Assembly (NCBI GenBank): GCA_017881315.1
Contig: JADGRB010000017.1
Location: forward strand, 1 to 38,839
Source: Pseudomonadota bacterium
Lineage (GTDB): Bacteria; Myxococcota_A; Polyangia; Fen-1088
Reading direction: 5' to 3'
DNA: 38,839 nucleotides
Within the stretch, counting starts at the first letter, position 1; each line of letters begins with the position of its first letter. Under the pieces are notes generated by a model, which made no database searches, had not been told where the DNA came from, and was given only the letters and a program-made list of their open reading frames with translations. The translations under genes were made by a program, and so were the position numbers. Of this stretch, positions 1-38,839 are shown piece by piece.

Positions 1-761
1 CCGTCCCGCTCGACGTCGCGCGCCGCCTCGGCCGCGCGTGCCTCGAGCGCTCGCAGAAGATCGAGCGCCTCACCGTCCGCGAGCGTGCCGCTCGAAAGGC
101 CGCGCACCGCCCGCTCGAAATCCGCAGCGAGCGCCGCCAGCCTCGCGTCGCTCCGTTTGCCGGCCTCGGCCAGCGCCGCACGCGCCTCTTCGCGCTCGAC
201 GTCGAGCGCGCCGCCGCCCGGCGGCGGGCGTCGCTCGACCGACGCGAGCGGGCGCGGCGTGCGCGCGGCGCGCGACGAAACCGGGAACAGAACCGCGCCG
301 CAGAGCGCGAGCCCCGCCAGCCCCAGCGCGGGCAGTCCCTTCGGGCGCCGCGCCGGCACCACGCGGCCGGGCGCGAGGCGCGAGGCGGTCCCGAGCGCAT
401 CGGCGACCAGCGCCGCCACCAGCGGTGACGGCGCCTGCTGCGCCAGGCTCCAGGCCGAAAGCACCCGGTCCTGCCCGTCGAGCGCGGCGTCCGCGATGCG
501 CGCGCAGCGGGCAAGCGGGATCCGCTTCCCCGCCCGCAGAGCGGCGCCGATGAGGACCCCCGCCAGACCCAGCAGGATCGGCAACGGCGAGGCCCCCAGC
601 GCCGGCGCGCCGTGGTGCCGCCGAACGATCGCGATGCCCGCGGCCAGGGCCAGGCCCACGACGGCGCCACCCGAGATCCCGCCTTCGATCGCCGCGAAGA
701 AGCGCACGCGCCGCCGGATTCGCCGCAAGAGGGGGAGCAGAGGACTGCCCTTCACCACCAC
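1..761 (-). CDS. Membrane protein, DUF4175-like N-terminal part (truncated by window start)
   Basis: Open minus-strand frame from three consecutive GTG codons (753-761) preceded by an in-frame TAA; begins VVKGSPLLPLLRRIRRRVRFFAAIEGGISGGAVVGLALAAG..., two hydrophobic segments and then an Ala/Glu/Arg-rich helical region. No stop before the window edge, so absent from the ORF track. Confidence 0.6.
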   Translation of the reverse strand, partial: MVVKGSPLLPLLRRIRRRVRFFAAIEGGISGGAVVGLALAAGIAIVRRHHGAPALGASPLPILLGLAGVLIGAALRAGKRIPLARCARIADAALDGQDRVLSAWSLAQQAPSPLVAALVADALGTASRLAPGRVVPARRPKGLPALGLAGLALCGAVLFPVSSRAARTPRPLASVERRPPPGGGALDVEREEARAALAEAGKRSDARLAALAADFERAVRGLSSGTLADGEALDLLRALEARAAEAARDVERD

Positions 762-800
762 GAAAGCTTAACAGACGAAAGCCCGACAGCTGAAGCTGGC

Positions 801-3224
801 CTAACGGTCGCCGGCCATCGGGGGCATCGCGACCTCGATCGTCGCGCCTGGCGGCACGATCGCGGTCGGCGCCGCCAGGATCGCGCCCGGGCGGATGGGC
901 TCGGCGGCCTCGGCGGACGTTTCGGAGAAGAGCCGCACTTTGGCCTCGATCGCGGTGGGGTTGCGCAGGGCCACGATCAGCCGGCCCGCCAGCCGTTCCT
1001 TCAACCGCGCCTCGACGTGGTCGAACGCAAAGACGAAACCGGTGTTGGTCTGCCCGTAGACGCCGGGCACCTCGGTGTAGGCCAGCAGACCGATGGCATC
1101 GAACAGGCCAGCCACCGGAACGACGCCGTTTTTTGCGTCGAGCCAGGTGGCGGTGTCGACGCGGGGACCGTCGGGCTCGGCGCCGGGCTCGGCGCGGGCG
1201 TCGCTCTCGGGAGCTCCGGCCGGCGGCGTCTCGGCGTGCCTCAGGTACTGGCCCAGGTTGTGGGTGGTATCGCGCAGCAGCTCGAGCCAGGCGACCTCGC
1301 CCGTCGCGCGGTAGAGCCGAAAGAGAGCGTCCCCCGACGAGAGCACATACCCGGGCATTCCCGTCCGGCTCTGCGCGTTCGATAGAACCGCGCCGGCGGT
1401 GTGCGTCCTCTCCGCAGGCGGGTCGCGTCCGCTCGGGATCGCGTCGTACGAGATCACCCAGCTCGCCAGCAGATGCGCCGCGGCCCGCGCCCGATCGATC
1501 CAGATCCGCTCCCGCGTCGCCTCGAAGAGCGTCACGAACGATTCCAGCAGCGCCGCCGCAGATTCGCTGTCCGGGCACTGGAGCGCGTCGCCCGGACCGC
1601 CGCAGGTCAGCCCGATCTGGACGTAGCGCTCGAAATAGTGCTCGGCGGCGGCCTTGGCGATCTGGAGGTAACGCGGCTCTTTGAAGTAGTCGGCGGCCAG
1701 CGCCAAGCCGGCCGGCGCCAGTCCGGCCGAAGTGGAGCCGCCCACGATCAGGTCGCCACTGCCGATGTCGACGAACTGCCCGAGCTGACGGTTACGCTCC
1801 CACAGCCGCGCCAGCGCGTCGGCGCAGAGCCGGGCCGCCTTGCTCCAGCCCGGGTCGACGGCGGCCGCCGGCGCGGCGGCCGGGGTGCCGGCCGAGTGTC
1901 GGTCGAGCATCGCCAGTTGCTTGACGAGAAAGGTGAGCGTGTCGGCGCTGCGCCGGACCAGGTGCCAGCGCGGGTGGTTGTAGGGCGGCGCCCGCGGCGG
2001 CCAGGCGTTGGCGACAGGCGGGAGTCGCGCGGAAAATCCGTCGTCGTACCAGGTCTTGCCGTCGGAGAGGCCGTGGAAGAAACCCGATGGGGCCTGGCCA
2101 CCGTCGAGCGCGAAGGCGATCGTGCGCAGCGCCCGCGCGCGCGACTGTGCGCCGCCGGCGCCGAGCAGCGGCAGCGTTTGCGCCAGACCCCCGCACCACC
2201 CGGTCTGCCAGGTCGTGTAGGCGCTCTCGCGCCCGCCGGCGGCAAAATATCCGGGGGCCTCGACCCAGCGCCGGTTGACCCGCTCCTCGTGCTCGGCGAA
2301 CGCCGCCGAAAACGGGAGCGTGTGCGCACGCGCCGTCGGGCCAGAGAGGCTCTTGCGCACGGCGAACAGCCGTTCACAAAGCTGGCCCACGTCCCGACAA
2401 TCGAAGGCGAAGATCCGCGCGCGCAACGTGATCGGCTCGCCCGCGCGGGTGGGTGAGGGCGCGGCTCGCCGCGCGGGGACGGGGCCGTTCGGTGACCGTT
2501 TGCTCTCCGGGGTGAAGGGCGCGCGGACGCCGATGCTGGCGCGCGCGCGATCGTCGCTCTCTGAGACGGTCAGGCCGGTTCGCCCGATCGACGTCCGCGG
2601 ATCGACCAGCAAGATGACACCCAGCTGCGCGGCGGGCAGAAAGACCGCCGCGGCCGGCGTCGCCAGATCGGCCGCCAGGATCTCGAGGCTCGAAGGCCCC
2701 GCGTGCAGGTTGAGGCGGGGGATGTCCGAAACGATCGGTGGCACGTGGGGGCCGATATCGGCGGGCTCGGTGAGCAGCGGCGGATATCCGACGAAGCGCG
2801 ACGCGAAGCGGTTCCCGGCATAACAGCCGCCGGGGAGCAGCACATAGTTGTCGTGCGACCAGACGCCGAACTCGAGTCCCAGGCCCGCACCCGGATCGGA
2901 CGTGCCTTTCTTGGGCGCGAACGTCGCGAAGAGATCGACGGCGTCTCGGGCTCCCGCCACCGGCGCGGCGCGCAAGCGAAGGGCGCCGCCGCGCAGATCG
3001 CGGCGCGCCTGCAGACCATCTTCGAGCACCAGATCGCCCTTGCCGGGCTCGCCGGCGTCGACCGGCGTCGCGTGCGCCGTGACCGCGATCTGCGCCGCCC
3101 GGAGCCGCTCGAGGGTGGCGACGCGCGCCGCGCCCGCCGGTCTGGTGAACGCCGCGCTCAGCGCCAGGCCGCCCGCCGTCCCGACCCCCAGCCCGACCCC
3201 TCGCAAAAACGCGCGTCTTCTCAT
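801..3224 (-). CDS. Putative Tat-exported alpha/alpha-toroid (six-hairpin glycosidase-like) protein
   Basis: 807 aa; N-terminus MRRRAFLRGVGLGVGTAGGLALSAAF resembles a twin-arginine signal; C-terminal half has repeated helical hairpins rich in Trp/Tyr/His as in six-hairpin glycosidases. Confidence 0.55.
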   Translation of the reverse strand: MRRRAFLRGVGLGVGTAGGLALSAAFTRPAGAARVATLERLRAAQIAVTAHATPVDAGEPGKGDLVLEDGLQARRDLRGGALRLRAAPVAGARDAVDLFATFAPKKGTSDPGAGLGLEFGVWSHDNYVLLPGGCYAGNRFASRFVGYPPLLTEPADIGPHVPPIVSDIPRLNLHAGPSSLEILAADLATPAAAVFLPAAQLGVILLVDPRTSIGRTGLTVSESDDRARASIGVRAPFTPESKRSPNGPVPARRAAPSPTRAGEPITLRARIFAFDCRDVGQLCERLFAVRKSLSGPTARAHTLPFSAAFAEHEERVNRRWVEAPGYFAAGGRESAYTTWQTGWCGGLAQTLPLLGAGGAQSRARALRTIAFALDGGQAPSGFFHGLSDGKTWYDDGFSARLPPVANAWPPRAPPYNHPRWHLVRRSADTLTFLVKQLAMLDRHSAGTPAAAPAAAVDPGWSKAARLCADALARLWERNRQLGQFVDIGSGDLIVGGSTSAGLAPAGLALAADYFKEPRYLQIAKAAAEHYFERYVQIGLTCGGPGDALQCPDSESAAALLESFVTLFEATRERIWIDRARAAAHLLASWVISYDAIPSGRDPPAERTHTAGAVLSNAQSRTGMPGYVLSSGDALFRLYRATGEVAWLELLRDTTHNLGQYLRHAETPPAGAPESDARAEPGAEPDGPRVDTATWLDAKNGVVPVAGLFDAIGLLAYTEVPGVYGQTNTGFVFAFDHVEARLKERLAGRLIVALRNPTAIEAKVRLFSETSAEAAEPIRPGAILAAPTAIVPPGATIEVAMPPMAGDR

Positions 3225-3275
3225 CCGGGAGCCCGAAGACTACAACGCCCCGCCGCCGTCTACTCTGATAACCTC

Positions 3276-6065
3276 ATGCGGCTCGTGAGATCCGTGTCGT
3301 TCGCTCGCGTGGCGCTTGGCTTTGCGTCGCTCGTCTTTGTTGTTTCTCTCGGCGGCTGCCGGACGGTTGGAAGAGCCGCCGGCAGTCGGGCGAACCCGGT
3401 CGTGCCGGTCGCGATGGGGGGCACCAAGACCCGCGCCGAATCGCGCCTCGACAACGACGTCGCGGTCGTGATCGAGGAGAATCACTCCGCCCCCGTGGTT
3501 GCGATCCAGGTCTGGGTGGCCGCGGGCGCGGCCGACGATCCGCCGGCGCTGGAGGGCGCGGCCCACCTCTTCGAGCACCTGGTTTTTCGCGGAACGCGGC
3601 GCCGGGCGCCGGGGGCCGCCGCGCGCGAAATCGAGGCGGCCGGCGGGACGATCGGCGCCTGGACCGGCCTCGACGAGACCGTCTATCACGTCGCCCTCGC
3701 GGCGCCGTTCCTCGATCTCGGCCTCGACGTGCTGGCGGACGCGCTGACCGGTCCCACCTTCGATCCGGCCGAGGTGGAGCGGGAACGCAAGCTGGTGGTG
3801 GACGAGATCGGGCGCGACGCGACTTCGCCGGCGCGGGCCGCGATCGACGCGTTGCGTGCCACCGCGTTCGCCGGCGAGGGCGAGGGTCGACCATTGCTCG
3901 GTACGGCCGCCGCCGCCTCAGCCCGCACGCCCGCCGAGCTGGCCGCGCGCTTCGCGGAGACCTACGTCGGCGCGAATCTGACCGTCGTGGTGGTGGGCGA
4001 CGTCGAGGCGGGCGCGGCGCGCGCGGCGGTCGCGCGCGCATTCGGCGCCGTCCCGCGCGGGCGGCCGGCGCGCCGGCCGCCGCCGTCCACGCGGGTGCCC
4101 ACCTCGACGGTCGGGCACGTGGTCCTGACGACCGGCCCGGCGGTCGTTCCCGAGGTGATGATCGGCTTTCGCCTGCCGGTGGAGGGCGCGGAGCAGGCCG
4201 CGGCGCTCGATCTTCTGGCGGCGCTGCTGGCCCGGGGCGACGGCGCGCGTCTGCCGCGCGAGCTGATTCAGAACCGAGCGGTCGCCGACTCGGTCCGTGC
4301 GCTCACCCTCCGGGCGCGCGGTGGCGCGTTGCTGGCGTTGATCCTCTCTCCCGCGCCCCGGCGCCTCGAGGCGGCGGCAGAGGGTGCGGTCGACGAAGTG
4401 TTGCGCCTGGGGCGCGAAGAGATTTCGGCGGAGGAGTTGGCGCGCGCGCGCACCGCGGTCGCAGGCGATCTCGCGCGCGGCGAGGCGGGCGTGGAAGGGC
4501 ACGCCCGGCGGCTCGGCTTCGGGGCGGCGATCGCGGGCGATCTGGATTACGGCGCGCGCTACCGGGAGCGGCTCGACGGGATCTCGGCGCCGGAGCTTCG
4601 CGCGGCGGCGTCCAAGCTCCTGCGCGCCGACGCGGTCACCCTGTCGGTGCGCGGACCAGCCGGCGGGTCCGGCTCGGCGGACGCCGGCACCAAGGCCCGA
4701 CTCGAGTCGATGCTCGCGGGCGCGGAGGCCCGCGTCGATCGGCAGCGGCTCGCTCAGGCGCCGGCGCCGTCCGACACCGGCACCGAGCTCCTCGGCGACG
4801 TGGTGCGGGTGGTGGCGCCGTCGGGCCTGCGAATCCTGGTGCTGCGCGACACCACCGCGCCGCTCGTCACCGTCGAGGCCGCCTGGCCGGGCGGCTCGCG
4901 CCTGGAGGACACCGGCTCGAACGGCGCCGCGACCTTCATCGCGGCGCTCCTCGATCGGGGGACGCGTACCCGCTCCGCCGCCGCGATCGCCTCCGAGCTC
5001 CAGGCGATCGGCGGCTCATTTTCCGGCTTCGCCGATGGCAACCACCTCGCGCTGCAGACCCAGTTCCTGCCCCGCGACTGGGCGCGCGGGCTGGATCTGG
5101 TCGCCGACTGTCTCTTGCACCCGAGCTTTCCCGCCGAGGCGGTCGACGCCCAGCGCCGCGTCCTGCTCGACCGGGTTCGTCTGGCCGGCGATGATCCGGC
5201 GCGCGCCGCCCGGCAGCTGTTTCGCGAGGCGCTCTGGCCCCAGCATCCCTTTCGCCTGGATCCCCTCGGCAGCGCGGAGGCCCTGGCGACGCTGGGCCGG
5301 ATTCGCCTGCTCGATCACTACCGCCGTCGCTATCCCGTCTCACAGCTGGTGCTGACCGTCGTGGGCGACGTCGATCCGGGTCGCATCGTGGCGACGTTGA
5401 CCGCCCTGTTTTCCGATGCGGCTTCGCCCGCGCCATCCGCCGAGTTGCCGCCAGAGCCGGCGCACGCCGAGCCAGTCGCGGTCTTCCGCACGGCGGGGAG
5501 GGACGTCGCGGAGGTGATGCTCGGCTATCCCGGCGCGCCCGCGCGCGATCCCGACCGCCTGGCCGCGGAGGTGCTCGCCGAGATCCTGTCGGCGGAGGGC
5601 GGCCGCCTCAAGAGCGCCCTCGGCGGCGCGTCGCCGCTCGCGTACCGGGTGGAGGCCTTCGCCGCGCGGGGCGTCGATCCCGGCTTTGTCGCGGTCTCGA
5701 TGGCCTGTCCGCCGGCCCGGGTCGATGCCGCCGTGGCGGCGGTGCGCACGGCGCTCGCGCGGGTCGCCACCGCCGGCGTCACGGCCGACGAGGTGAGCCG
5801 CGCGACCCGCCGGCGCGCCGGAGAGCAGGCGCTCGGTCTGCGCGGTCGGGCGGCGATCGCCGATGCGCTCGCGCTCGACGAGGCGTACGGTCTTGGCCTC
5901 ATGAGCTACCGCCAGGTTCCGGCCACGCTGGCGCGGATCACCGCCGACGACGTCGCGCGTGCCGCGCGCCGCTTCCTCGACCCGAGACGCGAGGTCATCG
6001 CCGTGGTGCGGCCCCCGAGCGCGCCGGCCGCGCCGGTGGTCCGCAAATCCGCAGGAGGGCGGTAG
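3276..6065 (+). CDS. M16 family zinc peptidase, two-domain, predicted lipoprotein
   Basis: Start ATG 3276 inside track ORF 2703-6065; lipobox-like VSLGGC; HLFEH inverse zinc motif followed by ERKLVVDEIGRD; second M16 domain from about residue 500 lacks HXXEH. Confidence 0.9.
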   Translation: MRLVRSVSFARVALGFASLVFVVSLGGCRTVGRAAGSRANPVVPVAMGGTKTRAESRLDNDVAVVIEENHSAPVVAIQVWVAAGAADDPPALEGAAHLFEHLVFRGTRRRAPGAAAREIEAAGGTIGAWTGLDETVYHVALAAPFLDLGLDVLADALTGPTFDPAEVERERKLVVDEIGRDATSPARAAIDALRATAFAGEGEGRPLLGTAAAASARTPAELAARFAETYVGANLTVVVVGDVEAGAARAAVARAFGAVPRGRPARRPPPSTRVPTSTVGHVVLTTGPAVVPEVMIGFRLPVEGAEQAAALDLLAALLARGDGARLPRELIQNRAVADSVRALTLRARGGALLALILSPAPRRLEAAAEGAVDEVLRLGREEISAEELARARTAVAGDLARGEAGVEGHARRLGFGAAIAGDLDYGARYRERLDGISAPELRAAASKLLRADAVTLSVRGPAGGSGSADAGTKARLESMLAGAEARVDRQRLAQAPAPSDTGTELLGDVVRVVAPSGLRILVLRDTTAPLVTVEAAWPGGSRLEDTGSNGAATFIAALLDRGTRTRSAAAIASELQAIGGSFSGFADGNHLALQTQFLPRDWARGLDLVADCLLHPSFPAEAVDAQRRVLLDRVRLAGDDPARAARQLFREALWPQHPFRLDPLGSAEALATLGRIRLLDHYRRRYPVSQLVLTVVGDVDPGRIVATLTALFSDAASPAPSAELPPEPAHAEPVAVFRTAGRDVAEVMLGYPGAPARDPDRLAAEVLAEILSAEGGRLKSALGGASPLAYRVEAFAARGVDPGFVAVSMACPPARVDAAVAAVRTALARVATAGVTADEVSRATRRRAGEQALGLRGRAAIADALALDEAYGLGLMSYRQVPATLARITADDVARAARRFLDPRREVIAVVRPPSAPAAPVVRKSAGGR

Positions 6066-6067
6066 CG

Positions 6068-7891
6068 GTGTCGAGCTGCACGGGATGCGCCGCGGCCGTC
6101 CAGCTCGAGGACACGTTTTGTGCACGCTGCGGCGCCCCGGTCACCGATCCCTTCATCGGCGCTGTGGTGGGCGAGCGCTACCGGATCGTGAGCCGCATCG
6201 GCGTCGGTGGGATGGGGGCGGTCTACCGCGCCGAGCACACCATGATGCGGCGCGATCTGGCCATCAAGGTCCTGCTGCCGGAGCTGTCGGGCAAGGAGGA
6301 GTTCGCGCGGCGCTTCGAACGCGAGGCCGAATCGGCGAGCCGCCTCGATCACCCCAACATCATCACGGTCACCGACTTCGGCCGCACCGCCGAGGGGTCG
6401 CTGTTCCTGGCCATGGAGTTTCTGGCGGGGACCTCGCTGTCGGCGGCCATCTCGGGCGGGCCGATGCCGGTCCCGCGGGCGCTCGCCATCATCCGGCAGA
6501 TCCTGCGCGCGCTCGACCACGCCCACGCCGCCGGCGTGGTGCACCGGGATCTCAAGCCCGAAAACATCATGCTGGTCGAGCGCGACGGCAACCGCGAGGT
6601 GGTGAAGATCCTCGATTTCGGCATCGCCAAGGTCACCGAGCCCCAAAGTGGGACGCCGGGGCGCGAGGCCCTCACCCAGGCCGGCGTCATCTTCGGGACG
6701 CCCGAGTATCTGTCGCCCGAGCAGGCGCTGGGCGAGCCGGTCGACGCGCGCGCCGACATCTACGCGGCGGGCGTGATCCTGTTCGAGATGCTGGCGGGAC
6801 GGCGCCCGTTCGAATCGGAAGACAAGGTGAAGATCATCTCGATGCACCTGGCGCACGCGCCGCCGCGCATCCGGGAGGTCAATCCCGCCGTCGAGGTGCC
6901 GATCCCGATCGAGCAGGCGGTGTTGCAAGCGATGGAGAAGTCGCGCGACAACCGCTTCTCCTCGGCGGTCGCATTTCTGCAGGCCCTCGAAGACGCCGAG
7001 GTCCCGCTCGATCCGGCGCCGGAGATCGACGAGAACCTTCCCGCGATCGGGCTCGGTCGCCGCGGGGGACGGGGCCCGGCGCTCGGGCTGGCCGCGACCG
7101 CGTTTCTCGTGCTGGTCGGGGCGATGGCCCTCAAGAGGCACCGCGCCGGGCGTCACCCCGCGCTCGTCGCGACCGCCACCAGGCCGGCGCCACCGCCCCC
7201 CGATCTCGCCGAGCAGATCCGGAAGGTCGAGGCCTGGCTGGAGGACGGGGACACCGTCGCTGCGCGGCGGGTGCTCGAGAGCGCGCTGTCGGCGCGTCCC
7301 AAGGACGCCCGCGTGCGCTATATGTTGGGGCGCGTGGCCTATGCCGAGGATCGACGTGCCGAAGCCCTCGACGACTACCGCGAGGCGATCGCGCTCGATC
7401 CTGGGTTTCGCGGCGATCCGGTGTTGCTCGGCCACCTCGACGCGATGCTGGCGGATCCCAAGGAGGACGACGCGGCGCTCGATTTGCTGATCGACCACAT
7501 CGGGGCGCCGGCCGCCGACCTGCTCGCCAAGGTCGCCAACGAGGGGAGCGACCTGCCTCGGCGGCGCCGCGCCGCGACCGCGCTGGCGGACATCGATCAG
7601 GGCAAGCGCGTCGACCGCGTCTCGATGGACATGCTCGAGCTCAAGAAGGCGCCAACCTGCGAGGAGAAGAAGGACTGGGTGGGCAAGCTCAGCGATCTCG
7701 GCGACCCGCGGGCCTTGCCGGCGCTGCGGGGATTGCGCGCTCGGCGGATGGGTCCCATCAGCTGGGGCGGCACCGACGTCGGCTGCATGAAGAAGGAGCT
7801 GGCCGACGCCATCGCCGCGCTCGACAAGAAAGCGGGAACGCCCGAGAAGAAAGCGGGAACGCCCGAGCGCCGAAGGCGCCGCGGCCGATGA
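6068..7891 (+). CDS. Ser/Thr protein kinase with N-terminal zinc ribbon, TM segment and TPR-like C-terminus
   Basis: GTG start; CTGCAAAVQLEDTFCARCG zinc ribbon; GVGGMGAVYRAEH, LAIKVLL, HRDLKPENIM, DFGIAKV motifs; TM GLAATAFLVLVGAMAL; 607 aa. Confidence 0.93.
   Translation: MSSCTGCAAAVQLEDTFCARCGAPVTDPFIGAVVGERYRIVSRIGVGGMGAVYRAEHTMMRRDLAIKVLLPELSGKEEFARRFEREAESASRLDHPNIITVTDFGRTAEGSLFLAMEFLAGTSLSAAISGGPMPVPRALAIIRQILRALDHAHAAGVVHRDLKPENIMLVERDGNREVVKILDFGIAKVTEPQSGTPGREALTQAGVIFGTPEYLSPEQALGEPVDARADIYAAGVILFEMLAGRRPFESEDKVKIISMHLAHAPPRIREVNPAVEVPIPIEQAVLQAMEKSRDNRFSSAVAFLQALEDAEVPLDPAPEIDENLPAIGLGRRGGRGPALGLAATAFLVLVGAMALKRHRAGRHPALVATATRPAPPPPDLAEQIRKVEAWLEDGDTVAARRVLESALSARPKDARVRYMLGRVAYAEDRRAEALDDYREAIALDPGFRGDPVLLGHLDAMLADPKEDDAALDLLIDHIGAPAADLLAKVANEGSDLPRRRRAATALADIDQGKRVDRVSMDMLELKKAPTCEEKKDWVGKLSDLGDPRALPALRGLRARRMGPISWGGTDVGCMKKELADAIAALDKKAGTPEKKAGTPERRRRRGR
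7826..7867 (+). repeat. Two perfect 21-bp tandem copies (aagaaagcgggaacgcccgag) in the 3' end of the kinase gene
   Basis: Encodes KKAGTPE KKAGTPE; copies at 7826-7846 and 7847-7867. Confidence 0.9.
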
Positions 7892-7898
7892 GCCTCCG

Positions 7899-8624
7899 AT
7901 GAGAAACAAGACCGTCAAGCACGACCCGCGCAACCTCCTCACCAGTCTGGTGCTGGTGTTTCCGCTGTTCCTCATCTACCAGGTCGGCGTCTTGTTCACG
8001 CTCCCGGTGCTCAACGGCGCGGACTTCCTGACCGTGTTTCTGTTCCGCAATCTGGGACTTTCGACCGGGTCCTATCTGGCCTACACCTTCGCGGTCGCGA
8101 CCGGCTTCGCGATCGCGGTCGCGGTCTTGCGGCACCGGCAGAAATTCGATCCGAGGCTGATCGTCCCCGTGTTCATCGAGAGCTCGATCTACGCGCTCAC
8201 CATGGGGTCGCTCATCTTGTTCGTGATGACCCGCGGTCTGGGAATTTCGCCCCGTCTGGCCGGCGGCGATGGCGGCTTCATCGCGCAGCAGGGGTTCGGG
8301 GCGCGCCTCGTGATGTCCCTTGGCGCCGGCGTCTACGAGGAGACAGTGTTCCGCCTCGGGATCATGGCCGGTGTCGCGGCGCTGCTCGAGAAGGTGGTGG
8401 GCCTGAGGCGCGTCATTGCCGCGACCGTCGCCCTCCTGCTGTCGGCGCTGCTCTTTTCAGCCATGCACCACATTCCACCCTACGGTGACCCCTTGCACCT
8501 CGGGGTATTTCTCTTCCGCGTGCTGGCCGGCATCTGCTTCGGCCTTCTGTTCTGGTTTCGCGGCTTCGCGATCGCGGTCTACACCCACGCCCTCTACGAT
8601 ATCTACGTCTTGATCGTCAGATAG
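7899..8624 (+). CDS. CPBP family intramembrane metalloprotease
   Basis: 241 aa multi-TM protein with EETVFR and SAMHH motifs of the CPBP/CAAX protease family. Confidence 0.85.
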   Translation: MRNKTVKHDPRNLLTSLVLVFPLFLIYQVGVLFTLPVLNGADFLTVFLFRNLGLSTGSYLAYTFAVATGFAIAVAVLRHRQKFDPRLIVPVFIESSIYALTMGSLILFVMTRGLGISPRLAGGDGGFIAQQGFGARLVMSLGAGVYEETVFRLGIMAGVAALLEKVVGLRRVIAATVALLLSALLFSAMHHIPPYGDPLHLGVFLFRVLAGICFGLLFWFRGFAIAVYTHALYDIYVLIVR

Positions 8625-8645
8625 CCGGGCGCGCTTCCTGCGGGT

Positions 8646-9401
8646 CTACTTCTTGCGCTTGGCGGCCTTGGCAGGCCCTTTGGACTTGCCGGCGGGTGCC
8701 CGCTTTGCGGCCGCGGCGCGCACAGGCTTGGTCGCGGCCTTGCCGGCCTTGCCAGACTTGCTGGCCTTGGCCGCGGGCGAGATCGTCGCCGGCACCTTCG
8801 CCGGTACCTTGGTGGGGGCCGCCGGCTTCGCCGCTGGCTTGACCGGGGCGGGCTTGGTGGCCTTGGCGTTCGGAACCGCCTTCACCTTGCCGGTCACTTT
8901 TCCCGTCTTCGAGACCTTGGAGTTGGAGGGGTGGCCATCGCCTTCCGCAGCGAGCGGCAGCCCCGGCATGTCCTTGCGGTTGTGGACCAGCACGCGCCGC
9001 GAGTCCTTGAAGGTGATCTCCGCCTTGCTGTCCGAGAGAATCTCGGACACGAACCCCTTGCCGAACTTGGGGTGGGTCACGATCACGTTCTCGTGATAGT
9101 GCTCGCGAAACTCGTAGGGCTTGGCGTTCTTGTCGCTGTGCTTGGCGAAGAACTCCTCGAAGGTCTGCTTCTTCATCATCGCCCGCTTCTTGGCGGCGAT
9201 CGGCTCGGGGACATCTTCTTCCACGTCGCCGCGAGGCTTGCGGAACGAGTGGACGTCACCGCACGGGTTGCACTGTACGCGACGGATCTCGTCTTCGTAT
9301 TTTGAGATGACGACGTGAGTGGTATCGCCCTTGCACTTGGGGCAATATGCCTCGACGTCGGAGCCGACCTCATCGACCTCGTCTTCGAACATGAAGTCCA
9401 T
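8646..9401 (-). CDS. Zinc-ribbon protein with SH3/KOW-like middle and Lys/Ala/Pro-rich histone-H1-like tail
   Basis: 251 aa; CPKC...CNPCG; YHENVIVTHPKFGKGFVSEILSDSKAEITFKDSRRVLVHNRKD; tail KPAPVKPAAKPAAPTKVPAK...KAAKRKK. Confidence 0.75.
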   Translation of the reverse strand: MDFMFEDEVDEVGSDVEAYCPKCKGDTTHVVISKYEDEIRRVQCNPCGDVHSFRKPRGDVEEDVPEPIAAKKRAMMKKQTFEEFFAKHSDKNAKPYEFREHYHENVIVTHPKFGKGFVSEILSDSKAEITFKDSRRVLVHNRKDMPGLPLAAEGDGHPSNSKVSKTGKVTGKVKAVPNAKATKPAPVKPAAKPAAPTKVPAKVPATISPAAKASKSGKAGKAATKPVRAAAAKRAPAGKSKGPAKAAKRKK

Positions 9402-9508
9402 ACGCTTCGAGCCTTTAGAGTCCGGCTAGTAACACAGGTCCAGTAGCCCTGCAAGAATAAGAGGGAAAATCGGGCGTGTTCGCGGTAGAAAACCCTCTCG
9501 GCTCGACC

Positions 9509-10336
9509 ATGCGCTACTTCCAAGCGAAAATCTCGGAAAACCGGGTGCTTGGCGGCGGCTATTTCGTTTTGCGCCTGTCGGGCTGCGGGTCGCTAGCGGC
9601 GGCAAATCCCGGACAATTCGTAATGATTCGAGGTGATTGGGGGCGCGATCCGCTCCTGCCTCGGGCCTTCTCCCTTTTGGCGGTTGGGCCGGGGGGAACG
9701 GCCGATATTCTGGCCAAGACGGTCGGACGGGGTACGGCGCTGCTCGAACGATCGCTTCCCGGAGCCGAGATCGACGTGCTGGGGCCACTCGGATCCAGTT
9801 TCCCGGAACCACAGGGCGACACGACGGACCTCCTCGTCGCGGGTGGGGTGGGTCTGCCCCCTCTCTATATGCAAGCGGCACTGGCCGCCGACCGCCGCCA
9901 GGTCGCCCGGTCGGAGATGATCTACGGCGGACGGGGCGGGGACGATCTGGTTCTGCTCCACGAGATGCGGGCCCTCGGTCTCAATCTGTTTCTCACCACC
10001 GAAAATGGCGCGGTCGGGACCAAGGGGTTGGTGACCCGAGCCCTCGAGGCGCGCCTCGAGCACCATCGCGGCACGCCGCTGCGGGTTATGGCCTGTGGGC
10101 CGAACGCGATGCTGTGGGCCGTCGCCCGGATCGCGCGCGACAAGGGCGTTCCCTGCTTCATCTCGCTGGAAGAGCAGATGGCTTGCGGGATCGGCGTCTG
10201 CCTGGGCTGCGCCATTCCGGCGCGCTCGCGGCCCTACCGCTACGTCTGCAGCAACGGGCCGGTGTTCGACGCAGCCGACGTGCTGGATGTCGACGGCCAG
10301 CCCGGGCCAGCCGTCCCGGCGGCTTGCCCGGCATGA
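9509..10336 (+). CDS. pyrK: Dihydroorotate dehydrogenase electron transfer subunit
   Basis: FAD-binding oxidoreductase fold and C-terminal 2Fe-2S Cys motif MACGIGVCLGCAIPA...YVC; 4-bp overlap with downstream pyrD. The track start 9476 is also possible. Confidence 0.9.
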   Translation: MRYFQAKISENRVLGGGYFVLRLSGCGSLAAANPGQFVMIRGDWGRDPLLPRAFSLLAVGPGGTADILAKTVGRGTALLERSLPGAEIDVLGPLGSSFPEPQGDTTDLLVAGGVGLPPLYMQAALAADRRQVARSEMIYGGRGGDDLVLLHEMRALGLNLFLTTENGAVGTKGLVTRALEARLEHHRGTPLRVMACGPNAMLWAVARIARDKGVPCFISLEEQMACGIGVCLGCAIPARSRPYRYVCSNGPVFDAADVLDVDGQPGPAVPAACPA

Positions 10337-11259
10337 GCGCCGCCGTCAACCTCGCCATAGAGACCGGCGGGATTGCCTTTCGCAATCCGATCCTCACGGC
10401 CTCGGGCACCTTCGGTTACGGCAAGGAGTTCGAAGGGCTGACCGACCTCCGCGCGATTGGCGGCCTGGTGACCAAGGGGATCTCCCCCAAGCCGAGGTTT
10501 GGCAACGCCACGCCGCGCATCTGCGAGACGGCGTCGGGCATGCTGAATTCGATCGGTCTAGAAAATGTCGGGGTCGAGGGGTTCGAGCGCGACAAGCTCC
10601 CCTTTCTGCGGGAGTGCGGAACGCGGGTGCTGGTCAATTTCTTCGGCGCCACCTTCGACGAGTACGTCGACTGCGGGGCGCGTCTCGACGCCCTCGACGG
10701 CGTCGACGGCCTCGAGATGAACGTCTCTTGTCCCAACATCAAGGCGGGCGGAATCGAGTTTGGCACCGACCCGCGGGTCTTGCGCGATCTGGTCCGGGCC
10801 TGCCGCGCCGTCGTGAAGAAGCCGCTCTGGGTCAAGCTGACCCCGAACACCTCCGACATCGTCGCGCTCGCCGTCGCTTGCGCCGAGGGGGGCGCGGACG
10901 GTCTCTCGATCATCAACACCATCACGGGAATGGCCATCGATGCCCGGACCCGGCGGCCCAAGATCGCCACCATCTTCGGAGGCCTCTCGGGACCCGCCAT
11001 CAAACCGATCGCGTTGCGGATGGTCTATCAAGTCCGGCGGGCGGGTGTTTCGTTGCCGATCTCAGGCATCGGCGGCATCCAAGATGCGACCGACGCCATC
11101 GAGTTCTTCCTGGCCGGCGCGAGCACGGTCCAGATCGGCACGCAGAGCTTCGTCGATCCCGACGCGTCGGGCCGGATCGTGCGCGATCTGGAGGCGCGGC
11201 TGGCCGCGGACGGCATCCGCGATGTCCGCGAGCTGGTCGGCGCCCTGTCGGTCGGTTGA
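10333..11259 (+). CDS. pyrD: Dihydroorotate dehydrogenase, class 1B
   Basis: NPILTASGTFGYGKEF, LEMNVSCPNIK (catalytic Cys), GLSGPAIKPIALRMVYQV, GIGGI motifs; ATGA overlap with pyrK; ATG 10333. Confidence 0.95.
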   Translation: MSAAVNLAIETGGIAFRNPILTASGTFGYGKEFEGLTDLRAIGGLVTKGISPKPRFGNATPRICETASGMLNSIGLENVGVEGFERDKLPFLRECGTRVLVNFFGATFDEYVDCGARLDALDGVDGLEMNVSCPNIKAGGIEFGTDPRVLRDLVRACRAVVKKPLWVKLTPNTSDIVALAVACAEGGADGLSIINTITGMAIDARTRRPKIATIFGGLSGPAIKPIALRMVYQVRRAGVSLPISGIGGIQDATDAIEFFLAGASTVQIGTQSFVDPDASGRIVRDLEARLAADGIRDVRELVGALSVG

Positions 11260-11261
11260 CC

Positions 11262-11284
11262 GTGGGACCCTGGGAGGGTCCCAC
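11262..11284 (+). terminator. Hairpin after pyrD
   Basis: GTGGGACCC-tggga-GGGTCCCAC, perfect 9-bp stem directly after the stop; followed by a C-tract rather than a U-tract. Confidence 0.55.
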
Positions 11285-11310
11285 CCCCCCCGCGACGCGT
11301 TCAATAGTGC

Positions 11311-11339
11311 TTGACGGTACTGGGTTACGACGATTTAAC
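11311..11339 (+). promoter_or_regulatory. Sigma-70-type promoter for glnB-glnA
   Basis: TTGACG (11311-11316) - 17 bp - TTTAAC (11334-11339), 47 bp upstream of the glnB ATG. Confidence 0.5.
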
Positions 11340-11374
11340 TGCTGGGAAACTGCCTCGAAACATTGCAGCGCTAG

Positions 11375-11725
<351 letters not shown>

Positions 11726-11778
11726 GAAGACTCGGTAACTTCGGCGACACCACAAACACAACGCACAGGGGAACGTAC

Positions 11779-13191
11779 ATGACTCCATCTGAGGCCCTCA
11801 AACTCGCAGAGAAGAACGGCGCGCGAATGGTCGACTTCAAGTTCGTCGACTTGCTCGGTATCTGGCAGCACACGACGATGCCGATCTCGAAGCTGAGCGT
11901 CGACGTCTTCAAGGACGGCTATTTCTTCGACGGCAGCTCCATCCGCGGCTGGCAGCCGATCCACGCCTCCGACATGATCTTCATCCCGGACCCGGGCTCG
12001 GCGATCATGGACCCCTTCTACGCGCTGCCCACCCTGTCGCTCACCTGTGACATCGTCGACGCGATCACCAAGCAGCCCTATTCGCGCGACCCGCGCACCA
12101 TCGCCGCCAAGGCCGAGGCGTACCTCAAGTCCACGGGCATCGGCGACACCTCGTACTTCGGCCCCGAGCCGGAGTTCTTCGTGTTCGACGAGGTTCGCTA
12201 CTCGGAGGGCCCGAACCGCTCCAGCTACCTGGTCGACTCGATCGAAGGCCGCTGGAACACCGACCGCGCCGAGGGGCCGAACCTGGGCTACAAGCCGCCG
12301 CACAAGGGCGGATATTTCCCGGTGCCGCCCACCGATACGCTCGGCGATCTGCGCGCCGAGATGGCCGTGACGCTCGAAGCGGTCGGCATCCCGGTGGAGG
12401 TGTTCCACCACGAGGTCGCCACCGGCGGACAGTGCGAGCTGTCGATGAAGTTCAACAGCCTCAAGCTGATGGCCGACTGGACCATGTGGTACAAGTACGT
12501 CGTCAAGAACGTCGCCCGCAAGAACGGCCGCACGGCGACCTTCATGCCGAAGCCCATCTTCGGTGACAACGGCTCGGGCATGCACTGCCACCAGTCGATC
12601 TGGAAGGATGAGAAGAACCTGTTCGCCGGCGACAAGTACGCCGGCCTCTCGGACATGGCGCTGCACTACATCGGCGGCATCCTGAAACACGCGCCGGCGC
12701 TCTGCGCCTTCACCAACCCGGGGACGAACAGCTACAAGCGCCTGGTGCCGGGCTACGAGGCGCCGGTCAACCTGGCCTACTCGTCGCGCAACCGGTCGGC
12801 TTCGGTCCGCATCCCCATCGGCGGAAGCTCGCCGAAGGCCAAGCGGCTCGAGTTCCGCTGTCCCGACCCGACCGCGAACCCGTACATCGCGTTCTCGGCC
12901 ATGCTGATGGCGGGGCTCGACGGCATCCAGAACAAGCTCGATCCGGGCAAGCCGCTCGACAAGGACATCTACGCGCTGTCGCCCGAGGAGTCGAAGGACG
13001 TCCCGAAGGCGCCCGGCTCGCTCGACGACGCGCTCAGGGCGCTCGAAAAGGACCACGCCTTCCTGCTCAAGGGGGACGTGTTCACCCCGGACGTGATCTC
13101 CACCTGGCTCGACTACAAGCGGGAAAACGAGGTCGACGCGATCCGGCTCCGCCCGCACCCGTACGAGTTCGCCCTCTACTTCGACAATTAG
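11779..13191 (+). CDS. glnA: Glutamine synthetase type I
   Basis: 470 aa; [26 protein letters not shown], adenylylation-site-like Tyr in [10 protein letters not shown]. Confidence 0.97.
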
Positions 13192-13220
13192 TACGTTTCG
13201 GTAGGTCACCGACGGGAAAA

Positions 13221-13248
13221 GGGGTCATCCTCGAATGAGGGTGGCCCC
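13221..13248 (+). terminator. Rho-independent-like terminator after glnA
   Basis: ggggtcatcctc-gaat-gagggtggcccc: 12-bp stem (two G-U pairs) with GAAT loop, followed by ttagccttt. Confidence 0.7.
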
Positions 13249-13324
13249 TTAGCCTTTGACGGGGCGGGTGAGCTGACCTAAGATTCCAGGTTCGCGGAAC
13301 GCCCGCGACGCTCCGAAAAATCCA

Positions 13325-14212
13325 ATGAGTGGGCTCTCTTTCAGCGACCGGGCTCGGCGCTCGATGTGGCGAATCGTTCCCAAGCGCGCCGTGTCCGGAG
13401 CGATAGGGTGGGGGGGAAGCCGAGGCATCCCCACCCGCCTGCGCAGCCTCATGCTGTCGCGGTTTGCGCGCGTCTACGGCATCAACGTCGACGAAGCCGA
13501 GAAGCCGCTCGACGATTACGCCGGGTTCGACGAGTTCTTCACACGGCGTCTGCGGGCCGGCTTGCGCCCGATCGCCGATGGTTCCGGGCAGGTGGTGTCA
13601 CCCGCCGACGGGACGGTGGTGGAATGCGGGCTGGCCACCGCGGGGAAGCTGATCCAGGCGAAGGGAGACTTCTTCCAGCTCGGCGAGCTCCTCGGCGACG
13701 AGGCGAACGCCTCACGCCTGGAAGGTGGCGCCTACCTCATCACCTATCTGTCGCCCAAGGACTACCATCGGGTCCACGCACCGGTCGGTGGGCGGGTCCT
13801 GGGATGGCGCCACATTCCCGGCACGCTGTTCTCGGTCGGGGCCAAGAGTGTGCTTTCGGAACCAGGTCTCTTCATCCGGAACGAGCGCTTCGTGACGTTC
13901 ATCGAGATGGAGGGGGGGGGACTGTGCGCGGTGGTGATGGTGGCGGCAATTGGCGTCGGCCACGTCACGGTGTCGTATGATCCGGAGGTGGCGACGCATC
14001 GACCCCAGTTCCTGCGCGCCGCCGTTCGCAACCGCAGCTACGATCAGCCAAAGCCGATCCGGCGCGGCGAAGAGCTGGGGATTTTCCACCTGGGGTCGAC
14101 CACCATCGTGGTGTTCGAGCCGGGGCGGGTCGACCTCGAGGGCCTCTCGGCCGGTGACTCCGTGAAGATGGGAGTCGGCATCGGCCGACATACATCGTCG
14201 AATGGCGCCTAA
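13325..14212 (+). CDS. psd: Phosphatidylserine decarboxylase
   Basis: SPADGTV, YHRVHAPVGG, and the self-cleaving LGST motif (FHLGSTTIVVFEPG). Confidence 0.93.
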   Translation: MSGLSFSDRARRSMWRIVPKRAVSGAIGWGGSRGIPTRLRSLMLSRFARVYGINVDEAEKPLDDYAGFDEFFTRRLRAGLRPIADGSGQVVSPADGTVVECGLATAGKLIQAKGDFFQLGELLGDEANASRLEGGAYLITYLSPKDYHRVHAPVGGRVLGWRHIPGTLFSVGAKSVLSEPGLFIRNERFVTFIEMEGGGLCAVVMVAAIGVGHVTVSYDPEVATHRPQFLRAAVRNRSYDQPKPIRRGEELGIFHLGSTTIVVFEPGRVDLEGLSAGDSVKMGVGIGRHTSSNGA

Positions 14213-16097
14213 GAGCCACGACGAATCGTCTCGCCGGACGGAGGCGCAGGCCGCCGAGGTTGGGGTGACGCCTGGGGCCGAGATCGTTTCGACCGACGAT
14301 GGCCAAGCTGCCAAACGGCGCGAGGCAGCCGGAGGCCGCCGGGTGCGCTCGAGCCTTTCGCGTGAGCGCAGCGGTCCAATTGGCATCGCGAGCGGCGACT
14401 TCGCGACGCCCTCGGTGCGACGGCGGACGACCACACAGCCGCGCGGCACGCCGATCGCCGGTGTACCCCTGGATCTCGATCCACCCTTGTCTTCCCCGGT
14501 TGCGCCGTTGGCGGCCCCCGAACCCCTCCCGGTTGGTGCCCTCCCGGTTGGTGCCACCCCGGTCGATCTCGTCGACGCGCGCGCTTCCGGCCGAACGCCC
14601 GCTCCACCGCCGGTGCCGTCGGACGGCCCCTTTGGCGCGATGGACGGGACCGGCGGAGACCTCGACAACGAAGCCGCCGTGCTCGCGGCGGAAGCGGCCG
14701 CCGTGCGCGCGCTGGACTCCGGGCCGATGACGCCGCCCCCCGAGGTCGCCCCGGTCGCGCCAACGCCGCCCCCCGAGGTCGCCCCGGTCGCGCCAACACC
14801 CCCACCCGAGGTCGCCGCCGCGCCGTCCCCCAGCATTATCGACGTCGAGGTGGAGGTGACTCCACCGCCCGAGCCCCGTGGAAAGGCTGCTCCGCCCGAG
14901 GGGTCCGCGCCGCCTGACGCGCCAGCGCTCGATATCACCGGGGCGCTGCCGGTGCGCCCCATGGGCAGCGACGGCAGCGCGGCGTCAGCCGATCTGCCGA
15001 CCGCCATGGTCGCCGCCACCCCGCCGCCCGCCGCGGTCGCCCAGACCGAGAGCGACGTACCGGTCGACGAGATCGAGGTCCTGGAGGCCAAAGACGGTGC
15101 TGGCGGGAGCATCTCCGACGCGCTCACACCGGCGCCCGAGCTGACGTCGCAACCGGTTGCCGCCTCGCCGTCGACGCCACGACCGACACCACCGCCGATT
15201 CCGGGCAGCTATCTCAAGACGCCCGGTCCAGAGCTGCGGATGGCCCTCCCGGCGGTGGTCGAAGAAGTGCGCGCGCCTCTGTTGCCGGCGCTTCCCATTC
15301 TCCCCGAAGCGCTCTCGCTGCGGCCGCGTCGCCCGAAACGCTCCAAGCCGTGGTTCGAGGAGGTCTTCGATGAAGACTATCTCCGCACCTTGCCCTTCAT
15401 GCGGGCGGATCAGACGCTGCGCGAGGTCGAGTTCATCTCCAACGCGCTTCAGACCGATCCCGGCGCCGAGATCTTGGATGTGGGATGCGGCTACGGTCGG
15501 CACGCGATCGAGCTCGTCCAGCGCGGATTCAACGTCACCGGGCTGGACCTCTCGCTGCCGCTGCTGATCCGCGCGGCCGACGAGGCGCAGCGGCGAGCGC
15601 TGTCGGTCAATTTCGTCCACGCCGACATGCGCGAGATGTCGTTCGAAAACCAGTTCGACGGCGCTTACTCGATGCTGACGTCCTTCGGCTACTTCGACGA
15701 AGAGACCAACCTTCGGGTGGCCGAGCGGATCGCGCACGCGCTCAAGCCCGGGCGCCGCTTTCTTCTCGACGTCATCAATCGCGACTACGTCGTGGCCGAC
15801 TTGCCGGTTCGTGTCTGGTGGGAAGGGACCGGTTGCGTGGTTCTCGAAGAGGTTGATTTCAATTTCCACACCAGCCGGATCAACACCCACCGGTCCATCG
15901 TCTTCGAGGATGGCCGGCAGCTGGAGCAGGAGCTGTCGGTTCGCGCATACAGCCTGCACGAAATCGGCCGTCTCCTTCGTCAGGCCGGGTTCCGTGTGAT
16001 CGACGTCTCAGGTGGCCTCGCGCTCAAGGGTCAGTTCTTTGGCGGGTCGTCGCGAAGTCTGCTCATCGTCGCGGAAAAACGCGACGAAGACGCCTGA
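14202..16097 (+). CDS. SAM-dependent methyltransferase with long Pro-rich low-complexity N-terminal region
   Basis: ILDVGCGYGRHAIELVQRGFNVTGLDLS motif I in the C-terminal third; residues ~1-370 are Pro/Ala/Val-rich. Overlaps the psd 3' end by 11 bp; the true start may lie further downstream. Confidence 0.8.
   Translation: MAPKSHDESSRRTEAQAAEVGVTPGAEIVSTDDGQAAKRREAAGGRRVRSSLSRERSGPIGIASGDFATPSVRRRTTTQPRGTPIAGVPLDLDPPLSSPVAPLAAPEPLPVGALPVGATPVDLVDARASGRTPAPPPVPSDGPFGAMDGTGGDLDNEAAVLAAEAAAVRALDSGPMTPPPEVAPVAPTPPPEVAPVAPTPPPEVAAAPSPSIIDVEVEVTPPPEPRGKAAPPEGSAPPDAPALDITGALPVRPMGSDGSAASADLPTAMVAATPPPAAVAQTESDVPVDEIEVLEAKDGAGGSISDALTPAPELTSQPVAASPSTPRPTPPPIPGSYLKTPGPELRMALPAVVEEVRAPLLPALPILPEALSLRPRRPKRSKPWFEEVFDEDYLRTLPFMRADQTLREVEFISNALQTDPGAEILDVGCGYGRHAIELVQRGFNVTGLDLSLPLLIRAADEAQRRALSVNFVHADMREMSFENQFDGAYSMLTSFGYFDEETNLRVAERIAHALKPGRRFLLDVINRDYVVADLPVRVWWEGTGCVVLEEVDFNFHTSRINTHRSIVFEDGRQLEQELSVRAYSLHEIGRLLRQAGFRVIDVSGGLALKGQFFGGSSRSLLIVAEKRDEDA
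14731..14796 (+). repeat. 33-bp tandem duplication (plus a degenerate third copy) in the Pro-rich region
   Basis: cgccgccccccgaggtcgccccggtcgcgccaa at 14731-14763 and 14764-14796, encoding PPPEVAPVAPT repeats. Confidence 0.85.
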
Positions 16098-16283
16098 CCG
16101 ACCCGAGCCGCAGAGCCAACTGACGCGTCGCGCTAGGACGGTCGCCGAAATCGGTTGCGCGGCCATTGCGCTCGTGTCAGCGGACCCCATCTTGCCCGGG
16201 TACGTCCCGTGCAACCAAACAGGTCGGACAAGCATCGAAGTCTACGAGGCGTGACGCGGTTCAACCCGGAATATTTAGTTGGC

Positions 16284-16313
16284 GAGATACGTATATCTCT
16301 GGACGGTCCAGAG
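16284..16313. promoter_or_regulatory. Two overlapping inverted repeats upstream of the sigma factor gene
   Basis: GAGATA-cgta-TATCTC (16284-16299) overlapping CTCTGGAC-g-GTCCAGAG (16297-16313), 24 bp before ATG 16338. Confidence 0.55.
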
Positions 16314-16337
16314 GTGTCTGGCTCGCGACGCGGCTCG

Positions 16338-17993
<1,656 letters not shown>

Positions 17994-18067
17994 GGTTCCA
18001 GTCCTCTCTCGACCAAAGCGCGATTTTCCCGAAGCGGAGCGCCCCGGCATCCCAAATATTGCCGGAC

Positions 18068-18105
18068 GGTCAATCCTTGACCGGTCCGTCGACGAGGGCT
18101 ATGGT
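18068..18105 (+). promoter_or_regulatory. Promoter with inverted repeat over the -35 for the IPT/TIG lipoprotein gene
   Basis: TTGACC (18077-18082) - 17 bp - TATGGT (18100-18105); GGTCAA-tcc-TTGACC palindrome at 18068-18082. Confidence 0.5.
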
Positions 18106-18135
18106 CGGCGCTTCCTTTTCGCGGAGGCGAACACG

Positions 18136-18561
18136 ATGAAACGTGTCCTCGGTCTTGCCCTTTCCATGGCTGCGTTCGTGACGATTGCCGCTTGCACGCA
18201 AAGCGGCGGACCGGTCAAGGTTGAATCAATCGAACCGCCGCAGGGGACCACCGCGGGGGGCGAGGAGATCTCCATCCTTGGCGGCGGCTTTCAGCCTGGT
18301 AAGACCCAGGCCGAGGTCCGCTTCGGGCGCAAGAAGTGCGAGAGCGTCCAGATCGCTTCGCCCACCAAGATCCGGGTGGTGACGCCGGCAAACGACAAGG
18401 GCCCCATCGACGTCACCGTGATGTTCGACGACGGCAGCACCTTCAAGATTCCCGGCGCTTTCCGGTACGTCGAGCCCGCCGAGGGTGGCAACACGCGACA
18501 GGCATTCTTCGGTGGCCAAAAGAGCGCCGGCGGTGCCAAGATCGAAGTCGAGAAGAAGTAG
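18136..18561 (+). CDS. Lipoprotein with IPT/TIG domain
   Basis: Signal peptide MKRVLGLALSMAAFVTIAAC lipobox; VESIEPPQGTTAGGEEISILGGGFQPG...V.FG...C is IPT/TIG-like. Confidence 0.85.
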   Translation: MKRVLGLALSMAAFVTIAACTQSGGPVKVESIEPPQGTTAGGEEISILGGGFQPGKTQAEVRFGRKKCESVQIASPTKIRVVTPANDKGPIDVTVMFDDGSTFKIPGAFRYVEPAEGGNTRQAFFGGQKSAGGAKIEVEKK

Positions 18562-18581
18562 GAGACCGGAAGATATCGGAA

Positions 18582-18610
18582 AGATATCAGCTGACCCCCA
18601 GCTGATATCT
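18582..18610. terminator. Perfect hairpin between convergent genes
   Basis: AGATATCAGCTG-acccc-CAGCTGATATCT, 12-bp perfect stem, 5-nt loop, no U-tract. Confidence 0.5.
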
Positions 18611-18667
18611 GCCGACGACCTGCTTGGTCTCAGTTGACGTCAGCGGGCCAGCCCACGGGCCCACCTT

Positions 18668-19858
18668 CTAGCGAAACTCGAGCCGGAAGAGCTGCTGGCC
18701 CATCAGCATGAAGGCGCCACTTGGAACGGTGCGTTCCTGGCGGAGCCGCAAGAACGTCCCGTTCGAGGAGCCGAGGTCGCTCAGAAACACCTGATCGTCG
18801 CGGAGCGCGATTCGCGTGTGGGTCCCCGAGACGTAGCCGTCCTCCGGGAAAAGGATGTCACCTCGCTCGCGCCCGAGCACGATGGATTCACCAAAAAGCG
18901 GGAAGGCCGAGCCGTCCACGTCGCGGCCCACGATGACCGAAAGCCGTCCCCAGAAGCCCGGATTGGGCGTCCCCATGACGTCGGTGCCGTCTTCCAGGGG
19001 CTGGGGAGGCGAGATCACCTCGAACCGCAACAGCTCCTGTCCGATGCGGAAGATGTCGCCCGATTCGAGCGCCTCTTCGTCGCCAATCTTCAGGAAGATT
19101 CCGTTCAGGCTCTGAAGGTCGCGGATCGTCACGCCATTCGGGCCGACGGAGAGCTCGGCGTGCCGGGGAGACAGGTAGGCATCGGCATCGAACAACGGAG
19201 CCTGCCCGCGCCCGATGAGGTTCTCGCCATCGTGCAAGGGATGAGCTCCCCCTTCGGTGCCGTCCGGCCGAATCAGGATCAAGCGCCCGCGCGGCACGGC
19301 GGCCGGTGCGGCGGCGGTCGAGCCGGCCATGAACATCGTTCGTGGCGGGCCGCCGACGGCCGCTGACGCGCCCGAGGGCTGCTTGGCCATGCGTGTCCCG
19401 CAGCCACCGCAGAAGGCGAATCCGATCTGGACCATCTTGCCGCAGGTCGGGCAGGGGATCTGACCCTCCGGAGCCGGTGCGGCGCCCCCGGTCACCCGCA
19501 GAGGTCCTGGCGTCCCACCGAGGGCGCCGACCGCGCTGGCGCCACCGGAGGTCGAGCGCGGAGCGCCGGCGGGTCCCGCCAGCGGATTGGGCGGAAGCTG
19601 AAAGGCGATGGCGGAAGGCATCTTGGGCGAGTCGCCCCAGGGAATTCCACCGCGAACCTTGGGCACGGCCGGCGAGGAGCTCCGCAGCTCGCCGGCCACC
19701 GTGGCCGCCATCGGGGCGGGAGGGAGCACCGTCCGCGCGGTCTCGAGCGAGGAGTCGATGGCCGGCGCAGGGGCCGGTTTTACGAGCTCACTGCCGCAGC
19801 CAAGGCAAAACTTGTAGTGGTCCTGGTTTTCTTTGCCGCAGCGGTTACAGGTAATCAA
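18668..19858 (-). CDS. Zinc-ribbon protein with two FHA domains
   Basis: CNRCGKENQDHYKFCLGCG and CPTCGKMVQIGFAFCGGCG zinc ribbons; FHA motifs IGRG..SPRH..LNG and LGRE..SGTH..SSNG. Start taken at TTG 19858 (LITCNRCG); track start 19891 is possible. Confidence 0.88.
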   Translation of the reverse strand: MITCNRCGKENQDHYKFCLGCGSELVKPAPAPAIDSSLETARTVLPPAPMAATVAGELRSSSPAVPKVRGGIPWGDSPKMPSAIAFQLPPNPLAGPAGAPRSTSGGASAVGALGGTPGPLRVTGGAAPAPEGQIPCPTCGKMVQIGFAFCGGCGTRMAKQPSGASAAVGGPPRTMFMAGSTAAAPAAVPRGRLILIRPDGTEGGAHPLHDGENLIGRGQAPLFDADAYLSPRHAELSVGPNGVTIRDLQSLNGIFLKIGDEEALESGDIFRIGQELLRFEVISPPQPLEDGTDVMGTPNPGFWGRLSVIVGRDVDGSAFPLFGESIVLGRERGDILFPEDGYVSGTHTRIALRDDQVFLSDLGSSNGTFLRLRQERTVPSGAFMLMGQQLFRLEFR

Positions 19859-19970
19859 AGGGACCCCCGGTAAGCCTATCGCAACTAGCACGACGGGCGG
19901 TCAGCGTCAATTCACTCCGACGAGATCGTTCGGTTTTCCGACACGCCCGACACTCGAGACAGGTCGCTTC

Positions 19971-20753
19971 CTAGGTGACCTCCACCCGGAGAAGCTGCTG
20001 CCCGAGGAAGACGTGATCGCCATGTTCGAGCGCGAGATCGTCGTTGATGCGGACGAAGGTTCCGTTCTTCGAGCCGAGATCGGTGAGGGTGATCTGACCC
20101 TCGCCGTTCATGGTGATCTGGGCATGCCGTCCGGAGATGAAGGGGTCGTCCAGAAAGTTCACGTCGTTTCCTTCACGACCGATCGAAATCGTGTCACTGC
20201 GCGATCGGTAGATCATGCCGATCTCGCCGCCGCGCAGACGCTGGATCAGCTTCATCTTCGAGGGCCGTTTGGGGCTGGCGTAGAAATACGTCCCCTCCGC
20301 GTCCGGTTGCGGGCCGAGATCGGGCGGCGAGGGTTCGATCTGCAGGAGCTGCTCGCCGATCAGAAACAGCGCCCCCGGCGCGAGGGCCACGGGCACCTTG
20401 ATCCGGATGAAGACGCCGTTGACCGAGCCCTCGTCGACGACATGCAGCTTGCCATCGCGATAGACGAAATTCGCGTGTCGGGGCGAGAGCAGCGGATCGT
20501 CGGGAAACATGATCGCGCCTTCGTTCCGGCCGGCCAGGTGCTCGGTAGCGTTGAGCAGGTAGGTCACCCCGTCGACCCCCTCTCCCTTGATCACGGTCAG
20601 CTTGGCGCGGCCGGGTGGCTGCTGATTCGCTCCGAAGAACATGGTCTTGGCCGCGGGAGCCGCGGGGAGGTCGATCTTGTTGCCACAGCTACCGCAGAAA
20701 CGGTTGTCCGTGGGGACTTCGGCGCCGCAGTTCGGACAGAGCTTGCCGGACAT
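19971..20753 (-). CDS. Zinc-ribbon protein with two FHA domains (paralogue of the previous gene)
   Basis: MSGKLCPNCGAEVPTDNRFCGSCGNK; two FHA modules (LAGRNEG..SPRHANF..GSVNG; IGREGND..SGRHAQI..GSKNGTF). Confidence 0.9.
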   Translation of the reverse strand: MSGKLCPNCGAEVPTDNRFCGSCGNKIDLPAAPAAKTMFFGANQQPPGRAKLTVIKGEGVDGVTYLLNATEHLAGRNEGAIMFPDDPLLSPRHANFVYRDGKLHVVDEGSVNGVFIRIKVPVALAPGALFLIGEQLLQIEPSPPDLGPQPDAEGTYFYASPKRPSKMKLIQRLRGGEIGMIYRSRSDTISIGREGNDVNFLDDPFISGRHAQITMNGEGQITLTDLGSKNGTFVRINDDLALEHGDHVFLGQQLLRVEVT

Positions 20754-20887
20754 GTTCGTCTTGACCTCCGCACGGCATTTTGTCCGCCGGCTCGAGCATT
20801 GTCGACCGTGCGGCGAGCAAGTCAAGCGGGCCGGCGATCTTCCGCCTTCCGCCTTCCGCCTTCTGCCTTCCGTTTCCGCCGTCCGTG

Positions 20888-23800
20888 CTAGCGGACCCGA
20901 TCCGATCGGGCGAGCGCCTCCCGCGCGGCCTGGCGGACGAGCGGGTGTCGATCGGTGGTGGCGGGCCAGAGGTAGGCCCGGCCCGATGGGCCAAGCGCCG
21001 CCAGGACCCCGACCGCCGCGAATCGTCGACGCCAGGCGCCGGGCGAGCCGTTGTCGGAGAGCAGCGGCGCCACCGCGCCGGCGATCGCCGGGCCGAGGAG
21101 CGGCCGTACCCTCGCCACTCCGTGCGCCGCCAGAATGGCCGCTCCGGCGAGCGCAGCCGACCCGTCGCGGACCGCGTCCGCGAGGCGTGCCGGGGTCACG
21201 CGCTCGTCGTCGATCTTGGCCAGCACCCGTAACGCCGCCGCGCGGATGTCCACTGCCGGATCGTCGAGCAGAGCCGCCACGCGATCGGCCAGCGGGAGCG
21301 CGATCTCGCGAAGTGCCAGGGCTGTGTCGGGGCCTGCCGCGACATCGCCCTCGGGCGCCAGCGCGCCCAGTCCGGGCCCGTCGGTTCGGCTGTCGAGGGC
21401 GGCCAGGGCCGCGCGGCGCCGGTCACCCGGGTGACCGAGTGATTCCGCCAGGAGGTCCTCCAGCGCGCGGGTGTGGTCTCGCCACAGCGGTGCCAGGTCG
21501 CCGGGCGGAGGCGCCTCGGTGAAGGCCGCCAGCGCATCCCCGAGATCGAGCCCGTTGCCGGTGACGAACCGACCTTCATCGGGTGGGGGAGCCGCGGTCA
21601 GCCAGGCGCCGAGCGCCGCGATGGGCGCGGCCGCATCGACGAGCGCGAATCGTTCCGGCAGCAACGCGCGGGTGAGCAGCACCGGCAAGGCGCGTGGATC
21701 GCGCGCGCGGGCCAGCGCAAAGGCGGCCGCGCGCGACAGGTCGACGTCGCCGGCATCCAGCAGGTCGATCAGTGTGGGGGTGCCGGCCGACAGACCGGCG
21801 CGACCCAGCCCCGCGATTGCCGCGCTCCGAACCAGCAGCGGTCGGGCGGGATCGGCCGCCACCCGTGCCAGGAGCTGGGCCGGTGCGGCTCCCCGATCCC
21901 GACTTTCTCGACCTTCCCGGTCTTCTCGACCGTGCCAATCTGGGGCGCGCCGACCGAGACCGAGACAGGCCGCAGCCTGGATTTCCGGGCGCCGATCCTC
22001 GAGCGCCCGCTCCAGAAAGGGCGTCACGCGCGGGTCGGGGATCCGGCCAAGGCTCCAGACGGCGGCGGTCCGGGTGGCGGTGCTGCTGGCGCCGACGGCG
22101 TGTTCGAGGGCCGATCGCCCCCGCGGATCGGCGAGGCGTCCGAGGGCGACGATCGCCGCGAGTTGGGCTTCCGTCGCCCCGCTGGCGGCGGGGCTTCGCG
22201 GATTGCCCTCGGCCAACCGCGCGGCGATTCGCGCCAGCGCCGGCGCCGCGTCCGTGTTGCCCAGCATTCCGAGGAGCTCGATCGCAGCGGGGTCCGGGGC
22301 CTGATCGGCGTCGGTGACCAGATCCAGCAGCGGCCGCAGCCATCGTCGGCCGAGGCGCGCGCGTGTGGCGTCGGCGGTGGGATCCCGGTAAAGCGGTGGC
22401 AACATCCTTTTCAGCACGCCGACCAGGGCTCTCCGCCGGGCGGCTGTCGCTTGTTCGTCGGGCATGGTGGACGAAAGCGTCTGCGCGAGCTCCGACAACC
22501 GGCCCAGGGACTCGTCGAGCGTCAGCGCCCGTCGCGCGGCATCTGTCACCGATGCGTCGTCGTGCGAGGTCCGCAGCAGCGTCTCGATCGTCGTGGCTGC
22601 GCCGACGCCGTCGCCCTGCCGCACCTGGATCTTGGCCAGGGACAGGCCCGCTCCCGGGGGGGCGTCTCCTCGCAGAGCCTTCCGGTACGTCGCGGCGGCC
22701 AGCGTGTCTGAGCCCGCGCGCTCTCGGAGCTCGGCAATCCTAACCAAGGTGGCGGGATCGGCGCCGACCTCGGCATCCGCGGCACGCGCGAGGGCGCCCG
22801 CGGTGTCGTAGCGCCCGAGCGCGATGGCGGCCATCTGAAGCTGGGCTTCGCGCGCCCGGCCGGGCGCCAGGCGACCGAGCTCGTCCAGGCGCAGGGTGGC
22901 CTCGTCGAGCTGACCGGTTCGTTGAAGAAGACGGGCTAGCGCAAACCCCGCCTCGATCGCCGCGGCGCGCGCGTCGCCGGATCCGCCACCCGCCGCGGCG
23001 CGCGCGTCGCCAGATCCGTCACCCACCGCGGCACCGCGCGCGAGGATCGCGCGCAGCGTGGTCATCGCCCCTGCGCCGTCGCCGAGCCGTTGCTGGGCCT
23101 CCGCCAGAAACAGCCACGTCTCGGCATCATCCGGATGTGCCTCGGCTTCGCTCCGCAGGCGGTGAACCTCGGCGTCCAGCCGTCCCCGTCCCTGACGCGC
23201 AAGCAACGCCAGGCTGTGCGTGCGGGCCTCGCGCCGGCGCCCGGCATCTCCGCCATCCGAGCCCGCGGGGCCCGCGATCCGCAGGACCAGATTCCACTCT
23301 TCGAGCGCGGCGTCCGGTTTGCGCTGCCGTTCGTAGATCTGCGCGAGCAAGCGGTGGGGTGCGGCGCTCTTGGCGTCGAGCGCCAGCGCGCTCCGCGCCT
23401 CCTCGATCGCGCCCGTGAAGAGATCGTGATCGAGCAGCACCTCGCCGAGCCGCAGGTGTCCGGCCACCGCCGAACCCGCTCGGGTGCGCAGGGCCGACCA
23501 GGTCCGGCGCGCGTCGTCCTTCTGACCGGATTGAAACTGCGCTTCGCCGAGGGCGACGATCGCGCTCTCGCTGGTGGGATCGAGCTTGTGAATGCGTTCC
23601 CGGATCGCCAGCGCCCGCCGGTCGTCGCCCGCGCGCGCGGCGCTCTCCGCCAGCTCCCGGAGCGCGGCCGCTTGGTGGGCGAAATGGATCGTGGCGCGAT
23701 CGATCGTCGCCGCCGCGGCCGCGCGGTCGCCGCCGCGCAGCTGGCGGTTGGCGAGCTCGGTGGAAAAGCCGACCTCGGAAGGAAGCCGACGCGCCAGCTC

Positions 23801-24856
23801 GGCGGTGGTCGCGGTCGCTTCTTCGTCCCGACCCATTCGCTCCTGCAGCGCGATCAGCCGGCGCCCGATCGCCGCGTCGCGCGGCGCACGCGCCAGGGCC
23901 GTCCGGGTCGCCGTCAGCGCTCCCTCGAGATCGCCGAGCTCGTCACGGACCTGGCCGAGGATTTCCCATTCGACGGGGCCGGGCGCGCGTTCGAGCTCGT
24001 CGGCCAGGGCGCCGAGGGTTCCACGGCTTCGCGCCAGGTCGCGGGCGCAGGTCCAGACCGCGCGGCGACTCTCGCTCGCCGCCAGGGGCAGCTGCCGGAT
24101 GAGCGCGTCCAGTCCCGCGGCGGCTCGGGCGGCGTCGCCCGGATCGCCGCCGGCCAGGCGCAGGCGTGCCGCGCGCAGGGCCAGCGCCAGTTTGCCCGCG
24201 GCGCGATCGGACGGCAGGCGCCGTTCCAGGATCTGCGCCGCTTCGATGGGCCGGCCCACCGATTCCAGCAGGTCGGCGAGTCGCTCGGCCTCGACATCGC
24301 CATCGGGTACCAGGGCCACCAGCTCACGGCGGAGGGCGAGACGGTGTTCGAGGTCGCCGCCGGGCTCGCGCGCCAAGAGTGCCAGCTCCGCCTCGATCAA
24401 TCGTCGACGGAGGGGCGGACGCTTCTCGTGTCCCAGCGCCTGGTCGTACGCCGCGACCGCCTCCGCGACGGCCCCTGTCGCGGCCAGTGCCCGGGCTCGA
24501 CCAGCCAGCGCCGCCCCCGAATCGGGGACGATCTTCAACGCCTCGCCGAAGGTTTGGGCGGCTTCGGCCGCGTCGCCCAGCGCGAACAGAAGCTGCGCGT
24601 AGGCGGCGAGCGGCGCGTAACCCGTCGCCCCGACAGCCCAGGCGCGAAAGCGCGCCCGCAACGCGGCGGCGCCAGGTCGTCCGGCCAGCTGGACCACCCG
24701 CCGGGCCAGCGTTTCGTCGTCTGGGTTGTCGCGCAGCGCCCGTTCGCCGCGCTCGAGAACGACGCTCGAGCCGCCGCGGTGGACCTGCCAATCCGCCGGC
24801 GCCGGCCGGGGGGCCGCCATGACCAAGACCGCCGCAAGTACCAGCCGGCGCGCCAC
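20888..24856 (-). CDS. Large exported TPR + HEAT-repeat protein (1322 aa)
   Basis: Signal peptide MARRLVLAAVLVMAAPRPAPA; many TPR-like units, then HEAT-like repeats (AIVALGRLADPRGRSALEHAV, AAVWSLGRIPDPRVTPFLERAL). Confidence 0.85.
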   Translation of the reverse strand: MARRLVLAAVLVMAAPRPAPADWQVHRGGSSVVLERGERALRDNPDDETLARRVVQLAGRPGAAALRARFRAWAVGATGYAPLAAYAQLLFALGDAAEAAQTFGEALKIVPDSGAALAGRARALAATGAVAEAVAAYDQALGHEKRPPLRRRLIEAELALLAREPGGDLEHRLALRRELVALVPDGDVEAERLADLLESVGRPIEAAQILERRLPSDRAAGKLALALRAARLRLAGGDPGDAARAAAGLDALIRQLPLAASESRRAVWTCARDLARSRGTLGALADELERAPGPVEWEILGQVRDELGDLEGALTATRTALARAPRDAAIGRRLIALQERMGRDEEATATTAELARRLPSEVGFSTELANRQLRGGDRAAAAATIDRATIHFAHQAAALRELAESAARAGDDRRALAIRERIHKLDPTSESAIVALGEAQFQSGQKDDARRTWSALRTRAGSAVAGHLRLGEVLLDHDLFTGAIEEARSALALDAKSAAPHRLLAQIYERQRKPDAALEEWNLVLRIAGPAGSDGGDAGRRREARTHSLALLARQGRGRLDAEVHRLRSEAEAHPDDAETWLFLAEAQQRLGDGAGAMTTLRAILARGAAVGDGSGDARAAAGGGSGDARAAAIEAGFALARLLQRTGQLDEATLRLDELGRLAPGRAREAQLQMAAIALGRYDTAGALARAADAEVGADPATLVRIAELRERAGSDTLAAATYRKALRGDAPPGAGLSLAKIQVRQGDGVGAATTIETLLRTSHDDASVTDAARRALTLDESLGRLSELAQTLSSTMPDEQATAARRRALVGVLKRMLPPLYRDPTADATRARLGRRWLRPLLDLVTDADQAPDPAAIELLGMLGNTDAAPALARIAARLAEGNPRSPAASGATEAQLAAIVALGRLADPRGRSALEHAVGASSTATRTAAVWSLGRIPDPRVTPFLERALEDRRPEIQAAACLGLGRRAPDWHGREDREGRESRDRGAAPAQLLARVAADPARPLLVRSAAIAGLGRAGLSAGTPTLIDLLDAGDVDLSRAAAFALARARDPRALPVLLTRALLPERFALVDAAAPIAALGAWLTAAPPPDEGRFVTGNGLDLGDALAAFTEAPPPGDLAPLWRDHTRALEDLLAESLGHPGDRRRAALAALDSRTDGPGLGALAPEGDVAAGPDTALALREIALPLADRVAALLDDPAVDIRAAALRVLAKIDDERVTPARLADAVRDGSAALAGAAILAAHGVARVRPLLGPAIAGAVAPLLSDNGSPGAWRRRFAAVGVLAALGPSGRAYLWPATTDRHPLVRQAAREALARSDRVR
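22962..23027 (-). repeat. Imperfect 33-bp tandem duplication inside the TPR/HEAT gene
   Basis: Copies at 22962-22994 and 22995-23027; encodes GDGSGDARAAA/GGGSGDARAAA. Confidence 0.75.
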
Positions 24857-24944
24857 ATCCCAAGCCTAGCACCGCCAACGAAAAAACGGCCCCCGGCGCC
24901 GCACCATTGCGGAACCGAGGGCCGACCGAGGTGATTGGACGAAG

Positions 24945-25346
24945 CTAGGCGAACCGACTGATAGGACGAGACGTCGGATAGAAGAGACGCAGGAGGCGCT
25001 CGCGCCGCTCGCGCAGGTAGTCGCGAATCAGCCGCTCGTGCTTGCGCGCCATGGAGACGAAGCGCAGCCCAGAGACGTGCACGTTGCGGCCGACGTCGTC
25101 GAACTTGGGCTCGGCGCTCGCCCAGATGGTCTCGTTGGTCCCGGGCAATACGACCTCGAGCGCGACCATCTTCGCGAACGGCACCGCGGCCTCGGTCACC
25201 TTTTGAATGGCGACCCCGGCTTCACTGACGTCCATCGCCAGCGCGCGATAGGGGCGATCCCAGACGTATTCGTTCAGGACGACCTGAAGACGGAGCCGGG
25301 GGTTCAGGCGGCGATTGTCGGGGTGCGGTGAGAGAATGTCGTACAT
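24945..25346 (-). CDS. PilZ-domain protein
   Basis: RRLNPRLRLQVVLNEY...ALAMDVSEAGVAIQ...VSGLRFV matches the RxxxR and D/NxSxxG PilZ pattern. Confidence 0.8.
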   Translation of the reverse strand: MYDILSPHPDNRRLNPRLRLQVVLNEYVWDRPYRALAMDVSEAGVAIQKVTEAAVPFAKMVALEVVLPGTNETIWASAEPKFDDVGRNVHVSGLRFVSMARKHERLIRDYLRERRERLLRLFYPTSRPISRFA

Positions 25347-25353
25347 GTAGGAT

Positions 25354-25381
25354 AGAGTAGTTTAAAAACATACCATGTCAA
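25354..25381 (-). promoter_or_regulatory. AT-rich promoter region for the PilZ gene
   Basis: Perfect TTGACA on the minus strand (TGTCAA at 25376-25381) and TACTCT 16 bp downstream, in a conspicuously AT-rich stretch. Confidence 0.4.
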
Positions 25382-25400
25382 AAAAAGCTGTGTTTCGAGG

Positions 25401-25555
25401 TTCGCTCGCTGCGACGCCCTACTCGCTGCGGCGGGCCCTCGCTGCGGTGCGCTACTCGCTGCGCGCGCTACTCGCTGCGGCGCGCTACTCGCTGCGGCGC
25501 GCTGCTCGCTGCGGCGGGCGCTGCTCGCTGCGGCGCGCTACTCGCTGCGGCGCGA
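25401..25555. repeat. Tandem repeat of about nine units, consensus CTACTCGCTGCGGCGCG (~17 bp)
   Basis: Units of 14-19 bp read directly from sequence, e.g. ctactcgctgcggcgcg ctactcgctgcggcgcg ctgctcgctgcggcgggcg. Confidence 0.9.
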
Positions 25556-25771
25556 CTGAAGGAAGCTGCGTACGGACTCGCGGACCGACGCTGGGATCTG
25601 GGTCGCCAGGGCCTCACGAGACAGCTCAGGCGTTATTCGGTACGTCTCGAAGAACGTCACGCAATCCGGGCACTGCGAGAGGTGCCGCCGGAACCCGACC
25701 TGTTCCTCGTCGGGCAAGACGCCTTCTACGTAATCCAAACAAAACTCGATGAGCTGCTGGCAACTAATCAT
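25538..25771 (-). CDS. Putative zinc-finger anti-sigma factor (zf-HC2 type)
   Basis: 77 aa; MISCQQLIEFCLDYVEGVLPDEEQVGFRRHLSQCPDCVTFFETYR has the HxxxCxxC anti-sigma zinc motif; stop codon lies inside the tandem repeat. Confidence 0.8.
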   Translation of the reverse strand: MISCQQLIEFCLDYVEGVLPDEEQVGFRRHLSQCPDCVTFFETYRITPELSREALATQIPASVRESVRSFLQSRRSE

Positions 25772-25893
25772 GACCCTGGTCTCGTCATGCAGTTTCGGCG
25801 CCTTCCATCATTCGATGGCCCCCGCGGCCCACGGTTTCGAAGAATCATACCTCAGGAGGTCACGGCACGCATGAGAACCCTGCGCCGGTCCCG

Positions 25894-26526
25894 TTGAGCT
25901 CTAGCAACTGCGGGGGCGCATCGGTCGAAAACGGAGCCGTGCAGGTCAATGACGCGACGGTCGCTCCGGTCGTTCGAAAGGATGATCCTTCCGTCGGTGG
26001 TGCGGCGGACGCAACTCGGCGGGCAGCCCGCTCCAGCCCGCGTTTCCGCGACACGCTTGCGCGCGGCGGTTCCGTTGGTGCAACCGGGGTAGGGACGGAG
26101 ACGGCCATGGCGGCGGCGCTGGCGGGGTGGTTTCGTGGCGAGCCGGCGCCTCGGTCGCCGGCACCGCCTCCCATCGCGCCAGCCCCGCCGCCGGCGCCCC
26201 CGTCGAAGATCGATCGAATCTTGGTCGGGGACGTTGGCGGTGAGGTCCAGGCGCGCATCCGGATCGGGTCGGGCGAGCTGGCCGGGGCCGAGATACGACT
26301 GACTTCGGCGCCCGGATCACGCGCCGTGGCCGCTGAGCTCTTGACACGAACCGAGGGTTCGCGGCAGACGCTTTCAGTGGCGATGAACGAGCTCCGACTT
26401 CGGCTGCGAAGCAAAGGGATCGCGCTGGCGGCGACGGCGACGCGCCCGCGCCATCCGGACGGCCATGGCGCGGGCGGGTCGAACGACGGCGGCGGGTCCG
26501 AGTCCGGCGGCGGGACCGATCGGTGA
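25894..26526 (+). CDS. SctP/FliK-like type III secretion protein (putative)
   Basis: Pro-rich middle and C-terminal FliK/HpaP-like segment QARIRIGSGELAGAEIRLTSAPGSRAVAAELLTRTEGSRQTLSVAMNELRLRLRSKGIAL; start TTG 25894 uncertain; overlaps sctQ start. Confidence 0.5.
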   Translation: MSSSNCGGASVENGAVQVNDATVAPVVRKDDPSVGGAADATRRAARSSPRFRDTLARGGSVGATGVGTETAMAAALAGWFRGEPAPRSPAPPPIAPAPPPAPPSKIDRILVGDVGGEVQARIRIGSGELAGAEIRLTSAPGSRAVAAELLTRTEGSRQTLSVAMNELRLRLRSKGIALAATATRPRHPDGHGAGGSNDGGGSESGGGTDR

Positions 26527-27605
26527 ACGTCGAACCATTCGATCTCGGCAAGTGCCCCTCGGTTCGGGCCGCGGACGCGGCGGCGAGCCGCGCGGCGCTT
26601 CGCGTCCTGTCGATGCTTCCGCCGCGCTGGCGGGTCGATCTGCCGGTGCTCGATTCGGTGATCGTGACGGTGGTGGGGCCCGATTTCGAGATCCGCCCAT
26701 CCGATCTGCCGGATCCGACGGATTCGATCGCCCTCCAGATCGCGCGTGCGACGGAGGTCGGACGTCTCACCTTGACGTCGTCGTTCGCGGTGCGGCTCAT
26801 CGATGCCGCGCTGGGGGCGCGGGGTGCGTTTTCGGCGGCGCGAGCCCTGGGTCCGGCCGAGCGCGGTGTTCTGGTCGCGCTCGTCGCCCCGGTCCTCGAC
26901 ATCCTCGGTTGGTCGTTGAGACTCGGATCCCCGTCGCCAAGCACCGGCGCTCGCCTGCGCCTGGCGCTGCGAATCGAGGGGTCAATTGGCGCGGGCGTTC
27001 TCGGGCTCGACTTATCGCGTGGCGCGTCGGTGTCGGGCGACCACTGGCGCGCACGCGCCGGCGAGCTTCCGGTGATCGCGCGGGTGGAGATAGCGGCGAC
27101 CGAGCTACGCGCGGCGAGCCTGGTCGGCCTCGCGCCGGGCGACGCGCTGGTGTTCGATGGCCCGCGCGCCGCGAGCTACCTGGGCGAGGGTGCCCGCGAT
27201 CGCTGGGAGGGGCGGCTGGCCATCGGGGCGTATGTCGCCCCGCTTCATATCGAGCCCGACGGCAGCCTGGAGCTGGCGGGAGACTTTCAACTGACCGGAA
27301 CGCCGCTGGAGCGGACAGTCGCCATCAAGAGGGAGGAAGCCATGGACGTTTCAGGACCAACCGAGAAAGCCACTGCAGCGCTCGCAGGGGCGCCCATCGA
27401 GGTGCTCGCCGAGCTGGCGCGGATCACGCTCCGCGGGGACGAGGTGCTCGGGCTCGCGCCGGGGGTGGTGCTGACGGTTGCGGCCGACCGGCGGCACGCG
27501 ATCGCACTCCGGGTCGGCGGCGAGATCTGGGCGGAAGGCGAGCTGGTCGACGTCGACGGTCAGCTCGGCGTTCGCGTCACGCGGATGCTCAAGACGGGCC
27601 GCTGA
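26523..27605 (+). CDS. sctQ: Type III secretion C-ring protein SctQ (two SpoA domains)
   Basis: C-terminal SpoA PIEVLAELARITLRGDEVLGLAPGVVLTV...GEIWAEGELVDVDGQLGVRVTRML; earlier SpoA-like LPVIARVEIAATELRAASLVGLAPGDALVFD; GTGA overlap with preceding gene. Confidence 0.8.
   Translation: MNVEPFDLGKCPSVRAADAAASRAALRVLSMLPPRWRVDLPVLDSVIVTVVGPDFEIRPSDLPDPTDSIALQIARATEVGRLTLTSSFAVRLIDAALGARGAFSAARALGPAERGVLVALVAPVLDILGWSLRLGSPSPSTGARLRLALRIEGSIGAGVLGLDLSRGASVSGDHWRARAGELPVIARVEIAATELRAASLVGLAPGDALVFDGPRAASYLGEGARDRWEGRLAIGAYVAPLHIEPDGSLELAGDFQLTGTPLERTVAIKREEAMDVSGPTEKATAALAGAPIEVLAELARITLRGDEVLGLAPGVVLTVAADRRHAIALRVGGEIWAEGELVDVDGQLGVRVTRMLKTGR
27342..27605 (+). CDS. Predicted internal translation product SctQ-C (87 aa, last SpoA domain)
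   Basis: GGGAGG at 27331-27336, 5 nt, then in-frame ATG 27342 (MDVSGPTEKATAALAGAPIEVLAEL...). Confidence 0.5.
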   Translation: MDVSGPTEKATAALAGAPIEVLAELARITLRGDEVLGLAPGVVLTVAADRRHAIALRVGGEIWAEGELVDVDGQLGVRVTRMLKTGR

Positions 27606-27668
27606 GGGGCCCCGGAGGCGCTGGCCGGTGCACCAGCGTGGGAAACGTCGGAATCGGGAGCGAGAGTC

Positions 27669-29021
27669 TCAGAGTCCGACGCTGACGAGGCTGCCCACCA
27701 TCTCGACCAGCGCGGTGGCGGTGGCCGTCCATCGGGGCGCGCTGCCGATCAAGGTCGTCACCAGCGGCGCCCAGATGTCGCCATCGGCGCGCAAGGTGAG
27801 CGCGCGCCGCACGGCGCTCTCGATCTCGAAAGGGGTAGCGGCGCTGTAGAGGATGGCGTGGCCGGTCCGTGAGGCGGGATCGTAGTCGACCAGATAGTCC
27901 CGGTTGGTCCCGACGTCCGGGGTGATGGGAAGCGTTCCGTAGAGCAGAGCCAGGCCGGCGGACCGTCCGATTCGATCGTGGTCGTCGCCGAGCAGGATGG
28001 CGTCCGCGGCGCCGCGCGCCAGCCGCTCGTCCGTCGGTTCGGCACCGGGGAAAATCGCGATGCGCCCCGGCTGCCGCAACGCCAGCTGCCTCGCCCGCTC
28101 GATCGACTGCTGGTCTCCGCGCGGCACGATGATGGTGGCGACGTCGAACGGGGCCAGCCGCTCGATGCCGGCCAGGAGCGCGTCGGCGTCGGCCTCCTGG
28201 TGGAGGGGGCCGGTCGTCAAGAGTAGCGTGCGCGGGCCGAGCGCCAGGGAACAGCGGCGGGCGATCGCGCGCCGGCATTCGGCTTTTCCCGACAGCGCGG
28301 CCGCGCTGAAATTGGCCGGCAGCGCCGGGTCGGTGGCGGGATCGTTGGGCGGCTCGTCACAGCCGAAGCGCAGGCTCACGAAGGGCTCGTCGGAGGCGCG
28401 CGAGGCGAGACCGGGATCCGACTCGCTGGCCCGGGCGGCACTGGGGCTGGGGGCGACGATCGCATTCGCGCCCAGGCATCCGAGAGCGACCAGCGAGTGC
28501 GAGGCCGAGTCGTCACCGAGCAGCAGCGGGCCCAGGAGCTGGGATTCTTCGGGGGCGAGCGGCGCGCCCGTCTGTCCGGTCGGCAGCACGAACAGCCTCA
28601 CCGACGCCGAGCTGGCTGACAGGGCGGCAGCCGAGGATTCACCCCAGCCGATCGCCACCTCGGGCGAAACCAGCTTGTCGGCTGAGAGGGATCGAACAGC
28701 GCCAGCCAGCAGAGCCGTCGCTTCGGCGCGCGTCGGGGCGTCGGCGCCGAGCACCAGCAGCTGGGCATCGCTCAACACCGCGCGACCTTCGTAGAGCGTC
28801 AGCTCGTGCGTCCGTGCGCCGACCGTCGCGGAGACAGTGCGCAGCCGGCGGGCCAGACCCGGCACGCGGCCCGCTGCTTCCGTGCTGGCGAGCGCCAGAA
28901 CCGTTGCCCGGTTCCCGAGGGCCGCCAGGGCTCGACTGAGCCCATTCGCGCCGATCGCGGCGACCCCCTCACCGAGCGGCGCAACCGCTTCGGTTATGAT
29001 CAGAAAATCGCGTCCGGCCAA
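27669..29021 (-). CDS. Divergent glycogen-synthase-like (GT5/GT-B) protein
   Basis: DFLIITEAVAPLGEGVAAIGANGLSRALAALGNRATVL resembles the GlgA N-terminus; LGPRTLLLTTGPLHQEADADALLAGIERL and GLALLYGTLPITPDVGTNRDYLVDYDPASRTGHAILYSAATPFEIESAVRRAL resemble the GlgA C-terminal domain. TTG start. Confidence 0.65.
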   Translation of the reverse strand: MAGRDFLIITEAVAPLGEGVAAIGANGLSRALAALGNRATVLALASTEAAGRVPGLARRLRTVSATVGARTHELTLYEGRAVLSDAQLLVLGADAPTRAEATALLAGAVRSLSADKLVSPEVAIGWGESSAAALSASSASVRLFVLPTGQTGAPLAPEESQLLGPLLLGDDSASHSLVALGCLGANAIVAPSPSAARASESDPGLASRASDEPFVSLRFGCDEPPNDPATDPALPANFSAAALSGKAECRRAIARRCSLALGPRTLLLTTGPLHQEADADALLAGIERLAPFDVATIIVPRGDQQSIERARQLALRQPGRIAIFPGAEPTDERLARGAADAILLGDDHDRIGRSAGLALLYGTLPITPDVGTNRDYLVDYDPASRTGHAILYSAATPFEIESAVRRALTLRADGDIWAPLVTTLIGSAPRWTATATALVEMVGSLVSVGL

Positions 29022-29022
29022 G

Positions 29023-29226
29023 CTACTCGGTGGCGCCCCGCTCGTCCTCTTCGCCCGGGAATTCGTTCACCGAGGGGTACTTCATGATCTCCTTGCGCGA
29101 GATCTTCCAGGCCTTTTGGACGATCCAGGACAGCGATCGGTCCTGCCGAGTCGCTTCATCTTGGATCTCCTTCAGCATTTCCTCGGGGAAATACAGGCTT
29201 TGCTTGCGCTTATCGGAACCACCCAT
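29023..29226 (-). CDS. Small ribbon-helix-helix-like protein
   Basis: MGGSDKRKQSLYFPEEMLKEIQDEATRQDRSLSWIVQKAWKISRKEIMKYPSVNEF fits beta-helix-helix RHH; start at Met 29226 because the upstream extension overlaps the promoter. Confidence 0.7.
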   Translation of the reverse strand: MGGSDKRKQSLYFPEEMLKEIQDEATRQDRSLSWIVQKAWKISRKEIMKYPSVNEFPGEEDERGATE

Positions 29227-29262
29227 ATAAAGACGAAGCCTCCGCGTGTGGTCGAGTGGGTG

Positions 29263-29335
29263 AGTGTAAGTGGGCGTATCATCTCGTGTCAAGGTCGTGT
29301 CCGACCTTGACGGATCACTCCTGGCGATTTACTCT
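29263..29335. promoter_or_regulatory. Divergent promoter with 24-bp palindrome spanning both -35 boxes
   Basis: Palindrome GTCAAGGTCG-TGTC-CGACCTTGAC at 29288-29311; minus -35 TTGACA (29287-29292) with TACACT 18 bp away (29263-29268); plus -35 TTGACG (29307-29312) with TACTCT 17 bp away (29330-29335). Confidence 0.65.
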
Positions 29336-29387
29336 ACCCCGCTATTTCACCGCTCATCTGATGCGCCTTTGGGGCGCGGGGACGTTC

Positions 29388-29765
29388 ATGGACGGGACCG
29401 GGCTGAAGAAGAAGGATCTCAAGCGGTTTAGCGACATTCTGCTCGCCAAAAAGAAAGAGATTCTCAGAAACGCGCAGCGGACGCTCAACGAGGACATGAC
29501 GCTGGATTCGGACGACCTGCCCGACGAAATGGATCTGGCATCGTCCGAATACCTGCATTCGTTCACGTTCCGCCTGCGGGGGCGCGAGAAGGTCTTCCTG
29601 CAGAAGATCGATCACGCGCTGGAGAAGATCAAAGAGGGGACGTTCGGCGTCTGCGAGCAGTGCGGCGAGCCGATCTCGATGAAGCGCCTGGAGGCGCGGC
29701 TCGAGACCACGCTGTGCATCCGGTGCAAGGAAGACCAGGAACGGATCGAAAAGGCATATGGGTAG
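29388..29765 (+). CDS. DksA/TraR-family zinc-finger protein
   Basis: KKDLKRFSDILLAKKKEILRNAQ...ALEKIKEGTFGVCEQCGEPISMKRLEARLETTLCIRCKEDQE; C4 zinc finger. Confidence 0.9.
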   Translation: MDGTGLKKKDLKRFSDILLAKKKEILRNAQRTLNEDMTLDSDDLPDEMDLASSEYLHSFTFRLRGREKVFLQKIDHALEKIKEGTFGVCEQCGEPISMKRLEARLETTLCIRCKEDQERIEKAYG

Positions 29766-29773
29766 CCGCTAGC

Positions 29774-30685
29774 TTGGCCTGGTCCGGGCGACTGGCGCCC
29801 GTGCTGGTTGGGCTGGTCCTCGCGGGGTGCGCGGGGCCGATGGCGGTGGAGTTTGGGAGCGCGTCGGTCGGGACGAGCGGGGAGGGTACGCTCCGCCATC
29901 CGGCGCTGTTGCCGTTCGAGGGCGATGGCTACGCGGTGCCGGCACCCTGGCGGACGCGGCACGCCAACTACGGGACCGAGGAGCTGGTCGGCGCGGTGGT
30001 CCGGGCGTCGCGGGCGGTGGCGGCGGAGGCGCCGGGCGGCGTGGCCGCCGTCGGCGACCTCTCGCATCGCTCCGGCGGTGAGTCGGTTCAGCACCGGTCG
30101 CACCAGAGCGGCCGCGACGTGGACGTCTTTTACTACGCCATCGACGGGAGCGGTCGTCCGGTTCGGCTGGCCGATGCGATGTTGCACTTCGCTCCCGACG
30201 GGCGGGCCCTGCGCTGGTCGCCGCCGCAGGGGACCCGGTCCCCCGCGCGTCCGGTACCGGCCTATCGCTTCGACGCGCGCCGAAACTGGGCGTTCGTGCG
30301 GGCGCTCCTGAACGATCCGGACGTCGAGGTCCAGTGGATCTTCATGCAGCGGAACTTGGCGGCGGCGTTGCTCCGGGAGGCGACGGTCGCCGGTGACGAT
30401 CCGGCGCTGCTGGCGCGGGCGGCCTTCGTGATTCACGAGCCGTCCGATTCAGAGCCCCACGACGATCACATGCATGTGCGGCTCTTCTGCGATTCGGGCG
30501 ATCGGCGGCTCGGCTGCGCCGACCGAGGGCCGATCCGCTGGTGGAAGAAGCTGTGGAAGTACATGGACGCGCCGTATGGCCGCCCGCCCGCGGACGCCCT
30601 GGGCCCGGACGGCATCGCGGCGCTCGGGCGCCTCTTCCGCGAGGAGCTGCCGCTGGTGCTCACGGCGGGGAAACAGACCAGCTAG
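29774..30685 (+). CDS. Penicillin-insensitive murein endopeptidase (MepA/M74-like), lipoprotein
   Basis: SHQSGRDVDVFYY and HDDHMHVRLFC motifs; lipobox LVGLVLAGC; TTG start at 29774 assumed. Confidence 0.82.
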   Translation: MAWSGRLAPVLVGLVLAGCAGPMAVEFGSASVGTSGEGTLRHPALLPFEGDGYAVPAPWRTRHANYGTEELVGAVVRASRAVAAEAPGGVAAVGDLSHRSGGESVQHRSHQSGRDVDVFYYAIDGSGRPVRLADAMLHFAPDGRALRWSPPQGTRSPARPVPAYRFDARRNWAFVRALLNDPDVEVQWIFMQRNLAAALLREATVAGDDPALLARAAFVIHEPSDSEPHDDHMHVRLFCDSGDRRLGCADRGPIRWWKKLWKYMDAPYGRPPADALGPDGIAALGRLFREELPLVLTAGKQTS

Positions 30686-30705
30686 ATCGCGTCGAGCCTA
30701 GACGC

Positions 30706-31287
30706 CTATATCCCGCCGTCGGGTTTTTCGGATTTGTCGTCGGGGCGAACCGGCGCGCGGAGGTCGAGGTGCGCGATCACCCAGTCGAGGGCCGAGCTCG
30801 CGGCCGCGAGCTGCTCGCGGGTCGTGGTCAGGGTCAGGATGACGGCCTGGCGTGGATCGGGCCCGACGGTGAGATCGCGGACGAGGTAGAGTTGCCGGAG
30901 AGATTGATCGCGGTGCGGCGCGCGCGCGTCCACCAGGAGGCCGCCCAGCGGGCCGGAGGAGACGCGATCGATGGTCAGGCCTTGTGCGACCAGACCGGGC
31001 CGGTTCTCGTCGACGAGCGCCGCCGAGTCCTTGGCGGTGGCGCGGTCGACGGCCACCGAGATCCGGCTGCCGCCTGGGTGAATCAGGATGCAGAGGACGT
31101 TGGGGTAGCCGGTGTGCTGGGAGAGGCTCCAGCCGGGCGGCGTCTCCAGGCCCACGCCAGCGCGCGTGCTCAGAAACCGTCCGCTCTGGCCGGTGGAGGC
31201 GCGCGTCGTATCGGCGGGCGCGGGGGACGAGATCGCCATCAGCGCGGCGGCGATGGCACATCCGGCGAGCGCCCGGGCGGTTGTCAT
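30706..31287 (-). CDS. Secreted hypothetical protein
   Basis: MTTARALAGCAIAAALMAISSPAPADT signal peptide; start at Met 31287 inside track ORF. Confidence 0.7.
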   Translation of the reverse strand: MTTARALAGCAIAAALMAISSPAPADTTRASTGQSGRFLSTRAGVGLETPPGWSLSQHTGYPNVLCILIHPGGSRISVAVDRATAKDSAALVDENRPGLVAQGLTIDRVSSGPLGGLLVDARAPHRDQSLRQLYLVRDLTVGPDPRQAVILTLTTTREQLAAASSALDWVIAHLDLRAPVRPDDKSEKPDGGI

Positions 31288-31410
31288 GGTCCGCACAGTA
31301 TAGAGCGAGACAGGGTCTAAGAGACGGTCGCGCCCTCGACAGCAGACCCACTGGCGGCGCTTCGCTGGCCGCCGATTCGCTGAGGGACTGAACAGACTCA
31401 CAGTCATTTT

Positions 31411-31439
31411 TCTATTGAGGAGAATCTATTGAATAGATT
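31411..31439. promoter_or_regulatory. Operator-like repeats before the MerR-like gene
   Basis: Palindrome AATCTAT-tga-ATAGATT (31423-31439) and direct repeats TCTATTGA at 31411 and 31425 (14-bp spacing). Confidence 0.55.
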
Positions 31440-31456
31440 AGTTTGAAAATCCGACA

Positions 31457-32038
31457 ATGAAGAGAGCTCTGAACTCGATGGCAGCCCCGGCGCGGGGGTT
31501 ACTCGATGAGCGGGAGATCGAGGAGATCGAGCGGACCTGGCCCAATGGCCTCACCTCGCGTCAGATCGTCGACGTCTTCGAGACGCGCGGAATCCGCTTC
31601 TCGGAGGCGACGCTGCGCAAGTACGTCCAGCTGGGTCTCTTGCCCCGGTCGGTGCGGGTGGGGCGCAAGGGGAAGCACCGCGGATCGTGCGGGCTCTATC
31701 CGGCGCACGTCATCCGGCGCGTGAACGTCGTCAAGGGGATGATGGCCGCCGATCGGACCATCGAGGAGATTCAGCGATCGTTCTTGCGGTTCAAGGACGA
31801 GATCACCACCGTCGAGAACGACCTGCGCGATCTGATCGCCGGCTTCGAGCGCGAGGCGAAAGCGCCCGCCGCGAATCCGGACGGTCGCCGCGAGATCGAA
31901 CGCGAGATTACCGAGGCCAAACGTGCCGCCGGCGAGCTGGTCCGGCGCATCAGCAACCTCGAGCGTCGAATTTCGGCCCAAACCGCGGAGCCGCCATCCG
32001 GCGGTTCGGCGGCGGGAGCCGGGAACGACCTCTACTGA
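31457..32038 (+). CDS. MerR-like transcriptional regulator
   Basis: [75 protein letters not shown]: winged HTH plus coiled-coil C-terminus. Confidence 0.8.
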
Positions 32039-32072
32039 CTCGTGGCCATGCCGACCGACCGAGGAGGAGCCC

Positions 32073-32600
32073 ATGGACGACCGAGAAGAGAGCGACGACC
32101 CAACTGACTTCAGCAGCGGAGGCGTGGAGGATGAGGACGCGCCGCAGCCAGAAGTCGCGCGCATCCGCCGCAAGGTGCACTCGGCTGGCCGCGACGGACG
32201 GGTGCGTTCGAAGACCATCGCGCCCAAGCGTTTGACGCGCGACGAGCGTCGCCTGTCGGAGCTCTTGGTCTATCCGCCGGACGTCGATCGACCGGGAACC
32301 CGCGACGCCTGCACGGGGATGCCGCGTCCCTGCCCCTTCGTCTCCTGCTCGCATCACCTCTACCTCGACGTCAATCCGGAGACCGGCGCCATCAAGCTCA
32401 ACTTTCCGCACCTCGAGGTCTGGGAGATGGCGGAGACCTGCTCGCTGGACGTCGCGGATCGGGGCGGCATCACCCTCGAAGAGGTGGGCGCCATCTTGAA
32501 CCTCACCCGCGAGCGGATCCGGCAGGTCGAGGTGCGCGGTCTTTCGAAGATCAAGGACGACACCGGCGGCGAGCTCGGCATCCCGCCCGAGAGATACTAG
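32073..32600 (+). CDS. Cys-rich protein with sigma-70 region-4-like HTH
   Basis: [23 protein letters not shown]...[45 protein letters not shown] gaggagg before ATG 32073. Confidence 0.8.
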
Positions 32601-32647
32601 TCCCCTCGATCGGGCGCGCATAAGGCGCAATACTGGGGCGCCGATTC

Positions 32648-33267
32648 ATGGAGTTGCGCGCCCTCACCTTCATCGACGTCCTGCAGCCCCAGCTGGCGGG
32701 GTTCTTACAGACGGTCGCGCAGGGATTCTTGCCGCTCGACGGTCAAGCGTCGCTGCTGGTCGAGATCGCGCCGGGGATCGCCATCAACGCGCTCACCGAC
32801 GTGGCGCTCAAGCAGGCGCGCGTCGTGCCGGGGATGCAGATCGTGGAGCGCGCCTACGGCCTCCTCGAGCTGCACGCCTTCGATCAGGGGGAGGTGCGCG
32901 CGGCGGCGGCCGCCATCCTGGGCAAGCTCGGGCTCGCGGAGACCGATCGCCTCGCGCCCCGCACGCTGGCGCGCGAAATCATAACTGGCATTGATGGCCA
33001 CCAGTCGGCCATCATCAACAGGATGCGCCATGGTCAGATGCTGGAGAGCGGGCAGACGCTCTACACCTTGGAAGTGCAGCCCGCGGGCTACGCGGCCCTG
33101 GCCGCCAACGAGGCGGAGAAGCGAGCGGAGGTGCGCTTGCTCGAGGTGGTGACCTTCGGCGCCGTCGGGCGGGTCTGGCTGGGCGGGCGCGAAGAGGAGA
33201 TCGGGCAGGCGGCGGCCGCCATCGACGAGACCCTGGCCGGCCTGCCGGGCCGCGCGGCAGCGCCGCG

Positions 33268-33271
<4 letters not shown>
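32648..33271 (+). CDS. Putative tandem (permuted, PduB/EutL-type) BMC shell-like protein
   Basis: 207 aa; two BMC-like modules: SLLVEIAPGIAINALTDVALKQARVVPGMQIVERAYGLLELHAFDQGEVRAAAAAI and LYTLEVQPAGYAALAANEAEKRAEVRLLEVVTFGAVGRVWLGGREEEIGQAAAAI; stop overlaps tldD start (ATGA). Confidence 0.65.
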
Positions 33272-34740
<1,469 letters not shown>

Positions 34741-34795
34741 CGATCCCCATGACCGTGGCCGCGCACAGCCGAGCGATCGGCCGAGCGCCGACCCG

Positions 34796-36211
34796 ATGAG
34801 CGGCGCGACGTTCGACAAGATGACACCGGGGCCGGTGGCCGCCACGGGGCGCCGGCTTCCCGATCCGAAGCAGTGCCAGCGCTTCGCCGAGCAGATGCTG
34901 CGGCTGGCGCTCAAGGCGGGCGCCGACGGGGCCGAGGTGCTGGTCCGCGACGGCAACGAGCTGGAGGTCAAGGTGCGGCTCGGCGAGACCGAGCTCATCA
35001 AGGAGGCGGGCAGCCGCGCGCTCGGGCTGCGCGTGATCAAGCAGCAGCGCGCGGCCGTCACCTACACCTCGGATTTCTCGCCGGCGGGCCTGGAGCGCTT
35101 CGCGCGCGACAGCGTCGATCTGGCCGCGCTGGCCGAGCCCGATCCGGAGGGGGCGCTGCCGGCGCGCGAGGAGATGGCGCGCACCGTCGCCGACCTCGAC
35201 CTGTGGGACGAGGCGGTGCTCTCGATCGACGTGGCCGAAGGGCTGCGCCGCGCGCGCGTCGGCGAGGCGGCGGCGCTCAAGCTCGACAAGCGGGTGACCA
35301 ACTCCGACGGCGCGGTGTTCGGGCGGACGGTGGGCGCCTCGGCGTTCGCGACCTCGGCCGGCTTCTCGGGCGCCGTGCGCGGGACGCACGTGTCGTTCGC
35401 GGTCGAGCCGATCTGCGACGACGCCGACGGCAAGAAGCGCAACGGCGTCTACTGGACCGCGTCGCGCTTCGCGAGCGGCCTCGCCGATCCGGAGGCGGTC
35501 GGCCTCGAGGCGGCGCGGCGCACCCTGGCCAAGCTGGGCTCGCGGAAGATCCCGACCGGCGCCGCGCCGATCGTATTTTCGCCCGACGCCGGCCGCAGCC
35601 TGGTCGGCCAGCTCGCCGGCGTGATGTCTGGCGGCGCGCTCTGGCGGCGCAGCACCTACCTGGCGGGCCGCGAAGGGACGCTCGTCGCGTCGCCGCTCTG
35701 CGAGCTCCTCGACGATCCGCTGATCCCGCGCGGCCCGGGCTCGCGCGCCTTCGACGGCGAGGGCCTGCCGAGCCGCACCAACGTCCTGGTCTCGGGCGGG
35801 ATCCTGCGCACCTTCCTGTGTGACGTCTACGCCGCGCGCAAGCTCGGGCGTCGGTCGACGGGCTCGGCGGCGCGCGCCGTGGGCGGCGGGCCGCACGTCG
35901 GTTTCTCCAACTTGATCCTGCGCCCCGGCCGCACGCCGGCCGCCGAGCTGGAGCGCCTCGATCGCGGCCTCTACGTCACCGACCTGATGGGGTTCGGCTT
36001 CAACGGCGTGAGCGGCGACTACTCCCAGGGCGCCGCCGGTTTCTGGATCGAAGGGGGCGAGCGCGCCTTCCCGGTCGGCGAGATCACCGTCTCCGCCAGC
36101 TTCGACGATCTGTGGAAGCGGGTGGACGCCGTGGGTGACGATCTCGACACGCGCTCGTCGGTGCAGTGCCCGACCTTCCGCGTCTCCGAGATGATGATCG
36201 CCGGCACCTGA
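34796..36211 (+). CDS. TldD/PmbA (TldE) family protein
   Basis: EVLVRDGNELEVKVRLGETELIKEAGSRALGLRVI...YTSDFSPAGL...GLYVTDLMGFGFNGVSGDYSQGAAGFWIEGGE. Confidence 0.9.
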   Translation: MSGATFDKMTPGPVAATGRRLPDPKQCQRFAEQMLRLALKAGADGAEVLVRDGNELEVKVRLGETELIKEAGSRALGLRVIKQQRAAVTYTSDFSPAGLERFARDSVDLAALAEPDPEGALPAREEMARTVADLDLWDEAVLSIDVAEGLRRARVGEAAALKLDKRVTNSDGAVFGRTVGASAFATSAGFSGAVRGTHVSFAVEPICDDADGKKRNGVYWTASRFASGLADPEAVGLEAARRTLAKLGSRKIPTGAAPIVFSPDAGRSLVGQLAGVMSGGALWRRSTYLAGREGTLVASPLCELLDDPLIPRGPGSRAFDGEGLPSRTNVLVSGGILRTFLCDVYAARKLGRRSTGSAARAVGGGPHVGFSNLILRPGRTPAAELERLDRGLYVTDLMGFGFNGVSGDYSQGAAGFWIEGGERAFPVGEITVSASFDDLWKRVDAVGDDLDTRSSVQCPTFRVSEMMIAGT

Positions 36212-36255
36212 CCGACCGGCGCCAGGTCGCGCCCTCGGGATCGACCGCCGGTCGG
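36212..36255. terminator. Long-arm hairpin between convergent genes
   Basis: CCGACCGGCG (36212-36221) and CGCCGGTCGG (36246-36255), perfect 10-bp arms, 24-nt loop; no U-tract. Confidence 0.35.
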
Positions 36256-36259
36256 CGGC

Positions 36260-37084
36260 TCAGTCCGTGTGGTCGACCAGCGGCGCGAGGGTCTTGATCA
36301 CGAAGGGATGCAGCGGTCCGTTCGAGGCCACGATGCCGCGCCGGTTGTAGAGATCCTGTCGATCGTAGATGAGGGGCTCGCCGTCCACGTCGGTCATCCG
36401 GCCGCCCGCGCCGAGCAAGATCGCCTCCGGCCCGCAAGTGTCCCAGATCTTGGTGCGCCCGCCCGTGTAGACGTACAGATCGCGCTCGGCCCGCGACACG
36501 AGGCCGATCTTGAGCCCCACGCTGCCCACGTTGATCTCGTCTTGGATCTGCAGCGCGCGTTTGATCTTGTCGATGCGCGAGGTGCGGTGGGTCTTCGACG
36601 CCACCAGCCGGATGCCGGGTGGCGCGTCGATCGTCGACGTCCGCAGGGGCGCGCGCACGCCGTCGGCCTCTTCGACCCACGCCCCCACGCCGACGATCCC
36701 GCCGTAGACCTTCTCGGAGAGCGGATGCGCCACCGCCCCCACCATCGGCCGCCCCTCGACGGCGAGGCCGATCATGACCACGAAGCCGACCTCGCCCAGG
36801 ATGAAGTCGCTGGTGCCGTCGATCGGATCGACCATCCAGACCCGCCGTTTTCCGAGCCGCGCGCCGCTGTCCGGGATCTCTTCCGACAGGATCACGTCCT
36901 TGGGAAACGCGGCGTGCAGGCGGTCCACGATCAGCGCGCTGGCGGCTCGGTCGGCCTCGGTCACCGGCTCGCCACCGGCCTTGCTCTCGATGACCATCCG
37001 CTTGCCGTGGTAGCCGCGCACCAGCACCGCCGCCTCGCGCGCGATCCGGGCCGCCGCCTCCAGCTCGGGCGCGTAGTCGCTCAT
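36260..37084 (-). CDS. Inositol monophosphatase / 3'(2'),5'-bisphosphate nucleotidase family protein
   Basis: EPVTEADRAAS, ILSEEIPDSG, WMVDPIDGTSDFILG, and KIWDTCGPEAILLGAGG; start ATG 37084 inside a longer read-through ORF. Confidence 0.9.
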   Translation of the reverse strand: MSDYAPELEAAARIAREAAVLVRGYHGKRMVIESKAGGEPVTEADRAASALIVDRLHAAFPKDVILSEEIPDSGARLGKRRVWMVDPIDGTSDFILGEVGFVVMIGLAVEGRPMVGAVAHPLSEKVYGGIVGVGAWVEEADGVRAPLRTSTIDAPPGIRLVASKTHRTSRIDKIKRALQIQDEINVGSVGLKIGLVSRAERDLYVYTGGRTKIWDTCGPEAILLGAGGRMTDVDGEPLIYDRQDLYNRRGIVASNGPLHPFVIKTLAPLVDHTD

Positions 37085-38343
37085 GTCGCCGCCGACTGCG
37101 CGCCGGCTCGCGCGGCGCGGAGGTCGCGCGCCAGCGACTTTCGCGCCGCGAGCAGCACCAGCCCCGCCAGGATGGGCAGCGACGCCGTCATCAGCACGGG
37201 CAGCTGCAGGCCGGTGCGATCGGAGATGAACCCGATCACGTAAGGCGAGGCGGCGTCGCCGAACAGGTGAATCGCCGTGGTGTTGATCGCGAACCCCCAA
37301 CCGCGCAGGGCCGCCGGCAGCACGTTCGCCATGGCGGCATTGAGCGGCCCGGTATTGAGGAAGAGCAACGTCAGCGCCACGAACATCGCGGGCCAGAAGA
37401 TAGCAGGTGAGGGCGCCAGGACCCCGATCACCGCGAACGGCAGCGACAACACCAGCGACATCCCGGCCAGCAGGAAGTGGCCGGCGGGAAAGCGCTCGGC
37501 CAGACGATCGCCGAGCTTGCCGCCGATCAAGGTCCCGACCAGGCCGGCCCCCGCCAGCACGCCACCGAAGGTCATGTCCGCCGACGCCAGCGGCAGGTGG
37601 CGGACCCGCACGAAGTAGGTCGGCATCCAGGTGGCGAGCCCCCCCACCACGAAGGTGTAGATGATCTGCGCGACCGTGTTGTAGACGAAGCTCCGGTAGC
37701 GCCCCAGCGCGGCCAGCGATTCGCGCAGCGAGGGCAGAGGCGCGCCGGCGTCCGCTGCCCCGCCCGGGTCGAGCCCGCCGCGCGGCGGATCCCTCAAGAA
37801 CAGCAGGAGCGCCGCCAGCGCCGCGCCCGGAATGCCGGCCAGGAAGAATGCCCACCGCCAGCCGAAGCGCGCGTTGATCGCCCCCCCCAGCACGTAGCCC
37901 AGCGCCGAGCCGACCGGGATCGCGGCGTAGAAGATCGCGAGCGCGCGGCCCCGACGGGCGGGCGGGTAGAAATCGGACAGCAGCGACGGCGTCACGACGG
38001 TGTAGCTCGCCTCGCCGACGCCGGTGAGCGCCCGCGCCAGCGCCAGCGCTGCGAAGGTCGGGGCCAGCCCCGAGCCGAAGGTGGCCGCGCTCCAGATGAA
38101 GACGCCGATCGCCGCCAGCTGAAAGCGCGGCCGCCGATCGCCGAGGCGCCCGGCGATGGGCGAGACGAACGAATAGCTCAGGATGAACAGCGTCGACAGC
38201 GAGCCCGCCTGCGAGTCGCGCAGGTGCAACGACGCGATGATCGACGGCATCACGGCGGCCGGCACGAACCGGTCGACGTAGTTGAGAAAGTTGAGCCCGG
38301 TCAGCGTCGCGAGCGCAGCGCGAGGTGAAGGCAGCCGAGCCAT
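37081..38343 (-). CDS. MFS transporter (Spinster-like)
   Basis: 12-TM pattern; LNFLNYVDRFVPAAVMPSI, GRLGDRRPR, GVGEASYTVVTPSLLSDFYPPARRGRALAIFYAAIPVGSALGYVLGG. Confidence 0.9.
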   Translation of the reverse strand: MARLPSPRAALATLTGLNFLNYVDRFVPAAVMPSIIASLHLRDSQAGSLSTLFILSYSFVSPIAGRLGDRRPRFQLAAIGVFIWSAATFGSGLAPTFAALALARALTGVGEASYTVVTPSLLSDFYPPARRGRALAIFYAAIPVGSALGYVLGGAINARFGWRWAFFLAGIPGAALAALLLFLRDPPRGGLDPGGAADAGAPLPSLRESLAALGRYRSFVYNTVAQIIYTFVVGGLATWMPTYFVRVRHLPLASADMTFGGVLAGAGLVGTLIGGKLGDRLAERFPAGHFLLAGMSLVLSLPFAVIGVLAPSPAIFWPAMFVALTLLFLNTGPLNAAMANVLPAALRGWGFAINTTAIHLFGDAASPYVIGFISDRTGLQLPVLMTASLPILAGLVLLAARKSLARDLRAARAGAQSAAT

Positions 38344-38390
38344 TCGCCCATCCGTATCACGCCGCCGTCGGGTGGTGTAGATTCCCCGCC

Positions 38391-38839
38391 ATGTCGAACC
38401 TGAGCGAGATCTTACTGGTGCCGGGCAACCGCCCGAAGGTGATCGCCGACTGCGGCAAGCTGGTCGAAGAAGAGGTGGATTCCAAGGGCGGGCTCACCGG
38501 CCTGGCGGTCAAGGCCGCCTTCGCCGTGGTCAAGGCGGTCAAGCCGGGCTTCGTCCCCGAGGCGATCGACCACATGCTCGACGATTTCGTTTCGCGCCTG
38601 GAGCCGTTCTGGACCGACGCGCAGGCGCGCAACGAGCCGGTGGGCGCGCTCATGAACGCGCGCGCCGGGCAGGTGGCCGACGCGCTCCTGGCCATCAGCG
38701 ACGAGCGCGCCTCCCGAGCCAAGAACGCCACGCTGCGCAAGGCCTACGACAAGCTGCGCCCGACGGGCAAGAAGCACGTCGAAGCGGCGGTGCCGCGCAT
38801 CGGGCGCCTCATCGCGAAGTACGCGAGCGCGGCGCCGGC
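38391..38839 (+). CDS. Conserved hypothetical protein (possibly DUF6918-like; truncated by window end)
   Basis: ATG 38391; MSNLSEILLVPGNRPKVIADCGKLVEEEVDSKGGLTGLAVKAAFAVVKAVKPGFVPEAIDHMLDDFVSRLEPFW...; open to window end, so absent from the track. Confidence 0.65.
   Translation, partial: MSNLSEILLVPGNRPKVIADCGKLVEEEVDSKGGLTGLAVKAAFAVVKAVKPGFVPEAIDHMLDDFVSRLEPFWTDAQARNEPVGALMNARAGQVADALLAISDERASRAKNATLRKAYDKLRPTGKKHVEAAVPRIGRLIAKYASAAP

Follow-up and report, generated by a model that had tools for sequence, protein, structure and literature searches.

Evidence for a conserved internal translation start before the last SpoA domain of sctQ in environmental Myxococcota

Main finding

The sctQ gene of an uncultured soil bacterium from the myxobacterial phylum very probably yields two proteins: full-length SctQ and, through internal initiation, its FliN-like partner SctQ-C. 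The window, i.e. the whole stretch of DNA analysed, is an entire 38.8-kb contig (C421) of a 5.47 Mb metagenome assembly that is 91% complete. According to the proposed mechanism, a single mRNA would be read from two starts: ribosomes starting at GTG 26523 would make the 360-aa SctQ (FliM-like middle part, SpoA1 and SpoA2), and ribosomes recruited to GGAGG at 27332 would begin at ATG 27342 and produce SctQ-C, an 87-aa equivalent of FliN that consists of SpoA2 alone. By analogy with its relatives, SctQ-C would be produced and would bind full-length SctQ, most likely as SpoA2 homodimers. Dimerisation and a role in the type III sorting platform are suggested on the same grounds, with SctQ and the SctQ-C homodimers presumably building its pods, the equivalent of the C-ring.

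The sctQ gene and its predicted internal start

The full-length gene (26523..27605, + strand, GTG start) encodes 360 amino acids, with an N-terminal part resembling the FliM middle region followed by SpoA1 and SpoA2. The best family in the scan was TIGR02551 SctQ (80.8 bits, E=1.6e-22, residues 66-355), under the curated cut-off of 100.8, as is also the case for most of the relatives' SctQ-like proteins. Two FliMN_C/SpoA (PF01052) stretches were found at the C-terminus, with profile positions of 245-287 and 353-415 in ORF residue numbering. Structure prediction (mean pLDDT 69) gave a model that matches the FliM(SpoA)::FliN fusion 4yxb/4yxc at E about 1e-8 (1.5e-8 for 4yxb), and the N-terminal part of the model matches FliM middle domains. 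The sequence profile of the protein's family likewise matches the PDB entries of FliN, YscQ-C (3uep, E=6.5e-7) and HrcQb-C (1o9y).

Positions 27330-27344 read AGGGAGGAAGCCATG, i.e. AGGGAGGAAGCC-ATG. The internal Shine-Dalgarno (SD) core GGAGG (27332..27336, +), located within AGGGAGGA (27330-27337), is separated by a 5-nt spacer from an ATG (27342..27344, +) that encodes Met274 of SctQ, in frame with GTG 26523 and 273 codons downstream of it. The predicted SctQ-C (27342..27605, +; 87 aa) would comprise a short N-terminal helix and the complete SpoA2, the FliMN_C/SpoA domain covering residues 14-83 of the product (PF01052, 54.5 bits). As residues 259-278 have a pLDDT below 50 in the SctQ model and the ATG is codon 274, the start lies in the predicted disordered linker immediately before SpoA2. 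An in-frame start codon with an SD thus precedes the last SpoA domain, as in YscQ, Spa33 and HrcQ. The first-pass annotation had described a near-perfect SD 5 nt before an in-frame ATG that gives an 87-aa SctQ-C; the sequence, the frame and the domain content were all confirmed, and "near-perfect" was found to apply to the GGAGG core, not beyond it.

The anti-SD duplex at ATG 27342 was calculated at -11.4 kcal/mol. The window's genes contain 126 further internal ATGs; none matches this value and only five reach -8 kcal/mol. The GTG start of sctQ itself has a weaker SD (-5.5). The anti-SD was taken as standard because only partial 16S sequences were available from the genome and its family, the 16S 3' end being missing from the assembly; the SD background consisted of window genes and homologous genes rather than the whole genome. 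The strong internal SD at 27332 is not a product of chance.

Conservation of the internal start

The homologue search covered 193 relatives and found homologues in 112, from which loci of about 100 genes were taken. The class-wide set comprised 87 unsplit sctQ-like genes from 23 families of the same class, and the 27 codons that precede the final SpoA domain were taken as the linker. Unread bases in its linker made locus L017 uninformative.

Within the same family, the internal ATG is present wherever the linker is readable. The close homologue in G001 (70% identity) carries both the ATG and an SD of -11.8, and SD energies of -8.7 and -6.0 were obtained for G004 and G008, respectively. Weak SDs were found in G002 (-5.3), G003 (-5.2) and G006 (-3.3), all three of which keep the ATG. 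All seven species of genus g6 have AGGAGG with an 11-nt spacer (-9.8 to -12.2). Families f12 and f3 also have the ATG, combined for the most part with weak SDs. The weak SDs in G002, G003, G006 and these two families count against the two-start reading.

Across the class, a linker ATG was found in 77 of the 87 genes (89%), compared with 23% of 1731 windows of equal length taken from other parts of these genes. If an SD of -6 kcal/mol or stronger is required in addition, the figures are 56% of the 87 genes and 3.9% of control windows; for -8 kcal/mol or stronger they are 33% and 1.9%. The mean SD energy was -6.2 for linker ATGs and -3.0 for other internal ATGs (p=3e-15); since the genes are related, such p-values overstate their independence, and the tally by family, in which 18 of the 23 contain one or more genes reaching -6, is the more cautious measure. 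Conservation of the SD and ATG in orthologues had been set beforehand as a check, and it was borne out in G001, in genus g6 and statistically over the 87 genes and 23 families, indicating a conserved start site of the YscQ/Spa33/HrcQ type.

Beyond the class, a small sample of fused genes (n=14) from further families of the phylum shows a similar pattern: an ATG or GTG is present in the linker in 93% of them, and an ATG or GTG with an SD of -8 or stronger in 57%, compared with 15% elsewhere. In relatives outside the class (loci L142, L147, L154, L161 and L167) the internal site has a GTG with a strong SD (-8.5 to -12.8). Seven FliM-like genes are followed by a separate SpoA ORF, as in the flagellar FliM/FliN or HrcQa/b type, and in none of them does a linker ATG have an SD reaching -6.

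Selection on the nucleotide signal

The signal might be no more than a by-product of an acidic linker rich in Glu, Lys and Arg (AAG AGG GAG GAA) combined with a chance methionine, in which case only full-length SctQ would be made. The Glu codons GAG and GAA do easily yield GGAGG-like strings, and when the amino acids of the window gene were fixed, synonymous draws still averaged -7.45 kcal/mol, with 2.35% of them matching or beating the internal SD (p=0.024). However, ATG is enriched 4- to 5-fold exactly in the linker, the split FliM-like genes lack the signal, and both SD strength and mRNA openness exceed the synonymous expectation. When synonymous codons were redrawn class-wide with the protein fixed, the mean SD was -7.0 observed versus -5.6 redrawn (p=2.6e-8), and the folding energy of the 42 nt around the internal ATG was -6.1 observed versus -8.7 redrawn (p=8e-12), i.e. 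the observed mRNA is more open. The folding relief persists 3 and 12 codons downstream of the internal ATG and was absent 12, 25 and 40 codons upstream of it. Single-gene tests were mostly not significant alone, the effect being one of the aggregate. The synonymous-codon tests show that the nucleotide signal itself, and not just the protein, is under selection; the SD and folding pattern is that expected of a real initiation region, and amino-acid content alone is insufficient to account for it. An origin of the SD by chance from a Glu-rich linker is thus unlikely, and the redraws together with the ATG enrichment rule it out as the main reading.

An internal SD could also act by pausing the elongating ribosome between SpoA1 and SpoA2, aiding co-translational folding without any initiation. 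The position of the site, in an inter-domain linker just before a fold unit, would suit such a role. Pausing, however, needs neither an ATG nor open mRNA centred on it, and both are specifically enriched. Because the ATG and the openness centre on the start, a pausing-only role is disfavoured and seems highly improbable. Equally improbable is the formation of the short protein by another route, either an internal promoter giving a short transcript or proteolysis of SctQ. Proteolysis requires no SD, ATG or codon-structure signal, which are signals of initiation, and a transcript from an internal promoter would still use the start at ATG 27342.

Internal initiation at ATG 27342 is consequently the reading retained. 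It had been proposed beforehand that the two-product C-ring design is retained in this gene and under selection; given the conservation and the selection on synonymous codons, that proposal holds as far as sequence can tell.

Genomic setting of sctQ

Directly upstream of sctQ lies an ORF (25894..26526, +; 210 aa from the listed TTG) resembling the FliK C-terminus and SctP (PF02120, E=0.045). This match falls short of the family cut-off, and none of the library matches passes its cut-off. The stop of the ORF overlaps the GTG start of sctQ (GTGA), and similar ORFs also precede sctQ in G002 and G008. Judged from its sequence and position, this ORF is probably sctP, coupled to sctQ through the GTGA overlap and co-translated with it. 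The gene had been called an orphan, which is correct in that it stands apart from other sct genes; since the SctP-like ORF overlaps its start, it is not wholly alone.

The genome contains a single PF01052 gene and no separate FliN was found in the 91%-complete assembly. Its SctV scored 740.9 bits, over the TIGR01399 cut-off and under that for FlhA, and SctR and SctJ are also encoded, so that a non-flagellar type III export apparatus occurs here without a separate FliN. The genes sctV, sctR-S-T-U, sctJ and sctQ are on separate contigs. Apart from the probable SctP-like ORF, no other sct gene was recognised on the sctQ contig, and the T3SS gene cluster that is the usual, though not obligatory, context of SctQ was not found around it. 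The 28.5-kb sctV contig, inspected by eye, contained no further recognisable sct gene. Since SctV, SctR, SctJ and the only PF01052 protein are encoded on different contigs, the genome appears to have a non-flagellar T3SS with dispersed genes, in an assembly that is fragmented.

In a sister species (L136, G001:C160, 5572-14228), sctR-sctS-sctT and, further on, sctU were found directly 3' of the ribosomal alpha operon (rpsM-rpsK-rpsD-rpoA-rplQ), the orthologue in the window genome being L134 (G000:C253). The gene names in L136 were read from the sequence, SctR alone coming from the family scan. A FliO-like membrane protein of approximately 133 aa precedes sctR-sctS-sctT in this locus, which is unexpected for a non-flagellar T3SS. 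On the contig of sctQ itself, two adjacent proteins (18668-19891 and 19971-20825, both - strand) contain zinc ribbons and FHA domains, and both also match the T3SS Yop-YscD cytoplasmic-domain model. The 1322-aa protein encoded at 20888-24856 (-) contains numerous TPR and HEAT repeats.

Possible origin and significance of the internal start

Abby and Rocha (PMC3459982) place Myxococcota at the base of the non-flagellar T3SS tree. It is conceivable, though on balance doubtful, that the internal start is a fossil fliN start codon: SctQ would have arisen by fusion of neighbouring fliM- and fliN-like genes, with the fliN ribosome-binding site kept under selection, a state ancestral to the non-flagellar T3SS and surviving in Myxococcota. 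Retention of the signal in fused genes and its absence from split FliM-like genes are compatible with such an origin. In L052, L113, L155 and L169, the FliM-like and FliN-like ORFs are in one frame with a single stop codon between them, which is compatible with it as well; these loci are possibly intermediates of the sctQ fusion, or may be due to chance. As evidence for fusion by stop loss the same-frame pairs were rejected, four of nine split pairs being within chance expectation, and for this reason the fossil origin is offered as a lead only.

No report of internal SctQ initiation in this lineage was found in the open-access literature. The new elements are the dispersed setting of the gene and the statistical support gathered across Myxococcota. 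The signal has been demonstrated statistically, with protein-level controls, for environmental Myxococcota of a single class and for a small sample outside it, in T3SSs that are not known as virulence systems. A known trick of pathogen injection machines is thereby extended to a distant lineage, which supports the view that SctQ in general has a two-product C-ring stoichiometry. In these genomes, SctQ-C will probably be overlooked by annotation pipelines. The gene set collected also provides ready data for the question of when fliM and fliN became one gene.

Comparison with known systems

Internal initiation in SctQ has been demonstrated in a handful of gammaproteobacterial pathogens. Experimental proof exists for YscQ, Spa33, SsaQ and HrcQ. 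The Yersinia pair YscQ/YscQ-C, for which internal initiation was shown by experiment (PMC4295842), resembles the window gene in that a single gene has an internal start, in frame and ahead of its final SpoA domain, and a FliN-like C-terminal third. However, yscQ belongs to a compact virulence T3SS locus, whereas the window sctQ stands apart from other sct genes and scores below the TIGR02551 cut-off.

As in the window gene, the internal starts of the Shigella Spa33/Spa33-C and Xanthomonas HrcQ/HrcQC pairs are accompanied by a purine-rich or GAGG signal. The internal start of Spa33 was shown experimentally, and its mutation loses the short product (PMC4832279). For HrcQ, a GAGG located 11 nt ahead of codon 211 is sufficient and its mutation again loses the short product (PMC8553256); the 11-nt spacing of genus g6 resembles this experimentally used site. 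The start of Spa33 is a GTG, and GTG use recurs in some of the Myxococcota relatives. Both proteins are distant in sequence from the window SctQ, whose gene is in a dispersed setting and whose short product is predicted. McDowell et al. proposed from a small alignment that internal initiation is common (PMC4832279). With dual translation established for YscQ, Spa33 and HrcQ and proposed as common, the window sctQ thus joins a known phenomenon.

The same pair of products is formed by FliM with FliN and by HrcQa with HrcQb, FliN or HrcQb being a lone last SpoA domain; these are encoded by two genes, whereas in the window both products would come from one unsplit gene. Myxococcus xanthus has a needle-less type III-like predation system, T3SS*, which is non-flagellar and was reported to include SctQ (PMC10433427). 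The M. xanthus T3SS* forms one cluster, in contrast to the sctV, sctR-S-T-U, sctJ and sctQ genes of the present genome.
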